DNA of 64,000 nt from Leptotrichia sp. OH3620_COT-345 (GTDB taxonomy: Bacteria; Fusobacteriota; Fusobacteriia; Fusobacteriales; Leptotrichiaceae). The notes beneath the pieces are model-generated. The model ran no database searches, had not been told where the DNA came from, and saw only the letters and a list, made by a program, of their open reading frames with translations. Below are positions 1-64,000 of this stretch, one piece after another (position 1 is the stretch's first letter; each line of letters opens with the position of its first letter). The position numbers were made by a program, and so were the translations under genes. The stretch is from contig NZ_RQYW01000001.1 in NCBI RefSeq assembly GCF_003932895.1, forward strand, positions 186,001-250,000, given 5' to 3'.

Positions 1-27
1 TTCCACAGGTGATTTTATTTTATCCAT
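1..27 (-). CDS. Start of a gene that runs off the left edge
   Basis: An ATG on the minus strand at 27-25 opens a frame reading MDKIKSPVE before the window ends. A GAGGG ribosome binding site lies at 33-37, about five bases upstream. The frame starts 29 bases after the rapZ stop and is probably in the same operon. Nine residues are too few to name the product. Confidence 0.4.
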
Positions 28-56
28 TTTTACCCTCTTGCAAATTTAGGAAAAAT

Positions 57-938
57 TTATTCAATTTCAAGTTTTTCTCCAATTTCTCTATGAAATTTCG
101 TAATTTTATAATCAAATTTTTCCGACAAATCCTCATAAAGTTTATTTACAAATGTTGCCGAACGATGCTGTCCTCCTGAACAGCCTATTCCTATTCTCAA
201 ATGTGATTTTCCGTCTTTTTCATATTTAGGAATTAAATAATAAAGCATATCACACAGCATTTTATAAAATTCTTTGCTCTCTTCCAACCCCATTACATAT
301 TGGTTTACATCTTTATGGTTTCCTGTTTTTTTCTTTAAACTTTCTATGTAGTATGGATTAGGCAAGAATCTCAAATCAAACATCAAATGCATGTCTAATG
401 GTATACCGTACTTATATCCGAAAGATGTCAAATTAATGCTTAATTTCGTCATTTTCCCTAAAAATTCTTTTTTTAGGATTTCCTGAAATTCTTTCACTGT
501 CGTTTTAGTCGTGTCTATAACTATATCCGCCTTCAGCATAAAATTTTTAATGATCTTTCTTTCCTCTTCTATATTTTCCAGTAAAGTATCATGCAGATTC
601 AGAGGGTGTTTTCTTCTTGAAAGCTCATATCTGCTTAAAAGAACATCAGTTCTTGCATCAAGATAAATCACGGTATAATTTATCTTTAAATCATCCAAAA
701 GTTTCATCTGCTTGGAAAACTGATTTATAAATTCCTGATTTCTAATATCAATTGCTACTGCAACTTTATCTCTTTTTTCACTGCTAATAAATATTTCGTT
801 CAGATACTGAAATAAGCTTATAGGAAAATTATCAATACAAAAATAACCCCTATCTTCGAAAAAATCCATTGCTTCAGATTTACCTGCACCGCTCATTCCT
901 GTTATAATGACAAGCTCCTTTTTTTCTCTTTCTTCCAT
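57..938 (-). CDS. rapZ: RapZ/YvcJ-family nucleotide-binding protein
   Basis: This 293-residue protein matches the RapZ (YvcJ) family in length and layout. An N-terminal P-loop, GMSGAGKS, occupies residues 14-21. The C-terminal domain carries GIGCSGGQHRSATFV near residue 255, the most conserved stretch of the family. In E. coli RapZ is the adaptor that presents the small RNA GlmZ to RNase E and senses glucosamine-6-phosphate. In Gram-positives YvcJ is a nucleotide-binding protein of less clear role, and which role applies here is not visible. The start is supported by AAAGGGG about seven bases upstream. A further frame begins 29 bases downstream, suggesting an operon. It is divergent from the gene at 1162. 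Confidence 0.93.
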   Translation of the reverse strand: MEEREKKELVIITGMSGAGKSEAMDFFEDRGYFCIDNFPISLFQYLNEIFISSEKRDKVAVAIDIRNQEFINQFSKQMKLLDDLKINYTVIYLDARTDVLLSRYELSRRKHPLNLHDTLLENIEEERKIIKNFMLKADIVIDTTKTTVKEFQEILKKEFLGKMTKLSINLTSFGYKYGIPLDMHLMFDLRFLPNPYYIESLKKKTGNHKDVNQYVMGLEESKEFYKMLCDMLYYLIPKYEKDGKSHLRIGIGCSGGQHRSATFVNKLYEDLSEKFDYKITKFHREIGEKLEIE

Positions 939-1161
939 AAACTACCCCTTTCAGTATTCAATAAATAAATTATAATAAATTTTTATTTTTAATGATATTT
1001 TTTCTTTAACTTTTTTATTATAACATAATTTTTCCATTTCTTACAAAAAAATATTACAAAAATATTCTTTAAGTAAACCGCTATTTTTATATATTTTCTA
1101 AGAACATTAAAAGTTTTTAATGTTAATATTAGCTATAATATTAAATTACAAGAGGTGAATT

Positions 1162-1674
1162 ATGAAAAATTTTTTTAAATTGATATTTTTTTTGATTATT
1201 TTTACAATAATAGGAAGCGGAGTATACATTTATTCGCAAAATCAAGTAAAAATACCCGATACAATGGTTCAAACCGCAGTAAATTCAAAATTTCCTTTGG
1301 AAAAATCTTATCCCTTAGGAAAAATAAAACTTTATAATCCTAAAACATATTTTGAAAATGATAAATTAATAATAGAAACAGAATATCTGAATGATGCTCT
1401 TAATGATAAAATTAGCGGAACTATGACATTTGAAACTGATTTGAAATACGATCTTATAGATGCAAAACTTTATCTTAATAATTTTAAACTTATAAAGCTA
1501 ACAAAAGAAAGAAAAAATATTGACATCGGTACAAAACCTATTATAAGAACTGCTTTAAACTTTTCTTTCAGTCAGTTGGAAAAAAAAGAACTTATAAATT
1601 TAAAACAAATTGAAAAATTTCAAATGATAAAGGATATTAAAATAGAAAATAATAAAGTAGTTGTGATAAAATAA
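1162..1674 (+). CDS. DUF1439-like envelope protein with N-terminal anchor
   Basis: A 170-residue protein with a lysine start, a hydrophobic segment at about residues 5-25 and no lipobox cysteine, so it is probably membrane-anchored or secreted. The rest alternates short amphipathic strands and includes KIPDTMVQTAVNSKFPLEKS and a late NFSFSQLEKKELINL helix. This resembles the DUF1439 (YceB-like) lipid-binding fold, though that match is from memory of the family pattern only. GAGGTG seven bases before the ATG supports the start. A TATAAT at 1134-1139 is the likely -10 element. It stands alone and is followed by its own terminator. Confidence 0.6.
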   Translation: MKNFFKLIFFLIIFTIIGSGVYIYSQNQVKIPDTMVQTAVNSKFPLEKSYPLGKIKLYNPKTYFENDKLIIETEYLNDALNDKISGTMTFETDLKYDLIDAKLYLNNFKLIKLTKERKNIDIGTKPIIRTALNFSFSQLEKKELINLKQIEKFQMIKDIKIENNKVVVIK

Positions 1675-1688
1675 AAAAATTTTCTTTG

Positions 1689-1716
1689 TGAGGGTCTATC
1701 ATTGCCCTCATATTTT
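1689..1716 (+). terminator. Rho-independent terminator
   Basis: The arms tgaggg (1689-1694) and ccctca (1705-1710) form a stem with a ten-base loop, followed by TATTTTT. It lies 15 bases after the stop of the gene at 1162-1674. Confidence 0.65.
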
Positions 1717-1762
1717 TACTATAGAATGCAAAGTTTTTATTATTTCAAAAATATGTATCATA

Positions 1763-1816
1763 CTTAAATATATCCAAGCTTTTTTAAAAAAAATTTGGAT
1801 ATATTTAAGATTTTTT
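1763..1816. terminator. Long hairpin between convergent genes
   Basis: Two perfect 15-base arms (1763-1777 and 1795-1809) flank a 17-base A/T loop and are followed by ATTTTTT on the plus strand. The hairpin separates the gene ending at 1674 from rarA ending at 1845. The T-tract favours plus-strand termination; use by rarA is possible but the U-tract on that side is poor. Confidence 0.55.
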
Positions 1817-1844
1817 GAAAAAGTTTAAAAATAGGCTCTATACT

Positions 1845-3071
1845 CTATTTTTCTCTCCACAGTTTCTCCATTCTTTCATTTGCAGCATTTTCAAATTTAT
1901 TATCTCCATGCTCATAAAACTTATTTTTTTTTATCATATAATCTTGCTTTACAAAATTTCCTTCATAGTTGTGAGGATATTTATAATCTTTAGCTCCTAA
2001 TTTTGTGAGATATTTTGGAATTTCTTGAATTTCCTGATTTTCAATGTGATTCATAGCATTGTCTATTGCCATATAAGCTGAATTGCTTTTAGGAGACAAT
2101 GCAAGATAAATCGCCACTTCTGATAATATTATTCTCGCTTCGGGCATACCTATCTCTTTTGTTGCCTGCATTCCTGCCACTGCTATAGGTAATGCTTGCG
2201 GATTTGCAAGTCCTATATCCTCAGATGAAAGGATTACAAGACGTCTTGCCAGATACATAGGATCCTCCCCACCTGAAAGCATTTTTGCAATCCAGTAAAC
2301 GGCAGAATCGGGATCACTTCCTCTTATACTTTTTATCATTGCTGAAATTGTATCATATTTATCTTCAGTCTTATGATAAGATTTCTTCGTATTTAATATT
2401 TCCTTAACTTCTTCTATGGTAAATTTCACTCCTACATTTGATAAAAGTTCCAGTATATTTATACCCTGTCTTGCATCACCTTCAGTTATTCCTGCAATGT
2501 ATTTAAGAATTTCCTGAGAAAAATTAAAATTTTCCTTTTCATTTATATTTTTCAAAATAAAAAGCATATCCTCTTTACTTAATTTTTTAAATTCAAACGC
2601 AAGACATCTTGATAATAAAGCATTATTTAAACTGTAATAAGGATTTTCAGTAGTAGCTCCTATTAATATGATATTTCCATTTTCTAAATCTTGAAGTAAC
2701 GAATCCTGCTGAAGTTTATTAAATCTGTGGATTTCATCAAAGAATAGAAGTGTCTGCCTTCCTTCAATGTTAAATATCCTTTTAGCTCTCACTGATAATT
2801 CCTTAATATCCGAAACCGAAGACTTTATTGCATTAAGATATTCATAATTATAGTTCATTTTATTTGCTACAATTTCGGCAAGTGTAGTTTTTCCCGTTCC
2901 AGATGCTCCCCAGAATATCGAATTCATAAAAGTTCCTTTTTCAATTATTTTCTTTAAAATCCCTTCTTCTCCCACCAATCTCTTCTGTCCGTAAAAATCT
3001 TCCAATTTTTTTGGTCTGTACCTAAATGCAAGAGGTTTCTTATCTTCATGCAAATTTTCAAATAAATTCAT
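1845..3071 (-). CDS. rarA: RarA/MgsA-family AAA+ ATPase
   Basis: This is a replication-associated recombination protein A (RarA, also MgsA or WRNIP1 family), a clamp-loader-like AAA+ ATPase that acts at stalled replication forks. From the chosen start the protein has 408 residues. Walker A GASGTGKTT is at about 55-63, a Walker B of the type LLFFDEIHRF follows, then a sensor GATTENPYYSLNNALLSRC. The C-terminal half has the tetramerisation region with SEDIGLANPQA and KYPHNYEGNFVKQDY. The start at 3071 has GGGAGG eight bases upstream. A second in-frame ATG at 3110 also has a good site (GGAAGG), which would add 13 residues. A TTGCAA-16-TATAAT promoter lies upstream. Confidence 0.93.
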   Translation of the reverse strand: MNLFENLHEDKKPLAFRYRPKKLEDFYGQKRLVGEEGILKKIIEKGTFMNSIFWGASGTGKTTLAEIVANKMNYNYEYLNAIKSSVSDIKELSVRAKRIFNIEGRQTLLFFDEIHRFNKLQQDSLLQDLENGNIILIGATTENPYYSLNNALLSRCLAFEFKKLSKEDMLFILKNINEKENFNFSQEILKYIAGITEGDARQGINILELLSNVGVKFTIEEVKEILNTKKSYHKTEDKYDTISAMIKSIRGSDPDSAVYWIAKMLSGGEDPMYLARRLVILSSEDIGLANPQALPIAVAGMQATKEIGMPEARIILSEVAIYLALSPKSNSAYMAIDNAMNHIENQEIQEIPKYLTKLGAKDYKYPHNYEGNFVKQDYMIKKNKFYEHGDNKFENAANERMEKLWREK

Positions 3072-3141
3072 TTTATAATTTCCTCCCGTATTTATTTTTT
3101 CTTGAGTCATATAAACACCTTCCTTTCATTAATACAACTCT

Positions 3142-3169
3142 ATTATAACGGAAGGTATTTTTGTTGCAA
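3142..3169 (-). promoter_or_regulatory. Sigma70-type promoter of rarA
   Basis: On the minus strand TTGCAA (3169-3164), a 16-base spacer and TATAAT (3147-3142) form a near-consensus promoter. Transcription would start near 3135, just upstream of both candidate rarA start codons. Confidence 0.6.
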
Positions 3170-3180
3170 ACTTACATCTC

Positions 3181-3240
3181 CGCACCCGCATAGCGGGTGG
3201 TTTTATGTTTCACACGCTTTGCGTACTCAACTGATTTAAG
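3181..3240. repeat. GC-rich hairpin element, possible IS200/IS605-type end or REP
   Basis: The perfect stem cacccgc (3183-3189) / gcgggtg (3193-3199) with a three-base loop is followed by a small acgc-ttt-gcgt hairpin (about 3213-3224). Both are conspicuously GC-rich against the AT-rich surroundings. Such paired hairpins resemble the ends of IS200/IS605 transposons or REP sequences. No transposase remnant is visible beside it. Confidence 0.4.
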
Positions 3241-3251
3241 TCAACAAATAT

Positions 3252-3279
3252 TAAAATGCTCTCAAAAGAGAGCAATTTA
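3252..3279 (-). terminator. Rho-independent terminator
   Basis: The stem tgctctc (3257-3263) / gagagca (3268-3274) with an AAAA loop extends imperfectly through flanking A/T bases. On the minus strand TTTTAATATTTG follows the stem. It lies just after the stop of the membrane-protein gene at 3292. Confidence 0.7.
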
Positions 3280-3291
3280 AATATTTATAAT

Positions 3292-3975
3292 TTATTCAAT
3301 TCTTTTTAAATTATCATTGTCATTTCGATTTTTATAATTTTCATTTTCTATTCTTATATATTTTACATTCAGATAAACAATAATCATTATTGTATTTGAA
3401 AATATAACAGATATTCCTATTAAAATACATATAATAATTAATTTAATTTCAGGTAGAACAGGAAGAAAATCCAAAATAACGGAACAGACATAAGAAATAA
3501 CAATTAAAATTATTATCGGAAAATACATTCTGTTTCTGTTTCCCGAAGTTATTCTCAAATTATAGTTATATAGCTCATTTAAAGTCTTTTTTTCAATGAC
3601 ATATGAAATTATAAAATAAGGAGACATAAAAAAAACAATCAAAAATCCAATTCCTGTCATGGGTATACTGAATATTGCAACTAATATAATAAGTTTTATT
3701 AAATTGTTATCTATTTCCTGAACGGGATCAATCAAAAATGCAATTTTTCTCATTAACAAAAGAGAAAAAATACTTCCGATTGCACTTGTTAGTAAACCTA
3801 ACGGTAGATTAGGCATCAGCATGTTAAAAGCTGCACTAACAAAATAAAGCATAGTGACTCCTATTACCGTTACCGTTTCTTTCTTCAATATCTTTTTAAA
3901 TACTTCAAAAGCTTGACTGAAATATTCACTTGTCTCTAAATAACCCTCTGATAACTCTTTCTTCAATTCTTCCAT
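3292..3975 (-). CDS. Multi-pass membrane protein of unknown function
   Basis: I do not recognise this 227-residue protein. A charged amphipathic N-terminus of about 35 residues precedes roughly five to six hydrophobic segments, and the tail is short, charged and rich in Asn, Lys and Arg. The overall plan resembles uncharacterised membrane proteins with a GPDP-like membrane domain, but no diagnostic motif is seen. The start at 3975 is chosen because GGAG stands eight bases upstream; a longer frame from 4002 has no better site. The gene is monocistronic, with its own promoter (4013-4041) and terminator (3252-3279). Confidence 0.75.
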   Translation of the reverse strand: MEELKKELSEGYLETSEYFSQAFEVFKKILKKETVTVIGVTMLYFVSAAFNMLMPNLPLGLLTSAIGSIFSLLLMRKIAFLIDPVQEIDNNLIKLIILVAIFSIPMTGIGFLIVFFMSPYFIISYVIEKKTLNELYNYNLRITSGNRNRMYFPIIILIVISYVCSVILDFLPVLPEIKLIIICILIGISVIFSNTIMIIVYLNVKYIRIENENYKNRNDNDNLKRIE

Positions 3976-4012
3976 ATGTTTTTCTCCTTTCAAAACTTTC
4001 ATTATTATATTA

Positions 4013-4041
4013 ATAATACTCTATTAATATATAAAATGCAA
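4013..4041 (-). promoter_or_regulatory. Sigma70-type promoter
   Basis: Minus-strand TTGCAT (4041-4036), a 17-base spacer and TATTAT (4018-4013) precede the membrane-protein gene by about 40 bases. Confidence 0.55.
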
Positions 4042-4105
4042 GTCGATTTTGATAAAAATAATTTCCATATGAAAAATTGTTTAAAAGTTTATATCTTTTA
4101 ATAAA

Positions 4106-5086
4106 CTAATATTCTTTAATTATATATTCAAATGCTCCCAATGCAGCTTTTGCTCCTTCTCCTACAGCCACAACAATCTGTTTCTGTTTGACTTCGGTAA
4201 CGTCTCCTGCTGCAAAAATCCCTTTTTTATTTGTCATATTGTATTCATTAATAAGAATTTCTCCGATTTTATTTGTTTCTACTAAATCTTTAACTAATCC
4301 ACTTTTTGGAGCAAGCCCTATTTCTATAAATACACCATCTATTTTTAAGTTATGTTCTTCATTTGTTTTTCTATCAAGATATTTCAAATTTTCTGCAAAT
4401 TGTGTTCCTGTAACTTCAGTAGTAGCCGCATTTGTAATAATTTTTACATTTTCTCTTTCTGCAAGCTTATCCTGTAACACTTTATCCGCTTTCAATTCAG
4501 GCATGTATTCTATCAAAGTAATATTTTTAGCTATTCCTGCCAAATCAAGGGCAGCTTCCACTCCTGAATTTCCTCCGCCTATAACCGCTACATCAAGATT
4601 TTTGTAAAAAGGACCGTCACATGTAGAACAATAGTGTACTCCTTTCCCTGTATACTCAGCTTCTCCGGGAATATTCAGATTTTTCCATTCTGCACCTGTT
4701 GCTATTATTACAGTTTTTGTCTTATAGTTTTTCCCGTCATCGGTTATTACTACTTTATCTTTTCCATCTTCTTTTATTTCTTTTACAAGATGTCCTTCTT
4801 TAAAAGCTATTTCATATTCCTTCATATGTTTTTCAAGAGATTCGGCAAATTTTGCCCCTGTAGTTTTTGGAGTTCCTATTATATTTTCAATTTCATTTGT
4901 ATCTAATACCTGTCCTCCTATTTTAAGTCCTATTATACCTACAGTAAGTCCCTTTCTCACTGCATATATTGCTGCTGAAACTGCTGCCGGACCTGTCCCC
5001 ACTACAATAACATCATATAATTCATTTTCATCTATTTTTCTTAATTTTCCTTCATCCAATGTCCCTAAATTTAAACTGAAATCCAT
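4106..5086 (-). CDS. trxB: Thioredoxin-reductase-like flavoprotein, AhpF C-terminal type
   Basis: A 326-residue FAD/NAD(P)H pyridine-nucleotide disulfide oxidoreductase. The FAD-binding GTGPAA is at 30-35, the redox pair CSTC at 153-156, a nucleotide-binding VIGGGNSGVEAALDLAG just after it, and a C-terminal GIFAAGDVTE FAD motif. The text around the CxxC (CDGPFYKN, then LADKVLQDKL-like sequence and TTEV) follows the C-terminal half of the peroxiredoxin reductase AhpF more closely than ordinary TrxB. The N-terminal thioredoxin-fold domains of AhpF are absent. It may reduce thioredoxin or a separate glutaredoxin-like AhpF-N partner. AGGAGG five bases upstream fixes the start at 5086. The promoter carries peroxide-regulator-like palindromes. 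Confidence 0.88.
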   Translation of the reverse strand: MDFSLNLGTLDEGKLRKIDENELYDVIVVGTGPAAVSAAIYAVRKGLTVGIIGLKIGGQVLDTNEIENIIGTPKTTGAKFAESLEKHMKEYEIAFKEGHLVKEIKEDGKDKVVITDDGKNYKTKTVIIATGAEWKNLNIPGEAEYTGKGVHYCSTCDGPFYKNLDVAVIGGGNSGVEAALDLAGIAKNITLIEYMPELKADKVLQDKLAERENVKIITNAATTEVTGTQFAENLKYLDRKTNEEHNLKIDGVFIEIGLAPKSGLVKDLVETNKIGEILINEYNMTNKKGIFAAGDVTEVKQKQIVVAVGEGAKAALGAFEYIIKEY

Positions 5087-5125
5087 TTTTCCTCCTAATA
5101 ATATTTTATAATAATCCATTTAATC

Positions 5126-5177
5126 TTGTAATCATTACAATATGATTTATTGTATTACAAAATGCTTTCTTTGTCAA
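5126..5177 (-). promoter_or_regulatory. trxB-like gene promoter with PerR/Fur-like box
   Basis: Minus-strand TTGACA (5177-5172), a 17-base spacer and TACAAT (5154-5149) form an excellent promoter. The perfect 7-1-7 palindrome TTGTAATGATTACAA (5126-5140) lies at the expected transcription start and differs at two positions from the PerR box TTATAATNATTATAA. A second palindrome, TTGTA-A-TACAA (5150-5160), overlaps the -10 element. Repression by a PerR/Fur-family regulator is inferred. Confidence 0.6.
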
Positions 5178-5280
5178 TAATAATATTTTGTTCTATTATA
5201 ACTTATTATAGTTTTTTCCATAATTTTTTAAAAAATTGATAAAATTTTGAAAATTAATCAAACAAAATTATTTTTACAAA

Positions 5281-5317
5281 AAAATATCGATAATAAAAAT
5301 TTTATTACCGATATTTT
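5281..5317 (-). terminator. Rho-independent terminator of the opp operon
   Basis: An 18- to 19-base stem with one G-T pair (5281-5299 against 5300-5317) is followed on the minus strand by a run of seven T. It lies eight bases after the oppA2 stop and ends the oligopeptide transporter operon. Confidence 0.8.
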
Positions 5318-5324
5318 TAATTTT

Positions 5325-7112
5325 TTATTTACTTGCTTTTATAGGCTCTTTTGCCGTTAATTCCACAAGGTGCATTCTCCAAACACCTTTATCGTATGTA
5401 GTATTATAGTTTTTTACTCTCTTGTTCACAGGAAATAACTCGTATCTGTAAGTTAAAGGTATTTCAACGGCCTGCTCAAGAAAATACTCTTGCCACTTTT
5501 TGTATGCTTCAGCTTTATATCCCGGAACTTTTAAAGCTTTTTCTCCTGCTGTTTCCGCCATAAGTCTGTCATTTTCTTCGGATACGAAACGTGTATAGTT
5601 AAACTTGGCAGAACGCCCTTTTGTTCCGTAAGGATTTAGGTTTGTCCCTACTCCCCATGCTGCAAAGAATACATCTATTTCTTTATCATCTGCTTCAACT
5701 TTATCATAAAAACTGTTAAATTCTATCAATCTTCCTGTAGTCAGTACGCCTTTTATTCCTACTTCTTTCCATTTCTGTATATAAAATTGTACTAACGGTT
5801 CAGCTATATCTCCTCCTGCCATTGAAGCAATTCTTACTTCAAAAGGTTTTCCATTTTTATCTTCTCTGAAGCCGTCACCATTCACATCTTTATATCCTGC
5901 TTCATCTAACAGTTTTTTAGCTTTTTCGAGATCATAAGGATATCCTGCAATTCCTTCAGGATAATATTTTTTAAATACAGGAGGAACAGCGGATGTGGCT
6001 CTTTCTCTTAATCCATGATAAAATGCCTTTGCCATTTCATCTATATCAAGTGCATAAGCAAGTGCCTGTCTTAATTTCACATCTCCCATTTTTGCACTAG
6101 GATCTGTTACATTTTCCTTTTTTTCTTTATTATAATATCCTAATTTAAATCCCATATATGAATAATAAAGCTCCTGTCTTCCTAAGATTGTTATATTGTC
6201 CAAATCTTTGAAAGTATTGTATAAATCTCCCGGGATCTGTAATGCCAAGTCATACTCTCCCGCTCTTAATGCAGCACTTATTGTCTTTGAATTTACTACC
6301 TGTATAGTTACTCTTTCCGTCTTAGCTTTTCCTTTATAATAATAAGGATTTGCTTTTAATTCAATACTTTCTCCCTGTACTACTTTAACAGGAATATATG
6401 GCCCTAATGTTACTATGTTATTTCTTATTTTTTCCGAAGAAATCATATCCTTTACGGGAACATCTTTCAAATGATGTTTAGGAAGAGCGTACCCCACTAA
6501 ACCGTTTCCTATTGTATAAATTCCCTGTCCCATTTCGGTAAAGCTCATTTCTATTGTTTTATCATCTATTTTCTTTATTCCGGAAATTGTTTCGGATTTT
6601 CCGTTATGATAGTCTTCTATTCCTACTATTTTTTTTCTTTCATCATTATATCTAACACCCGTGTAGTCTTTGTGTCCTATTATCTCATAAGCATAAATCA
6701 AATCATCTGCAACTAACGGTTGACCGTCACTCCATTTTATACCGTCTTTTATTTTTATTACTGCTTTTTTATTATCCGCATCTACAGTTAAAGTAACTGC
6801 TCCTGTATCCGTTACTTCAAAATTATTGTCAGTATCAAATATATCCGAACCCACAAAATAATCCAAAATTTCTCCGTCATAAGCGTCTTGATAAAATGCC
6901 TCATTCAATACTCCTTTAATTGGAGAATCTGTTACCAATGCTACTTTTAATGTAGCACCTTCTACCGCTTTTGCATCATTTACAGTTTCTCTCGGAAATT
7001 TGGAGGCATCCACCCCTTCAACTCCCTTGCTTTTTCTTTCTCCCGGTCCACATGCTGTCAGTAACATCATGATAGATAAAATAAAACCTAAAACTATACT
7101 CTTTTTTTTCAT
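5325..7112 (-). CDS. oppA: Oligopeptide ABC transporter substrate-binding lipoprotein, second copy
   Basis: A 595-residue family 5 solute-binding protein. The signal peptide ends in the lipobox LTAC with Cys21, so the protein is lipid-anchored on the periplasmic side. Family-typical stretches include IKWSDGQPLVADDLIYAYEI near 130, RQALAYALDIDEMAKAFYHG near 350 and KKLLDEAGYKDVNGDGF near 400. It closely resembles the preceding gene in length and sequence throughout, so the two arose by duplication. Differences cluster in pocket-region loops, which suggests different peptide preference. It is last in the opp operon but also has its own near-consensus promoter at 7206-7233. Confidence 0.93.
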   Translation of the reverse strand: MKKKSIVLGFILSIMMLLTACGPGERKSKGVEGVDASKFPRETVNDAKAVEGATLKVALVTDSPIKGVLNEAFYQDAYDGEILDYFVGSDIFDTDNNFEVTDTGAVTLTVDADNKKAVIKIKDGIKWSDGQPLVADDLIYAYEIIGHKDYTGVRYNDERKKIVGIEDYHNGKSETISGIKKIDDKTIEMSFTEMGQGIYTIGNGLVGYALPKHHLKDVPVKDMISSEKIRNNIVTLGPYIPVKVVQGESIELKANPYYYKGKAKTERVTIQVVNSKTISAALRAGEYDLALQIPGDLYNTFKDLDNITILGRQELYYSYMGFKLGYYNKEKKENVTDPSAKMGDVKLRQALAYALDIDEMAKAFYHGLRERATSAVPPVFKKYYPEGIAGYPYDLEKAKKLLDEAGYKDVNGDGFREDKNGKPFEVRIASMAGGDIAEPLVQFYIQKWKEVGIKGVLTTGRLIEFNSFYDKVEADDKEIDVFFAAWGVGTNLNPYGTKGRSAKFNYTRFVSEENDRLMAETAGEKALKVPGYKAEAYKKWQEYFLEQAVEIPLTYRYELFPVNKRVKNYNTTYDKGVWRMHLVELTAKEPIKASK

Positions 7113-7205
7113 GCCTTCTTTCCTCCTAAAATTTTATTTTTTAAATAATTAATAAAATTAGATCCATTCTTAAAATTTATTTTTTTAATCTTTTATATAT
7201 CTTAT

Positions 7206-7233
7206 ATTATATACTATATATAAATAAAGTCAA
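7206..7233 (-). promoter_or_regulatory. Internal promoter before the second oppA
   Basis: Minus-strand TTGACT (7233-7228), a 16-base spacer and TATAAT (7211-7206) lie about 95 bases upstream of the second oppA start. This allows extra expression of the distal binding protein. Confidence 0.6.
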
Positions 7234-7240
7234 TATTTTT

Positions 7241-7277
7241 TATGCCGGCAACTATATATTTTATTTTTGCCGGCATA
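7241..7277. promoter_or_regulatory. GC-rich intercistronic hairpin between the oppA copies
   Basis: The perfect ten-base arms tatgccggca (7241-7250) and tgccggcata (7268-7277) enclose a 17-base A/T loop. No T-tract follows on the minus strand, so it is better read as an mRNA-stabilising or partial attenuating hairpin after the first oppA than as a full terminator. Confidence 0.5.
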
Positions 7278-7311
7278 AATTATTTATATTATTCTTTTTT
7301 ATTTTTTATTT

Positions 7312-9099
7312 CTACTTAGAAGCTTTTAAAGGTTCTTTTTCAGTAAGTTCGACTCGATGTATGCTGTTTTTATCTCTATCATAAGAAACATTAAAATTCT
7401 TTACTCTTTTATTTACAGGAACTAATTCATATCTGTAAGTCAGGGGAACTTCCACTGCTTGATCCATATAATATTCCTGCCATTTTTTGTATGCTTCCGC
7501 TTTATATCCTTCCACTGACAGTGATTTTTCTCCTACTATTTCATTCATCAATCTATCATTTTCTTCAGATGCAAATCTTGGTCTGTTAAAAGGAGATTTT
7601 CTTCCTGAAAATTCAATAGGATTCAAGTTTGTACCCACTCCCCACGCTGCAAAGTAAATATCTATATCTTTATCATCAGCATCAACCTTCTGATAAAAAT
7701 TATTGAATTCTATAAGTCTTCCTGTTGTTAGTACCGCCTTTATACCTATTTCTTTCCAATTCTGTATATAAAACTGAGATAACGGTTCTGCTATGTCCCC
7801 TCCTGCCATTGCCGCTATTCTTACTTCAAACGGCTTTCCGTTTTTATCTTCTCTGTATCCGTCACCGTCCACATCTTTATATCCTGCTTCATCTAACAGC
7901 TGCTTTGCTTTTTCAGGATTATAAGGATATCCTTCAAGTCCTTCAGGAAAGTATTTCTTAAATACCGGAGGTACTGATGATGTTGCTCTTTCTCTTAATC
8001 CATGATAAAATGTCAACATTTTATCTACATTCAATCCATACGCAAGTGCTTTTCTTAATCTCACATCACTCATTTTTGCATTAGGATCTACTATATTTTC
8101 TCCCTTTTCCTTATCAAAACGCCCTACTTTAAAGCCCATATATGAGTAGTATAATTCCTGTCTTCCAAGCACTTCTAAATTGTTTAAATCTTTGAAAGTA
8201 TTATATAAATTTCCCGGTATTAAATATGCTATATCATATTCTCCTGCTTTCAGTGCAGCGACTGCTGTCTGGGAATTTACTATTTGTATAGTTACTCTGT
8301 CGATTTTAGCTTTCCCTTTAAAGTAATGAGGATTCGCTTTCAATTCTATACTTTCTCCCTGTACTGATTTTACCGGATAGTAGGGACCTATCGCTATTAT
8401 CTTATCTCTTATTTTTTCCGACGATACTAACTCCTTTATCGGAACATCTCCTAAATAATGCTTAGGTAAAGCTTGTCCTATAAGTCCGTTTCCTAAAGTA
8501 TAAATATTTTGACCTATTTCAGTAAATGTTATTTCCACTGTCTTATCATCTATTTTCTTTATTCCTGAAATAGTATCCGCCTTTCCTGCATGATATTCTT
8601 TCATTCCTATTATTTTTTCATTTTCATCATCATATCTTATTCCTTCGTAATCCTTACTTCCTATAACTTCATAAGCATATATTACATCTTCGGCAACCAT
8701 AGGCTGACCGTCACTCCATTTTACATTATCTTTTATTTTTATTATTGCTTTTTTATTCGGTATATCTACCGTCAATGTAGCTGCTCCGGTATCAGTAACT
8801 TCAAAATTTTCATCAGTATCAAAAATTTGTTCTGAAGTAAAAATATCAGATATTACTGCATCATATGCATCATTGGAATATAGACTTGTAAAAATTCCCA
8901 CTAATGGTGAATCTTTTACTATCGCCACTTTTAAAGTTGCTCCTTCTACTGCTTTTCCGTCATTTTTCACAGCAGCAGGAAATTTTGAAGTATCAACTTT
9001 TTCTCCGCCTCCTTCACTTTTCTTTTTTCCCGGCCCGCACGAAACTGCCAATAGCACAATTGAAATTACAAATAACAACAAAAGATTTTTTCGTTTCAT
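7312..9099 (-). CDS. oppA: Oligopeptide ABC transporter substrate-binding lipoprotein, first copy
   Basis: A 595-residue family 5 extracellular solute-binding protein with a lipobox ending at Cys21 (LAVSC). It is the paralogue of the downstream gene, sharing the same motif order (VKWSDGQPMVAEDVIYAYEV, LRKALAYGLNVDKM, QLLDEAGYKDVDGDGYREDK). It delivers peptides to the OppBC permease. It lies 48 bases after oppC and is followed by a hairpin rather than a terminator, an arrangement often used to keep binding-protein mRNA abundant. The exact ligand (di-, tri- or oligopeptide) cannot be told from sequence by eye. Confidence 0.93.
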   Translation of the reverse strand: MKRKNLLLLFVISIVLLAVSCGPGKKKSEGGGEKVDTSKFPAAVKNDGKAVEGATLKVAIVKDSPLVGIFTSLYSNDAYDAVISDIFTSEQIFDTDENFEVTDTGAATLTVDIPNKKAIIKIKDNVKWSDGQPMVAEDVIYAYEVIGSKDYEGIRYDDENEKIIGMKEYHAGKADTISGIKKIDDKTVEITFTEIGQNIYTLGNGLIGQALPKHYLGDVPIKELVSSEKIRDKIIAIGPYYPVKSVQGESIELKANPHYFKGKAKIDRVTIQIVNSQTAVAALKAGEYDIAYLIPGNLYNTFKDLNNLEVLGRQELYYSYMGFKVGRFDKEKGENIVDPNAKMSDVRLRKALAYGLNVDKMLTFYHGLRERATSSVPPVFKKYFPEGLEGYPYNPEKAKQLLDEAGYKDVDGDGYREDKNGKPFEVRIAAMAGGDIAEPLSQFYIQNWKEIGIKAVLTTGRLIEFNNFYQKVDADDKDIDIYFAAWGVGTNLNPIEFSGRKSPFNRPRFASEENDRLMNEIVGEKSLSVEGYKAEAYKKWQEYYMDQAVEVPLTYRYELVPVNKRVKNFNVSYDRDKNSIHRVELTEKEPLKASK

Positions 9100-9147
9100 T
9101 TTGAATTTCTCCTTTTCTATATTATTTATTTGAATCCTTTTTATAAA

Positions 9148-10050
9148 CTATCCTAATCTCTGTCTTGCATCTGCGGCTCTTTTCAGTGCTTGACCTACAT
9201 AATTTATTGATAACATCATAATAAGAATAAGCAAAGAAGCAGGGAGCCATATCCATAACTTAGATGACAGCACTTCAGGATCTGTGGCATAACCTACCAA
9301 TGTACCGAGACTCGGTGTGGATGGAGGGAATCCGAACCCTAAAAATGTCAACCCTGTTTCTATTCCTATATTTCCTGCCAGATTTAATGTAGAGTTTACT
9401 ATAATTATAGAACTTATGTTGGGAAGAATTTCTCTGAATAATATTTTAAAATCACTCGTTCCCATTGTTTTTGAAGCCAGTACATATTCTCTACGACTTT
9501 CAGTTAAAACTTTACTTCTTATAAGCCTTGTTATTCCTGTCCAATAAAATATACTCATTATAAAAATAAATGTATAAAGATTGTATTTCGGAACAATTGT
9601 TACAAACACTATTATAAGCATAAGTGTAGGAAGAACCGTTATAAAGTCCACTATTCTCATTATTATATTATCTATTGTTCCACCGTAATATCCTGTTATA
9701 AGTCCTACTACAATTCCTATCATTGATGTAAAAAATGTTACTGCAAATCCTACTACAATGGAATTTCTTGCACCTATAACAAGTTGCCCGAGAATACTAC
9801 GTCCTCCTGCGTCCGCACCTAACCAAAATCCTTCTCCCGGAGCAGCATACTTATCAAGGAGTGAAACTTCCATTATTTTTTCCTTATCTAATAACGCCGC
9901 ACTGACAAACACCGTAATAAATAATATTGCCAATATTCCCAGTGATATCATTGCAAGTTTATCTTTTTTTATTTCTCTTACGATGACACTGAACCCTGTA
10001 GGTTTTTCACTCATCTGTATATTATTATCTTTTTTATTTTTATTTTTCAT
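9148..10050 (-). CDS. oppC: Oligopeptide ABC transporter permease OppC
   Basis: A 300-residue inner-membrane permease of the OppC/DppC family. After a charged cytoplasmic N-terminus come the OppC_N segment with its first membrane helix near residues 35-55 and then GADAGGRSILGQLVIGARNS. The binding-protein-dependent transport domain with five more helices carries the EAA-type loop near SKTMGTSDFKILFREILPN, which docks to the ATPases. The start follows AGGTGAT; an inner Met at residue 13 is an alternative. It lies 10 bases after oppB and pairs with OppB to form the channel. Confidence 0.92.
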   Translation of the reverse strand: MKNKNKKDNNIQMSEKPTGFSVIVREIKKDKLAMISLGILAILFITVFVSAALLDKEKIMEVSLLDKYAAPGEGFWLGADAGGRSILGQLVIGARNSIVVGFAVTFFTSMIGIVVGLITGYYGGTIDNIIMRIVDFITVLPTLMLIIVFVTIVPKYNLYTFIFIMSIFYWTGITRLIRSKVLTESRREYVLASKTMGTSDFKILFREILPNISSIIIVNSTLNLAGNIGIETGLTFLGFGFPPSTPSLGTLVGYATDPEVLSSKLWIWLPASLLILIMMLSINYVGQALKRAADARQRLG

Positions 10051-10060
10051 TACATATCAC

Positions 10061-11023
10061 CTACTCTATCCTTATTCTCGGATCAACTATACTTAAAATA
10101 ATATCTGAAAGTAAACTTCCCAGTAATGTTAAAAATCCGTATAACAGTATAAGTGAAGTTACCACACTGTAATCTCTCGTAGATATGGAACTTATAAAGA
10201 GATTTCCCATTCCCGGATAGCTGTATATCTGTTCGATAAATATTGAACCTCCGAGTAATCCTGTTATAGTATATCCAAAAAAGGCCGCTATAGGTAATAT
10301 TGAATTTCTAAATATATGTTTTGAGTATACTTTTTTTTCAGGAACTCCTTTACTTCTTGCAGTTTTTACATAGTCAAGCGATTTTGCATCTATTACTTCG
10401 TTTCTCAAATATTGTATCGTACCTGTAGTTGCAAGTAGGGCATAAGTCATTGCAGGCAAAATTATGTGATGTATTTTGTCAATAAAATATTTAAATGTTC
10501 CGGGATCAAGACCTATTGTCACTGATCCTGTTTTCGGAAACCAGCCGAGTGTATATCCAAAAAACCATAGCATTATTAAAGATAATACATATGTAGGAAC
10601 AGCATAACTTACATAATTATAAAAAGTAACCACTCTGTCAAGGGCGGAATTTTGATATCTTCCTGCAAGTACTCCTAAAGGAACCGCTATAGAATACATA
10701 AGTATAACACTTACAAGTGAAAGTATGAATGTATTGTTTGCTCTCTGACCGATTAAAGTTTTTACAGGTATTTTATAAGCATAACTCATTCCGAAATTTC
10801 CCTGAAAAGCATTCTTCATCCATCTTATATATTGAATATGCCACGGATCATAAAGTCCGGCTTTTCTTCTCAATTCCTCTATGGCTGCCGGATCTGTTTG
10901 GGGAGTTATCAATCCTGTAAAAGGATCTCCCGGCATTAATTTTGCCAGAATGAAGATTATTATACTCAATATAAACAGTTGGGGCAGCATTATTAAAACT
11001 CTTCTCAATACCGTTTTCCACAT
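10061..11023 (-). CDS. oppB: Oligopeptide ABC transporter permease OppB
   Basis: A 320-residue permease of the OppB/DppB family, with an N-terminal helix at about 10-30, the family motif MPGDPF near residue 30, and six predicted helices. The cytoplasmic EAA-like loop ARSKGVPEKKVYSKHIFRN is near residues 225-243, and the C-terminus ends in DIILSIVDPRIRIE, typical of the family. It is three bases from oppF, indicating tight translational linkage. Confidence 0.93.
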   Translation of the reverse strand: MWKTVLRRVLIMLPQLFILSIIIFILAKLMPGDPFTGLITPQTDPAAIEELRRKAGLYDPWHIQYIRWMKNAFQGNFGMSYAYKIPVKTLIGQRANNTFILSLVSVILMYSIAVPLGVLAGRYQNSALDRVVTFYNYVSYAVPTYVLSLIMLWFFGYTLGWFPKTGSVTIGLDPGTFKYFIDKIHHIILPAMTYALLATTGTIQYLRNEVIDAKSLDYVKTARSKGVPEKKVYSKHIFRNSILPIAAFFGYTITGLLGGSIFIEQIYSYPGMGNLFISSISTRDYSVVTSLILLYGFLTLLGSLLSDIILSIVDPRIRIE

Positions 11024-11026
11024 TTT

Positions 11027-11974
11027 TTAATCTCCTCCTTTAACTTCATGTGCCAATGCTGCATAATGAGTATCGCTTAATTTTTTCAAATCATAAACTT
11101 TTCCGTTTTCATTATAATATTCCAACTCATTTTCCTTATATTCCTTTTCAACAGCAATTCTGTTTTCCTTATTTTTAACCCTATGATCTGGATTTACTTC
11201 AGGAATAGCCGCAATCAGTCTTTTTGTATATATATGTTTAGGATTACCGTATATATCCTCTTTCGTTCCTTTCTCTACAAAACGTCCTCTGTACATTATC
11301 GCCATATAGTCACACATATGTTTCACCACACCTAAATCATGGGATATGAACAGATAGCTTAATCCGAACTGCTTCTGTATTTCTTTCATATAATTCAGAA
11401 CTTGTGCTTGAACCGACAAGTCCAGTGCTGAAACAGGTTCATCAGCTATTATGAGTTTAGGTTTTGTCGCTACTGCTCTGGCAACTCCCAATCTCTGCCT
11501 CTGTCCTCCCGAAAATTCATGGGGATATTTATATAATGCGTCATCACTCATTCCGACAATTTCCAATAACTCGGAAACTTTTCTCTTTTCTTCTTCCAAA
11601 GTGAGATTTTCAAAGTTTCTTAAAGGTTCTGCAATAATATCGATTACACGTTTTTTAGGATTTAAACTTGACATTGAATCCTGAAAAATCATTTGTAAAT
11701 TTCTATTATAATCGGATTTTCTATTCCTGAATTTTTTATCAATTTCTTTTCCTTCGTATATGATTGTTCCTTCTTTTATTTTTTCAAGCCCTATAATAGC
11801 TTTTCCTATTGTTGATTTTCCTGATCCCGATTCTCCCACAAGACCGTAAGTTTTTCCTCTTTCAATGGATATATCTATACCGTCTACAGCATAGACATAA
11901 TCCATTATTTTATTAAAAAATCCTCCGCGAATGGGATAATGAACCTTTAATCCCTTTACATCCAGAAAGCTCAT
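11027..11974 (-). CDS. oppF: Oligopeptide ABC transporter ATPase OppF
   Basis: A 315-residue nucleotide-binding subunit, with Walker A GESGSGKST near 47-55, Q-loop MIFQDSMSSLNPKKRV, signature FSGGQRQRLGVARAV, Walker B KLIIADEPVSALD and the switch histidine in FISHDLGVVKH. The C-terminal oligopeptide-transporter extension follows (YTKRLIAAIPEVNPDH). It forms the ATPase heterodimer with OppD. It is one base after oppD and three bases before oppB. Confidence 0.94.
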   Translation of the reverse strand: MSFLDVKGLKVHYPIRGGFFNKIMDYVYAVDGIDISIERGKTYGLVGESGSGKSTIGKAIIGLEKIKEGTIIYEGKEIDKKFRNRKSDYNRNLQMIFQDSMSSLNPKKRVIDIIAEPLRNFENLTLEEEKRKVSELLEIVGMSDDALYKYPHEFSGGQRQRLGVARAVATKPKLIIADEPVSALDLSVQAQVLNYMKEIQKQFGLSYLFISHDLGVVKHMCDYMAIMYRGRFVEKGTKEDIYGNPKHIYTKRLIAAIPEVNPDHRVKNKENRIAVEKEYKENELEYYNENGKVYDLKKLSDTHYAALAHEVKGGD

Positions 11975-11975
11975 T

Positions 11976-13037
11976 TTAACTTCCCTCCGTTTCAGAATAG
12001 TTTATTTTGTTTTCTTCATATTTATATTCATTATTTAATTTTTTTTCAGAATTAAAATAAAAATTTTTCCAGCAGCTGCATCTTACAAAATGGCCCGCTG
12101 ACACTTCATGCAACTCAGGATGCTCCTCATGTTCACTTTCGGCAATCCAAGGTATTCTTGGAGCAAATCTGCATCCTGTTCTTTTAAGCTTTATTAATGA
12201 CGGTACCACTCCTTGTATTACATGAAGTTCTTCAGCCTGATGTTCCAATTGCGGTATGGAATTTAAAAGTGACCTAGTATAAGGATGTCTGGGATTATTA
12301 AAAAGCTCATTTACAGGTGCTATTTCCACAATCTCACCTGCATACATCACTGCTACCCTATCTGCCATTTCGGCTACAACTCCCAAATCATGAGTAATTA
12401 AAATAATACCTGCATGAATTTCATTTTGCAGTGATTTCAGTAAATCAAGTATCTGTGCCTGTATTGTGACATCAAGAGCTGTAGTAGGTTCATCCGCTAT
12501 TATAATAGGTGGTTTACAGGAAAGTGCAATAGCTATCATTACACGCTGTCTCATTCCTCCTGAAAGCTCGTGAGGAAACTGCCTGGCAACCCTTTTATAA
12601 TTAGGAATACCCACCTGCTGTAGTAACTTATATACACGCTGTTTTCTCTCTTCTGAAGTCATTTCAGTATGGTAAATCAATCCTTCTTCGATTTGTTCTT
12701 CCACTCTCATAAGAGGATTTAAAGCTGACAAAGGATCCTGAAATATCATTCCTATTTCATTTCCTCTTATTTCATTATATCCGCTCTCGTTCAGTGTTAA
12801 TAAATTTTTTCCGTTATAAATAATTTCTCCTTCAATTTTAGTATTTAAAGGATTATGTAACCCCATAACGGAAGTGGCAAGGGTACTTTTCCCACAGCCT
12901 GATTCTCCAACTATTGCAAGTATCTCATTTTTTTTCAAATCAAGCGATACATTGTCAACTGCCGGATAGTAATCATCTTTAATACGGAAACTCGTATATA
13001 AGTTATTGATCTTCAATAAAACTTTATCTTCTTCCAA
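11976..13037 (-). CDS. oppD: Oligopeptide ABC transporter ATPase OppD
   Basis: A 353-residue ATPase, the first gene of the opp operon. It has Walker A GESGCGKST, Q-loop MIFQDPLSALNPLMRV, signature LSGGMRQRVMIAIAL, Walker B IIIADEPTTALD, and the switch region LITHDLGVVAEM. The C-terminal oligopeptide domain keeps the cysteine pattern GCRFAPR...VRCSCW seen in OppD/DppD proteins, where it can bind an iron-sulfur cluster. A TTGAAA-17-TACTAT promoter lies about 50 bases upstream. A Lys/Asn/Glu-rich tail after the cysteines is a little longer than usual. Confidence 0.94.
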   Translation of the reverse strand: MEEDKVLLKINNLYTSFRIKDDYYPAVDNVSLDLKKNEILAIVGESGCGKSTLATSVMGLHNPLNTKIEGEIIYNGKNLLTLNESGYNEIRGNEIGMIFQDPLSALNPLMRVEEQIEEGLIYHTEMTSEERKQRVYKLLQQVGIPNYKRVARQFPHELSGGMRQRVMIAIALSCKPPIIIADEPTTALDVTIQAQILDLLKSLQNEIHAGIILITHDLGVVAEMADRVAVMYAGEIVEIAPVNELFNNPRHPYTRSLLNSIPQLEHQAEELHVIQGVVPSLIKLKRTGCRFAPRIPWIAESEHEEHPELHEVSAGHFVRCSCWKNFYFNSEKKLNNEYKYEENKINYSETEGS

Positions 13038-13083
13038 TTCCTCTCTCCTTAAAATTTATTTAATTTCTTGCTTCTTATAATTA

Positions 13084-13112
13084 ATAGTACCTTATATTCA
13101 AATATTTTTCAA
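13084..13112 (-). promoter_or_regulatory. Promoter of the opp operon
   Basis: Minus-strand TTGAAA (13112-13107), a 17-base spacer and TACTAT (13089-13084) stand upstream of oppD, just beyond the terminator of the fru operon. Confidence 0.5.
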
Positions 13113-13131
13113 ATATTTTTTATAAAGAAAA

Positions 13132-13181
13132 AACACCCTTTTTATGAAACAAAGTTATTTTCATTAGTATTTTAGAGTGTT
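13132..13181 (-). terminator. Rho-independent terminator of the fru operon
   Basis: On the minus strand aacactct (13181-13174) pairs with agggtgtt (13139-13132), including one T-G pair, and is followed by TTTTCTTT. It lies about 60 bases past the fruA stop and before the opp promoter. Confidence 0.7.
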
Positions 13182-13244
13182 CTTCTTATTTTTCAATTAT
13201 TCATATTTTTTATTAATTTAACAATTAAATAATTTTATTTTAAA

Positions 13245-15149
13245 TTATTTTTCTTTTACTTTTCTTTTTAATAATCCCAAAAATATTGCTGATGCTAAGC
13301 TTCCTATAACTATTGCTAAAAGATACATTATAAAATTGTTACTCAATGCCATTACAAGTATTCCTCCATGAGGAGCAGGTATTTTAATACTGAATAACAT
13401 TGTCAATCCTCCTGCTATTGCCGAACCTACAACATTGGCAGGGATTACTCTTCCCGGATCCGCCGCTGCATAAGGTATTGCTCCTTCTGTAATAAATGAA
13501 AGTCCCATTACATAGTTAGTCAATCCCGCTTCTCTTTCCTGCTCTGTAAATTTATTTTTGAACAATGATGAAGCTATTGCTATTGCCAATGGCGGAACCA
13601 TTCCTCCTGCCATAACCGCTGCCATTGCTTCACTTCCTCCTGAATTTATAGTTGTTGCAAGAGTTCCTGTTCCGAAAACATAAGCCGCTTTATTTATAGG
13701 TCCTCCCATATCCACAGCCATCATTCCTCCCAATATAAGTCCCAGAAGTACTTTACTTGAACCGCTCATAGAAGCAAGATAAGTGTTCATTCCATTATTT
13801 ATTATAGATACAACAGGATTTAATACAAGAACCATTGCCACTCCTACAATAAGTACCGATAATACAGGATAAAGAAGTATCATTTTCAATCCGCTCACTG
13901 ATTTAGGTAATCCTTTTAGTGCTTGAATTAAAAATTTGACAATATATCCTGCCAGTATTCCTCCTGCTATTGCTCCTAAAAACCCTGAACCTCCTGCACT
14001 TGCCAATGCTCCTGCTACAAGTCCGGCCGTCAATGCCGCTCTGTCTCCTATACTGAAAGCTATATATCCTCCCAAAATTGGTACGAATAGACCAAATGCA
14101 GCTCCTCCTATTGTCATTAGCATTTTCGCCATGTAAGATTTTGAACCGTAATCAGAACCTGCATTCCCGTTTCCTGTAAGCGTATCAGCTAAAAATGCCA
14201 ATGCTATCAATATACCTCCACTTATTACAAGAGGAAGCATATACGATACTCCGCTCATAAGATGTTTGTAAAAGCCTGTTTTCTCATTAGTTTTTGACCT
14301 ACTTTCTTCTATAGGTGAAGCGATGTATTTAGGAAGATCCCCATCAAGAACTTTCTGAATAAGTCCTTTAGCATTGTTTATCCCTTCTCTTGCTCCTACT
14401 TTTATTAAAGGTTTTCCGTTAAATCTTTCCGTTTCTATATTTCTATCCACTGCAAGGATAACCCCTTTAGCATTATTTATATCATCTGCTGTAAGCTCAT
14501 TTTTTCTTCCGTCTGTTCCGTTTGTTTCTACTTTTATTTTAACTCCCATTTCAGCTGCAGCTTTTTTTAAAGCTTCTTCAGCCATATATGTATGGGCTAT
14601 ACCCGTAGGACATGCCGTTGCTGCAACTATATAAACTTCATTTCCATTTATAGAATTTCCCGCTGTCTTTTCATTTTTTTGAGCTTCCAGCTTTTCTGTT
14701 TCCTTTTTATTTATTATTTCCAATACTTCTTCAGCACTCCCTGCTTTTTCAAGACTTGTTTTGAAATCATCGTCTAATAACAACTGTGTCAATCTTGCCA
14801 AGGTTTCAATATGTGTATTGTCAGCTCCCGCAGGAGCAGCTATCATAAAAAATAATTTTGACGATTCTCCATCCATTGAGCCGTATTCTATTCCTTTTGA
14901 ACTTCTTCCCATTGCAAGAGCGGGCTTTTTTACATACTCTGTTTTTGCGTGAGGTATTGCAATTCCTTCCTCAAGTGCAGTAGAGCTTTGTTCTTCCCTT
15001 GCATTCAAAGCTTCCACATATCCTTCATAATCCAATAAAATCCCTGTATTATCATGTAATTTCGCTATTTCTCTTATCACATTTCCTTTATCAGTTGATT
15101 CTAAATCAAGATTAATTCTTTCTTTTATAAGTAAATCTGAAATTTTCAT
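13245..15149 (-). CDS. fruA: Fructose-specific PTS enzyme IIABC
   Basis: This protein imports fructose and phosphorylates it to fructose-1-phosphate using phosphate passed from HPr. The 635-residue chain has three domains in order: IIA with the phosphorylated His67 in EGIAIPHAKTE; IIB with Cys180 in VAATACPTGIAHTYMAEEA; and a membrane IIC from about residue 290 with many glycine-rich helices. The start at 15149 is preferred because GGAAGG lies upstream and the extension to 15173 would need a TTG. It starts four bases after fruK ends, so the two are translated together. Confidence 0.94.
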   Translation of the reverse strand: MKISDLLIKERINLDLESTDKGNVIREIAKLHDNTGILLDYEGYVEALNAREEQSSTALEEGIAIPHAKTEYVKKPALAMGRSSKGIEYGSMDGESSKLFFMIAAPAGADNTHIETLARLTQLLLDDDFKTSLEKAGSAEEVLEIINKKETEKLEAQKNEKTAGNSINGNEVYIVAATACPTGIAHTYMAEEALKKAAAEMGVKIKVETNGTDGRKNELTADDINNAKGVILAVDRNIETERFNGKPLIKVGAREGINNAKGLIQKVLDGDLPKYIASPIEESRSKTNEKTGFYKHLMSGVSYMLPLVISGGILIALAFLADTLTGNGNAGSDYGSKSYMAKMLMTIGGAAFGLFVPILGGYIAFSIGDRAALTAGLVAGALASAGGSGFLGAIAGGILAGYIVKFLIQALKGLPKSVSGLKMILLYPVLSVLIVGVAMVLVLNPVVSIINNGMNTYLASMSGSSKVLLGLILGGMMAVDMGGPINKAAYVFGTGTLATTINSGGSEAMAAVMAGGMVPPLAIAIASSLFKNKFTEQEREAGLTNYVMGLSFITEGAIPYAAADPGRVIPANVVGSAIAGGLTMLFSIKIPAPHGGILVMALSNNFIMYLLAIVIGSLASAIFLGLLKRKVKEK

Positions 15150-15153
15150 AATT

Positions 15154-16071
15154 TTATACACCTTCCTTAGCAATATTTATTTCTTCATATAATTTATAAA
15201 TTAAATCCTTTTCTGCCAATCCGTAAGAATATGCGGTTGCACTTCCGGCAGCTACTGCAAGTCGGAACGAGTCTTCTATCGACATTCCTTTTACATATCC
15301 CGCTATAAACCCTGCTACCATGGAATCTCCTGCACCTATTGAATTTATCAGCACCCCTTGAGGTACAGAGGCTTCCATTACAAATTCTCCGTTTACGAAT
15401 AATGCCCCTTCACCACCACGTGAAATAATTACATTTTTGACTCCTCTTTCCAAAAAAAACGAACATTTTTTTACAATTTCTTCTTTTGTTTCCAATTTTT
15501 CATTGAACATATCCCTAAGCTCATGTATATTCGGTTTAATGAAAAAGTTATTATATATATTATCCTGTAGCAGATTACCTCGCGTATCAAGTACAATTTC
15601 CACATCTGCTTCTATATTTTCTGAAAGCTCCTTATATATTTTTTTACTTATCATTTCAGGGATACTTCCTGATAAAACTAATATATCGCCATTTTTTAAC
15701 TGTAAAAGCTTTTCAGCAAGTTCTTTTCGATTTTTTTCCGTAATTTCAGGAGAAACACCGTTTATTTCAGTTTCTTTGTCATTACCGTTCACTTTTACAT
15801 TAATTCTCGTATTTCCGTCAATTTCTACAAATTCGGATTTTATCCCGTCATTTTTTAAATCTTTTATTATGAAATCTCCTGTAAATCCGGCGATATATCC
15901 TACTGCTGTTGATTCCACACCAAGATTTTTAAGAACTTTGGATACATTAATTCCTTTTCCTCCTGCTCTGAAATTTACTTTATCTGCAAGGTTTAAATGC
16001 TCCGTTTTCAGCTCTTTATTAATATACACATCATAATCAAGAGCGGGATTTAAAGTTAATGTATAAATCAT
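15154..16071 (-). CDS. fruK: 1-phosphofructokinase
   Basis: FruK converts fructose-1-phosphate, the product of FruA, to fructose-1,6-bisphosphate. The 305-residue protein is a PfkB-family kinase: TLTLNPALD at the N-terminus, the RAGGKGINVS signature at 35-44 and the catalytic NSIGAGDSMVAGF with Asp249. GGGAGG four bases before the ATG at 16071 fixes the start; an upstream extension to 16161 has no ribosome site and would cross a long inverted repeat. It is the middle gene of fruR-fruK-fruA. Confidence 0.94.
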   Translation of the reverse strand: MIYTLTLNPALDYDVYINKELKTEHLNLADKVNFRAGGKGINVSKVLKNLGVESTAVGYIAGFTGDFIIKDLKNDGIKSEFVEIDGNTRINVKVNGNDKETEINGVSPEITEKNRKELAEKLLQLKNGDILVLSGSIPEMISKKIYKELSENIEADVEIVLDTRGNLLQDNIYNNFFIKPNIHELRDMFNEKLETKEEIVKKCSFFLERGVKNVIISRGGEGALFVNGEFVMEASVPQGVLINSIGAGDSMVAGFIAGYVKGMSIEDSFRLAVAAGSATAYSYGLAEKDLIYKLYEEINIAKEGV

Positions 16072-16087
16072 ATTTCCTCCCTTTCTT

Positions 16088-16180
16088 ATTAATATTTTCA
16101 AATATATGACTTCAAAGAAGTTTTTGACAATTTTCCAAGGCATATCTTTTCCAATAGTCATATATTTTAATCATATTAAT
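16088..16180. promoter_or_regulatory. Long inverted repeat between fruR and fruK
   Basis: The arms at 16088-16111 and 16156-16180 are complementary over about 24 bases with few mismatches, including a perfect 12-base core (aaatatatgact / agtcatatattt). It covers the whole fruR-fruK gap and the fruR stop codon. It may be a processing or attenuation structure, or an operator pair. Confidence 0.5.
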
Positions 16181-16910
16181 AAAAATATTTTTTATATCTA
16201 TTATTTTTTTTAATAGTTTGTTTAGTCGTTACTATTTTACAGTCTTTCAAATCAGAAAATTTTACATTTGAAATTTTATCAAATTTTTCTTTATCCGCCA
16301 GAACATATTTTTCACGAGATAATTCAATTACTCTTTTTTTTAAAATAGCTTCATTTATCTCAGGAGTGGTAAATCCATTTTCTATATTTATTCCGTTCAC
16401 TCCCACAAAACATTTTTCAAATCTGTATTTATTCAGTGAAGCAAGAGCTTCAACTCCTACTACCGCCTTTGTGGACTGCTTTATTTCTCCCCCAAGCATA
16501 ATAGTCTTAATGTTATATTTTAGCAGTTCTTCAATATGCATAAGTCCGTTTGTCACAACCGTAATATTCATATTTTTTAATTTTTCAATCACATAAAATA
16601 CTGTTGTTCCTGCATCTAAATATATGAAGTCCCCCTGTTTGAGAATTTTTGATACTTTTTCGGCTATTTCCTTTTTTTCGTTTACATTTTCTTTAAATCT
16701 GTCTTTTACTTCAACATCAAAATTCAAATTTTTATGCTGACACACTCCTCCTTTTATTTTCAGAAGAAGCCCTTTTGAATACATTTTTTCCACATCTCTT
16801 CTGATTGTTGACGAGGAAACGTCCATTATCCTGTCCAGATCTTGATAGGAGAGTCTTCCCCTTTTATTAAGCTCTGATATTATTTTTTCAAATCTGTCTA
16901 TTTCCAGCAT
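16176..16910 (-). CDS. fruR: DeoR-family regulator of the fructose operon
   Basis: A 244-residue DeoR/GlpR-type repressor. The N-terminal helix-turn-helix lies at about residues 18-55 (RLSYQDLDRIMDVSSSTIRR). The C-terminal sugar-phosphate sensor has FIYLDAGTTVFYVIEKLK, VVTNGLMHIEELL, and FVGVNGI near 180. Its position first in the operon makes fructose-1-phosphate the likely effector. The promoter overlaps an array of repeated TTTTTTTCA elements, so autoregulation is likely. The protein is slightly shorter at the C-terminus than many relatives. Confidence 0.9.
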   Translation of the reverse strand: MLEIDRFEKIISELNKRGRLSYQDLDRIMDVSSSTIRRDVEKMYSKGLLLKIKGGVCQHKNLNFDVEVKDRFKENVNEKKEIAEKVSKILKQGDFIYLDAGTTVFYVIEKLKNMNITVVTNGLMHIEELLKYNIKTIMLGGEIKQSTKAVVGVEALASLNKYRFEKCFVGVNGINIENGFTTPEINEAILKKRVIELSREKYVLADKEKFDKISNVKFSDLKDCKIVTTKQTIKKNNRYKKYFY

Positions 16911-16944
16911 ATCTTACTTCCTCTTTTTTATTTTTTATATCCTT

Positions 16945-17016
16945 ATAATATACTTTATTTTTTTCAAAGTCAATCATTTTTTTCATTTTTTTTCAATTTT
17001 TTTTATTTTTTTTCAC
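16945..17016 (-). promoter_or_regulatory. fru operon promoter with operator-like repeats
   Basis: Minus-strand TTGACT (16973-16968), a 17-base spacer and TATTAT (16950-16945) form a strong promoter. From about 16957 to 17016 the motif TTTTTTTCA (plus-strand reading) recurs four times at spacings near one or two helical turns, overlapping and extending upstream of the -35 element. The pattern fits direct-repeat operators of DeoR-family proteins such as FruR. Confidence 0.55.
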
Positions 17017-17127
17017 AAAAATATAAATTGATATATATTTTTTATTTTAGTATTTAAATTATAAATACAATTTTTACATGTTTTTATTTAAAATTATTTT
17101 ACATTATTTCTAAACTTCCTTTGACAT

Positions 17128-17250
17128 TAAAAATTTTTCCAAGAAAATATGAGATTGCATTGCTTGAAAAACTGCTGCATGAACATAGTGAGTTTACTTT
17201 TTTAAAAGTATAATGAGTATTTAAATTTGAAGTTGGTATAAGAAAATATG
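17128..17250 (+). repeat. Dispersed repeat, copy A
   Basis: A degenerate element shared with 32758-32905 and 44190-44331. The best shared stretch is gaaaaactgctgcatgaaca followed by tagtgagtttac, then agtataatgagtat. It lies between the divergent fruR and htrA promoters. One frame reads EKLLHEHSEFTFLKV then stop, like a gene's 3' end. Confidence 0.55.
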
Positions 17251-17379
17251 AAGGTGATGATAAGTATTCATAAAAAAATTCTCATTCAAAGGAATAATTT
17301 ATTAAATTTCTATCGAATTTCTAATAAATTAAGAATACAATTATTTAAATAAAATAATTAAAAATAAGGAGATATATTT

Positions 17380-18504
17380 ATGAAATTGAAAAAAATTTTA
17401 GCAACTTCTTTTTTACTTGCTGCTCTCAGCTTAAACGGAGAAATTGTAAATAAGAGTACTTCCGGAGAGGCTGCAGAAAAAGCTTCTTTTTCTTCGGTTA
17501 ACTCATCTAATGATATATATAGAGTTCAAGATGCATTTTCAAATGTATATGAAAAAAGTAAAGATTCTATAGTCAATATAAGAACGAAAAAAACAATTAT
17601 TGTTAATACTTACAATCCTCTTGAGGAACTTCTTTTCGGTACTTCAGGGCGTAGACAGATAAAAAAGGAATCAGGAAGTCTCGGTTCGGGATTTATTATT
17701 TCAGATAACGGTTATGTAATGACAAATAACCATGTTATTGATGGTGCCAATGAGATATTTGTAAAACTCTCTGACGGAAATGAATATTCTGCTAAACTTG
17801 TGGGAAGTTCCCCTGAAATAGATATTGCAATATTAAAAATCAACTCTAATAAAAAATTTATTCCATTAAGATTTGCAAACTCTGACAGTATAAAAATCGG
17901 ACACTGGGCTATTGCCTTCGGAAATCCCTTAGGGCTTAACAGTTCTATGACAGTAGGAGTAATAGGAGCGTTAGGAAGAAGTTCATTAGGAATTGAGCAG
18001 ATAGAAAACTTTATTCAGACAGATGCTGCGATAAATCAAGGAAATAGTGGAGGTCCTCTTTTAGATATTAACGGAAATGTCATCGGTGTAAATACGGCCA
18101 TTTTCTCTACAACGGGAGGAAGTATAGGAATAGGATTTGCAATACCTTCAAATCTTGCACAAAATGTAAAAGACTCTATTATAAGAACCGGAAGATTTGA
18201 ACGTCCTTATTTAGGTGTTTCAATAGCTGATTTATCTTCACTCTCTGCAGGACAGACAAGACCGCCTTATTCTTACGGAGTATATATAAATAAAGTATTT
18301 GAAAATTCACCTGCAGCTAAATACGGTATCCGTGAAAAAGATATAATTCTTGAACTTAATAATAAAAGGATTTTATCTGCAAGTTCATTTATAGGTGAAC
18401 TTGCTGCAAAAAGAATTGGAGACACTATCAGCCTGAAAATATATTCAAACGGAAAAGAAAAAAATATAAACCTTGTTTTAGAGAAATTTAACAGCCGTAA
18501 CTGA
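17380..18504 (+). CDS. htrA: HtrA/Deg-family periplasmic serine protease
   Basis: A 374-residue trypsin-like protease and chaperone for misfolded envelope proteins. A signal peptide covers about residues 1-20. The catalytic triad is His118 (VMTNNHVID), Asp148 (SPEIDIAIL) and Ser223 (INQGNSGGPLLD). One PDZ domain occupies about residues 275-365 (RPYLGVSIADL to SLKIYSNGKEKNI). A single PDZ makes it DegS/HtrA-like rather than two-PDZ DegP. The start is supported by AAGGAG nine bases upstream. It stands alone and ends with a perfect hairpin. Confidence 0.93.
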   Translation: MKLKKILATSFLLAALSLNGEIVNKSTSGEAAEKASFSSVNSSNDIYRVQDAFSNVYEKSKDSIVNIRTKKTIIVNTYNPLEELLFGTSGRRQIKKESGSLGSGFIISDNGYVMTNNHVIDGANEIFVKLSDGNEYSAKLVGSSPEIDIAILKINSNKKFIPLRFANSDSIKIGHWAIAFGNPLGLNSSMTVGVIGALGRSSLGIEQIENFIQTDAAINQGNSGGPLLDINGNVIGVNTAIFSTTGGSIGIGFAIPSNLAQNVKDSIIRTGRFERPYLGVSIADLSSLSAGQTRPPYSYGVYINKVFENSPAAKYGIREKDIILELNNKRILSASSFIGELAAKRIGDTISLKIYSNGKEKNINLVLEKFNSRN

Positions 18505-18569
18505 TATAATTGTTTATAACCCTCAATATTATTAATATTTAATAAATTACTCAGTTCACTGATTTATGT

Positions 18570-18603
18570 AAACCTCAATAGCTTAAATAAGCTATTGAGG
18601 TTT
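18570..18603. terminator. Bidirectional-type hairpin after htrA
   Basis: A perfect 15-base stem (18570-18584 / 18589-18603) with a four-base loop ends in GGTTTATT. It lies between htrA and the minus-strand island and can serve both sides, although the U-tracts are short. From 18604 to 18814 I see no gene. Confidence 0.6.
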
Positions 18604-18814
18604 ATTAATAAGAAGCTATTAATATAATAATAAGAAACCCTGTTAATTTAAAAATCAAATCAGTAGATGGCTAAACTTAACATATTATACTTCAGTATGT
18701 TCAAGGGTTGTTTTATAAACTCAAAAATATATTGGTCTATATATTTTATACATTTTATTATTTTTGGCTCAAAATAACTCTTCTAGTTTTTTATATCTGA
18801 ATTTATTTATTGTT

Positions 18815-19113
18815 TTATTTTAACGAAGTATTATATAATTTCTTAAAAATATATATGGAAAAATAAAAGTGTACGTACAGTTTTCAACTATTTTATTATT
18901 TTCCAGTTTTTTATATTTTTTTCTTTAATATTAAAAACACACTTACTATACCTGATATTGTAGCTTCTTTTATTATAAACTCACGTAAATTCATATAAAT
19001 TTTATGGAATATGCCATAAAATAAAAATTTTGTTATAAAACACCTAAAAAATAAGTTTCTATTAAATAAAAAATTTTTTCTATTTTTGTCTCTCGTTTTA
19101 AAAAGAATATTTT
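18815..19113 (-). pseudogene. Decayed copy of the 103-residue membrane protein (B')
   Basis: Reading the minus strand gives RKNFLFNRNLFFRCFITKFL, then NLREFIIKEATISGIVSVFL and, after stops, YVHFYFSIYIFKKLYNTSLK. These align in order with the intact gene at 19524-19835 (RKNFYLIEAYIL, YEFMNGEIIILVVIITFLLL, IFFYFYVSVFKKLYYTYIK). Several stops and no start codon show it is broken. It directly follows A'. Confidence 0.6.
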
Positions 19114-19421
19114 TTACATAAATAATGTGAACAAGGAAAAAGAAATTATTATTCTTATACTCACATAAAAAACCATGTATTTTAATATTATTTTTAATCC
19201 TTTATTTATTTTATAATCTTATTAATAATATATAATAGACAGAAAGTTAATATAAATAACAAAATTCTGATAAAAATATATATGTACAATAATCATATTT
19301 CTTCTAAAACATAAGATATTAAAGTAAGCATACGAGTAAAAAAGATAAAAGGAAGTAACATAATATCCGATAATAACACAGTATATTAAGAAAATTTTCT
19401 TTCTTCAAATATTTGAATATT
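19114..19421 (-). pseudogene. Decayed copy of the small membrane protein upstream (A')
   Basis: An intact ribosome site GGAGGG at 19425-19430 precedes ATA where ATG is expected, then FKYLKKENFLNIL, matching FKSLIKENFFDIL at the start of the intact copy (20197). After stops and frame changes the end reads NKGLKIILKYMVFYVSIRII, matching NKILKVILKYLVFYLNIRLV. With B' this makes a second, dead A-B pair in tandem. Confidence 0.6.
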
Positions 19422-19523
19422 TTCCCTCCTTTAATCTGTTTATTTTAATTAAAACTCCAAATTTACTTTTATTTTTAAGTTTACTTAACCTTACAATAAT
19501 AATTAAAAACTGAAAATTCTCTT

Positions 19524-19835
19524 TTAAATTTTATATTTTATGTAAGTATAGTATAGTTTTTTAAAAACAGATACATAAAAATAAAAAAATATATATATAC
19601 ATCTTTTAGATATACTGTTATTTAATATTTCACCATATTTTTCTTTTAATAATAAAAATGTTATTATTACTACCAAAATTATTATTTCACCATTCATAAA
19701 TTCATAAAAATTTGCAACAAATTTTTTCAATGTTTCATTAAAATATAAAGTAGGTGCATTAAAATATCTACTAAACGTAAAAATAGATACATAACTTAAT
19801 ATATAAGCTTCTATTAAATAAAAATTCTTTCTCAT
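19524..19835 (-). CDS. Small membrane protein B of the island
   Basis: A 103-residue protein that I do not recognise. Predicted membrane helices lie at about residues 5-25, 48-65 and 80-95, and the protein is basic at the end. The start at 19835 has TGAGG upstream; the frame could extend to a GTG at 19847. It follows membrane protein A by about 50 bases. A degraded relative lies downstream at 18815-19113. Its position behind the larger soluble protein and its duplication resemble immunity-protein arrays, but this is inference. Confidence 0.55.
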   Translation of the reverse strand: MRKNFYLIEAYILSYVSIFTFSRYFNAPTLYFNETLKKFVANFYEFMNGEIIILVVIITFLLLKEKYGEILNNSISKRCIYIFFYFYVSVFKKLYYTYIKYKI

Positions 19836-19886
19836 ATTAAACCTCACATTTTATAATAAATATTTTTGTTCCAAATTGATAATTCC

Positions 19887-20120
19887 TCATCCAATTCTAT
19901 AATTAGCTGTCATAACTAACAGTACAAATATTACCAGTCGAATATTCAAATAAAATACTAAATATTTTAATATGACTTTTAGTATTTTATTAAGTGAAAT
20001 ATTTTTTACAGTTTTATTTATTATATTTAATAAATAAAATAAAAATATCAGTACCAAAATTTTAACAACTGTATAAGTAAATACCCCAATTATTAACTCA
20101 GGCATAAATAATAAAAGCAT
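19887..20120 (-). CDS. Small membrane protein A of the island, main frame
   Basis: A 77-residue, very hydrophobic frame with two or three helices. There is no ribosome site at its ATG, which overlaps the stop of the short frame at 20120-20197 (TAATG). One extra T in a seven-T run at 20128-20134 would join both into about 102 residues beginning MFKSLIKENFFDIL. The decayed copy at 19114-19421 keeps the same N-terminal block, supporting the joined form as ancestral. So this is a frameshifted, slippage-expressed or mis-sequenced gene. Confidence 0.5.
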   Translation of the reverse strand: MLLLFMPELIIGVFTYTVVKILVLIFLFYLLNIINKTVKNISLNKILKVILKYLVFYLNIRLVIFVLLVMTANYRIG

Positions 20121-20197
20121 TAATGAGAAAAAAACATCAAAATATCAGGTAAAAGTAATATATCAAAAAAATTTTCTTTTATTAAAGACTTAAACAT
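20120..20197 (-). CDS. N-terminal piece of membrane protein A
   Basis: A 25-residue frame with a very strong ribosome site (GGAGGAGG) embedded in the end of the upstream gene, whose TAA overlaps this ATG (TAATG). It reads MFKSLIKENFFDILLLPDIL and stops just after a seven-T run. It is best seen as the first part of the gene continued at 19887-20120. Confidence 0.5.
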   Translation of the reverse strand: MFKSLIKENFFDILLLPDILMFFSH

Positions 20198-20994
20198 TAA
20201 AAACCTCCTCCTCTTGTTTGAATCGGGCCTACACTTTTAATAAATAAAAATTTTTCTTTAGAATTTTTTGATATTAACTGTTCCAATGACAATCTCCCTC
20301 TATTATTATTTTTATTAGCCAATTCTTTTAAAGATTTATAATTTCTCATTATAAGTTCTCCTAAAGCTAAACTTCCTATACTTTCTCTTAATTTAGGATT
20401 GGTCATATCAGTAGGACCGGTTCCATATTTTATCCATAAATCTATATCTAATTTATGCTTTAGTTTATTCACATTTGTTATATCAGAATCCACAGGATAG
20501 GAATAATAATTATATGTCCCTATTATTGAAGGATCATAAACGGCTTTATTATTTCCATCTAAAATTACTTCCTCTCCATTTGAACCGACATATTTTTTAT
20601 TTTTACCATTAAAGTTCAAATACACTGTTCCGTTTCTATATTCTAAATTGTGATAAATAGACTCTGTTTCAGAAACTTTATTCATTTCCATTTTTCCAAT
20701 TCCGCCTTGTTCAGTTCTATAACTGATTATTATTTTTTTTCCGTCCTCATCCGACTTTCCTTCATATTTTACATCTCTTAAAGCATATTTAGATTGAAAA
20801 CAATAATAATTAACTTTTTCTCTGTAAGCCTGACTAATTTTATATGTATTCCAATTTACAGTAAATTTACCTTTTCCGTACCACCAATCAATGTTATTCT
20901 GTATTTCATCCTCGCTGTATATTCTTCTTTTATTATCATGTGAGACTCTTAAATCCTTATTATAATAATTTGCCCCTTCATTTTCTCCTGTCAT
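20197..20994 (-). CDS. Unrecognised soluble protein of the accessory island
   Basis: The 265-residue protein has no signal peptide or membrane helix. It is rich in Asn, Lys and Tyr, with motifs WWYGKGKFTVNW near 38-49, YVGSNGEEVILDGNNKAVYD near the middle, and IDLWIKYGTGPTDMTNP near 190. The ending is the glycine stretch TRGGGF. I cannot place it in a family. Followed by two small membrane proteins with a decayed duplicate, it could be an orphan toxin domain with immunity partners. No secretion domain is present. The start at 20994 overlaps the stop of a 19-residue frame that carries the good ribosome site. Confidence 0.55.
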   Translation of the reverse strand: MTGENEGANYYNKDLRVSHDNKRRIYSEDEIQNNIDWWYGKGKFTVNWNTYKISQAYREKVNYYCFQSKYALRDVKYEGKSDEDGKKIIISYRTEQGGIGKMEMNKVSETESIYHNLEYRNGTVYLNFNGKNKKYVGSNGEEVILDGNNKAVYDPSIIGTYNYYSYPVDSDITNVNKLKHKLDIDLWIKYGTGPTDMTNPKLRESIGSLALGELIMRNYKSLKELANKNNNRGRLSLEQLISKNSKEKFLFIKSVGPIQTRGGGF

Positions 20995-21050
20995 TTTTTT
21001 CTAGCTTTTCTTTCCGTTTCTTCTCTAATTTCCTGTAAATTTCTTGGCAT
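20991..21050 (-). CDS. Short leader or N-terminus of the island protein
   Basis: A 19-residue frame (MPRNLQEIREETERKARKK) with a strong AAGGAGGG site. It ends AGA AAA AAA TGA, and the next gene's ATG overlaps that TGA. A one-base backward slip on A-AAA-AAA would fuse it to the 265-residue frame. It is either a frameshifted N-terminus, programmed slippage or translational coupling. Confidence 0.45.
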   Translation of the reverse strand: MPRNLQEIREETERKARKK

Positions 21051-21305
21051 TTTCCCTCCTTAAGTTTTTATTTGTTTATAAATTTTATAATCTTTCTTTT
21101 TCTTTATTATAAAATATTTCCAATCCTTTTTCAAATTTCCGAATTTTAGTGATTTTTTCTCTGCAACTATTGTTTTTACTTTACTTAAAACTTTATTTTT
21201 TACTTTAATTTTTTAAATTTAAATTTTCATTTTATAAATATCAATTTATTTTTATATCATTAAATAAAAGTATAAATTTTAATATCCGTTTCTTTAAATA
21301 TAAAA

Positions 21306-21362
21306 ATGACTCCTAAATCTTTTCAACCTTTACTGTCCGGATTGCCAAATTTTAGAAGTCAT
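21306..21362 (-). terminator. Rho-independent terminator of the cyclophilin gene
   Basis: The arms atgactcctaaa (21306-21317) and tttagaagtcat (21351-21362) pair with one G-T. On the minus strand TTTTTAT follows. Confidence 0.65.
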
Positions 21363-21384
21363 ATTTTTAAACATTATTTAAGTT

Positions 21385-22047
21385 TTATTTGCTTTGTTTT
21401 AGAGTTGCTTCCCATTGGGAAACTTCATCTGTAAAATAATTCAGAAATTCATCGACTTTTCTTCCCTTTATTTCTATTTCCATAACTTTGTCATTTTCTC
21501 TTATAAGTCTTAATACACTTAAATCTTCCCTTGATTTCAGCTCTCCGATTATCGTGTATTTACCGTTTAATTGAGATAACGGAGAAACAGTTATAAAAAA
21601 TTGACTGCTGTTTGTGTTCGGTCCTGTATTTGCCATTGCCAGCATTCCCGCACTTCCAAATGTAAGCCAATCCACTATTTCATCATTAACAAGGTACCCT
21701 GTATTTCCTGTTCCGTTTCCTTCAGGATCTCCTGTCTGAGCTAATACATTATTTATAACCCTGTGAAATGACAATCCGTTATAAAAATTACTTTTAGCTA
21801 AAAATACAAAACTCGCCACATTTTGAGGAGCTGCTTCAGGATACAGAAATAATGTAATATCTCCTTTATTTGTTTTTACCACAGCTTCCAGTTCAAACTT
21901 CTTCATTTGTTTCTTAAATTTATTATAATCCTTTCTTTCCTGTCTTTCGAGTTTTTTCTCAGCTCTGGTTTTTTTTATTTTTGTTTCTGCATTACCTATA
22001 TTAAAAAACATCATCATTAAAATTCCAAGTAGCAGTATTTTTCTCAT
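21385..22047 (-). CDS. Secreted cyclophilin-type peptidyl-prolyl isomerase
   Basis: A 220-residue protein with a signal peptide (about 1-20), a highly charged linker (residues 22-50) and a bacterial cyclophilin domain. Visible motifs are FHRVINNVLAQTGDPEGNG, GMLAMANTGPNTNSSQFFIT and LNGKYTIIGEL. These include the catalytic Arg of FHR and the Phe of SQFF. It catalyses proline isomerisation of envelope proteins. The C-terminal 30 residues extend beyond the core. It is 24 bases after the gene at 22072 and is followed by a terminator. Confidence 0.9.
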   Translation of the reverse strand: MRKILLLGILMMMFFNIGNAETKIKKTRAEKKLERQERKDYNKFKKQMKKFELEAVVKTNKGDITLFLYPEAAPQNVASFVFLAKSNFYNGLSFHRVINNVLAQTGDPEGNGTGNTGYLVNDEIVDWLTFGSAGMLAMANTGPNTNSSQFFITVSPLSQLNGKYTIIGELKSREDLSVLRLIRENDKVMEIEIKGRKVDEFLNYFTDEVSQWEATLKQSK

Positions 22048-22071
22048 TTTATCAAACCTCTCTCAAAAAAT

Positions 22072-22419
22072 TTAGTTTTTAATTCTTGTTATTACATCTT
22101 CAACATCTATTTTATTATTATAGTCAAATTCAAAAATACTAAAATCAAAAACTTCTATTTCAAGATCCATTTTCATTTTTTCCCTTTCAGTAACAAAATT
22201 ATTATAAACTACGAGAACTAAAGCGGGATTGTCATTTGCATCACGTACATCTACAATATTAATTAGCCGTCCATCTGCAATATTAAATGTATCTCTTATT
22301 ATTTCATAAGCCTGTTTTTTATTTTTGATTTCTCTATAAAAATTGGTAGCTATCAAAGGTAGTTTTATACCGAATAAAATTTCAGGTTCCTCTCGTTTCT
22401 TAAATTTAATTATCGCCAT
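22072..22419 (-). CDS. Conserved-looking protein of unknown function
   Basis: A 115-residue soluble protein that I do not recognise. It starts MAIIKFKKREEPEILFGIKL, has a central strand block (RLINIVDVRDANDNPALVLV) and an acidic end. AAAGGA seven bases before the ATG supports it. It is probably co-transcribed with the cyclophilin gene 24 bases downstream. No helix-turn-helix or metal motif is seen. Confidence 0.7.
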   Translation of the reverse strand: MAIIKFKKREEPEILFGIKLPLIATNFYREIKNKKQAYEIIRDTFNIADGRLINIVDVRDANDNPALVLVVYNNFVTEREKMKMDLEIEVFDFSIFEFDYNNKIDVEDVITRIKN

Positions 22420-22525
22420 ACTTTTTCCTTTAAACTCTTGTTTTATTAATTATACCATATACATGAGTTTTTTTCAATTTTCCTATAAAATTCTATATTT
22501 TTTCTATGGATTTTATAATTTTGTC

Positions 22526-23299
22526 TTAATTGCTTGATTGGTACTTTCTTAAGCCGGCATACCACATTTTGTAAATTATAACGGTAAAAACTGTAACAAA
22601 GATAATATACCAGCACATATTCATAACATTTATTCTTCCTCTTATAATGTCCACAGGCAGATTAATGGAAGTCAATGCAGGCAGTATCCACATTAAAAGA
22701 ATCTGAATCCACTTAGGATAAATTGACGCAGGTCTCGTAGAATTTTCCATTAAAGTTTCAGGTATCCACATAAGTGCCTCTGACTTTTCCTTCCAGAAAG
22801 AAACCATAACTACCAGATAGTTAAGTAAAAATATAAACCATATACCTATTAACACACATAAAATATATAACAATATCTGTAATACACTCAGATTCCTTTT
22901 TGAAATAATCCAGCTTTGGACAATTATTCCTAATATTATATTGATAATGCTCGGAAAATCCGCTTTGTATAAAGCATAGTACCAGAAAGAATTCAACGGA
23001 CGTAAAATAATATAATCCAGATTTCCTTCAATTATATTACTGATTAATCCTGAAACTCCCCATACAAATATAAGATTATAACTATACTGTATAATGGAAG
23101 CGGTCGTAACTAAACTGAAATAATCCCATTTTGTCCAGCCTAATATATTATCAGTATAACTGAAATAAACCATTCCCGCAAACATTTCTATTATATAAAA
23201 TAATAGCCCGAATATTACAATGAGTATGGAAGTCGTTCTGTAAATCAGAACTTGCTGTATACTGTTTGCAAGCATTGTCCTATATACTCCTAAATTCAT
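22526..23299 (-). CDS. ABC-2 type exporter permease, second subunit
   Basis: A 257-residue membrane protein of the ABC-2 family type with about six helices (ABC2_membrane_6-like). Characteristic segments are GNLDYIILRPLNSFWY and LPALTSINLPVDIIRGRI. It lies two bases after the other permease and forms a heterodimer with it. The substrate is unknown; such ATPase-plus-two-permease sets export drugs, lipids or glycans. Confidence 0.85.
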   Translation of the reverse strand: MNLGVYRTMLANSIQQVLIYRTTSILIVIFGLLFYIIEMFAGMVYFSYTDNILGWTKWDYFSLVTTASIIQYSYNLIFVWGVSGLISNIIEGNLDYIILRPLNSFWYYALYKADFPSIINIILGIIVQSWIISKRNLSVLQILLYILCVLIGIWFIFLLNYLVVMVSFWKEKSEALMWIPETLMENSTRPASIYPKWIQILLMWILPALTSINLPVDIIRGRINVMNMCWYIIFVTVFTVIIYKMWYAGLRKYQSSN

Positions 23300-23301
23300 A
23301 A

Positions 23302-24087
23302 TTACGCCCCCATTCCTTCATATCTTCTCAATCCTGCTTTAAAAGCCTTTCCATAACATACTTTTAATATTATTCCCCACATAATTACCGAAATAATATA
23401 AATCAGCATTTCTTTATGAGAAAAAGCATTTTGAATTGAACGTATTGAAATGTATCCCACTAAGGAAAAAGGATTGTATTTAACTATGTCGTAAATTTTT
23501 TCAGGCAGTAAATCCAAAGGAAAATATACCCCTGAAAAAAGTAGATAAACTCCTATCAATATTACGTGAACAGGCCATATGTCAATCAGCCAGAAAGCTA
23601 CAGTAGACACAAAGGAAATCACATAAAAAAACATTATAAAACATAAAATAACAAATACTATAACTTCCATAAAATACAACGGACTTTTAAAATGTCCCGT
23701 AACTCCCTGAAAAACAATAGCCGACAAATATACAAGCATAGGAAAGAAAACTCTTCCTGCAAATGTTGCAAAACTTTCTCCCAGTAGGCTTAAAGGTCTT
23801 AAAAGTAAAGTTGTCAATTTGCCTTTATATACTCTTATTCCCAGTTCCCTTATATGTACGAAAGTGAACACATATCCTGTTAAATTTACTAAAACCATAT
23901 ATGTGAGCATCTGATTTCTGTCATAATGTCCCACTTTATCAGCAGATATTGAATTGTATATATTATTCCATATAAAATAAAACATGAATATCGGTACCAT
24001 TCTTGATATGAAAGCTATAAAAACATTAAATTTATATTGTAATCTTATCGTAATCTGATTTAAAGCTATAATAAAATATTTTTTCAT
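23302..24087 (-). CDS. ABC-2 type exporter permease, first subunit
   Basis: A 261-residue membrane protein with six predicted helices and the family features RVYKGKLTTLLLRPLSLLGE and LLFSGVYFPLDLLPEKI. Its start overlaps the stop of the ATPase gene by four bases (ATGA), showing coupling. It is paralogous in layout to the next gene. Confidence 0.85.
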   Translation of the reverse strand: MKKYFIIALNQITIRLQYKFNVFIAFISRMVPIFMFYFIWNNIYNSISADKVGHYDRNQMLTYMVLVNLTGYVFTFVHIRELGIRVYKGKLTTLLLRPLSLLGESFATFAGRVFFPMLVYLSAIVFQGVTGHFKSPLYFMEVIVFVILCFIMFFYVISFVSTVAFWLIDIWPVHVILIGVYLLFSGVYFPLDLLPEKIYDIVKYNPFSLVGYISIRSIQNAFSHKEMLIYIISVIMWGIILKVCYGKAFKAGLRRYEGMGA

Positions 24088-25109
24088 TTTTCTTCCTCCT
24101 CCGACTTTATTTCAGAATTTTTATTACTGAATAATCTGAAAATAATGTCTTCTAATTCAGGAGTATTTTCTTTTATGGAAATTATATTTTCCAAATCCAA
24201 ATTTGAAATTTGACTGTTTTCATTTTTTCTAAAAATTTCAAAAATATTTTTTTCTATTTTTTTCACGATAAAATCACTGCTTTCAAAAGGCAGTTCTTCC
24301 TTTTTACTTTCTACAATGTAGCTTTTTCCGTTTACAAATCTTTTTTTCAGCTCTTCAATGGGTAAATCAAAATGTTTTTCACCTTTCAAAATGATAATGA
24401 CTCTTTCACATAACTTTTCAATATCTTTCATATAATGACTTGTTAAAATAATCGTAGTATTTTCAGTTTTATTAATTTCGGACAGGAAATCGTATACTGC
24501 ATACTGACTTGTTATGTCGAGTCCTATTGTCGGTTCATCTAAAAATAAAATTTGCGGCTTGTGTATCAATGAGCAGACCAGCTCAAATTTTATCCTTTCT
24601 CCAAGGGAAAGCTTTCTTACCGGAATATGTATTTTTTCTTTTAAATTCAATAATTTCAGTAATTTCTCAAGTCGTTCGTTAAATTCGTGCTTGTTTATGT
24701 TATAAACCTCTTTCAGCATTTTCAGCGTTTCCATTGGAGGTAAATCCCATATCAGCTGACTTTTCTGTCCTATTACTACACCGATATTTTTCAAATATTC
24801 TTTTTCTTTTTTATAAGGATTTGTACCTAAGCAATTCATTTCACCTGATTTTGCTTCCAAAATCCCTGTCATTAACTTTATTAAAGTCGTTTTACCCGCT
24901 CCGTTAGGACCGAGTAAGCCGACTATTTCACCTTTATTTATTGATATATCAACATTTATAACAGCTTCAGCCTTTTTATACTTTCTTTTAAAAAAATCTT
25001 TTAAAGTACCTTTAAGTCCTGAACTTTTCTCATATGTCTCATACCAGTAATTCAATTTTTCACATTTTATTATTTCTTTTGTTTCCGATTTTTTCATATA
25101 TATTGACAT
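24084..25109 (-). CDS. ABC-2 exporter ATP-binding protein
   Basis: A 341-residue ATPase with Walker A GLLGPNGAGKTTLIKLMTG near residue 70, Q-loop IGQKSQLIWDLPP, signature LSLGERIKFELVCSLI, Walker B ILFLDEPTIGLDI and the switch His in LTSHYMKDIE. The signature is LSLGE rather than LSGGQ, as in the NatA/ABC-2 drug-exporter group. An N-terminal extension of about 45 residues (EKSSGLKGTLKDFFKRKYKK) matches this subfamily. GGGGAG before the ATG supports the start. Confidence 0.9.
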   Translation of the reverse strand: MSIYMKKSETKEIIKCEKLNYWYETYEKSSGLKGTLKDFFKRKYKKAEAVINVDISINKGEIVGLLGPNGAGKTTLIKLMTGILEAKSGEMNCLGTNPYKKEKEYLKNIGVVIGQKSQLIWDLPPMETLKMLKEVYNINKHEFNERLEKLLKLLNLKEKIHIPVRKLSLGERIKFELVCSLIHKPQILFLDEPTIGLDITSQYAVYDFLSEINKTENTTIILTSHYMKDIEKLCERVIIILKGEKHFDLPIEELKKRFVNGKSYIVESKKEELPFESSDFIVKKIEKNIFEIFRKNENSQISNLDLENIISIKENTPELEDIIFRLFSNKNSEIKSEEEEK

Positions 25110-25141
25110 TATTTCTCCCCTCTTCTGTCAATAATTTTACT

Positions 25142-26065
25142 TTAGAGGGATTGTATCGCTTTTGTCAGCGGAGGAATAACCTGTTTTTTCCTTGAAACTA
25201 CTCCTTTCAAAGTTACAAGGCTATTTTCAACTTTAACATTAAAAGCCTTTTCTATTATTCCATTTCCCTCTCCTGCAACTATTCCTATTGAATCATTTGA
25301 CAGAATATTAGTTATTATAAATAGGAAAAATTTTAATCCGTCTTTTGAAATAATATCGTTCATTTCACTAATTAATTTTTCCTTTTTTTCTAAAAGTTCT
25401 GCTTCATTTACAGTATTTACCTGTGCTACTCCTACTTTTACACCATCTATTTCAAATGTTTTCATATCCATATTAATAAGTTCTGCTTCAGATTTTCCTC
25501 CTAAAGCAGTTCCTGCCTTAAGCATTTCAAGTCCATATTTCTGAGGATCTACTCCTGCAATTTCTCCAAGTGCTTTTCCCGCTTTTATATCATGCTCAGT
25601 GCAAGTAGGTGATTTAAACAACAGTGTATCCGAAATAATAGCACTTAACATAAGTCCGGCTGTTTTTTTTGACGGAACAAGGTTATTTTCCCTGAACAGA
25701 TTAAGAATAATCGTAGCTGTACATCCTACAGGAGACATTCTCACTGTAAGCGGCTCATCTACATTAAAGTTTGATATTCTGTGATGATCTACAAGTTCTA
25801 ACACTTTAGCTTCTTCAAATCCGTCAGCTGTCTGTGTTCTCTCGTTGTGATCCACAAGAATAATTTTTTTTCCTGCAACATTTTCTACCAATTCAGGCTT
25901 TTCCACTTTAAAATAATCTAATGCAAACTTTGTTTCTTCGTTAATTTCTCCCAGTCTTACAGGTTTTACATCTTTTCCCAACTTCCCTTTTAATTCGGCA
26001 TAGGCTATTGCCGAGCAGATAGTATCCGTATCCGGATTTTTATGCCCAAAAACTAATATTGACAT
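25142..26065 (-). CDS. ppaC: Manganese-dependent inorganic pyrophosphatase
   Basis: A 307-residue family II pyrophosphatase of the DHH superfamily, hydrolysing pyrophosphate to phosphate. Metal-binding motifs are VFGHKNPDTDTICSAIAY (His8, Asp12, Asp14), ILVDHNE and VDHHRISNF. The C-terminal DHHA2 domain ends with SRKKQVIPPL, which binds substrate. AGGAGG seven bases upstream places the start at 26065, not at the longer frame beginning 26104. It appears monocistronic. Confidence 0.94.
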   Translation of the reverse strand: MSILVFGHKNPDTDTICSAIAYAELKGKLGKDVKPVRLGEINEETKFALDYFKVEKPELVENVAGKKIILVDHNERTQTADGFEEAKVLELVDHHRISNFNVDEPLTVRMSPVGCTATIILNLFRENNLVPSKKTAGLMLSAIISDTLLFKSPTCTEHDIKAGKALGEIAGVDPQKYGLEMLKAGTALGGKSEAELINMDMKTFEIDGVKVGVAQVNTVNEAELLEKKEKLISEMNDIISKDGLKFFLFIITNILSNDSIGIVAGEGNGIIEKAFNVKVENSLVTLKGVVSRKKQVIPPLTKAIQSL

Positions 26066-26743
26066 TATCGTCCCTCCTAATAATATTTTCTTACACTGTG
26101 GCATTATTGCCTATAAGTTAAAAATAACACTCAAAATTACGGATAACATTTTTAATTTTAATGATTTCTTGCTGTTAAAAACGTTATTCTTAAAAAATAC
26201 TGTAAAGTTACATGGAGTATAAAATAAATAAACATTTTTTAACTTAATAAGGCAGAACCGTTATTAATCCAAAATTTTAAATACAAAAATTTTGAATATT
26301 AATTTTATTTATAATAATTTTATTATATCAAATTAAATTTTATCCGATTTTTTATTTTAAATACATTTTAATAATAATGCATCCATGATTTTTTTATTTT
26401 TAAATATATTTTATAACATATAATTTTTTTATATTTTAATTTAATCAAATTTTTAATTTAATGAAAATATTTCTATAAATTATTATTCTTATAATGTTAT
26501 AAAATCACATAATATATTATCATAGAAAATCTAATTTATTTTTCCGTTCTGTAAACTTTCGATATAAAAATAAATACTCAAATTTACACAAGCCTCTGAT
26601 TTTCTTATACATCAGATATTTTTAAAATAAAAATCCTTATAACGAAAAATTTTCGGAAAATCTTCATAAGTTGGATAAACATATTATTCTTGATTTAAAA
26701 ATTGTTTTTTCATTTATAAAAATATTTCTAAAAAACTTTAAAA
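26066..26743. other. AT-rich intergenic stretch without a gene
   Basis: About 680 bases between ppaC and the dgkA fusion hold no frame worth calling. A weak hairpin, tctgat/atcaga near 26596-26617, is the only structure noticed. I see no RNA gene or riboswitch. Confidence 0.5.
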
Positions 26744-27580
26744 TTAATTATACAAAATTCCAAAATGTTCCATTATAAACATTATTCCGAATGCAATGGA
26801 AAATCCTAAAATACCTCCTGCAAAAACTTCACGGAAACTATGTATTCCTGCTTTTACTCTACTTTGAGCAACCAAAAGAGCCATAAGAAAAACTAATGCC
26901 AACACTCTTATATCATTTGTCATAAACATAAGTATACCGAATGTTGCAAAAGCTATTGCACTATGTCCGCTCGGCATTCCTCCTTCAAGAGGAGTGCCCC
27001 TTTTATAAAAAGATTTTATTATAATTACTATAATTGCTATAAGAACAATTATAAGTATTGCTATATTACCTTTTCTCCCTGCTATAATATGAAGCTGTTT
27101 CTTATTATCCAGTATATTTAAAAGTTTATCATAAAATATGAGATATCCTACACAGAGAGCATTTATCGCAGCTATAAGTACCGCTCCCGCCGCTACATCT
27201 TTTGCCAGTTTTGCCAAAGGATGTCTTTCAGGGGAAATCAAATCAACAAGTGCTTCAACAGATGTATTTATGAGTTCTGTAATCATTACAAAAGCTACTG
27301 AAATTGAAATTATGAGTATTTCAATTTTACTTGCATTAGTCAATATTGCAAGAATGACTATTATTATTGCCGCCATTATGTGAACTTTCATATGTTTTTC
27401 ATTTCTTATGGCTTCTGTCAGTCCTTCTATTGCAAAATTAAAACTATCTACAATTCTCCTATCTCTTTCTCTTTCTTTTTTTATATCCCAGTTATAATTT
27501 TCATATTTCTTAAAGAAAAAAGTCTTTTTCCTTTTTACTGTTTTTTCCTTCACCTTTAATTCCTCATTATTTTTATCCAT
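26744..27580 (-). CDS. dgkA: Diacylglycerol/undecaprenol kinase fused to a PAP2 phosphatase
   Basis: A 278-residue two-domain membrane protein. The N-terminal half is a prokaryotic DgkA-type lipid kinase (FNFAIEGLTEAIRNEKHMKV, then ELINTSVEALVDL and HPLAKLAKDVAAGAV). In Gram-positive-type relatives this enzyme phosphorylates undecaprenol. The C-terminal half is a PAP2 phosphatase with MPSGHSAIAF and SRVKAGIHSFREVFAG, which hold the catalytic histidines; the first PAP2 motif (KX6RP) is reduced to KRGTPLEGG. GAGGT before the ATG at 27580 sets the start. It follows ybeY by 39 bases, in the common pgpH-ybeY-dgkA order. Confidence 0.9.
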   Translation of the reverse strand: MDKNNEELKVKEKTVKRKKTFFFKKYENYNWDIKKERERDRRIVDSFNFAIEGLTEAIRNEKHMKVHIMAAIIIVILAILTNASKIEILIISISVAFVMITELINTSVEALVDLISPERHPLAKLAKDVAAGAVLIAAINALCVGYLIFYDKLLNILDNKKQLHIIAGRKGNIAILIIVLIAIIVIIIKSFYKRGTPLEGGMPSGHSAIAFATFGILMFMTNDIRVLALVFLMALLVAQSRVKAGIHSFREVFAGGILGFSIAFGIMFIMEHFGILYN

Positions 27581-27619
27581 AAAATACCTCATCTGTTTGG
27601 ATTAGTTGTATAAATTTTA

Positions 27620-28084
27620 TCAATTCCTTATATAATGAAATTTTTCAAGTATTTTTTCCTCTTTTTCTCTCATAATTTTCTTATCTTTCTCCTCTATATG
27701 GTCATATCCGAGCAAATGTAATATTCCGTGACATAAAACATAGTAAAATTCTCTTTCTTCCGAGTGTCCATACTCTTTTGCCTGATCTTTTACCTTTTCA
27801 AGGGAAATTATAATATCTCCGAGTACATTCATCCCGCCTATATTTTCAGTTTCATTGTAAGCAAAAGAAATTACATCTGTTTCGGTATTTTTATTTCTAT
27901 ATTCACTGTTTATTTTTTTTATAATCTCATTATTTGCTATTAATAAGGACAAATAATAATTATTTTTAATATACATTTCTTTATATTCATTTTCAATAAC
28001 AAATTCGGCAAATTTTTCAATTTTCTCTTCATCGAGATATTCTTCAAGTTTCTTAATTTCATAAGTTATATCACATTCCAACAT
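27620..28084 (-). CDS. ybeY: Endoribonuclease YbeY (rRNA maturation)
   Basis: A 154-residue UPF0054 metalloprotein. The zinc site is HGILHLLGYDH near residues 118-128, and the substrate strand SFAYNETE precedes it. It acts in 16S rRNA 3'-end maturation and ribosome quality control. AAGGAG nine bases upstream of 28084 sets the start, which overlaps the pgpH end by 14 bases, so translation is coupled. Confidence 0.93.
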   Translation of the reverse strand: MLECDITYEIKKLEEYLDEEKIEKFAEFVIENEYKEMYIKNNYYLSLLIANNEIIKKINSEYRNKNTETDVISFAYNETENIGGMNVLGDIIISLEKVKDQAKEYGHSEEREFYYVLCHGILHLLGYDHIEEKDKKIMREKEEKILEKFHYIRN

Positions 28085-30137
28085 TATTTTCTCTCCTTCT
28101 TGAATTTTCATCAAGTCTCGGATATTTTATCCTTTCATGATAAGCCCCCTGAAGTACATTTAAGAAAGCTTGTATAACTTTTTCTATTTCTCCTAAAGTC
28201 AAATCGGAGTTATCAAGCTGATTGTCATCAATTTTGTATCTGATGAGATATCTTATCAAATTTTCGATTCCTTCTCTACTTTTATCTTCTGAAGACCTTA
28301 CTGCTGCTTCAATGGTATCTGCAAGAAGAATAATCCCCGATTCTTTTGATTTTGGCTTTGGACCGCTATATCTGAAATCGGATTCCAGAACTTCTTCATC
28401 ATTTTCCAGTGCTTTATAATAGAAAAACTGTACAAGAGTTGTTCCATGATGTTCCAGTATTATATCAAGTATTTCTTTTGGAAGTTTATTCTGCTTTCCT
28501 ATTATATAACCGTCTTTTGTATGGGATATTATTATTAAAGCACTCAGTGACGGTTTTATAGTATTATGGGGATTTTCCCCTCCTTTCTGATTTTCCACAA
28601 AAAACATTGGCCTTTTCATTTTTCCTATATCATGATAATAAGAAGCTACCCTTGCGAATGTGGCATTTGCTCCTATGGCTTCCGCTCCCGCTTCAGCCAG
28701 TGCTCCCACCATTATGCTGTGGTGAAAAGTTCCCGGAGCTGTAACTAAAAGTTGTTTCAACAATGTATGGGAAAAATCACTTAATTCCAAAAGTTTAATG
28801 TCCGTTAGTATGTCAAATGTATTTTCGAGATAAGGTAAAAGCCCTAAAGAAATCATCCCTGTCAAAATACCTGATAATATTGAAAATATTATCATTACTA
28901 TAAGGAATGTAAATTCAAGCTGATTTACAAGTCCATAGCTCAATGACATTATTCCCTGAAACATTCCCGTAAATATCCCCAGCTTTACTATATCACTTCT
29001 GCTTGTAAGTTTATCCGCTTTATATATTGCCACTAAAGTAACTGCCACAATTACAAGAAACCATGTTTCATCTCTTGAAAGCAATATCATATTAAAAAAT
29101 GTTAAAGTCAATGCAAAGACTTTATCTCCAAGTATTGTCAATACTATCGGTATCATTGCAAAAGGAAGAAGATATATCATATATTCATCGTTAAATAATG
29201 TGACATATAAAATATTTATTATAATAATAGTCAGTAATGAAGGATAAAAAGCCTTTGATTCCACCGTTTTTTTACAGTATTTTTTGAGAATGTAATAAAA
29301 TAAAGCTCCTATAAGCATAAAAGTTATAATCAGTCCTGCTATTTTCCTTGCTTTATCCTGTCCTCTCACTAGATTTAACTTCTCCAGTTTTTCATAGTCA
29401 TCACTGTCAATAATTTCACCTTTTTTGACTATTATATCCCCTTTATATATTTTTATTTCTTTATCCTTAAGTGAATCTATATTATCTTCTATTTTTTGAG
29501 CTGTCTTTTTCTCATTTATTTTTAAGTTAGGTCTTATAAAATTTCTCAGAAATTTTTTATCAAGCTCGTCTATTTTAATATTGTTTTTACTTACTATAGT
29601 ATCAAACTCACTTGTATTTACTATTCCTATTTCATAAATCTCTTTTATTATCGTAATAAGATTTACGACATATCCTATACTTTCCCGCTCTATAATCCCT
29701 TTAAATTCCTTTACAGTAAGATTGTACCTGTTATCCCTTATAAAATTACTTATACTCTGGTCACTGGATAAATCAACATTTTTTGCATCTCTGAAGAAAT
29801 TATTTATTCCGACTACTGCTTCATCAGGAACTGAAGAAATTTTATCATATTCAGGAGTTGTATTTTTTATTATTTTGTCTTTAATTCCCTTATCCAAAAT
29901 ATCTATAGTGTAAACTACATCTTTGTATGCTATTATATCTGAAGTTGCTTCACTTCCTATTGTATAATTCGATCCCAGTTTTGAAAGCTCTATAATTACT
30001 CCAAAAGAAAAAAATACGATCATTGACCATATAAATCTGTTTATAAATTTTCTGTCAGATATTACCGACAAACTTTCTTTTTTATGCTTTTCTTTTATTT
30101 CAAATACAATTTCGCGTCCAAATATATTAAATGTCAT
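28071..30137 (-). CDS. pgpH: 7TM-HD cyclic-di-AMP phosphodiesterase family protein
   Basis: A 688-residue protein of the PgpH (7TMR-HDED) family. The N-terminal helix near 30-50 is followed by an extracytoplasmic 7TMR-HDED domain to about residue 260, seven helices to about 445, and a cytoplasmic HD domain with HHSIMVGALAEAGAEA near 470, SYYHDIGKMKRPMF near 500 and a late LEHHGT. The family degrades c-di-AMP, so this gene implies that second messenger in the organism. It sits 13 bases after dinG and overlaps ybeY. Confidence 0.92.
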   Translation of the reverse strand: MTFNIFGREIVFEIKEKHKKESLSVISDRKFINRFIWSMIVFFSFGVIIELSKLGSNYTIGSEATSDIIAYKDVVYTIDILDKGIKDKIIKNTTPEYDKISSVPDEAVVGINNFFRDAKNVDLSSDQSISNFIRDNRYNLTVKEFKGIIERESIGYVVNLITIIKEIYEIGIVNTSEFDTIVSKNNIKIDELDKKFLRNFIRPNLKINEKKTAQKIEDNIDSLKDKEIKIYKGDIIVKKGEIIDSDDYEKLEKLNLVRGQDKARKIAGLIITFMLIGALFYYILKKYCKKTVESKAFYPSLLTIIIINILYVTLFNDEYMIYLLPFAMIPIVLTILGDKVFALTLTFFNMILLSRDETWFLVIVAVTLVAIYKADKLTSRSDIVKLGIFTGMFQGIMSLSYGLVNQLEFTFLIVMIIFSILSGILTGMISLGLLPYLENTFDILTDIKLLELSDFSHTLLKQLLVTAPGTFHHSIMVGALAEAGAEAIGANATFARVASYYHDIGKMKRPMFFVENQKGGENPHNTIKPSLSALIIISHTKDGYIIGKQNKLPKEILDIILEHHGTTLVQFFYYKALENDEEVLESDFRYSGPKPKSKESGIILLADTIEAAVRSSEDKSREGIENLIRYLIRYKIDDNQLDNSDLTLGEIEKVIQAFLNVLQGAYHERIKYPRLDENSRRRENNVGM

Positions 30138-30150
30138 TTTTTTCCTCCAA

Positions 30151-32613
30151 TTACTCAGATTCCATTAATTCCAAAATTTTATTTCTACTTTTCTCAATTA
30201 TATTTTTAGGCAATGATTTTAAAAATTTTTTTCCATAAACTTTTTTTATAATCCTGTTATCTAAAATTGTTATAATACCTGTGTCTTGCTTGCTTCTTAT
30301 AAGTCTCCCCACTCCTTGCTTGAATTTTATTACAGCTTGAGGTACCTGATAATCGTTAAAAGGATTTTTCCCTTTTTTTCTTGTATTTTCTATAATTGCT
30401 TCAGTAACGGGATCATTAGGCACCTTAAAAGGTAATTTCACTATAATTACTGACTTTAACTGTTCTCCCTGAACGTCCACTCCCTCCCAAAAGCTGTCAG
30501 TTCCAAATAGAACAGGACTTTTTGATGTTTTAAAAATCTCTATCATTTCATGTCTCGGATAATCATTCTGTTTTATAAGAGTATACTCATTTTTATTAAA
30601 ATAGAACTTCAGCTTATTATATAAATAGTTCATTGAACTATATGAAGTAAAAAGCAAAAAACAATGTCCATCAGTCTTTTTTATAATTTTTTCTATAAAA
30701 CGTTCTAGATCAGCTAAAAAATCCATACTATTGGGATCTAAAGTATCATTCGGTATATATACTTTCATCTGTTTTTCGTAATCAAAAGGAGAAGTTATAA
30801 TTTTTTCCTCGATTTCTTTCTTTTCACTGTTTTTAAGTCCTATACTTTTTTTATAATAATCAAATTTATTATCCACTGCTAGAGTCGCCGATGTGAAAAT
30901 CATTCTGTTCATTTTATTGAACAAATTTTCTTCAAGGGATTCAGCTATATCAAAAGGAGTGGCATAAAGGCGTATATTTGCTCTGGAAGAATTAATATTT
31001 AGCCAGTACACAAAATTTTCATCATCTCCCCGTAATATAAATTCAAAATTTACAAAGTATTGCTTCAGACGTTCAAAATACCTTGTAAAATCAAATATAA
31101 TACCATTTTCATCTTCCAATTCAAAACTATCTATAAAATTTAAAAATTTTACCGTTTTTCTTAACAATTCTCCGTATTTATCTTTAAAGTCGCTTTTCAT
31201 ATCCATTATTTCAAGCCAGAATTTACTATTTTTTATCTCATCTTTATCTATCCTTCTTTTTATTTCTCCTGTTGTTAATTCCTGTGCAAAAGGATATATT
31301 ATTTTATCAAAAATTGTGTTACCGTAATCATAAAACTCATTTAAAGATCTAATAACTTCTTCTTTCATATCATCTATTTTTACATATTCTTCCTGTTTCA
31401 GATTTTCATTCAAATATACAAGAAGTCTTGTTAATGCTCCTGCATTATTCTGCCCTGTTGCTCTCCTGTTATATATATTACCTGTAAGTCTTCCGAATGT
31501 ATGTCTTGATACTTCATAAGTAAAATAATTTCTCGCAGTATCTTCTATATTATGGGCTTCATCAAAAACAACAATATCATAATTAGGAAGTATGGAGTAT
31601 TCCGTATTAAAACCTATTTCATTTCTTATTGACAAATCTGCAAAAAATAAATGATGATTTACTATTAACATATCCGCATTGGCTATTTTTTTTCTTGCTT
31701 TAAAAAAATAACAGTCTGAAGAACGACTTGAAGTACACAGGTCAGCTTCACAGTTTACTTGCTCCCATATATAGTTCGGAACTTCATATTTCAGCTCACT
31801 TCTATCTCCCGTTTCGGTTATTTCATCCCATTCAAGAATTTTTTTTAATATTCTTTTTTCCCTTTTTTCTTCTTCCGTATCCTTATCACTTTCAAGTGTA
31901 TTTATATTCTTTAACTTTCTCTTACAGAGATAATTTCCTCTACCTTTTACTATCTCATATATAAAATCTTTTTCAATTATTTTTCTTATTAGAGGTATAT
32001 CTTTATTTATAAGCTGTTCTTGTAAATTTATCGTATTTGTGGAAATAATAAGTTTCAAATTATTTTCCAGAGCATATAATAAAGTCGGCAATAAATAAGC
32101 TATTGTTTTTCCTGTTCCTGTTCCGGCTTCTACAATAAGTTTCTTATTTTCATTTATACATTTTTCAATGTATTTTGACATTTTATATTGCTCTTTACGT
32201 GGTTCAAACATCTTTATTTTTTCATGTATTTTCCCATTTTCTCCAAAAAATTCATCTATATTTATTTTAATATATTTTTTCAGAGGAACCATTACATATA
32301 TTTCATCAACCTCATTATTTACAATATACGAAGCTCCTCCAGATTCTCCATATAGACTTGAAATTTCCACATCTTCATTAGAAGGTATTAATATTCCCGA
32401 AGGATGGTTATGTATTATAACTTCATTTTTTCTCATCATATTAAGCAATGCCGCAACAGAATTTCCATTTCCTCTTGCTATCACCTCAACATCAGTAACA
32501 AGACCTTTATCATCCGGTATCCCTCTGAAAAAAATTTCATTTCCGCCTGAGTTTTCTATTTCATTTTTAATTATTTCTGCTACTTCGACATTAATAAAAT
32601 CGGCAATCTTCAT
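30151..32613 (-). CDS. dinG: JAB-domain DinG/XPD-like DNA helicase
   Basis: The 820-residue protein joins two parts. Residues 1-115 are a RadC-like JAB domain with intact metal motif HNHPSGILIPSNED (His68, His70, Asp81). From about 135 begins a superfamily 2 XPD/DinG helicase with Walker A GTGTGKT at 164-170, a cysteine set consistent with a 4Fe-4S cluster (NYLCKRKL, CEADLC, DCYFF), DEAH box VVFDEAHNIEDTARNY and C-terminal motifs FWEGVDVQGEQLKSVII and KQGVGRLIRSK. The usual DinG exonuclease domain is replaced by JAB. AGGAGG sets the start. The promoter is only about 20 bases upstream. It is first in the dinG-pgpH-ybeY-dgkA run. Confidence 0.92.
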   Translation of the reverse strand: MKIADFINVEVAEIIKNEIENSGGNEIFFRGIPDDKGLVTDVEVIARGNGNSVAALLNMMRKNEVIIHNHPSGILIPSNEDVEISSLYGESGGASYIVNNEVDEIYVMVPLKKYIKINIDEFFGENGKIHEKIKMFEPRKEQYKMSKYIEKCINENKKLIVEAGTGTGKTIAYLLPTLLYALENNLKLIISTNTINLQEQLINKDIPLIRKIIEKDFIYEIVKGRGNYLCKRKLKNINTLESDKDTEEEKREKRILKKILEWDEITETGDRSELKYEVPNYIWEQVNCEADLCTSSRSSDCYFFKARKKIANADMLIVNHHLFFADLSIRNEIGFNTEYSILPNYDIVVFDEAHNIEDTARNYFTYEVSRHTFGRLTGNIYNRRATGQNNAGALTRLLVYLNENLKQEEYVKIDDMKEEVIRSLNEFYDYGNTIFDKIIYPFAQELTTGEIKRRIDKDEIKNSKFWLEIMDMKSDFKDKYGELLRKTVKFLNFIDSFELEDENGIIFDFTRYFERLKQYFVNFEFILRGDDENFVYWLNINSSRANIRLYATPFDIAESLEENLFNKMNRMIFTSATLAVDNKFDYYKKSIGLKNSEKKEIEEKIITSPFDYEKQMKVYIPNDTLDPNSMDFLADLERFIEKIIKKTDGHCFLLFTSYSSMNYLYNKLKFYFNKNEYTLIKQNDYPRHEMIEIFKTSKSPVLFGTDSFWEGVDVQGEQLKSVIIVKLPFKVPNDPVTEAIIENTRKKGKNPFNDYQVPQAVIKFKQGVGRLIRSKQDTGIITILDNRIIKKVYGKKFLKSLPKNIIEKSRNKILELMESE

Positions 32614-32631
32614 TTTTCCTCCTATTAGAAG

Positions 32632-32660
32632 ATTATACTATATATATGATTTTTTTTCAA
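32632..32660 (-). promoter_or_regulatory. Promoter of the dinG-pgpH-ybeY-dgkA cluster
   Basis: Minus-strand TTGAAA (32660-32655), a 17-base spacer and TATAAT (32637-32632). The transcript would start near 32625, leaving a very short leader that contains the AGGAGG site. Confidence 0.65.
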
Positions 32661-32757
32661 TAAAATAAGCCGCTTTATATACTTTTTAAAAAGTGTACAA
32701 AACTTCTGAAAATCACTATCTTAAATTATTTTTTATTCTTTTAGAATCTTCGATATT

Positions 32758-32905
32758 TAAAATTTTCCTTAAAAAATATTAGATTGTGCCGTTCGGAAAA
32801 ACTACTGTCTGAACATAATGAGTTTACAATCTCTCAAGTATAATGAATATTTTTGAAGACTAAAAAATGTTGCAATCATTAGAGAGCGTGGGAGTTGCAA
32901 TGATC
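32758..32905 (+). repeat. Dispersed repeat, copy B
   Basis: This is the best preserved of three copies. It contains the shared block ggaaaaactactgtctgaac, ataatgagtttac, aagtataatgaatattttt and gaagactaaa. Upstream, aaattttccttaaaaaatattagattg matches copy A as well. One frame reads EKLLSEHNEFTISQV then stop, parallel to copy A. It lies between the dinG promoter and the rpsT terminator. Confidence 0.6.
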
Positions 32906-32921
32906 CCTTACGAAAAATAAA

Positions 32922-32953
32922 AAAGACATTCTCACTATTTTGAGTCTGTCTTT
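32922..32953 (-). terminator. Rho-independent terminator of rpsT
   Basis: The outer arms aaagaca (32922-32928) and tgtcttt (32947-32953) plus an inner ctca/tgag pairing form the stem. On the minus strand it is followed by TTTTTTATTTTT. Confidence 0.75.
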
Positions 32954-33000
32954 ATTATTTAATAATTTTAAAAAAATTTTTTTAAAATTAATTATCAGCA

Positions 33001-33267
33001 TTATCCTGCCAATGAATTAACTTTTAATGCAAGTCTTGATTTTTTTCTTGATGCTGTATTTTTTTTAAGAACTCCCTTAGTTACAGCTTTATCTAATTCT
33101 TTATAGGCAACCTGTAATGCTGTTTTAGCTTCGTCGACATTTTTAGCTTCAACAGCCGAAAGAACTTTTTTTACAAATGTTTTAACTCTACTTTTTATAG
33201 CTTGATTTCTATTTGCATTTCTTTCACCAATGAAAATTCTTTTTTTAGATGATTTTGAATGTGCCAT
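33001..33267 (-). CDS. rpsT: 30S ribosomal protein S20
   Basis: The 88-residue basic helical protein binds 16S rRNA during small-subunit assembly. It has family features: MAHSKSSKKRIFIGERNANR at the start, IKSRVKTFVKKVLSAVEA in the middle and VLKKNTASRKKSRLALKVN near the end. AAAGGAGG seven bases upstream supports the start. It is followed by a strong terminator. Confidence 0.97.
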   Translation of the reverse strand: MAHSKSSKKRIFIGERNANRNQAIKSRVKTFVKKVLSAVEAKNVDEAKTALQVAYKELDKAVTKGVLKKNTASRKKSRLALKVNSLAG

Positions 33268-33390
33268 TTCATCCTCCTTTCAAATATCATTCTTTATATT
33301 TATGAATATTGCTCTATAACTTACGTATATGCAAAATTACCAAAGTATATTAACATTTTTTCCTATAAAAATCAAGTAATTTCATATTAT

Positions 33391-33933
33391 TTATAAAAAA
33401 CTTTTTATTTCCATACGCTCCATGACTTCATTTGCAACATATCCGACAATTCCTCCTGTCACTATTGTAATAAGAAACATAAACGGCAGATAACTTAGAA
33501 AAAATAAATCTGTTTTGTAAATAAAAGAAGCTGCTATTATCTGTCCTAATATATGAAAATTTGCTCCTACAATACTTACTCCGATTACTGAAAGCTTACT
33601 GTATTTTTTTGCAAATCCAACTGCACAAATTGAAAGTAGCATTCCCGACAGAGAAAAAAGAAAATTTATTCCAAATCCGTTTCTTAATATTCCCACGACA
33701 ATTACTCTTATAATACCCAGTTTCACTCCATCTTTTACTCCATATGTGTAAACGACTGTCATTGTCACTATATTTACCAGACCTAATTTTATTCCCGGTA
33801 TAAAAATAGGAATTACTATGATTGACTCTATTATTTGCAGTACTATTCCAAGACTCAGAAACATTGAAAGTTGAAGTACTTTTTTTAATTGTTTTTTTTC
33901 TTTTCCCAAGTATTTTATCTGTTTGTTTTCCAT
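33391..33933 (-). CDS. Gx transporter family membrane protein
   Basis: The 180-residue protein has about five helices. Family features are LGIVLQIIESIIVIPIFIPG, IKLGLVNIVTMTVVYTYGVK and IGVSIVGANFHILGQIIAA. It belongs to the Gx family, often labelled heptaprenyl diphosphate synthase component I, and resembles ECF substrate-binding proteins. It is regularly found with ApbE and NusG-II proteins near Rnf or extracellular electron-transfer genes, where a quinone- or flavin-related role is supposed. Its ATG overlaps the stop of the NusG-II gene (TAATG). Confidence 0.85.
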   Translation of the reverse strand: MENKQIKYLGKEKKQLKKVLQLSMFLSLGIVLQIIESIIVIPIFIPGIKLGLVNIVTMTVVYTYGVKDGVKLGIIRVIVVGILRNGFGINFLFSLSGMLLSICAVGFAKKYSKLSVIGVSIVGANFHILGQIIAASFIYKTDLFFLSYLPFMFLITIVTGGIVGYVANEVMERMEIKSFL

Positions 33934-34358
33934 TAGCGTACCTCCACGTCGATATCACTATCGATAGAATTTTTGCCGCTATTTTTTACTGTTATTGTCA
34001 CTTTATTAGGCTGACATATAATAGGTCTTGTACTATCATCTGTAAAACCTACAAGTGAACAGTAATGATAAGGAGAACTTTCTTTTATTACAGCAACTTT
34101 TTTATTTTTCACTTCAATTATAAGAGTTCCGAGTAATAACGGATAGTCTTTTTTTTTCATAATTATAACTTGATTTTTATTCAAATCGAGAGTCATTATT
34201 TCTTTCCCTGAATACCGAACTTCTGCTCGATTCCCTTTAGTATCCGTAAATATTATTTTAAATAAAAAAAGAAAAACTGAAATTGAAATTATAAATAGTA
34301 TATACAAAATATCATATTTATTTATGTTTTTTTTATTCTTTAAAATTATATTTAACAT
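33933..34358 (-). CDS. NusG domain II-containing membrane-anchored protein
   Basis: A 141-residue protein with one N-terminal helix (about residues 16-36) and a small beta domain on the outer side. Features are AEVRYSGKEIMTLDL and HYCSLVGFTDDSTRPIICQP, with two cysteines 14 apart. This is the NusG_II (DUF1312) family, linked with rnf and apbE in many anaerobes. The start at 34358 has GGAG nine bases upstream and overlaps apbE by 26 bases. Its function is not known; a part in Rnf assembly is inferred from context. Confidence 0.82.
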   Translation of the reverse strand: MLNIILKNKKNINKYDILYILFIISISVFLFLFKIIFTDTKGNRAEVRYSGKEIMTLDLNKNQVIIMKKKDYPLLLGTLIIEVKNKKVAVIKESSPYHYCSLVGFTDDSTRPIICQPNKVTITVKNSGKNSIDSDIDVEVR

Positions 34359-35481
34359 AATTTTCTCCATTTATAAGCCTTTCGGTATTCTTTATTTCAC
34401 CGTTTTTAAATGCCCATATTGCATCTATATTTCCCATATTTTTGACAAGTTTTTCCCCTTCTTCATAAGAAAGCAAAAACAATGCTGTAGACATAAAATC
34501 TGCAAAAGCTGAATTTTCAGTTATTACAGTCACTGAAGCAAACTCTCCTCCCGGTTTCAACTTTTTTAAATCTATGACATGACCGTAAATTTCTCCTTTA
34601 TATACAAAATATCTCTGATAATTCCCTGTAGTGACCACCGACATATCTTTTGCCGCAATTTTTGCAATATATTCTCCTTTTTTATAGGGATTATTGTTAT
34701 CAAGCTCGGTATTTCCATAAATAGGAGATGTTATTCCTATACAAAACTCTTCTCTGCATTTTTTCAAATCGGAAATTTTATTTTCTTTTTTTGGAACTTT
34801 TCTTTTTCCTATTATTCGTACGTTCCCCCCTGCAGATATTATAAAAGAAGTTATTCCCATTTTTTTCATTTTTTCAGCTACAAATTCGACTGCATATCCC
34901 TTTGCTACAGCTCCTACATTGATTTTCATGCACTTTTCCTTTAGAAATACGGTCTCTTCCTTTTTATTTATTACAATATTATTAATATCAGTGCATTTTG
35001 AAGCTTCTTTTAACTTTTCCTCTAAAGGTAAAGTATTTTCATTTCTTTTTTCCCAAAGATCTATTATAGAACCTGCTGCTATATTTACAGAATTGCTTAC
35101 TTCTCTGTACATTCTTATGGATTCTTCGAGTAAATTTATTATATCCTTATCAACTTTTATCGCTTTTATCCCTGCATTATCATTTATTGTTTTTAAATTA
35201 TTTATTCCGTCATAACTTTTATAAATAGTATACAGCTTATCGAACCTTTTCATTTCTTTCTCATAAACAGAGACATTTTTTTTGAATTCCTCTTCACTTT
35301 GAGCATACCCTGTAAGAATATGTGTAGTATCGAATAATTCGTCAACTGTTTCCGTATACAGTTTTTCTTTTTTATCCGAGCAATTTGAAAATAGGGCTAA
35401 TATAAATACTAGAAGCCCTATATTTCTAAGTTTAAGGATTACTATATTTTTTTTTATGAAAGTTTTTATGTACTTTATCAT
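34333..35481 (-). CDS. apbE: FAD:protein FMN transferase ApbE, lipoprotein
   Basis: The 382-residue protein attaches FMN through a phosphodiester bond to Thr in RnfD and RnfG, both encoded just upstream. A long signal region ends in a lipobox (LFSNC, Cys at 34). Motifs are DTTHILTGYA, VNIAAGSIIDLWEKRN, KINVGAVAKGYAVEFVAEKM, FIISAGGNVRIIGK, MSVVTTGNYQRYFV and FADFMSTALFLLS. AGGAG seven bases upstream supports the start. It follows rnfB by 16 bases and is coupled to the NusG-II gene. Confidence 0.92.
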   Translation of the reverse strand: MIKYIKTFIKKNIVILKLRNIGLLVFILALFSNCSDKKEKLYTETVDELFDTTHILTGYAQSEEEFKKNVSVYEKEMKRFDKLYTIYKSYDGINNLKTINDNAGIKAIKVDKDIINLLEESIRMYREVSNSVNIAAGSIIDLWEKRNENTLPLEEKLKEASKCTDINNIVINKKEETVFLKEKCMKINVGAVAKGYAVEFVAEKMKKMGITSFIISAGGNVRIIGKRKVPKKENKISDLKKCREEFCIGITSPIYGNTELDNNNPYKKGEYIAKIAAKDMSVVTTGNYQRYFVYKGEIYGHVIDLKKLKPGGEFASVTVITENSAFADFMSTALFLLSYEEGEKLVKNMGNIDAIWAFKNGEIKNTERLINGENYVKYNFKE

Positions 35482-35497
35482 ATGTGCTCCTATATTT

Positions 35498-35824
35498 TTA
35501 ATTCACTTCAACTTTAATAATTTCTCCATTATTTCCCGGTGTATTTTCAAGATACTCCTTTATTTCTTCTCTTATTGCAGGTTTCATAGGTCTACACTGT
35601 TTTAAGGATTTTATTTCTCCATTCAGTATACCTTCCGCAAAACCACTACATCCCGGATATCCACACGCACCGCAGTTGAATTTCGGTAGCATTTCATTTA
35701 ACTTTGTCAATCGTTCATCAACTTTTACCTGTAAATATTTATCCGCTATCCCTAAAAGAAGTCCTAAAATTGCTCCTATTATTCCTAAAACAAGCATTGC
35801 TACTACCATAGCCCTTATATCCAT
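35498..35824 (-). CDS. rnfB: Short RnfB: N-terminal helix and one 4Fe-4S domain only
   Basis: RnfB normally accepts electrons from ferredoxin and passes them into the Rnf complex. This version has only 108 residues: a membrane helix (about 5-27) and the four-cysteine domain with C51, C54, C59 and C77 (FNCGACGYPGCSGFAEG). It ends at VEVN without the ferredoxin-like domains that follow in typical RnfB of 190 residues or more. The next gene begins 16 bases later and no remnant of the missing domains is visible, so the short form looks native. AAGGAG upstream and a TAATG overlap with the NqrM-like gene set the start. Confidence 0.85.
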   Translation of the reverse strand: MDIRAMVVAMLVLGIIGAILGLLLGIADKYLQVKVDERLTKLNEMLPKFNCGACGYPGCSGFAEGILNGEIKSLKQCRPMKPAIREEIKEYLENTPGNNGEIIKVEVN

Positions 35825-36009
35825 TAATTTTTCTCCTTTCTGTCGGGATGATGCCCACATGAAAATTGCCTGCAACCTTTGCATCCAACTTTACTTATCA
35901 GATTTTCACACCCCTCAGGTTTAGGTGTATTTTTATTTAATATATAAGTCAGTATAAATATTCCTACAAGGAATAATACCCATAATAAAGGTGCCAATTC
36001 TATTCCCAT
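35824..36009 (-). CDS. NqrM-like small cysteine-rich membrane protein in the Rnf operon
   Basis: A 61-residue protein with one N-terminal helix (about 6-24) and four cysteines at 34, 43, 46 and 51 (EGCENLISKVGCKGC...SCGHH). The layout, a single helix then a GC-x-NL and CxxC block, is like NqrM (DUF539), the small protein needed for iron-site maturation of Na+-NQR, the relative of Rnf. It also resembles FeoB-associated cysteine-rich proteins. It sits exactly between rnfA and rnfB and overlaps rnfB (TAATG). An Rnf maturation role is inferred. Confidence 0.65.
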   Translation of the reverse strand: MGIELAPLLWVLFLVGIFILTYILNKNTPKPEGCENLISKVGCKGCRQFSCGHHPDRKEKN

Positions 36010-36582
36010 TTATACCACTCCCGCAAATCCAAGCATAATCATTGCCATTATCGCTGCTGTAATCAGTGAAATAGGATTACCTTTAAAATGTTTTACTGTA
36101 GTTGCCAGTTCCAACCTTTCTCTGATTGTGGCAAATATAAGCATCACTAGCATAAAACCTATAGGTACTCCTATGGAATTCACTATCATCTGAGAAAAAT
36201 TGTATCCCTCTCTTATATTCAGCAATGCAGTTCCAAGCACAGCACAATTTGTAGTAATTAAAGGTAAATAAACTCCCAGTGCTTTATACAATGGAGGAGA
36301 AAACTTCTTTATCACCATTTCAACAAATTGGACAAGAGAAGCTATAACAAGTATGAATGTTATTAAGTCAAGATACTCCATATTATAAGGAACTAATACT
36401 TTATAATAAATCCCATATGTTATAATAGATGAAGAAAATATTACAAAAATTACTGCAAGACTCATTCCAAAAGCTGATTTAAGACTTTTGGAAACCCCAA
36501 GAAATGGGCAAACTCCCAGATATTTTGTAAGAATTATGTTATTAATCAGAACAGCTGATATAAATAAAGTAAACAGTTCCAT
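36010..36582 (-). CDS. rnfA: Rnf complex subunit A
   Basis: The 190-residue integral membrane subunit has six helices. Family motifs are LINNIILTKYLGVCPFLGVS, TTNCAVLGTAL and ATIRERLELA. The two cysteines in CPF and NC, also present in RnfE, coordinate the intramembrane iron centre between RnfA and RnfE. It is one base after rnfE and directly adjacent to the NqrM-like gene. Confidence 0.95.
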   Translation of the reverse strand: MELFTLFISAVLINNIILTKYLGVCPFLGVSKSLKSAFGMSLAVIFVIFSSSIITYGIYYKVLVPYNMEYLDLITFILVIASLVQFVEMVIKKFSPPLYKALGVYLPLITTNCAVLGTALLNIREGYNFSQMIVNSIGVPIGFMLVMLIFATIRERLELATTVKHFKGNPISLITAAIMAMIMLGFAGVV

Positions 36583-36583
36583 T

Positions 36584-37240
36584 TTATTTCACCTGCCCTT
36601 TTTTCTTAGTATCTTTTTTTACAGGTTTATTTTTATATATGTTGAACAATCCTGCCAATAATCCGAAACTCAAAAATGCTCCTGCTCCCGATGTAAAAAA
36701 TGATGCTCCGTAATTTTTGAACATTGATATCTGAAATACTATTTTTTCACTATCAAATAAACTCTTCAACTGTAATTCTCCTGTTCCGAGTATTTCTCTG
36801 AAAGCAGACATCGCAATCAAACTTATTCCAAAACCGATACTTACTCCTATAGCATCCATAAATGAATCAGTTACCGTATTTTTGCTGGCAAAAGCTTCAG
36901 CTCTTCCCAAAACTATACAGTTTACTACTATAAGTGCAAGAAAAACTCCTAATGATTCATATACTGGTAAAGCATAAGCATTTAACATCATTTCACAGAA
37001 TTTTACAGCTGTTGCAATAACTACTATATATACAGGTATTCTTATCTGATCAGGAACAATTTTCCTCATTGCCGAAATTATCGTATTTGTTATTATAAGG
37101 ACTACTGTAAAAGCTGCTGTCATACCTACTGCATTTGTCAGTGAATTTGTTGTAGCAAGTATGGGACAGGTTCCAAGAAACATTACAAATACAGGATTTT
37201 CTTTTATTATTCCTGATTTTATCAGTTCAATTTTTTTCAT
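36584..37240 (-). CDS. rnfE: Rnf complex subunit E
   Basis: The 218-residue membrane subunit, paralogous to RnfA, is inserted in opposite topology. Motifs are NPVFVMFLGTCPILATTNSL and IVVNCIVLGRAEAFASKN with the paired cysteines for the intramembrane FeS centre. The start overlaps the rnfG stop by four bases (ATGA). A lysine-rich tail ends the protein. Confidence 0.95.
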   Translation of the reverse strand: MKKIELIKSGIIKENPVFVMFLGTCPILATTNSLTNAVGMTAAFTVVLIITNTIISAMRKIVPDQIRIPVYIVVIATAVKFCEMMLNAYALPVYESLGVFLALIVVNCIVLGRAEAFASKNTVTDSFMDAIGVSIGFGISLIAMSAFREILGTGELQLKSLFDSEKIVFQISMFKNYGASFFTSGAGAFLSFGLLAGLFNIYKNKPVKKDTKKKGQVK

Positions 37241-37770
37241 TTTCTGTCCTCCTTCTTGTAATTTTTTTCAAAATGAGCAACTGCTTCCTTTATACCTTTA
37301 TCAAGACCTTTGGAAGTTACTGTAGCCCCACTTATACCGTCAATATCATCGGAAACTGATTTTTCCGTAAACTGACTTTTGTATACCTCCTCATCCATTT
37401 TTGTTCCAAAGCCCGGGGTTTCATTATGTTCCAGTGAATTAAATGCCTTGTATTTCCCTTCTGGTGTTATAGCAAGTAAAAATCTTATTTTTCCTCCGTA
37501 ACCTTTAGTTTTTACACTATATACATATCCTGAAACTTTCCCGTTTTCCTCTGCTTTAAATATTGTTTCTATAATTTTTGAATCTTTAGGAGCCTCTTCT
37601 TCACTAAATTCGGTATTTTTATTGAACATCACTTCAAGTTTTTTATTCTGTTTGGCTATATTTGCATTTTTTATTGTTTCTTTAGTTAAGGAGTTTGTTA
37701 TTGAGAGGACAAATGCCGAAACTATACTGACAATTGCTAGAAATAAACTTAAATATAAAGACTTTTTCAT
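37237..37770 (-). CDS. rnfG: Rnf complex subunit G, FMN-binding
   Basis: The 177-residue protein has one N-terminal helix and an extracytoplasmic FMN domain. The covalent FMN site is Thr in DGISGATVTSKG near residue 150. Other motifs are GYGGKIRFLLAI and HNETPGFGTKM. ApbE, encoded downstream, is expected to load the flavin. It starts two bases after rnfD. Confidence 0.95.
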   Translation of the reverse strand: MKKSLYLSLFLAIVSIVSAFVLSITNSLTKETIKNANIAKQNKKLEVMFNKNTEFSEEEAPKDSKIIETIFKAEENGKVSGYVYSVKTKGYGGKIRFLLAITPEGKYKAFNSLEHNETPGFGTKMDEEVYKSQFTEKSVSDDIDGISGATVTSKGLDKGIKEAVAHFEKNYKKEDRK

Positions 37771-37772
37771 AA

Positions 37773-38828
37773 TTATGCACCTCTCCAGAATAATGTTATC
37801 AATAAAGCACTTATTCCAATAAGTCCTATAACATATATTTTCTTTCTATTTTCATTTTCATTTGTAGGAGATATTGTATACCTGTCTATCATAGGTGTCA
37901 ACATATTCATAATAAGTATCGAATAAAGAACACCTTCAGGCATATTCGACCTGTATCTTAAAAGCATTGTAAAAAATGCCGCTCCTATTGCAAATATTAT
38001 TTTCCCGTATGGACTTGAAGGGGATGTAACGGGATCAGTCAGCATAAACACTCCTCCAAATATCAATCCTCCTATCCCTATCTGTACTAAGGCAAAACCG
38101 AAAGGGGATAATCCGTGAACGAGTGCTGTTATAAAAGTGATTATAAAAGAAGTTCCTATATAAAACACAGGTAATCTCCAGTCCAAAACTTTCTTAATCG
38201 CTAAAAATATTCCCAATATTATTATAAGTAAAGCAAAAGTTTCTCCAATAGATCCTTTATAAAATCCTATATATAAATTTGTCAGAGATACACCCACATT
38301 TCCTGACCATCCTGTTCCTGAAAGCATTGTTGTAGGGGTAGCACCGCTCACTGAATCTACTGCCTTTGAAGGTAATACAGCCGTTAATTTATCTCCATAG
38401 GACATCATCACAAAAACCCGACCTATAAGAGCAGGATTAAATATATTCTGTCCAAATCCTCCAAATATTAATTTCCCTATAAGTATGGAAAATAGACTTC
38501 CTGATATAACTACATAATAAGGAGTACCTATAGGTAAAATAAGTGCGAACAGTATTGCAGTTACATAAGGAAATGATCGGTTTACAGCTTTTAATATATC
38601 CTTTTCTTTAAGCATATAAAAATAAGCCGCTTCACATAAATATGCTGAAATCAGTGATACTGCAATCATTAAAACTGCTTTTATTCCGTAATCAGCTCCA
38701 AGAGTAAAATAATATCCTGCGGAAACTGCAGAAACAATTAATAGAGTTATTGTAAGATAGAGCATTATTTCCTGTGTGGATAAAATATTTCTGTAATTCG
38801 GTGTAGTTCTTTTAAATATTATTTTCAT
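37773..38828 (-). CDS. rnfD: Rnf complex subunit D, FMN-binding
   Basis: The 351-residue membrane subunit has about ten helices. The covalent FMN threonine is in SVSGATPTTMLSG near residue 190. Other family blocks are GGFGQNIFNPALIGRVFVM, HGLSPFGFALVQIGIGGL and FMLTDPVTSPSSPYGKIIF. AGGTGG upstream of 38828 supports that start over the longer frame from 38855, which would overlap rnfC. Only one base separates it from rnfC. Confidence 0.95.
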   Translation of the reverse strand: MKIIFKRTTPNYRNILSTQEIMLYLTITLLIVSAVSAGYYFTLGADYGIKAVLMIAVSLISAYLCEAAYFYMLKEKDILKAVNRSFPYVTAILFALILPIGTPYYVVISGSLFSILIGKLIFGGFGQNIFNPALIGRVFVMMSYGDKLTAVLPSKAVDSVSGATPTTMLSGTGWSGNVGVSLTNLYIGFYKGSIGETFALLIIILGIFLAIKKVLDWRLPVFYIGTSFIITFITALVHGLSPFGFALVQIGIGGLIFGGVFMLTDPVTSPSSPYGKIIFAIGAAFFTMLLRYRSNMPEGVLYSILIMNMLTPMIDRYTISPTNENENRKKIYVIGLIGISALLITLFWRGA

Positions 38829-38829
38829 T

Positions 38830-40137
38830 TTATTTGCCACCTGCCTTTCGGGCATTGGCTATTCTTGTTTTTGCCTTTCCTACCCAGTCGGTAACTTCTA
38901 TTTTAGAAGGACAGATAAATGAGCATAGTCCACATGTTATGCATTTATCTGCTCCGGCATTTGTTACACTATCCAAATCTTTCATTTTTTCTCCGTTCAT
39001 TATCTGGACAGGCTGTATCTTTGCGGGACAATATTCTACACAAAGTCCGCAACGCAGACAAGGCATTTCATCCGTATCCTTTTTAGGAAGTATAGTTACC
39101 GAATTGCTGTAACTGCTTATGACAAATTGGTCATTTGCTATGGATTTCCCCATCATAGGTCCTCCTGCAAGCACTACTATTTCTTCACATTTGTCATTAT
39201 ATCCTCCTATTTTATCTATTATGTAGTCTACCGATGTTCCAATAGGAACATACACATTTTCAGGATTTTTTATTCCTTCTCCTGAAACAGTGACTATTCT
39301 GTGTGTTATAGCTTTTTTCTGTCTTAATGCTTCAGACAGATATATTGCCGTTGTGGCATTATTTACTATTATACCTATTTCACTAGGAAAACGTTCATAT
39401 TCTTTTTTAAATATTTCTCTTATGAGAACCCTTTCCCATCCCATAGGATAAGCATCGGGAACTCCCACTATTTCAATATCATTAAACTTTGCAGCTTTTT
39501 CTTTTAATTTTAAAATTAAATCTTTATTTGTTACTTTCACTGCAATAATTCCTTTTCCGGCATGTCCGGCTTTCATAAGAAAATGCGTTCCATCCAGTAA
39601 TTCTTCAGAATGTTTTTCCATCACCTTATAATCCGATGTAAGATACGGTTCACACTCAACTGCATTTATAAGCACAGCTTCAATATTTTTTGCATTCTGA
39701 TACTTTACATATGTAGGAAATCCCGAACCTCCAAGTCCCAATATTCCTATTTCCTTAATTGCTTCTACTAATTCTTCCGCTGAAAGACTGTCAGGATTAT
39801 CATAAGAAAACGGAGTAATTTCATCATCTTTAAAATCATTTTCTATAAGCAGATGATTCTGAATTTTTCCTGATGTATGCATTCTTTTTTCAATCCCTTT
39901 GACTGTTCCTGAAACAGGCGAATACAGAGGAACATAAATGTCCTTTCGTGTAGCCAATTTTGTTCCTTTATGAACATAATCTCCCTCACTTACATGTACG
40001 TCAAAATCTGTCGATGCTCCGATAATCAAAGGAATATAAACAATTTCAGGCTCAGGTAAGCTAAGAACTTGTTTTGACTTTGTAAGTTCTTTTTTACCGT
40101 TAAGCCTAATTTTTCCAATTCCACTTAATAAGCTCAT
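38830..40137 (-). CDS. rnfC: Rnf complex subunit C, NADH-side
   Basis: The 435-residue peripheral subunit exchanges electrons with NAD through FMN and two 4Fe-4S clusters. N-terminal barrel-sandwich sequence includes PLIIGASTDFDVHVSEGDYV; the nucleotide-binding block has GLGGSGFPTYVK and INAVECEPYLTSDY; the C-terminus holds CLRCGLCVEYCP and CITCGLCSFICPSKIEV. GAGGAG upstream places the start at 40137; the longer frame to 40254 runs into ecfT. The 73-base gap contains TATAAT (40194-40189) but no clear -35, so an internal promoter is only possible. Confidence 0.95.
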   Translation of the reverse strand: MSLLSGIGKIRLNGKKELTKSKQVLSLPEPEIVYIPLIIGASTDFDVHVSEGDYVHKGTKLATRKDIYVPLYSPVSGTVKGIEKRMHTSGKIQNHLLIENDFKDDEITPFSYDNPDSLSAEELVEAIKEIGILGLGGSGFPTYVKYQNAKNIEAVLINAVECEPYLTSDYKVMEKHSEELLDGTHFLMKAGHAGKGIIAVKVTNKDLILKLKEKAAKFNDIEIVGVPDAYPMGWERVLIREIFKKEYERFPSEIGIIVNNATTAIYLSEALRQKKAITHRIVTVSGEGIKNPENVYVPIGTSVDYIIDKIGGYNDKCEEIVVLAGGPMMGKSIANDQFVISSYSNSVTILPKKDTDEMPCLRCGLCVEYCPAKIQPVQIMNGEKMKDLDSVTNAGADKCITCGLCSFICPSKIEVTDWVGKAKTRIANARKAGGK

Positions 40138-40210
40138 AAATTCTCTCTCCTCAAAAAATTCATAATATTGTAAATTTATTATCTCATCATTATAAGTGTA
40201 CCACATAATT

Positions 40211-41011
40211 TTAAAAAAAGAAGAGTAAAAAAAGAAAAAATAATAAAACTGCAATAATTGTCAGTATATCTTTTATTTTCCATTTTAAAGGACTGTATTC
40301 GGTTCTCTCCTTATTTAAAATAAAATTTTTCACTTCCATTATTTCAAACATTCTGTTTGATTTTTGTAAAGTCAGTTGAAATAAAGGAATAATAATTAAA
40401 AAAATTTCCTTTATATTCAGTAAAAACTGCTTTATGTTTTTTCTTGAAAAATCTGCTCCTCTGCTTTTCTGAGCTTTCATTATTTTTCCTGCCTCTTCAA
40501 ATATTATAGGAATAAATTGTAATGAAATCATAATATAAATACTGGTTTCACTATTTTTTCTTTTTTTATTCAAAATATAGTTTAGCCCTTTTATAATATC
40601 AGACGGTTTAGTAGTAAAAGTGAAAAGCTCGGTTATTGTTGTTAAAAGAAATATCTGTGTCATTATATTTAATGTAAATAAAACAGGAATATCATATATT
40701 TTTATCATTTTTAAATCCAAAAGCAACTTTCCGGTGTTCATAAAAAAAATGTTGAAAAATAATAATATAAAGGAAATATACATATACACTTTTATTTTGG
40801 CTGTAATATTCAAAAAATTATATTTTGAAACATATGAAAATACTACTAAAAATATAAATATTAAAAAATAGGCATAGAAACTATGCCGTTTTATTAAAAT
40901 TAAAATTATAAATAAAATCATTGTCAATATTTTAACTCTCGGATCAAGTTTATGTATGAAAGAATTTTCATGCGAATAAATTCCCATTTGGGATAATCTT
41001 TTTAAATTCAT
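40211..41011 (-). CDS. ecfT: ECF transporter transmembrane subunit EcfT
   Basis: The 266-residue CbiQ/EcfT-family protein couples ATPase motion to S-components for vitamin uptake. The N-terminus is HKLDPRVKILTMILFIILIL. The coupling motif SRGADFS near residue 170 is of the usual A-R-G type (QKSRGADFSRKNIK). There are five to six helices. AGGAG ahead of the ATG at 41011 supports the start. It lies 33 bases after the fused ATPase gene. No S-component is encoded nearby, as in group II ECF systems that share modules. Confidence 0.9.
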   Translation of the reverse strand: MNLKRLSQMGIYSHENSFIHKLDPRVKILTMILFIILILIKRHSFYAYFLIFIFLVVFSYVSKYNFLNITAKIKVYMYISFILLFFNIFFMNTGKLLLDLKMIKIYDIPVLFTLNIMTQIFLLTTITELFTFTTKPSDIIKGLNYILNKKRKNSETSIYIMISLQFIPIIFEEAGKIMKAQKSRGADFSRKNIKQFLLNIKEIFLIIIPLFQLTLQKSNRMFEIMEVKNFILNKERTEYSPLKWKIKDILTIIAVLLFFLFLLFFF

Positions 41012-41043
41012 TTCATTTTTCTCCTAATATTCATATATTCTGT

Positions 41044-42537
41044 TTACAATTCGATATAGTTATCGGCATATTCATTTATTATACCTTTATTATGTGTAGT
41101 CATGACTATTGTCATACCGTTTTCTTTCAATTTTTTGAGTAATTCCATAATTCTTTTTCCAAACTCGTAATCAAGAGAAACAGTAGGTTCATCTAAAAAT
41201 AATATTGTCGGTTCAGTACATATTGCAGTAGCTATTCCAAGTAATCTTTTTTCCCCTGAAGACAATGTAAACGGTGATCTCTTTTCATAATTTTCACTAA
41301 GTCCCACTGTAATAAGGGCTTTTTTTACTTTTTCATCTATTTTTCCCTTATTTTTCTTTTCAATCTTACATTTTTTTGTAATGTTATATTCTATTTCATC
41401 TTTCACTGCTTTTTGAAAAAACTGATTTTCAGGATTTTGAAAAACATATCCTGTATATTTTCTTATTTCTCTGAATTCCTTTTCTTCTGTATTTCCAGTA
41501 ACTATAATATTTCTCTTTTTACTTTCTCTAATTATTTCATCACTTTTGTCATTTTGTTCTGAAAAGTCAATAAATATTTCTCCTTGAAATAACTCTTCTC
41601 TCGGAATAAAACCATACATAAGTTCAAAAAGTGTTGTTTTCCCGGTCCCTGACTTTCCTGTTATTACCGTTATTTCTCTTTCAGGAATAGAAAAAGAAAG
41701 ATTATCAAACAATTTTTCAGAATTCTTTTCATGTGTGTAACTTACATTTTTTAACTTTATTTTTATTTTTCTATTTTTTTCTTCTTTTCTTAAATTATAA
41801 ACTTTCCGTTCATTATTTTCCGAAAAAATATTATTTATTTTTTCATATTCAGAAAGCGTATAATTAAATTTTCCATTTGTTACATTTTTTCTGTTTAATA
41901 TTATTATATTATCACTCTTTTCAATTTCTTCCGTATCATGAGATACTGATATGACTGTTTTTCCATCTTTCATCAATTTTCTTATTATATTGTCGGCTTC
42001 TTTTCTTTTCTCATTATCGAACATTTCCAGAGCTTCATCCAATATTATAATTTCAGGTTCTGTAACCAGTGCTGAAACAAGAGCAACTTTTTGCTTTTCT
42101 CCTCCTGACAGTTGAGAAATTCTTCTACTTAACAGATTTTCCATTTTAAAAAGTTCCGTATATTTTTTTATTAATATTTTCATTTTTTCATAAGGTATAC
42201 AGTTATTTTCCATTCCGAAAATTAAACTGTCAATAACAGTTTCTCCTATAAGCTGCTCATCTGTATACTGAAAAACAACTCCCATTTTTTTTCTCATTTC
42301 ATATAAAAAGGAAGCAGTATATTTTAAGAGAGCTCCATTTATAAATATTTCCCCTTTCTGAGGTTTTTCCAACCCCGTAATCAATTTAACAAGAGTTGTT
42401 TTTCCTGCTCCATTTTTCCCTGTAATTACATTATACTTATTTTTTTCAATGAAAAATGAAACATTATCCAATATTGTTTTATCTTTATTAAAATAATACA
42501 CATTTTTAAATTCTATTATTTTGGAAATTATAATCAC
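41044..42537 (-). CDS. Fused double ATPase of an ECF transporter
   Basis: A 497-residue protein carrying two ABC domains, corresponding to EcfA2 and EcfA1 in one chain. Domain 1 has GKNGAGKTT near 39-47, LSGGEKQKVALVSALV and IIILDEALEMFD. Domain 2 has GKSGTGKTT near 285-295, LSSGEKRLLGIATAI and ILFLDEPTVSLD. The second signature is LSSGE rather than LSGGE, and domain 1 lacks the Pro after Glu, so the halves are unequal. The first three codons (MII) could precede a later start. It lies 40 bases after holA. Confidence 0.9.
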   Translation of the reverse strand: MIIISKIIEFKNVYYFNKDKTILDNVSFFIEKNKYNVITGKNGAGKTTLVKLITGLEKPQKGEIFINGALLKYTASFLYEMRKKMGVVFQYTDEQLIGETVIDSLIFGMENNCIPYEKMKILIKKYTELFKMENLLSRRISQLSGGEKQKVALVSALVTEPEIIILDEALEMFDNEKRKEADNIIRKLMKDGKTVISVSHDTEEIEKSDNIIILNRKNVTNGKFNYTLSEYEKINNIFSENNERKVYNLRKEEKNRKIKIKLKNVSYTHEKNSEKLFDNLSFSIPEREITVITGKSGTGKTTLFELMYGFIPREELFQGEIFIDFSEQNDKSDEIIRESKKRNIIVTGNTEEKEFREIRKYTGYVFQNPENQFFQKAVKDEIEYNITKKCKIEKKNKGKIDEKVKKALITVGLSENYEKRSPFTLSSGEKRLLGIATAICTEPTILFLDEPTVSLDYEFGKRIMELLKKLKENGMTIVMTTHNKGIINEYADNYIEL

Positions 42538-42577
42538 TCTCCCTGTAATACTAAAAACACGATATTTTCATATATCT

Positions 42578-43561
42578 TCATTTTTTCCCGTATGAGTCTG
42601 CTATTTCCATTATAAGAACTTCAACTCCGGCTTCCATTCCTACTTTACCCGTCTTTATATCTTTTTCAATTTCCCAACATCTGAAAACTAACTTTTTCAG
42701 ATTTTTATGAGAATAATTTTTTAATCTTTCAAATTTTTTAAAAATAGAATATGGATTTGGAAACCTATTATTAGTTTTGAAACTCTCTTTTAATTTCTCA
42801 AACTCTCCTTTAAATATATTATAACTGCTGCTTAATTTCACTCCTGATTTTTCAAAACTGCTCAGCTTGTATATTATTTCCAACTCACTATACAGCGAAT
42901 ACAAAATCCCCATATATTCCTTACTTTTTTCAAGATATTTTATTACTTCACGGGATTTATCGGTAAATATTTTTTCAGTACATTCATAAATTTTATATTC
43001 TTTTTCAATGGAAATTATTTTTTTTACTTCATTTATATTAAACTTTTCCCCATTCAGAAAAATCTTTATTTTTTCCGTTTCACTTTTTACTTTTAAAGGA
43101 TTCTTTCCTATCATTTCCATTAATAGCCCCGTATCTTTTTCAGTAATTTCCAATTCTTCCCTTATATATTTTTTTATTTCACTGTCATCTTCTTTTAAAA
43201 AGAGATAAACCTCCATTTTATTGTCTTTTTTTATTTCTTCCAGTTTTTTTGAAAGTTTTACTCCTATTTTCCCGTCTTCTTTGAAATAATCAATCACTAT
43301 TTCTTTATCGGGTATGTCCAGAGATGTAATATAACCTAAAATTTTTTCCAAATCTTTAAGTTTTTCCCCTCTTTTCAACACAATTAATTCTTTTGATGAA
43401 AATATGGAATTAAAACTCACTTTTTCCAAAAATTTTTCTTCCTCCTTAATATCCGCATCAAAAAAACTTTCTTTTATTCCCGGGGTTTTTTTTCTGATTT
43501 TTTCCATTAAATCAAAATACTTAAATTCTCTATGTTTCATTCCGCCTATAAAATAAATCAT
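42578..43561 (-). CDS. holA: DNA polymerase III delta subunit
   Basis: The 327-residue protein opens the sliding clamp within the clamp loader. It has the weakly conserved pattern of HolA: YFIGGMKHREFKYFDL, FSSKELIVLKRGEK, LMEMIGKNPLKVKSETEKIK, VEKS-type C-terminal helices and a final GKVGMEAGVEVLIMEIADSY, which matches the LK.G.....ALE.L.L.L.. family ending. It has no Walker A site, as expected for delta. A TTGACA-17-TAAAAT promoter lies just upstream. It opens the minus-strand run leading to ecfAA and ecfT. Confidence 0.88.
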   Translation of the reverse strand: MIYFIGGMKHREFKYFDLMEKIRKKTPGIKESFFDADIKEEEKFLEKVSFNSIFSSKELIVLKRGEKLKDLEKILGYITSLDIPDKEIVIDYFKEDGKIGVKLSKKLEEIKKDNKMEVYLFLKEDDSEIKKYIREELEITEKDTGLLMEMIGKNPLKVKSETEKIKIFLNGEKFNINEVKKIISIEKEYKIYECTEKIFTDKSREVIKYLEKSKEYMGILYSLYSELEIIYKLSSFEKSGVKLSSSYNIFKGEFEKLKESFKTNNRFPNPYSIFKKFERLKNYSHKNLKKLVFRCWEIEKDIKTGKVGMEAGVEVLIMEIADSYGKK

Positions 43562-43589
43562 CTGCTTCCTTCCGTTATTTTTATTTTAT

Positions 43590-43618
43590 ATTTTAAGTAT
43601 ACTCTTTTTAACTGTCAA
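43590..43618 (-). promoter_or_regulatory. Promoter of holA
   Basis: Minus-strand TTGACA (43618-43613), a 17-base spacer and TAAAAT (43595-43590). Its -35 lies seven bases from that of the divergent promoter at 43626. Confidence 0.65.
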
Positions 43619-43625
43619 TTTCAAT

Positions 43626-43654
43626 TTGATTTTTTAATTTTTTTATGTTAAAAT
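43626..43654 (+). promoter_or_regulatory. Promoter of the DUF4870-like gene
   Basis: TTGATT (43626-43631), a 17-base spacer and TAAAAT (43649-43654), back to back with the holA promoter. Confidence 0.6.
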
Positions 43655-43693
43655 TTTTGTGTAATAAATTACAGTTATTTAAAGGAGGTATTT

Positions 43694-44053
43694 ATGAGTT
43701 CAAATGTTAAAGAACAGGTTTCAATTGGGGGGTTAAGAGCGAATGCTGCTGCTGCTCTTATAAATTTAAGTTTTTTTACAGGACTGGGTATTTTAATTCC
43801 TATCCTTGCATTAATTCTTGAAACTGAAAATAAATTTGTAAAAACTTATGCAAAACAGACATTGGCATTAAGTGTTTTTGTATTAGTATCATCTTTATTA
43901 AATATAATATTTCTTATAGGAACTGTTATTTTTGGAGTTGTCATCTTCGTTCTTATAGCTGTTCAGATTTTTGCCATTATAAAATCAATAATGGGTGATG
44001 AATTTGAAATTCCTTATATAAACAAAATTACAAATATTTTATTCATTGACTAA
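43694..44053 (+). CDS. DUF4870-like small membrane protein
   Basis: The 119-residue protein has three to four helices after a hydrophilic N-terminus of about 20 residues. AKQTLALSVFVLVSSLLNII matches the conserved ...NAKQALNF-type stretch of the DUF4870/Tic20-like family, and the end EIPYINKITNI fits the family's PYxxKI close. Function is unknown. AAAGGAGG seven bases before the ATG supports the start. It has its own promoter and terminator. Confidence 0.8.
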   Translation: MSSNVKEQVSIGGLRANAAAALINLSFFTGLGILIPILALILETENKFVKTYAKQTLALSVFVLVSSLLNIIFLIGTVIFGVVIFVLIAVQIFAIIKSIMGDEFEIPYINKITNILFID

Positions 44054-44062
44054 AATATACTT

Positions 44063-44107
44063 AAAAGGACTATTTTGAGAGTAATCTCTATCATAGTCCT
44101 TTTTTAT
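44063..44107 (+). terminator. Rho-independent terminator
   Basis: The arms aaaaggacta (44063-44072) and tagtcctttt (44094-44103), with an inner gaga-gtaa-tctc helix, are followed by a run of T. It ends the DUF4870-like gene. Confidence 0.85.
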
Positions 44108-44189
44108 TCTAACATGTATCTCCAACTCTTAAACTTAATGAAGTTTCCACTAATACTATTATATTATCATTTTATATGTTTTATCAAAA

Positions 44190-44331
44190 AAATATAAAAT
44201 TATATTAATCGGAAAAATATCTGTCTAAATGTAATGAGCTTACTATTTTAAATACAACAAACATTTTTAAAGAACTAAAACGAAGTCGATAGTCGAAGTA
44301 TGAAGACATTATAACCTTTATAAAGATAGTT
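44190..44331 (+). repeat. Dispersed repeat, copy C
   Basis: The most divergent copy. It shares ggaaaaatatctgtctaaat, gtaatgagcttac, aacatttttaaagaactaaa with copy B, and adds cgaagtcgatagtcgaagta then tgaagacatt. It fills the gap between the convergent DUF4870-like and O-antigen-ligase-like genes. Confidence 0.5.
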
Positions 44332-44332
44332 T

Positions 44333-45427
44333 TTATTTCCCTCTATACTTATAAAGTCTAATTTTATATTTTTTCATATCTTCTTTATTTTCGGAACATG
44401 AAAGTATCATTATAAATAAGAGTACCGTCTGAATCCAGAAAATTGGAAAATCTGTAGAATTGTGGGCTACTATTCCTGCAACTATAGCTATTTTCAAAAC
44501 ATTACTTTTATCATCTTTAAAGATATCATATATATATTTCAGCCATACACTCATTAATGCCAAAGTTCCTACAATTCCATAGCTTAAAAGAAGCTCCGTC
44601 AAAGCATTATGAGAATGGGGATAAAATTTCGTATATTTGAAGTAATATCCGTTTCCATGTCCGAATATTACATTTGTTTTAAAAGCGTTAAATGCCATTT
44701 TCAGTATATCTCTTCTCAGCCAGTAATATTTTCCGATACTGCTTTCCCTTAAAAAAGGAAATATGTTAAAATAAACTCCTGTAATATATCCTCCTAATAA
44801 AAGAACACATATAAAAAAATATTTTTTTTCAAGAAAATAATAAAGTAAAACGAATATCCCTATTATTGCTGCTGCAAGAGATGATCTTGAACCTGACAGT
44901 AAAATAGTCAGAAAATTTAATATAAATATTAAAAAATTAATTTTTGATTTTTTCTTTAATGACAAATATAAATTTACAATTGTAGCCATCATCATTATAT
45001 TTCCCAAATAATTCGGATTCAGATAGGCAAAATAGCCTGCTCTGTTCCCTGTCACCAAAGTTTCTCCAAAGGAAATGAAAAAGGCAATTGATGAAAATTT
45101 TCCAATTAATTCAAGATTATAATTTTTAAATTCATCATTTACAATTCTTGTATAATAACGACCCACCATTATGCAAAGTAATATCGGAATTGCTACAAAT
45201 CCGTAATAATTACGATACCATAATGACATTATTATGGAAAATCCGAGAACCGCTTCTACTATAACAAGAGATTTGTCTTTCAGGATTTTTTTATATTCTC
45301 CTGTTACAAAAATATCTTTCAATAATAGTAAACAAAGTATAATTACAAGAATAAAATGAATAAAAATAGCTCCTCCCATTAATATGTACATTTTTTCTAT
45401 ATAATTTCTGTTTTTTATAATTTCCAA
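44333..45427 (-). CDS. O-antigen ligase / polymerase-like membrane protein
   Basis: A 364-residue protein with ten or more helices of the Wzy_C (O-antigen ligase, WaaL/Wzy) superfamily. It has LTILLSGSRSSLAAAIIGIF near the middle and the periplasmic-loop motif FGHGNGYYFKYTKFYPHSHN with ALTELLLSYGIVG, including the conserved His. It would transfer or polymerise a surface glycan on the outer face of the inner membrane. The best start is TTG at 45427 with GAGGG six bases upstream; a TTG at 45445 lacks a site. It is probably co-transcribed with the U32 gene 29 bases upstream. Confidence 0.8.
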   Translation of the reverse strand: MEIIKNRNYIEKMYILMGGAIFIHFILVIILCLLLLKDIFVTGEYKKILKDKSLVIVEAVLGFSIIMSLWYRNYYGFVAIPILLCIMVGRYYTRIVNDEFKNYNLELIGKFSSIAFFISFGETLVTGNRAGYFAYLNPNYLGNIMMMATIVNLYLSLKKKSKINFLIFILNFLTILLSGSRSSLAAAIIGIFVLLYYFLEKKYFFICVLLLGGYITGVYFNIFPFLRESSIGKYYWLRRDILKMAFNAFKTNVIFGHGNGYYFKYTKFYPHSHNALTELLLSYGIVGTLALMSVWLKYIYDIFKDDKSNVLKIAIVAGIVAHNSTDFPIFWIQTVLLFIMILSCSENKEDMKKYKIRLYKYRGK

Positions 45428-45456
45428 TTTAAACCCTCTTTTCAATTTTATAAAAA

Positions 45457-47637
45457 TTAAAATACTCCCCGTTCAAATGAATAAGGATTATAATTACCTT
45501 TTTTAGTTTTCAGACTTTTAATTACCTTTTTCACCTCATCACTATTTTCAAAAGTGAAATCAAGTCTTAATTCATCAAAATTAAATTTTTTAATTTTATC
45601 AAGTTCCGGAATTAAATTCATCGGTTTATCGAGGTACAATTCTATATTCCCCAGATTATTTTTAAGTATTTTGTATTTATCGTAAAACTCCCCTTTTAAC
45701 TCTTTATAATCTTTATCAAATATTTTATGTTCTATGTACATTCCTTTTAAATAACCATATATTACCATCCCTATTTTTACTTTATCAGACTTTATAAACT
45801 TCAGTTGTTTATAATTTAGTTCAGGAGAAATAAATACTGTTTCCAGATTGGAAAACTCCGAAAATAAATCTAATGTATGATTATTAAAAACATTAAGATT
45901 CCAATCAAGACTCTGTCCTTTTATATTATTTTTTTCTCCTATTACAACTTGATATAAGTTTGAAGCTAAATTTGTATTTGTTCTTATCTCATAGGATTTA
46001 TGTATATTTTTTTCCTTTGCCACATCATATTGTTTATAATATATTTTTTCTATTCCCATTTCACGGCACACCTTCTCCTGTTCATAATTAGATACAAGTG
46101 CTGAAAAAATAGGCTCTTCATTTTCTCCTTTTTGGCTTCCAAAAACATATGTTTTTTTCGGAAACGATTTTCTTTTATATGATTCCAACAACTCTTTTTC
46201 AAGTTCAGATACACACTCTCTTTTTAGAGATTTTAACTCGCTGAATGGAATAAATGAAACTCCGTCATAATTTATTTTTATACTGTTAAGTTCAAAAACT
46301 GTTTCTCCAAGTTCTCCTACTTTTTGGGATATCTGTTCTTCGGTAATAATTTTTTTTGCTTCCTGTTCTATAATTTTTCCTTTTTTTACAACTTCGATTT
46401 TTTCCCCATTCAAATTAAAAATAGAAAATTTTAAAATAACTTCTTTCCCTTTTTCCACTGTCAGTTCAGCATCTATAGATGAAAACCTTTTGGAAACTTT
46501 TATATTATGTATTATCCTGTCATTAATTTCTTTTGAATAATTCTTATAAATATACTTTGTTTTTTCAGGCAGTTTTCCTATGGAAACAATATCATTTTTT
46601 TCCGCTTTCTGAACTTTTTTACCGTTTACTGTTATTTTATTTACATATTCCCCTTCAATTTTTTCAAAATCACTGTCTACAAACTGAACTCCGTCTCCTA
46701 ATATAAGCTCATCATCTATTCTGAAATTATTACTGTTTTCAATTCTTACTCCTAAAAAATAACCGAAATTTGACGAATATTTAAAATTCATCAGTTTATC
46801 GTCAAGATAAAAATATCCTTTGGAATAACCTCTGTTGAATAGTTTATAACTTTCTGACGGTCTCGGCTTACCTTTGATTATATTATCATAATAACTTACA
46901 GTTTCATAGACATATTCGCTTGATTTTTTACGTCCCTCAACTTTTATCGCATTTATTCCTATATCTTTAAGTTTGTTAATTTCTTCTATCTCGAATAGTT
47001 GGTCATTAGGACTTAAAAAATATGCTTTATTACCTTCTTCATCTTCAAATTTTTTTCTACATGAATAAGCGCACAGTCCTCTGTTTCCACTTCTTCCCCC
47101 TATAAAGCTGCTTATGTAACAATTCCCCGAATATGAAATACATAACGATCCTGATACGAAAATTTCAAGTTCTATATCAGTTTTTTCTCTTATACTTTTT
47201 ATTTCTTCAAAAGAAAGCTCTCTTGCCAACACCACACGACTCAGTCCAAGTTCTTTCAGTTTATTGGCTTCTACATGGTTGGCTACGGTCATCTGAGTAC
47301 TTCCGTGTAAAGCCAACTCGGGAAAATTTTCCTTTAAAAATTTCATAAATCCTAAATCTTGAACTATTACTGCATCTATTCCATGTTCATAGATACGACT
47401 TATATTATAATATGCCGTGTCTATTTCAATATCTTTCATTAATGTATTCAATGTTATCAGAGTTTTTACCCCTCTTGAATGAGCATAATCTATTCCATTT
47501 ATTATTTCTTTTATACCTAAGTTCTGGTTATTTCTTCTTGCTCCAAATCCTTTCAATCCGAAATAGACTTCATTTGCTCCTGCTTTTATTGCCGCCTCTA
47601 ACTTTTCATAGTTTCCTGCCGGTGCGACTATATTCAT
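45457..47637 (-). CDS. Peptidase U32-family protein, RlhA-like
   Basis: A 726-residue protein. The N-terminal U32 domain has MNIVAPAGNYEKLEAAIKAG, EVYFGLKGFGARRN, HGSTQMTVANHVEANKLKEL and the cysteine-containing VSGSLCISYSGNC and GNRGLCAYSCRKKF. A DUF3656-like region and a long C-terminal part follow. E. coli RlhA (YdcP), with this layout, hydroxylates C2501 of 23S rRNA; TrhP relatives hydroxylate tRNA. The four cysteines probably bind an iron-sulfur cluster. The start at 47637 is close to GGAGAG. It is divergent from the YiiX-like gene. Confidence 0.88.
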   Translation of the reverse strand: MNIVAPAGNYEKLEAAIKAGANEVYFGLKGFGARRNNQNLGIKEIINGIDYAHSRGVKTLITLNTLMKDIEIDTAYYNISRIYEHGIDAVIVQDLGFMKFLKENFPELALHGSTQMTVANHVEANKLKELGLSRVVLARELSFEEIKSIREKTDIELEIFVSGSLCISYSGNCYISSFIGGRSGNRGLCAYSCRKKFEDEEGNKAYFLSPNDQLFEIEEINKLKDIGINAIKVEGRKKSSEYVYETVSYYDNIIKGKPRPSESYKLFNRGYSKGYFYLDDKLMNFKYSSNFGYFLGVRIENSNNFRIDDELILGDGVQFVDSDFEKIEGEYVNKITVNGKKVQKAEKNDIVSIGKLPEKTKYIYKNYSKEINDRIIHNIKVSKRFSSIDAELTVEKGKEVILKFSIFNLNGEKIEVVKKGKIIEQEAKKIITEEQISQKVGELGETVFELNSIKINYDGVSFIPFSELKSLKRECVSELEKELLESYKRKSFPKKTYVFGSQKGENEEPIFSALVSNYEQEKVCREMGIEKIYYKQYDVAKEKNIHKSYEIRTNTNLASNLYQVVIGEKNNIKGQSLDWNLNVFNNHTLDLFSEFSNLETVFISPELNYKQLKFIKSDKVKIGMVIYGYLKGMYIEHKIFDKDYKELKGEFYDKYKILKNNLGNIELYLDKPMNLIPELDKIKKFNFDELRLDFTFENSDEVKKVIKSLKTKKGNYNPYSFERGVF

Positions 47638-47721
47638 TATTTTTTCTCTCCATTTCCTGAAAATTATATTTTATACATAATTATACAGACTTTAATAATT
47701 TTTGGCAACTAATTTTTTAAC

Positions 47722-47750
47722 TGGACTATTTCTCTTCTTTTTTATATAAT
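47722..47750 (+). promoter_or_regulatory. Promoter of the YiiX-like gene
   Basis: TGGACT (47722-47727), a 17-base spacer and TATAAT (47745-47750), about 45 bases ahead of the start codon. Confidence 0.55.
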
Positions 47751-47793
47751 ATAAATATACTTTTTGAAAAATATACTGAAAGGAACTGAATAT

Positions 47794-48393
47794 ATGAACT
47801 TTATTTCTCATAAATTAAAAAAAACAGACATCTTTTTAAATATACTTAAAAAAATCATTTTAAGTTTTATACTATTTTTATTGTTAATATCGTGTAAATC
47901 TATAGATCCCACTTATAAATGGTACTCTGCAAAAGAAGTTATTGCAAATTCTGAAAAACTTCGACCGGGAGATATACTTGTATTATCAAAGAGAGCTTCT
48001 ATTCGTTCAATGTGGGGACATGTAGCAGTTTTAAATGAAGAAAAAAAAATAGTAGAATTTCCTTCATATTCTACAGGCTATAGCGAAAGTCCCTTATTTG
48101 TATGGCAAACCCTCAACAGGAAAGTTGCCGTTTTCAGATTAAAAGGAATAGATGATGACTATAAAACTGCATTATTTGAAGAAATAAACAAAACTGTCAA
48201 CAAAACTTACGGACTGACTTTTGATAAAAACTTTGATAAAAGGTTATATTGTTCCCAATTTGTGTATCTTGTCTTTAAAAGAGCCGGAAAGAAGGTCGGA
48301 AAAAATATTGATTTAGATTCTAATGGCGGAGGATGGGTAATGCCTTTTGATATAATGAGATCTCCTTTACTTGAAAATGTGATACTGAATTAA
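47794..48393 (+). CDS. YiiX/YebB-like NlpC/P60-superfamily lipoprotein
   Basis: The 199-residue protein has a hydrophobic segment ending in LLLISC, a lipobox with Cys near 34, so it is a lipoprotein. The body is a permuted papain-like fold: KLRPGDILVLSK, WGHVAVLNEEKKIVEF with the catalytic His, and RLYCSQFVYLVFKRAG with the catalytic Cys. Relatives include YiiX/YebB and act on peptidoglycan-type or acyl bonds; substrate unknown. AAAGGA nine bases before 47794 supports this ATG over an upstream TTG at 47764. It ends before a bidirectional terminator shared with the autotransporter. Confidence 0.85.
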   Translation: MNFISHKLKKTDIFLNILKKIILSFILFLLLISCKSIDPTYKWYSAKEVIANSEKLRPGDILVLSKRASIRSMWGHVAVLNEEKKIVEFPSYSTGYSESPLFVWQTLNRKVAVFRLKGIDDDYKTALFEEINKTVNKTYGLTFDKNFDKRLYCSQFVYLVFKRAGKKVGKNIDLDSNGGGWVMPFDIMRSPLLENVILN

Positions 48394-48547
48394 TCCATTA
48401 TTGAGCTAAAAAGTTTTTTATAAAACAAAAATATTTACTTGATAAATTTACATAAAAACTCAAAATAAAGTTATTTCATGATATAGAAAATATTTAATTT
48501 TCAAATGTATATATTTATTATTTTATAAAAATAAACATTTACTTTAT

Positions 48548-48579
48548 AAAAAACGGGAACTTCAACATTCCCGTTTTTT
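48548..48579. terminator. Bidirectional terminator
   Basis: A perfect 12-base stem, aaaaaacgggaa (48548-48559) / ttcccgtttttt (48568-48579), has A- and T-tracts on both sides. It serves the YiiX-like gene on the plus strand and the autotransporter on the minus strand. Confidence 0.85.
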
Positions 48580-48659
48580 ATAAATTATCACGAATAATAA
48601 TTTTTATTATACATCAGATTTTTTCTTCATTCAAATTCAGATTTCATGGTTTCCTACAT

Positions 48660-51600
48660 TTAGTAAATAGCTCTGAATCCTATTCCTCCTCTTATATTTT
48701 TACCCTTTGTATCGTAACCTCCGTTTATTGTTATTCCGAAGTTTTTATTTTCGAGCCCTATGTTCAATTCCGTCTTGAAATTCCCTTTTTTATTGTCCTT
48801 TTCTCCTTTAAATCTGTATGAACCGGCACTAGTATAATTTACTCTGAATTTTGTTTCTCCTTCAGTAACTTTACCTAATTCCGCTTCATAACTCATTCCT
48901 AACGAAGTTACAAATGTCGATTTTACTGCTACAGGCTGTTTATAAGTCAGAATAACTCCTGCTTGAGGCTTAATTGAGAAATATTTGCCATCTTCAATTG
49001 CCAAACGTAAAACACCTCTTTTTTCCTTAATATCATCATGACGTCCATATTCCATTTTCAGACTTCCATAAGGTGTAAAAGTAAATCTCTCACTCAAACG
49101 AATATTTTTAACAAATTCATTTTTCATAGCAATACCGTAACTTGTGTAATTTCCCTGTGCTTCATAAATAGTATCAACATTAAGGAATCTTCTCTTCATT
49201 TCACTATGTCCTACAAATCCTTCACCTGAAATCGTCCAGATATTATCTTTTTTATTTCCAAACGGTATAGATTTATATATTCCTACTTTAAGCATTAGAG
49301 TCTTTTCTTCAGAACTTCCTATATCTTTAAGTTTGAAAGTATTATGTAATGCCCCTGCATACCAACCTGAAGCATCATTTTTCTTAACGGTTTCTCTTTG
49401 ATTTATATATGCAACTCCGTAAGCATTACTCTTATGATTATGTATCTGAGCTGATTTTGTCTTGTATTCATCACGATTACCGAACGATATTATTTTATTT
49501 ATATTTTTGGAACCGTTTCTCCAGTTTCTCAGATTATCAAGTTCTTTGTCTAAAGTGGAACTTGTCATATAAATTCTTTGACGGGCATTAATATATTGTC
49601 TACCTAAAGCTTCATCTACAGCTTGTGCCCATAATTTAGCTTCACCGTCACCGATTGCATTCAATTTATTGAAATAAAGTTTTTCAGGAGAATTTACTTC
49701 ATTTTCACTGTATCTTTGTTCCAATCCATCAAGGAAATTATATATATTTTTATCTCCTTTTTTTGCATAGTCCGTATAAGGAATTTTTGCCATTACGAAA
49801 GTATCATCATTCTGATTATTAGGATCTCCTATATCAATTGATCCTATCCAATGATAGGCCCCTGAAACAAATGAACTTTTTCCAAAACTATATTCCGGAT
49901 AATCACGTCTGATTTTTGAAACTATTTCTGCAGGAACTCTTATAACTTTTTCACGTGTTAAGTCAGCCAATTCCGCACCAAACATTATATTTACTTTATT
50001 TTCAGTATTTTGAATTGGTCTTCCCGGATTATTAAATAAATTATTTAATCCACGAATAGCATTAGTACGTCCTAAGGTATCTATATAAATACCGAGATTG
50101 GAAATATAATAATTTTTTCCGGCTGCATCTATATTTGCCGCAACGTCATGTATTCTCTGTTCAATTCCATTTATAACAACTCCACCTATCAATCCTATAC
50201 CGGGATTACCTTTTATTATTACACTTCCCAATCTGTTTGACGGATCATAAGATATATTTGAAGCATACTTATCATCAGCCGATATTGTACCTATATTTCC
50301 TGTATGGGGGTTTACTCCGTTTATGACATCTCCGTTGGTTAAACTTATTGATTGACCGTCAATAGTAGTATTCTTACCTTCTAAAATTACTCCTTTTGAT
50401 TTATTTCCTGTAATAGTCATATTTCCGTAATTTTTAATAACACCGTTTTTAATATATACTCCGGCACTTTCATCTGCATTTATTTCTATATTATTATAAT
50501 TTACAAAAGTTGCATCTTTAATAACTACACCTGTCATTCCTTTAATATAAGAATTTCCTGCATAATTTCCTGCTGTTTTAATTGTACCGTAGTTATATCC
50601 TGTAGCTCCATCCGCCACATATATCCCTGTCATTCCGTCAATCATATTTGAGGCTGAAGCAACTGATGCATCAAGAATTATTGTACCGTTATTTCTTACT
50701 ACCGTTCCGATACCTCTGCCATACATACCTATACTTCTATTTCCACTAACAGTGATTGTACCGTTATTTTCCAAGTTAATATTTGTACCTTCCGCAGCCA
50801 TACCGATTGAATATCTTTCAGTAGTTTTATTTGAAATACCTATATTGATATTATTAGTATTTAAAGCATATCCTCCATTACCTGTCATTAATATACCTAC
50901 ATTTTGTAATCCTTTTTCAACGGTTTCACTTGTATTATTTGTAATATTCAAATTAATAGCCGAATTATTTGTTATATTTGCAGTATCTTTACCATATAAA
51001 GCCACATTATTGGAGCCTTCAGCTGATATAGCCGTATTATTTGTTACTATAGCTGTTCTTCCGTTACCTCTGGCATAGATATAAATACTCTCTGAACCTA
51101 ATTTTGCTTCGGCTCCTGCTAAAGGATTGCTATATGTTCCGTTTTCAACAGCATATGCTATTGCTTCATTTCCGATTACTGTCGGTGTAATTCCGTTATT
51201 TACTATATTTGAATTTACAGCATACACTCCTGCACCTTTATTTCCTATTTTCAATGTTGTTCCGGTAAGATTTATCGTTCCTCCGTCTTTCTGATACACA
51301 CCTGTACTGTTATCTCCTATAGTTTCAATTGTTACCGCTCCTAAATTTGTTGTTCCGTTTATATGAACGATACCTGCACCTTCTTTTCCTGAAATAATTT
51401 TTCCGCCATTTACATTTATTGTGGAATTTCCCGTAACACCATTATTTAATACATATATTCCTGCACCGCCATTTTTAGCACTTACATCAATTTTACCACT
51501 ATTGACAGTTACATTTGATGTTCTACCCGCCGTTTTATTTAAGGCGATTATTCCGTACCCTGCTGAAGTATTATTTCCTGTAGCGATTATATTACCGCTA

Positions 51601-54600
51601 CTTGTAATGTTTATATCTCCGTCTTCAGTTCCTGATAATTTATTCAATCCATATATACCAGTTCCATTGTTTCCTACTGTAATATCTCCTGAATTTGTAA
51701 TAATTGTGGAACGTGTTCCCAGTATACCTACGCCGTTATCGGTAGTATTTAAAATAGTTCCGTTATTTATAACCGTACCCAAGTCAGTTACAATAGCTAT
51801 AGTATCACCGACAATATTTCCGTCTGTGGAATTTTCTTTAATAATAATATTTCCATCATTTTTAACTGTAATATCTCCTGAAACTCCACCTCCACTGATA
51901 GATTTAGGATTTATTTGAGCTATAACATATTGGTCTCCATTTGCAAATTTTTCACCTTCATTAGTTGCATTATTTATGTTACTTATAGTCTTTCCGATTA
52001 AAATATTTACATTTGAAGCTATATAATCAATAGCGGCAAAAACATTATTAGGAGAATTCAAAGCAACATCGTCATTTATATTAAATGTACCGCCTTTCAG
52101 TGTTATATATTTAAAATTTCCTGAAGCCGGATCAATTGCTATTCCGCTGTTAGGTAAAGCTATGGTATTTTTTATATTTGTTATATCTGAAGCCGACACC
52201 ACAGCATTTGAACCTGCATCTATAAGAAACAGTCTTGCCCCGTCTTCTAATTTCAGAGTCATTTTATTTCCTGAAGCACCGGAAATATTACTTAAAACAT
52301 CATTTATATTCCAATAAGGTGCGGCATTATTATTTTGCTTTAAAATAAATGCAAGTCCGTTATTTTTTATTAATGCATTTACTCCGGCTCCTATAATATT
52401 TATTTTCCCTGTAGCTCTGTATATATTAGGTATGACAGGATTACTGTAATTATAGAACAGTAAGCCCCCTGCTCCTACTGTAATATCGCTATTTTGAATA
52501 TTTATCGTTGTTTTATCTACGCCGTTGCTTGAATTTTCTGCATAAAGAGCTGCCGCTCCACCTTCTACTTTAATATTTGCCTTTGTTCCGTCAACAGCTT
52601 CTTTAATTACAGTTGTAGAAGCTCCGTTACCTGTACCGTTACTATGAGCATAATTAGTATAAATACCTACTGAACCTGCACCTTTAGCATTTATTTCTCC
52701 ACCTTCCATTGTAAAATTACCGAAGTTGGCAACTCCTATATTTCCTTCTGTTTCAATATTAATTTTGGAGGTTTTCCCTGTTTTTCCGGTTCCTTTAGTA
52801 TTTATTCCTGAAACTCCGTTTATAGTTACATTATCAGCGGAATTTATCAACAAACCTACATTATTTTTACTTACCGTATTAATATTTATAGTCCCGTTAT
52901 TTTCAGCATATCCTATCTGATAGAAGTTTGCATTGGCAGAAGGTTCTGTATAATCTATTTCATCATCGGCAGTCCATAAAACTCCGTCAGCTCCGGCATT
53001 TCTGATATATGACTGCTTTAATGCGGTTGCCATTCCGTAATTTCCGTTTTCTGTAGTTTTATCATTATCTTTAATATTGATTGTTCCTTCATTTATAACT
53101 TGAGCATTACCTCCACTGGCAAGCATACCGACATTTTTATCTCCTGTTTCAATATCAATTACCGCTGCACTTGTATTGATACCTTTCTGAGTACCAAGTT
53201 TAGTTGTTATTCCTTTAGTATCAATTCCGTCAAATATTTTTCCGTTAATATTTTTAGGATGCCCTTTTGCACTATAAGTAACATAAGTATACTGATAAGT
53301 ATTGTTATCACGATATACTTCTATATATGTCTGATTATCCTGAATAATACCGCTGTCTATTCTTATACCTACATTACCTTTCGCAATATCATCATATTTT
53401 GTATCATTTATTATATTTGTTTTTATAGATATATTACCGCTTGAAGTAAAAGTATCATTAAATGCGGTTTGTAAAAACATTCCGCTGTTATTATTTCCTG
53501 CGATATTTATAGTTCCTTTATTTTGAATCATATTACCTGCAACAATAGGTTTAGGAGAAGTTTTTGTAATACTCGGGTCTACCGTTCCGTCCGGTTTTAT
53601 ATAGCCTTTTATAGGACCGAATAAATTTATTTCTGTGTAATTCTTTCCTGACTGTTTTCCGTCTTCAAGTACTGCCATACCTGCCGAATATCCTGCCTTA
53701 TCTTCATTATCTTCATCATATCCCGCAACGTTTATTACCCCTCCCGTATCATTTATTACCGAGGAATTTTTATAATCTACTCCTGAAGATATTTTTATAC
53801 CGTAACTTTTTGCTCCCATCGTCGTAATCGTTCCTTTATTTTCAACATTTACAGTTACCGGTTTTTTTTCTACAAGATATTCAAAAACATGAAAATTCAT
53901 TCCGTTTATTTCTTCACTTCTAAATTCCCAAGGACGAGGTTCTTTTATTACATGTGAATATGGACTGTATATCTGTATTCCTATAGAATCATTCCCTCTA
54001 AAATCAATAGTTCCACTTTGATTTGCAAGTCTGTATTTATTATCCGGACCTAAATTATCTTCTCCGTCTTCACGAGTAAGTATAAGTCCGACTTTTCCTC
54101 CGATATATCCCTCTGCATTACGATAAAATTCCTTTGCACGTCCTGAAGCGACAGTTATATTCAGCTGTGCAGTACCGAACCCTCCTTTTACGGTATCTTC
54201 TCTTATACTTGAGCTTTCTACTCTATCATGTCCGTCATAATTGGTATCTGCTTGCCAATCGTATATTCCTAAATCAAGAAAAACTTTTTCTCCTTTATCA
54301 ATTTCGTTATTACCGTTTGTATCTCCGCTTGTGTTTACATTCTGACGTGAGAAACTTATAACATCTTCACCTTTATCCGATATGATCCCGTTATTTTCCA
54401 ACTTTCTTGTTTTTGCTCCTATTGCGTCATATTGTACTTCCAATCCGATAGTTAAAGGACCTTCCAAACTTAATGTCGCATTATTGACAATGGACCCGCC
54501 TCCTGTAACATTATCCAAAGTGGCAAAACGGCTTCCTCCTACATAAAATGCCTGTGTATTAAACGGTCTATTCATATATTTTTCATAGTTTTTATTAGTA

Positions 54601-55871
54601 AGAGGACCTATTCCGGCTACTAATCCAGCTATCCACGGATTAAAATTATTTGTAGGCATATTATCCAACTGATTTATCGAACTTATTTTATGACTTGTAT
54701 CTACTGTCAAGTCAACTGCTGTTCCCGGATTATTTGTATCAGCCTGTACATCAAGATATGTTGTAAAAAGTCTCCATTGTCCTTTTCTTGTAGGCGAAAG
54801 AATATTCCACGAATAAATAAGACTCGGTTGACTGTTATTTGTCATTCCGTTTGCACTTGTACTTTTAGTTTGATAAATACTTTCAGAATAAATTCCTTCA
54901 ATATTTGGAGAATCATTGTTAAAATGTCTATATCCTGCATATCCGTCATATCCGTTATCATATTTCCCATTTCCGTCAAAATCGGCAAATCCATATTTTT
55001 CCATAATACCTGTTAATTGATTAATAGCTTCTCCTTCAAAAGCTTCATTTTGCCATAAACAATTATTAGCCATATCATTACAATATGCTCCTAAATCAAT
55101 GTTAAATATTTCTGCCGTTCCCGGAGCGGAAGGTCTACTTACATTTACACTGTAATTAACTGTAGGTGCACCTATTACAGGCGGTTGAGCGGGATTAATC
55201 ATAGGTGAATGAGGAGTACGACTTATTTCTTTCGGTACTACATTTGCATTTACATTGGCAATCAGAGGAAGTTCGTCAAGAATTCTCAAATCAGCAAATC
55301 CTTCACCGTTTATGCTTCGATTATCCAACATAACAGATGAAGCCGATTTCAAATCATATAGATTATTCGGATTGATTATATGCTTTGCAAGATTAAAGAA
55401 AAATTCATTTCCTCTTCCTATATATCTGTCCAAATTATTGGAACGTAAATAAACTCCGTAATAAGGATAAACTTTACTTTTATCGTTTTCTCCTTTATAA
55501 GTACCTTTCCATTTGTTGTATGTATATCCTATACCGAACTGCCATGAACTCCATGGAGATTTAACAACATGATCTCCTTCTTCCATTAACTGGATAAGTT
55601 CAAGATTGGCATTTCTCAGAAGTTTGTTATTCTCAATTTTTGCCTGTCTGAACATATTTTTCATATCCACTATAGATGTACTCAGCTCTTTTCTTGTACG
55701 ATTTATATTATTTTCAGTATTTTTTAACTGAGAAGAAGTTAACCCGTCAGAAAATGCAAATACTCCCATTAAAAGAAAACTTAAAAAAAATTCTCTTGTA
55801 TATTTAACATTTTTATTTCTTTTAGTAAACTGCTTTAATACTTTTTCCAAATTTTTTAAATTATTAGCCAT
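48660..55871 (-). CDS. Giant autotransporter adhesin (type Va)
   Basis: A 2403-residue outer-membrane protein. A basic extended signal peptide reaches about residue 41 (ending FAFS). A coiled-coil segment follows to about 95, then the autotransporter-associated motif SPWSSWQFGIGYTYNKW near 105-121. Two cysteines near 265-272 lie before EF-hand-like loops (DFDGNGKYD near 297, DTNGNNEID near 515, DTNYDGHD near 545). The passenger to about 2100 is Asn/Gly-rich beta-helix with recurring N-x-G-x-I blocks. The last 270 residues form a beta-barrel ending GIGFRAIY, with terminal aromatic Tyr for BAM. AAGGAG before the ATG sets the start. It follows a small exported protein by 34 bases. Host-cell or interbacterial adhesion is inferred. 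Confidence 0.93.
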   Translation of the reverse strand: MANNLKNLEKVLKQFTKRNKNVKYTREFFLSFLLMGVFAFSDGLTSSQLKNTENNINRTRKELSTSIVDMKNMFRQAKIENNKLLRNANLELIQLMEEGDHVVKSPWSSWQFGIGYTYNKWKGTYKGENDKSKVYPYYGVYLRSNNLDRYIGRGNEFFFNLAKHIINPNNLYDLKSASSVMLDNRSINGEGFADLRILDELPLIANVNANVVPKEISRTPHSPMINPAQPPVIGAPTVNYSVNVSRPSAPGTAEIFNIDLGAYCNDMANNCLWQNEAFEGEAINQLTGIMEKYGFADFDGNGKYDNGYDGYAGYRHFNNDSPNIEGIYSESIYQTKSTSANGMTNNSQPSLIYSWNILSPTRKGQWRLFTTYLDVQADTNNPGTAVDLTVDTSHKISSINQLDNMPTNNFNPWIAGLVAGIGPLTNKNYEKYMNRPFNTQAFYVGGSRFATLDNVTGGGSIVNNATLSLEGPLTIGLEVQYDAIGAKTRKLENNGIISDKGEDVISFSRQNVNTSGDTNGNNEIDKGEKVFLDLGIYDWQADTNYDGHDRVESSSIREDTVKGGFGTAQLNITVASGRAKEFYRNAEGYIGGKVGLILTREDGEDNLGPDNKYRLANQSGTIDFRGNDSIGIQIYSPYSHVIKEPRPWEFRSEEINGMNFHVFEYLVEKKPVTVNVENKGTITTMGAKSYGIKISSGVDYKNSSVINDTGGVINVAGYDEDNEDKAGYSAGMAVLEDGKQSGKNYTEINLFGPIKGYIKPDGTVDPSITKTSPKPIVAGNMIQNKGTINIAGNNNSGMFLQTAFNDTFTSSGNISIKTNIINDTKYDDIAKGNVGIRIDSGIIQDNQTYIEVYRDNNTYQYTYVTYSAKGHPKNINGKIFDGIDTKGITTKLGTQKGINTSAAVIDIETGDKNVGMLASGGNAQVINEGTINIKDNDKTTENGNYGMATALKQSYIRNAGADGVLWTADDEIDYTEPSANANFYQIGYAENNGTININTVSKNNVGLLINSADNVTINGVSGINTKGTGKTGKTSKINIETEGNIGVANFGNFTMEGGEINAKGAGSVGIYTNYAHSNGTGNGASTTVIKEAVDGTKANIKVEGGAAALYAENSSNGVDKTTINIQNSDITVGAGGLLFYNYSNPVIPNIYRATGKINIIGAGVNALIKNNGLAFILKQNNNAAPYWNINDVLSNISGASGNKMTLKLEDGARLFLIDAGSNAVVSASDITNIKNTIALPNSGIAIDPASGNFKYITLKGGTFNINDDVALNSPNNVFAAIDYIASNVNILIGKTISNINNATNEGEKFANGDQYVIAQINPKSISGGGVSGDITVKNDGNIIIKENSTDGNIVGDTIAIVTDLGTVINNGTILNTTDNGVGILGTRSTIITNSGDITVGNNGTGIYGLNKLSGTEDGDINITSSGNIIATGNNTSAGYGIIALNKTAGRTSNVTVNSGKIDVSAKNGGAGIYVLNNGVTGNSTINVNGGKIISGKEGAGIVHINGTTNLGAVTIETIGDNSTGVYQKDGGTINLTGTTLKIGNKGAGVYAVNSNIVNNGITPTVIGNEAIAYAVENGTYSNPLAGAEAKLGSESIYIYARGNGRTAIVTNNTAISAEGSNNVALYGKDTANITNNSAINLNITNNTSETVEKGLQNVGILMTGNGGYALNTNNINIGISNKTTERYSIGMAAEGTNINLENNGTITVSGNRSIGMYGRGIGTVVRNNGTIILDASVASASNMIDGMTGIYVADGATGYNYGTIKTAGNYAGNSYIKGMTGVVIKDATFVNYNNIEINADESAGVYIKNGVIKNYGNMTITGNKSKGVILEGKNTTIDGQSISLTNGDVINGVNPHTGNIGTISADDKYASNISYDPSNRLGSVIIKGNPGIGLIGGVVINGIEQRIHDVAANIDAAGKNYYISNLGIYIDTLGRTNAIRGLNNLFNNPGRPIQNTENKVNIMFGAELADLTREKVIRVPAEIVSKIRRDYPEYSFGKSSFVSGAYHWIGSIDIGDPNNQNDDTFVMAKIPYTDYAKKGDKNIYNFLDGLEQRYSENEVNSPEKLYFNKLNAIGDGEAKLWAQAVDEALGRQYINARQRIYMTSSTLDKELDNLRNWRNGSKNINKIISFGNRDEYKTKSAQIHNHKSNAYGVAYINQRETVKKNDASGWYAGALHNTFKLKDIGSSEEKTLMLKVGIYKSIPFGNKKDNIWTISGEGFVGHSEMKRRFLNVDTIYEAQGNYTSYGIAMKNEFVKNIRLSERFTFTPYGSLKMEYGRHDDIKEKRGVLRLAIEDGKYFSIKPQAGVILTYKQPVAVKSTFVTSLGMSYEAELGKVTEGETKFRVNYTSAGSYRFKGEKDNKKGNFKTELNIGLENKNFGITINGGYDTKGKNIRGGIGFRAIY

Positions 55872-55905
55872 TATAACTCCTTATAAAATAATATTTCATA
55901 TTCTT

Positions 55906-56109
55906 TTATTGAGGCATCGGTTCTTGCGGTACACATTCAAGCCAAAATCCACTTTCATCTCTTCCACAATATTTTCTAAATCCGGCATCACTATTTTCTG
56001 TTCTTGTAAGTCCTTTTTTATCTCTTGCAGCTTTATTGCTTCTTCCCGCTGCAAAAGATATTCCTGCAACTATTAATAATAACATCATTAAAACTTTCAA
56101 ATTTTTCAT
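55906..56109 (-). CDS. Small exported protein upstream of the autotransporter
   Basis: A 67-residue frame with a clear signal peptide (KNLKVLMMLLLIVAGISFAA, cleavage near 21) and a mature part of about 46 residues. The mature part is basic at first and then has two cysteines (KYCGRDE, LECVPQ) and a PQEPMPQ end. AAGGAG precedes the ATG. It lies 34 bases before the autotransporter start, with no terminator between, so the two are probably co-expressed. I do not recognise it; it could be a periplasmic partner of the autotransporter. Confidence 0.65.
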   Translation of the reverse strand: MKNLKVLMMLLLIVAGISFAAGRSNKAARDKKGLTRTENSDAGFRKYCGRDESGFWLECVPQEPMPQ

Positions 56110-56124
56110 AAATAAATCATCTCC

Positions 56125-57247
56125 TTAAATTTTGTTTTTTATATTTATTTTCTTTATAAATAATAATATTAAAATTATTATTCCCGTCAAACTTATGAGG
56201 ATTCCTGTTTTTAACCCCGATGCCTCATATTTCAATTCAATAACATTTTCTCCTTTTACAGGTTTGATTCCTATAAATACTCCTATTATTTTTTTATTTT
56301 TTCCATTAATTTTTACAGACCGGCCTTTTTCATAAGGAATTGTAGTCATTAATATTTTATTGTTATCACTATTAAATTTTATTTTCACATAACCGTCTTT
56401 TATTTTTTCTATAAAGTTACGGTTCTTTATTTTCTTAATTGAATTTTCAAACTCTTCTCTGTTCAATTCATATAACTTATCTTTATTTAATTCCAATAAA
56501 TTTGTATCTATTATAATTTTTATTTTATCATCGTTATTAACTTTTATAAGTTTCGTACCCTGATCTATTGTATCTCCCGATACATGTATATCATTTATTT
56601 TTAAATAAATTTTACTGACAACTTCCTTTAGATTATTTATATATAAATAAACCTGCATTAGTATTTTTTTCTATTTATCTTTTTATCTATCAATAAATAA
56701 AACTCATAAGCAATACATATTAAAAAGAAACATATTATGAAGGAAAAACGGGCAGGAAGCCAGTATAGTATTTTCCCTTACCAATGACAGGTATGTCGGT
56801 AATATCAGAAAAGCTGATATCATACCTGATATCGAAATTAACCCTATAAATTCCAAAAATTTTAAAATTACTTTTTTAAAGTTTATATTGTCTCTTTCAT
56901 TAAAAATTTCATACCAAAAATAAATAACACTAAATAAAATAACAATATATGCGATGTAAAAATTGGAAATAATTAAAACAGCTACTGATATTATCATTCC
57001 GGTTTTTTTTCTTTTTAATGAATGACATTAAATAATTCAGAATAACCGGTAGCAGAATAACACGGTCTAACCACATAATATTAAGAGCATTATTCATATT
57101 ATATGCCATCATCCAATAACAGAAAGAAAACAAAATTGTTACGTAATTTATTTTATTAAATCTTCTACTCAAATAAAAATTGAAACTTAAGCCTGCCAAT
57201 CCGAACTTTATTAAAGTGAACATTAATATTACAAGTTGAATGTCCGT
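56125..57247 (-). pseudogene. yfhO: Remnant of a YfhO-family membrane protein
   Basis: Three separate frames carry consecutive YfhO-like pieces. The first (57247-56930) reads LIKFGLAGLSFNFYLSRRF and YNMNNALNIMWLDRVILLP. The second (56997-56704) reads VLIISNFYIAYIVILFSVIY and SGMISAFLILPTYLSL. The third (56658-56125) is the C-terminal domain, with LMTTIPYEKGRSVKINGK, FIGIKPVKGENVIELKY and a final helix. The true N-terminus and several hundred middle residues are missing, and frameshifts separate the pieces. Intact YfhO transfers sugar from a lipid carrier to envelope polymers. Its partner glycosyltransferase is also broken just upstream. Confidence 0.75.
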
Positions 57248-57495
57248 TTGATGTCATCTGTTCCGGCTTTGACTTATACCGAAAAATTTTGTATTTTTAT
57301 TAGAAAAATTTTTAATTATATTCCTTATCTGAAACTTCCGTCATGTACAAATAATATTCTGCTATTTTCAGTAATCTTATTATTTTTTTCCGGTTGATAC
57401 ATTTTTTCTAAAAACAGCGATGCCGTTATAGGTATTACTTATTCTTCATTATAGCAGGGAACTATAATGCATAATCTTGGAATTTTATTTCTCAT
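57248..57495 (-). pseudogene. csbB: Remnant of a family 2 glycosyltransferase (CsbB-like)
   Basis: From ATG at 57495 the frame reads MRNKIPRLCIIVPCYNEE, then a stop, VIPITASLFLEKMYQ, SRILFVHDGSF, more stops and, in another frame, GISQSRNR-stop-HQ. This is the start of a GT2 enzyme like CsbB (CYNEE, DDGS with D to H change, SRNRGHQN). It then runs directly into YfhO sequence near 57245. CsbB-YfhO pairs build and transfer a lipid-linked sugar; here a deletion has fused their remains. Confidence 0.7.
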
Positions 57496-57499
57496 TTTA

Positions 57500-58185
57500 A
57501 ATTCTGACCTTTCAATATTTTTGCTTGGATTTTTATTTTCCTGTCAGATTTTTAGCTCCTGAAATATTTTGACTTTATAAAAAATATACCTATTTTTAAT
57601 TTAATATTTCCTAAAAAATATTCATTAATAACAGATTGACTAGATTGATTAGTATTAAAATAGCACATATCAAATTCTAAAACAATAGTATAAAATAATT
57701 TTCATCTTATACAACAAAAAAATCTTTTATTTAATTTTAATATTTTAATTAAACTGACAATCAAAAAAATAGTTTTTCATTAGAATTTACTATGTTTTTA
57801 CTCTATTGAAATAATTATTTTAAATTATTTTATAAAAGATAATTTTTGTTATGTACCACAAAATTATATATTAGATAAATTTTTTATTTTAATATTTTTT
57901 AATTTATAGATTATTTTGAATTATATTATATGAAATTCATTCTTCTTGGATATCCTGAATAATTTCATATATAAATCAAATTTTTATAGATTAAGTTTTG
58001 CTATAAAAGGTTTGAAAAATATTATTTTTAAATTTAATTTAATCGAAATTTTTCATAATTAACTTAAAAATAATTTTTCTTAACTTTTTTAATTTTATAA
58101 TATTTTATAAATTAGAATAAAATCGGTTTCAAGAAAAAATGAAATATCAAGTAAACTTTTAAAATATTTGTTTCAATATTGAGAT
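57500..58185. other. AT-rich stretch, no gene seen
   Basis: About 690 bases upstream of the decayed csbB. There is no frame of note on either strand and no hairpin or RNA that I can recognise; probably further decayed sequence. Confidence 0.45.
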
Positions 58186-58215
58186 TTGACTTTTAATAAT
58201 ATTATGTTATATAAT
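58186..58215 (+). promoter_or_regulatory. Promoter of the small lipoprotein gene
   Basis: TTGACT (58186-58191), an 18-base spacer and TATAAT (58210-58215). It leaves a leader of about 90 bases before the ATG. Confidence 0.65.
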
Positions 58216-58313
58216 AAATTAAAAAATATGAAATTTCAATTGAATAACAGGTTAATGTTAAATATGACAGTAATAAAAATAGTGACAACAAAAATAAAAA
58301 TGGAGGAAATTTA

Positions 58314-58487
58314 ATGAAAAAAATTTTTAAATTATTAGTAATAATTTTGATATTGGTGTCATTTAACGGTTGTTTTTTATTAGATGGATATGGATACAGC
58401 TCTGAAAGAAGTTCAGGAGTATGCAATGCAGGTAGCATGAGTTCAGCTGTCAGAGATAATGCTTATAACAGTTCAGCCTGTAAATAA
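58314..58487 (+). CDS. Small serine-rich lipoprotein
   Basis: A 57-residue frame with GGAGG seven bases before the ATG. The signal peptide KKIFKLLVIILILVSFNGC ends at lipobox Cys20. The mature 38 residues are Ser/Asn/Gly-rich with two more cysteines (VCNAGS, SACK-stop), which could form a disulfide. A consensus promoter and a terminator flank it, so it is a real, independently expressed gene of unknown function. Such peptides are easily missed because of length. Confidence 0.7.
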   Translation: MKKIFKLLVIILILVSFNGCFLLDGYGYSSERSSGVCNAGSMSSAVRDNAYNSSACK

Positions 58488-58516
58488 ATCTAAACAAAAA
58501 ATACATTTTTTCAAAT

Positions 58517-58560
58517 AAAAAAGACCTTCCTTATATAAAATAAAGTTGGTTCTTTTTTAT
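58517..58560 (+). terminator. Rho-independent terminator
   Basis: aaaaaagacc (58517-58526) pairs with ggttctttttt (from 58548) with one bulge and is followed by T. It ends the small lipoprotein gene. Confidence 0.65.
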
Positions 58561-59059
58561 TTTGAGATATTAAAAGTTTACATCGACTCTTTTCCAAATA
58601 TTTTATTTTTTGCTTGCCAAGCACTTTAGCTATTATTAAAATATTTTGAACTTTTATGACTGATAATACTTATCAGTTCCTATATGAGATCAGATAAATA
58701 ACAATATTAACAAATAATAATATAATTTTTTATTTCATTCTTTTTAATTATGCAATTTTAATCTTACAAATAAATTTATATATATTGAAACTGTTTCATA
58801 AATCAGTATTTTTTTAATCATTAAGTATAAATTTTAAAAAATCAAAAATTATTGTTTATAAACTTTATAGAAAAAAATATATACAAAACTGATGGACTTA
58901 CATGTTTCAGCATTTCGAGAAATAGTTCTGTTATATTATCATATATATTATAGAATTGAAAAAACTGAATGCCATGTAAAGTAAAGTTAAACTGATAACA
59001 GAACATAAATTGATAATAAATTTTATAAACATTACGGTTCTCAAGATTTATTAATAGAA
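58561..59059. other. AT-rich intergenic stretch, no gene seen
   Basis: About 500 bases between two terminators. Nothing recognisable beyond a tiny tgcttg/caagca palindrome near 58611. Confidence 0.45.
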
Positions 59060-59109
59060 AAAATTGAATTATGATGACTAATGTAATTCGTTACCAATAA
59101 TTCAATTTT
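59060..59109 (-). terminator. Rho-independent terminator
   Basis: The perfect 13-base arms at 59060-59072 and 59097-59109 are followed by TTTTTTCT on the minus strand, just after the methyltransferase stop. Confidence 0.75.
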
Positions 59110-59112
59110 GTT

Positions 59113-60543
59113 TCAATTTTTAAATTCCTCTATTCCTTTAAATATCCTATTTTCTAATAATCCCACTATTTCTATATGAGCGGTCTGAGGAAACATATCC
59201 ACAGGACAGAGTTTTAGAAATTTATATCCATTTTCAAGGAGCAGTTTAATATCTCTTGAAAAAGTAGACGGATTACATGATATATATATTATTTTCGGAA
59301 TCTTATTTCTAATAACGCTTTTTAATGCTTTTTCTTCAATTCCCCTTCTTGGAGGATCGAAAATTATTGCATCTACATTTCCTTTTTCCTTTTTTAATAT
59401 TTCAGGCAATATTTTTTCAACTTTCCCATTTATAAATTCAGCATTTTTTATATTATTTTCATTTGCTGTCTGATTGGCTGATACCACGGAACTTTCTACA
59501 CTTTCAATTCCTATTGCTTTTTTTACTTTAGGTGATAATGCCATTGCTATTGTTCCAGTTCCTGAAAAGGCATCTATGACAGTTTTATTTTTACTTTCTC
59601 CCAAATATTCTATCCCTTTTTCATAAAGTTTTACTGCTTGAGATTTATTTATTTGAAAAAATGAATCAGGATATATTTTAAATTTAATATTTTCTACCTC
59701 TTCTTCTAAATACTCGTTTCCAAACAAATGTCTTGTTTCTTCTCCCAAAATAACATTATTTTGCTCTCTTTTCACAGATATATAAATGGATTTTAAAAAT
59801 TCATTTTCATTATATAATTTCTCAAGAACTTTTATAAGCTGTTTAAACTGAGATTTTTTACTTACCACAATTATAATCATAACTTCATTTTTTTCATTAT
59901 TTCTAACGATAATATGTTTTAAAAATCCTGTATTTGTTGTTTCATTATATACTTTAAATTCATTTTTCGTCCCTGAATAAACGTTTATTTCATTTAAAAA
60001 TTTATTTATTATTTCTTCGGCAATATAAGATTTTAACAAACTTTCTTTAGCTGAAAATATATTATGAGATTTTTTTGAATAAAATCCTGTTAAAATTTTC
60101 CCGTCTTTTTTAAATAAAGGTTCTGCTGTCTTATTTCTATAATTTGTCTTAATATCACTTCCTATAATATTTTCTATTTCTATTTTTCCAATATTTATTC
60201 CACCTATTTTTTCCAGAACTTCCCTTAGCATATTATTTTTATATTCAAGCTGTTTCTCATATTTCAGCATTCCGAAGTCACAACCGTCAAAATCTTCAAA
60301 ACTTATTTTTGAAATATCCTCTATTCTATCTTCCGACGGTTTTATAATTTTAGTTATAAGACCTCTTCCATAAGATTTCTTTACTGAAATTATTTCGATT
60401 TCCAAAATATCTCCGGGTACACTCATAGGTACAAATATTGTAAATCCGTCTTTTCTTCCTAATCCTTCTCCGCCAAACACTATTTTTTCTATTTCAATTT
60501 TCAGTTTCTGTCCAATTCTATATATATTTTCCGATTTTTTCAT
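59113..60543 (-). CDS. rlmD: RlmD/TrmA-family 23S rRNA m5U methyltransferase
   Basis: A 476-residue SAM-dependent RNA uracil-C5 methyltransferase. An N-terminal TRAM domain (about 10-70, VFGGEGLGRKDGFTIFVPMS) binds RNA. The catalytic half has DAFSGTGTIAMAL near 320, FDPPRRGIEEKAL, and YISCNPSTFSRDI with the nucleophilic Cys near 425. The four cysteines that bind a 4Fe-4S cluster in E. coli RlmD are reduced to one (DGCDFG), so the cluster appears lost. Whether U1939, U747 or both are modified is not visible. It lies 22 bases after the amidohydrolase gene and ends at a strong terminator. Confidence 0.9.
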   Translation of the reverse strand: MKKSENIYRIGQKLKIEIEKIVFGGEGLGRKDGFTIFVPMSVPGDILEIEIISVKKSYGRGLITKIIKPSEDRIEDISKISFEDFDGCDFGMLKYEKQLEYKNNMLREVLEKIGGINIGKIEIENIIGSDIKTNYRNKTAEPLFKKDGKILTGFYSKKSHNIFSAKESLLKSYIAEEIINKFLNEINVYSGTKNEFKVYNETTNTGFLKHIIVRNNEKNEVMIIIVVSKKSQFKQLIKVLEKLYNENEFLKSIYISVKREQNNVILGEETRHLFGNEYLEEEVENIKFKIYPDSFFQINKSQAVKLYEKGIEYLGESKNKTVIDAFSGTGTIAMALSPKVKKAIGIESVESSVVSANQTANENNIKNAEFINGKVEKILPEILKKEKGNVDAIIFDPPRRGIEEKALKSVIRNKIPKIIYISCNPSTFSRDIKLLLENGYKFLKLCPVDMFPQTAHIEIVGLLENRIFKGIEEFKN

Positions 60544-60565
60544 TTTTACCTCTTTAGATTATAAT

Positions 60566-61768
60566 TTATTTTAAATATTCCATTATATTTTTCAATTGAA
60601 GTCCCATTCCTATTTTCAAACTTTCTTCATCTATGTTGAATTTCGGATGATGCAAATCATAAATCAATCCTTTACTTTCATTTCTGGTTCCAAGTCTAAA
60701 AAAACATCCGTCTATTTCATTTAGAAAATAACTTACATCTTCCACATCCATTCTTGCTTCTTTTAGTATTTCAAGACTTTCTTTTCCATATAAATCAATT
60801 ATATTTTTTTCCACAAATTCAGTAATTCTGTCATTATTAATAACAGGAGCATAGCCTTCTTTAAGATTTATTTCAACTTTCCCTCCCAAACTTTCTACAA
60901 ATTTAGGTAAATCTCTTTTTATGGTTTCCATAATGAGACTTCTTATTTCTGCCGACATTGTCCTTATTGTTCCGAGCATTTTTACTTTATCGCAAATAAC
61001 ATTATTAGTTTCTCCGCCTTTAAATGAACCTATGGAAATTACAGCTTCTTCTCTCGGGTCTATTTTTCTGCTTATAATGGACTGAAAAAATTCAAGAACT
61101 TTACTTCCTATAAGGATAGCATCCACTCCTTTATGAGGAAGTGCACCATGAGCTGAAACACCGTAAATTATAAGCTCAAGCATTGCTGAAGTTGCATGTA
61201 CTTTTCCGTACTTTAGACCTATTTTCCCTAAATCAATTTCAGGTGCCATGTGTAAAGCAAAAAAAGCATCTATTTTTTTACTAGTTTCTCCATTAAAATT
61301 TAATGCTCCCGCTTTTATCATTCGATAAGCTCCTCCGTCTGTTTCCTCAGCAGGTTGGAAAAAAAATCTTACTGTTCCTTTCCATTTATCTTTGTTTTCA
61401 GCAAGTATTTTTGCTACTCCCAATTGTATAGATGTATGGGCATCATGACCACATGCGTGCATTTTCCCTGTTACTATTGATTTATATTCTACATTATTTT
61501 CTTCAAAAATCGGTAAAGCATCCATATCCGCTCTTGCTGCTACTGTTTTTCCCTCACCGTTATATATTGTAGCCACTACTCCTGTATTTATAATTTCTTC
61601 AAACTGTATATTATTTTCTTTTAAAAATTCTTTTACAGTTTTGCTTGTTTGAAATTCTTCATCTCCGAGCTCGGGATTCATATGTATTTTTCTTCTTACT
61701 TTTACAATTTCATCATATATGTTCTCAACACTGTTTTTTATAAATACATTTATTTCTTTTAAATTCAT
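60566..61768 (-). CDS. M20-family amidohydrolase
   Basis: The 400-residue M20D metallopeptidase family protein has the metal motif MHACGHDAHTS near 107-117, the PAEETDGGAYRMIKAGAL motif with catalytic Glu, a dimerisation insert with GVSAHGALPHKGVDAI, and a final LHHPKFNIDEESL with a metal His. Relatives remove acyl groups from N-acyl amino acids, dipeptides or hippurate. The exact substrate is not evident. It probably begins a two-gene operon with rlmD. Confidence 0.92.
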   Translation of the reverse strand: MNLKEINVFIKNSVENIYDEIVKVRRKIHMNPELGDEEFQTSKTVKEFLKENNIQFEEIINTGVVATIYNGEGKTVAARADMDALPIFEENNVEYKSIVTGKMHACGHDAHTSIQLGVAKILAENKDKWKGTVRFFFQPAEETDGGAYRMIKAGALNFNGETSKKIDAFFALHMAPEIDLGKIGLKYGKVHATSAMLELIIYGVSAHGALPHKGVDAILIGSKVLEFFQSIISRKIDPREEAVISIGSFKGGETNNVICDKVKMLGTIRTMSAEIRSLIMETIKRDLPKFVESLGGKVEINLKEGYAPVINNDRITEFVEKNIIDLYGKESLEILKEARMDVEDVSYFLNEIDGCFFRLGTRNESKGLIYDLHHPKFNIDEESLKIGMGLQLKNIMEYLK

Positions 61769-61825
61769 CTTTTATTCCTTTCTTACAAATAAAGTATTAT
61801 TTTTTTATCTTATTAATTTTAAAAT

Positions 61826-61854
61826 TTGAATTAATCAATTTGAAATGATATAAT
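61826..61854 (+). promoter_or_regulatory. Promoter of the GNAT gene
   Basis: TTGAAT (61826-61831), a 17-base spacer and TATAAT (61849-61854), about 57 bases ahead of the ATG. Confidence 0.6.
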
Positions 61855-61910
61855 TATTATAAATAAAATAACTAAATAAAGCAATAAAAATTATTCTGAA
61901 AGGATATAAT

Positions 61911-62459
61911 ATGAAACTTTTAAAAATGAAACGGGGAAAAAATATTCTAAATGTATATAGACTTTATCTAAAGGCTTTTCCTAAAAGTGAACGAAAGCCT
62001 TTTCCTTTTATACTGCTCAGGCAATGGAAAGGTACAACTGAAGTTCTTGTAATAAAAAATAATAACGGAGATTTTCTTGGAATGGCAATTTCCGTTATAC
62101 ATAGTAATCTTGTTCTACTGGCATACTTTGCGATTTCTGACAATCAGAGAGGAGAAGGTATAGGTTCAAAAGCCTTTCAAATGTTAAAAGAACGTTACAA
62201 AGAAAAAAAGTTTTTTCTTGAAATTGAAAATACCGGCGTTTCTGAAGCTCCGAATATAAATCAAAGAATAAAAAGAAAAGATTTTTATTTAAAAAACGGA
62301 ATGATTGAACTGCCTTTTATTATTGATTTTTTCGGTACCGAAATGGAAATTATGATAAATAATTTGCCATTGACCTTCAATGAATACCATTCCATTTACA
62401 AAAAGGAATTTGGAAATTACATCAGCAGAAAAGTTAAATTTGTAAAATATAAAAAATGA
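61911..62459 (+). CDS. GNAT-family N-acetyltransferase
   Basis: The 182-residue protein has an acetyl-CoA-binding motif A, AISDNQRGEGIGSKAFQMLK (near 82-101), the Q/RxxGxG/A core of the family. FLEIENT and KDFYLKNGMIEL follow, as in many small-molecule or protein acetyltransferases. Substrate unknown. AAAGGA before the ATG and a consensus promoter support it. The gene is monocistronic and next to decayed sequence. Confidence 0.85.
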   Translation: MKLLKMKRGKNILNVYRLYLKAFPKSERKPFPFILLRQWKGTTEVLVIKNNNGDFLGMAISVIHSNLVLLAYFAISDNQRGEGIGSKAFQMLKERYKEKKFFLEIENTGVSEAPNINQRIKRKDFYLKNGMIELPFIIDFFGTEMEIMINNLPLTFNEYHSIYKKEFGNYISRKVKFVKYKK

Positions 62460-62789
62460 TAATTCAAATTTTTCCAAATAATATATTTTACAAAAACTTT
62501 CCAATTTATTTCTTATTATTTTTGAAAAAACTTCAAAAACTTTCTTCACACTTTTTCATGGAAAAGAAGTGAAGTGAAAAACTACCAATTCAAATTATTT
62601 CATACTTAAAAATACTTCATTTGCTGAAAAATCACAAACTCTATCCTCTCAGGCACTTATTTTTCTGAACACTCATTCCTATATTTTTTTGTTGAAATAA
62701 TTTGAACATCAGAATTTTACTTTAATATTTTAATTTTTTACCTCTGTTATGAAATACAATTTTATTTTTATTTGAAATTATTTTATATC

Positions 62790-63420
62790 ATTTATATTAT
62801 TCACTGCATCAAATTCTTTTTTAAAAAATTAAATTTTAATCTATTTAAAAAGTAAAACTTTTAATTCTGAAAAAAATTCAAATCCCTGGACTTGTGTAAT
62901 AGAATCAACCCCGCTGAGAATTCATCAAATATAATAACTTCAAATTCAAGAATTAAAACTCTGACAATACACACTCTCTTGTAATGACTGCCACTTAATT
63001 ATATAGTTGAATAAGATAGATATTCAGAAGACAGTCCCACTTTCTCAAGAATTTTTACAGCTTTTATTTTTCTTTCACTATAAGATATCATTTTTTTATA
63101 ATGTACATAAAAAGACTCTACATTAAAACTTCTTCTGCTGAAAATTTATAATTTACAGCTTTCATGGAATTTTGAAATACAAGTTGTACTTACTTATGTA
63201 TACTCTTAATTTCTTTTTTTTCTAAATTTTTACATAAAATAGTGTTGACTGATATATTTCCCTTATCATAACTTTCAAGTCTACAATAAGTCTCACAAGA
63301 GTACTTTTCCCTGAATCGCTTTCTTGCATAATACCTAAACACTCACCTTCAGAAATAAAAAAGCTGATATTTGATAAAATTAAATATTTAAAAAACCTAC
63401 TGAAAATATATCAGTTCAAC
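62790..63420 (-). pseudogene. Decayed peptide/nickel-type ABC transporter ATPase
   Basis: Reading the minus strand gives ILSNISFFISEGECLGIM, then QESDSGKSTLVRLIVDLK (a damaged Walker A), then VFQNSMKAVNYKFSAEEVLM, KILEKVGLSSEYLSYSTI, LSGSHYKRVCIVRVLILE, VIIFDEFSAGL and finally EFDAVNNINDI. The order of P-loop, Q-loop, signature, Walker B and H-loop regions matches OppF/NikE ATPases. Stops, frameshifts and missing Walker residues show it is dead. No permease or binding-protein remains were recognised at 63421-63656 or 62460-62789. Confidence 0.75.
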
Positions 63421-63656
63421 ATATACAAAAGAAGTTATCTCAAAATAACTCAAAATTTACATATTTGTTTTTTGGTACAATTTATAAAATTATTCTCTCA
63501 TTAGTAATAATAAAGTACTCACATTTATTTAAATAGCTTAGTTTTATTAAGAATCTGTTATAGAATTTTTCTGTTTTTCAATAAAATCGACATTATAATT
63601 CTTTCTGAAACCGGAGCTGTTTTTATTACAATCCGAATTTTTTTAAATATCATATT

Positions 63657-64000
63657 TTACTTAATATTCAACGCATATTTATAAAGAGCTTTTGCAACTC
63701 CGTCATTTTCATTACTTTCTGTGATATACTTTGCCGCTTTCTTTACATTTTCCGTTGCATTTTCCATTGCTACACTGATTCCCGCATATGTAAGCATTTC
63801 TATATCATTATTTCCATCGCCTATTGCCATAACTTCTTCTTTTTTTATTCCTAATTTTTCAGTCAATTTTTTTATTGCCGAACCTTTTTCCACTCCGAAA
63901 GGCATAGCTTCCAATATATATTTCTGGCTTCTTACAATGCTGTAATGTTTTTTCAGTTTATCTTCATTATCTTTCTGAAACTTATCCACATTTTCAGGTG
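63657..64000 (-). CDS. Cof-type HAD-IIB phosphatase, 3' part
   Basis: The C-terminal 113 or so residues of a haloacid-dehalogenase-superfamily hydrolase, running off the right edge; the frame remains open to 64000 (PENVDKFQKDNEDKL). The ending has LEAMPFGVEKGSAIKKLTEK, VMAIGDGNNDIEMLTYAGIS and AMENATENVKKAAKYIT. These are the Lys and GDGxND motifs III and IV of Cof/YidA-type sugar-phosphate phosphatases, with DGVAKALYKY near the end. A stop at 63657 and no downstream partner within 230 bases suggest it ends its transcript. Confidence 0.88.
   Translation of the reverse strand, partial: PENVDKFQKDNEDKLKKHYSIVRSQKYILEAMPFGVEKGSAIKKLTEKLGIKKEEVMAIGDGNNDIEMLTYAGISVAMENATENVKKAAKYITESNENDGVAKALYKYALNIK

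Follow-up and report, generated by a model that had tools for sequence, protein, structure and literature searches.

A short-form RnfB and a small cysteine protein encoded in the rnf operon of Leptotrichia sp. OH3620_COT-345

How can an Rnf complex be served by ferredoxin when its RnfB ends after the first [4Fe-4S] domain? This question is raised by the rnfB gene of Leptotrichia sp. OH3620_COT-345, which lies in the window analyzed here (the whole stretch of DNA, 64,000 nucleotides long) and which an earlier note had described as stopping after the first four-cysteine domain, at 108 residues. The best explanation overall, to which we give a probability of about 0.8 on the basis of sequence comparison, is that the locus encodes a complete Rnf-type ferredoxin:NAD+ oxidoreductase whose RnfB has only this first domain (FdI), that the operon was acquired with RnfB already short, and that a small protein encoded beside rnfB is a dedicated accessory.

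The rnf operon and the limits of RnfB

The genes follow one another on the minus strand in the order rnfC, rnfD, rnfG, rnfE, rnfA, a gene for a 61-residue protein, rnfB, apbE, a NusG_II gene, and a Hpre_diP_synt_I gene (Table 1). All six subunits, RnfA to RnfE and RnfG, are encoded within this one operon, RnfB in its short form. RnfA, RnfC, RnfG, and RnfE (PRK12405) passed the NCBIfam cut-offs, while RnfD with TIGR01946 (203.8 vs 207.05) and RnfE with TIGR01948 (213.1 vs 213.4) were marginally under them. The start of rnfC was set at MSLLSG from comparison with relatives; its open frame extends to 40254. All four ligands of the intramembrane [2Fe-2S] cluster were present in RnfA and RnfE, at the same positions as the AE1 ligands reported for A. 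woodii (PMC11889175). The flavinylation set was also complete, with motifs in RnfG and RnfD and ApbE encoded, and the genome encodes a 58-aa two-cluster ferredoxin and pyruvate:ferredoxin oxidoreductase (PFOR). A second, partial set, apbE - rnfC (438 aa) - rnfD (362 aa), was located before mfd (TRCF) (L048 827-4265; G000:C2, about 231826-235264). It has no adjacent rnfG, rnfE, rnfA, or rnfB, and the single FMN_bind match of the genome is the RnfG of the window.

Table 1. Genes of the rnf operon and adjoining genes in the window
Gene	Position	Strand	Description	Size, basis or context
rnfC	38830..40137	(-)	RnfC_N, Complex1_51K, SLBB, two [4Fe-4S] motifs	Pfam/NCBIfam
rnfD	37773..38855	(-)	flavinylation motif SGATPT	Pfam/NCBIfam
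rnfG	37237..37770	(-)	flavinylation motif SGATVT	Pfam/NCBIfam
rnfE	36584..37240	(-)	Cys25 and Cys108 present	Pfam/NCBIfam
rnfA	36010..36582	(-)	Cys25 and Cys113 present	Pfam/NCBIfam
61-aa protein gene	35824..36009	(-)	single-helix membrane protein, tail C-x8-C-x2-C-x4-C	between rnfA and rnfB
rnfB, short form	35498..35824	(-)	TM helix, single PF04060 [4Fe-4S] domain (FdI), tail of ~30 aa	108 aa
apbE	34333..35481	(-)	flavin transferase, 16 bases past rnfB	Pfam
NusG_II gene	33933..34370	(-)	NusG domain II protein, same gene string	Pfam; order as in L115, L117
Hpre_diP_synt_I gene	33391..33933	(-)	heptaprenyl diphosphate synthase component I family, same string	Pfam; order as in L115, L117

The open reading frame and the Pfam search agreed with the earlier description of RnfB. 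PF04060 (FeS) was the sole Pfam match at E ≤ 0.001, covering residues 46-79 with 48.2 bits against a cut-off of 23, and one membrane helix precedes this domain. With the full-length RnfB model TIGR01944 (NCBIfam) the protein scored 62.5 bits, below the cut-off of 68.7, and the C-terminal ferredoxin domains were absent. The ATG of rnfB is at 35824; a longer in-frame start exists at 35884, and the homologues begin at or near 35824. A profile of 23 short RnfBs aligned inside residues 1-99 of the solved RnfBs 7zc6, 9eri, and 8ahx, and therefore covers the transmembrane helix and the first domain. An AlphaFold model of RnfB, built from three sequences, had a mean pLDDT of 73.5; the fold search returned nothing at E ≤ 0.001, and its best match, the [4Fe-4S] domain of CFeSP, was weak (E 0.25). 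With PF04060 behind an N-terminal transmembrane helix, a length in the range of about 95-120 aa, and the last place in rnfCDGEAB, the protein is an FdI-only RnfB of the T. maritima type. RnfB truly ends after the first cluster domain.

The lengths of RnfB in relatives, a comparison that the earlier note had proposed, were then determined. RnfB matches were found in 31 of 60 related genomes. Four of them, all from Leptotrichiaceae (G000, G001, G009, and G011), were short, in frames of 109-130 aa, and 27 were long (300-395 aa). The short RnfBs of G001, G009, and G011 were 78-92% identical to that of the window. Of 98 genomes from the phylum, 67 had a PF04060 match; the same four short proteins were the only ones in frames below 290 aa, and for two further members of the family the only matches lay in frames of 582 and 592 aa. 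A contig search with the short-RnfB alignment gave just two relatives, both already in the comparison set, and in plasmids RnfB was matched partially in 5 records, which were uninformative. That a sequencing error, a frameshift, or an assembly artefact accounts for the short RnfB has a next to negligible probability. The assembly is a draft, in 247 contigs, but RnfB has an identical length and ending in three relatives, which argues against a frameshift, only 16 bases separate the rnfB stop from the apbE start, and no frame of the window has a ferredoxin motif outside rnfC. The earlier statement that the short form is not a recent frameshift, made from that gap and the lack of a remnant in it, was thus borne out.

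A missing ferredoxin part was sought in the window and in the genome. Six-frame translation of the whole 64-kb window contained two CxxCxxCxxxC motifs, both in rnfC, and none elsewhere. PF14697 (E ≤ 0.1) matched five stretches across the genome, namely the 58-aa ferredoxin, which was the best with 37.6 bits, RnfC, pyruvate:ferredoxin oxidoreductase, and two stretches in the second RnfC. As a benchmark, two full-length RnfBs were taken from the order's other families; they scored 59.8 and 91.9 bits over the whole protein, so a free-standing C-terminal part of RnfB should have shown up. No such part and no polyferredoxin part was found near the locus or in the genome (PF14697, E ≤ 0.1). The separate ferredoxin subunit and the stand-alone C-terminal domain that the earlier note had envisaged were not recovered, nor was a domain split off into a nearby gene. 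A split RnfB in the source genome was rejected, since the genome has no PF14697 partner and the window no motif outside rnfC. In an unrelated genome (G196; L102 6475-7510), RnfB is split into adjacent genes for a 94-aa protein with a transmembrane helix and FeS domain and a 249-aa polyferredoxin.

Origin of the operon and electron input through FdI

RnfA and RnfE from hand-picked loci were combined in a tree of 390 columns (LG+G4, 1000 ultrafast bootstraps), which was rooted by choice on the Thermotoga-like pair. The tree used 54 of 67 loci; the other 13 were dropped because one protein was not longer than 150 aa or, in L110, because two operons were present. The four Leptotrichiaceae operons clustered (UFBoot 97) and joined three loci of another class (L112, L113, and L127) at 100 and then L111 at 87, and four operons from the other families of the order fell in a different part of the tree. 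All but two of the 24 class loci labelled as lacking a linked small gene formed one clade (92); the deep nodes were weak (31-64). In one genome of that class a DnaA-like frame was intact only under table 4 (UGA-recoding), as is the case in mollicutes, and we therefore refer to the class as one that includes code-4 mollicutes. Two loci of the class, L115 and L117, have apbE (Pfam-checked in L115), NusG_II, and Hpre_diP_synt_I after rnfB, in the order of the window. Both also have an extra gene of 341-459 aa between rnfG and rnfE (L115 4023-5402 and L117 3714-4739), which in L115 has a weak FMN_bind domain.

The Acholeplasmataceae Rnf of Peloplasma aerotolerans likewise has the order rnfCDGEAB, and its rnf accessions, as listed in PMC11122141, skip one gene between rnfG and rnfE and one between rnfA and rnfB. 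These accession gaps would fit the layout of L115 and L117 and are consistent with an inserted gene between rnfA and rnfB. Taken together, the comparisons suggest with moderate confidence that horizontal transfer brought in the rnf operon as a block, its RnfB being short by then, from a distant class to which a mollicute-like genome belongs. Because the operon nests in a class with short RnfB, apart from the long-RnfB operons of the order, it does not look like a recent truncation. Given this apparent horizontal origin, setting the window's RnfB beside that of the order's other families means comparing non-orthologous proteins.

A natural FdI-only RnfB has been published for T. maritima, as PMC7414866 and PMC9588780 report. 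According to PMC7414866, the T. maritima RnfB has a mass of 10.56 kDa and one predicted cluster, the cluster number being left open by its authors, and the purified complex oxidises C. pasteurianum ferredoxin and transports Na+. An RnfB with FdI only is thus a known working kind, for which another donor is unnecessary, and the earlier proposal of another electron donor or a separate ferredoxin subunit is not supported. The T. maritima Rnf shares with the window the order rnfCDGEAB and an RnfB made of a transmembrane helix and one PF04060 cluster domain. However, in two Thermotoga-like operons (L103 and L105), with short RnfBs of 95 and 115 aa, rnfB follows rnfA without a small cysteine gene in between. 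The RnfG of one of them aligned with T. maritima RnfG 3dcz (E 7e-54). Acetobacterium woodii, Clostridium tetanomorphum, and the other families of the order share the core RnfA, C, D, E, and G, the AE1 cysteine positions, and FdI (B8), but their RnfB continues into another domain, for which the structures that PMC12174285 reviews show 2-7 [4Fe-4S] clusters. In contrast to the window, the canonical long-RnfB operons examined had no small cysteine gene.

In the solved RnfBs, as described in PMC9588780, PMC11889175, and PMC12174285, the first domain (FdI/B8) is a mobile single-cluster piece that passes electrons to the RnfA/RnfE cluster, and the C-terminal part accepts electrons from ferredoxin. 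The short RnfB would then act as a membrane anchor with a mobile single-cluster domain that feeds the [2Fe-2S] cluster between RnfA and RnfE, and we infer that soluble ferredoxin would dock directly onto FdI. From RnfA/E the electrons would pass to RnfG, RnfD, RnfC, and NAD+, the presumed direction, coupled to ion export. By likeness to T. maritima, an ion-coupled ferredoxin:NAD+ activity can be inferred for the Rnf of the window. A different history, in which the ferredoxin domains of RnfB disappeared within Leptotrichiaceae and a donor such as flavodoxin or an unidentified subunit took over, would suit the survey of 33 Leptotrichiaceae genomes, 29 of which gave no RnfB-type match, and the long RnfB in the rest of the order. 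This history appears improbable, however, because the tree nests the operon in another class having short RnfB, a single-cluster RnfB elsewhere (T. maritima) accepts ferredoxin, and ferredoxin and PFOR are both encoded in the source genome.

The 61-residue cysteine protein and its distribution

The gene between rnfA and rnfB begins right at the rnfA stop, and the last base of its own stop codon is also the first of the rnfB ATG. Its product has one predicted helix (residues 5-27), followed by LNKxTPKPEGCE...C-x2-C-x4-C-GHHP. The window protein had no Pfam or NCBIfam match and was not assigned to a family of either collection. The AlphaFold model, from three sequences, had a mean pLDDT of 62.8, and values in the cysteine tail were mostly under 50. 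A scan demanding C-x2-C-x3-8-C behind a helix-like stretch returned 74 rows, of which 8 were removed by eye as spurious frames or RnfB. The 66 small proteins, four of them from Leptotrichiaceae, have three cysteines by requirement of the scan itself, and a fourth was present in 56 (on the N-side in 52, 10-13 residues to the C-side in 4). The other 10 have three cysteines only, 6 of them with a histidine within the next five residues. The pattern is in keeping with a site for a metal or a cluster whose fourth ligand can be exchanged.

The relationship of the small protein to other families was analyzed by profile alignment. Against the short-RnfB profile, hhalign gave a probability of 84% and a score of 32.6, above all 60 column shuffles (maximum 24.8). 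When the soluble columns alone were shuffled, the maximum of 60 was 31.8, and the helix therefore carries most of the signal. The small protein is possibly derived from the N-terminus of RnfB. NqrM (DUF539, PF04400) resembles it in length (about 60-75 aa), in its one N-terminal helix and the four cysteines in a short tail, and in its association with Nqr, a complex related to Rnf, but has the spacing C-x11-C-x-C-x3-C (L121) in place of C-x8-C-x2-C-x4-C. For NqrM, represented by one sequence (L121) that came from 1 of 80 genomes, hhalign gave 20.4, within the shuffles (maximum 22.5). Homology to NqrM was unsupported by this score, and PF04400 was not among the Pfam matches. FeoB-associated Cys-rich membrane proteins (PF12669) also consist of a helix and a Cys-rich tail. 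This family was matched weakly by 12 of 25 small-protein members at E ≤ 1 (best 2e-4), but the window member gave no match and its genomic context is rnf.

In the open-licence PMC literature, we found no published description of a small cysteine gene between rnfA and rnfB and no publication on the RnfB of Leptotrichia or Erysipelotrich- bacteria. The accessible passages of Rnf accounts of mollicutes and relatives there, and those of the flavinylation surveys PMC8238504 and PMC11334425, make no mention of RnfB length or a small gene.

The small protein occurred in the same four genomes as the short RnfB and in no other of the 60 relatives (E ≤ 0.001). A four-sequence profile run on 389 genomes added a single clear match, in G203 from outside the phylum (E 2.4e-8); the next (E 8e-4) lay inside a 435-aa frame. 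In the class of G203, the one that includes code-4 mollicutes, the protein was found in 106 of 296 genomes (E ≤ 1e-4). A PF04060 protein was present in 105 of these 106 as against 62 of the 190 without it, a comparison that ignores kinship and includes PF04060 in non-RnfB proteins, and a listed short RnfB was present in at least 84 of the 106.

PF04060 matched 167 of the 296 class genomes. Among the 150 matches listed, 119 frames were of 150 aa or less, 8 of 151-200 aa, none of 201-350 aa, and 23 were larger. The eight intermediate frames have tandem PF04060. In the 21 larger frames inspected (of 23), ferredoxin motifs come first and PF04060 follows at residues 342-382, so these are another protein type and not RnfB. 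These proteins, of 386-579 aa, form a separate family in the class (L161, L210-L229). Three loci of family f234 (L107, L108, and L143) encode an RnfB of 183-194 aa with two tandem PF04060 and no ferredoxin domain (Pfam-checked in L107). They also carry the small cysteine gene, and L107 has a further paralogue about 0.8 kb downstream of rnfB. In G180 (L106 5348-5803), where rnfB is full-length, an additional gene separates it from rnfA; the 151-aa product has a hydrophobic N-terminus and contains PF04060.

The 127 short PF04060 matches listed corresponded to 123 loci in 119 genomes, and among them the small gene was linked to short RnfB in 87 loci, not linked in 35, and undecidable in 1. In 73 of the 123 loci listed, the small protein was encoded less than 500 nt upstream of rnfB on the same strand. 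Inspection of the other 50 revealed a small single-helix cysteine gene in 14 and none in 35, and one (G467) was cut by the contig end. The 14 genes overlooked by the narrow profile include G490, G497, and the partial G622, and some have cysteine spacings longer or shorter than that of the window. Where it could be measured, the spacing between the stop of RnfA and the first cysteine of RnfB was bimodal, 136-171 nt without an inserted gene and 310-374 nt with it. Among the 35 unlinked loci listed, 14 genomes had a copy elsewhere and 21 had none at E ≤ 1e-4 with the narrow profile. Of the 14, 11 had an unlinked copy only, and 3 were second rnf operons with a linked copy also present. The unlinked homologues L174 3458-3610 and L175 3402-3593, in Rnf-positive genomes, adjoin phosphomannomutase-type and uracil-DNA-glycosylase-type genes; the L174 copy lies between phosphoglucomutase/phosphomannomutase and uracil-DNA-glycosylase family genes. 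The absence of the small gene from the two Thermotoga-like operons and from these 35 of the 123 loci listed means that short RnfB does not strictly need it.

The specificity of a 25-sequence profile was examined in 80 chosen genomes (E ≤ 0.05), 4 with the gene and 76 without. The 76 were mostly long-RnfB carriers of many families, together with additional members of the order, seven Leptotrichiaceae that lack RnfB, and G288, G146, G114, and G196, which have short or split RnfB. The profile matched 14 of the 80 genomes, and stand-alone small proteins were matched only in the four positives (G000, G011, G479, and G432) and in none of the 76. Outside these four, the strongest match (G115, E 9.5e-5) was to an RnfB N-terminus and spanned positions 3-50 of 59, and nine more were weaker and partial (E 4e-4 to 0.025).

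Candidate roles of the small protein

The features of the small protein suggest that it is probably an accessory of Rnf that binds iron or an iron-sulfur cluster, either as an insertion factor or as an extra cluster subunit. It would assist in building a cluster or inserting one, as NqrM does for Nqr, and by this analogy it may insert the [2Fe-2S] cluster in the RnfAE pair. Such a building or insertion role is judged more likely than that of an obligate electron relay, because the protein has an NqrM-like build, unlinked copies exist, forms with three cysteines are tolerated, and the gene is absent where short RnfB persists. A relay is favored by the position of the gene and its overlap with rnfB, by the matching C-x2-C-x4-C, and by the lack of any long-RnfB case among those seen.

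In its full form, the relay reading takes the 61-aa protein as a stoichiometric seventh subunit with an extra [4Fe-4S] cluster; the protein and FdI would then form a split module for electron input in place of the lost ferredoxin domains. This would agree with the zero-gap and overlapping junctions with rnfA and rnfB, with a cysteine spacing that is also found in FdI, with the place of the fourth cysteine in most of the 66 proteins, and with the hhalign score against RnfB and the RnfB N-terminus as the best match outside the carriers. We consider it rather doubtful, however, since most of the profile signal comes from the helix, short RnfB occurs without the small gene in the Thermotoga-like operons and in the unlinked class loci listed, the only detected copy lies away from the rnf locus examined in 11 genomes, and 10 of the 66 proteins have but three cysteines.

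A broader proposal, which we put forward tentatively and at somewhat less than even odds, is that these loci represent a widespread Rnf branch with an unrecognised seventh component, a cluster-binding one-helix protein possibly derived from RnfB, that would either form a two-piece input module with FdI or serve [2Fe-2S] maturation, the block having moved between phyla. The small cysteine gene is a candidate for how a single-cluster RnfB is served by ferredoxin, and also a candidate for a dedicated factor in RnfA/RnfE cluster building, as Nqr has. The Rnf structures found in print all have an RnfB with extra ferredoxin domains; no natural input module is smaller than that of the FdI-only Rnf, which appears to be the usual form in the bacterial class that includes mollicutes.
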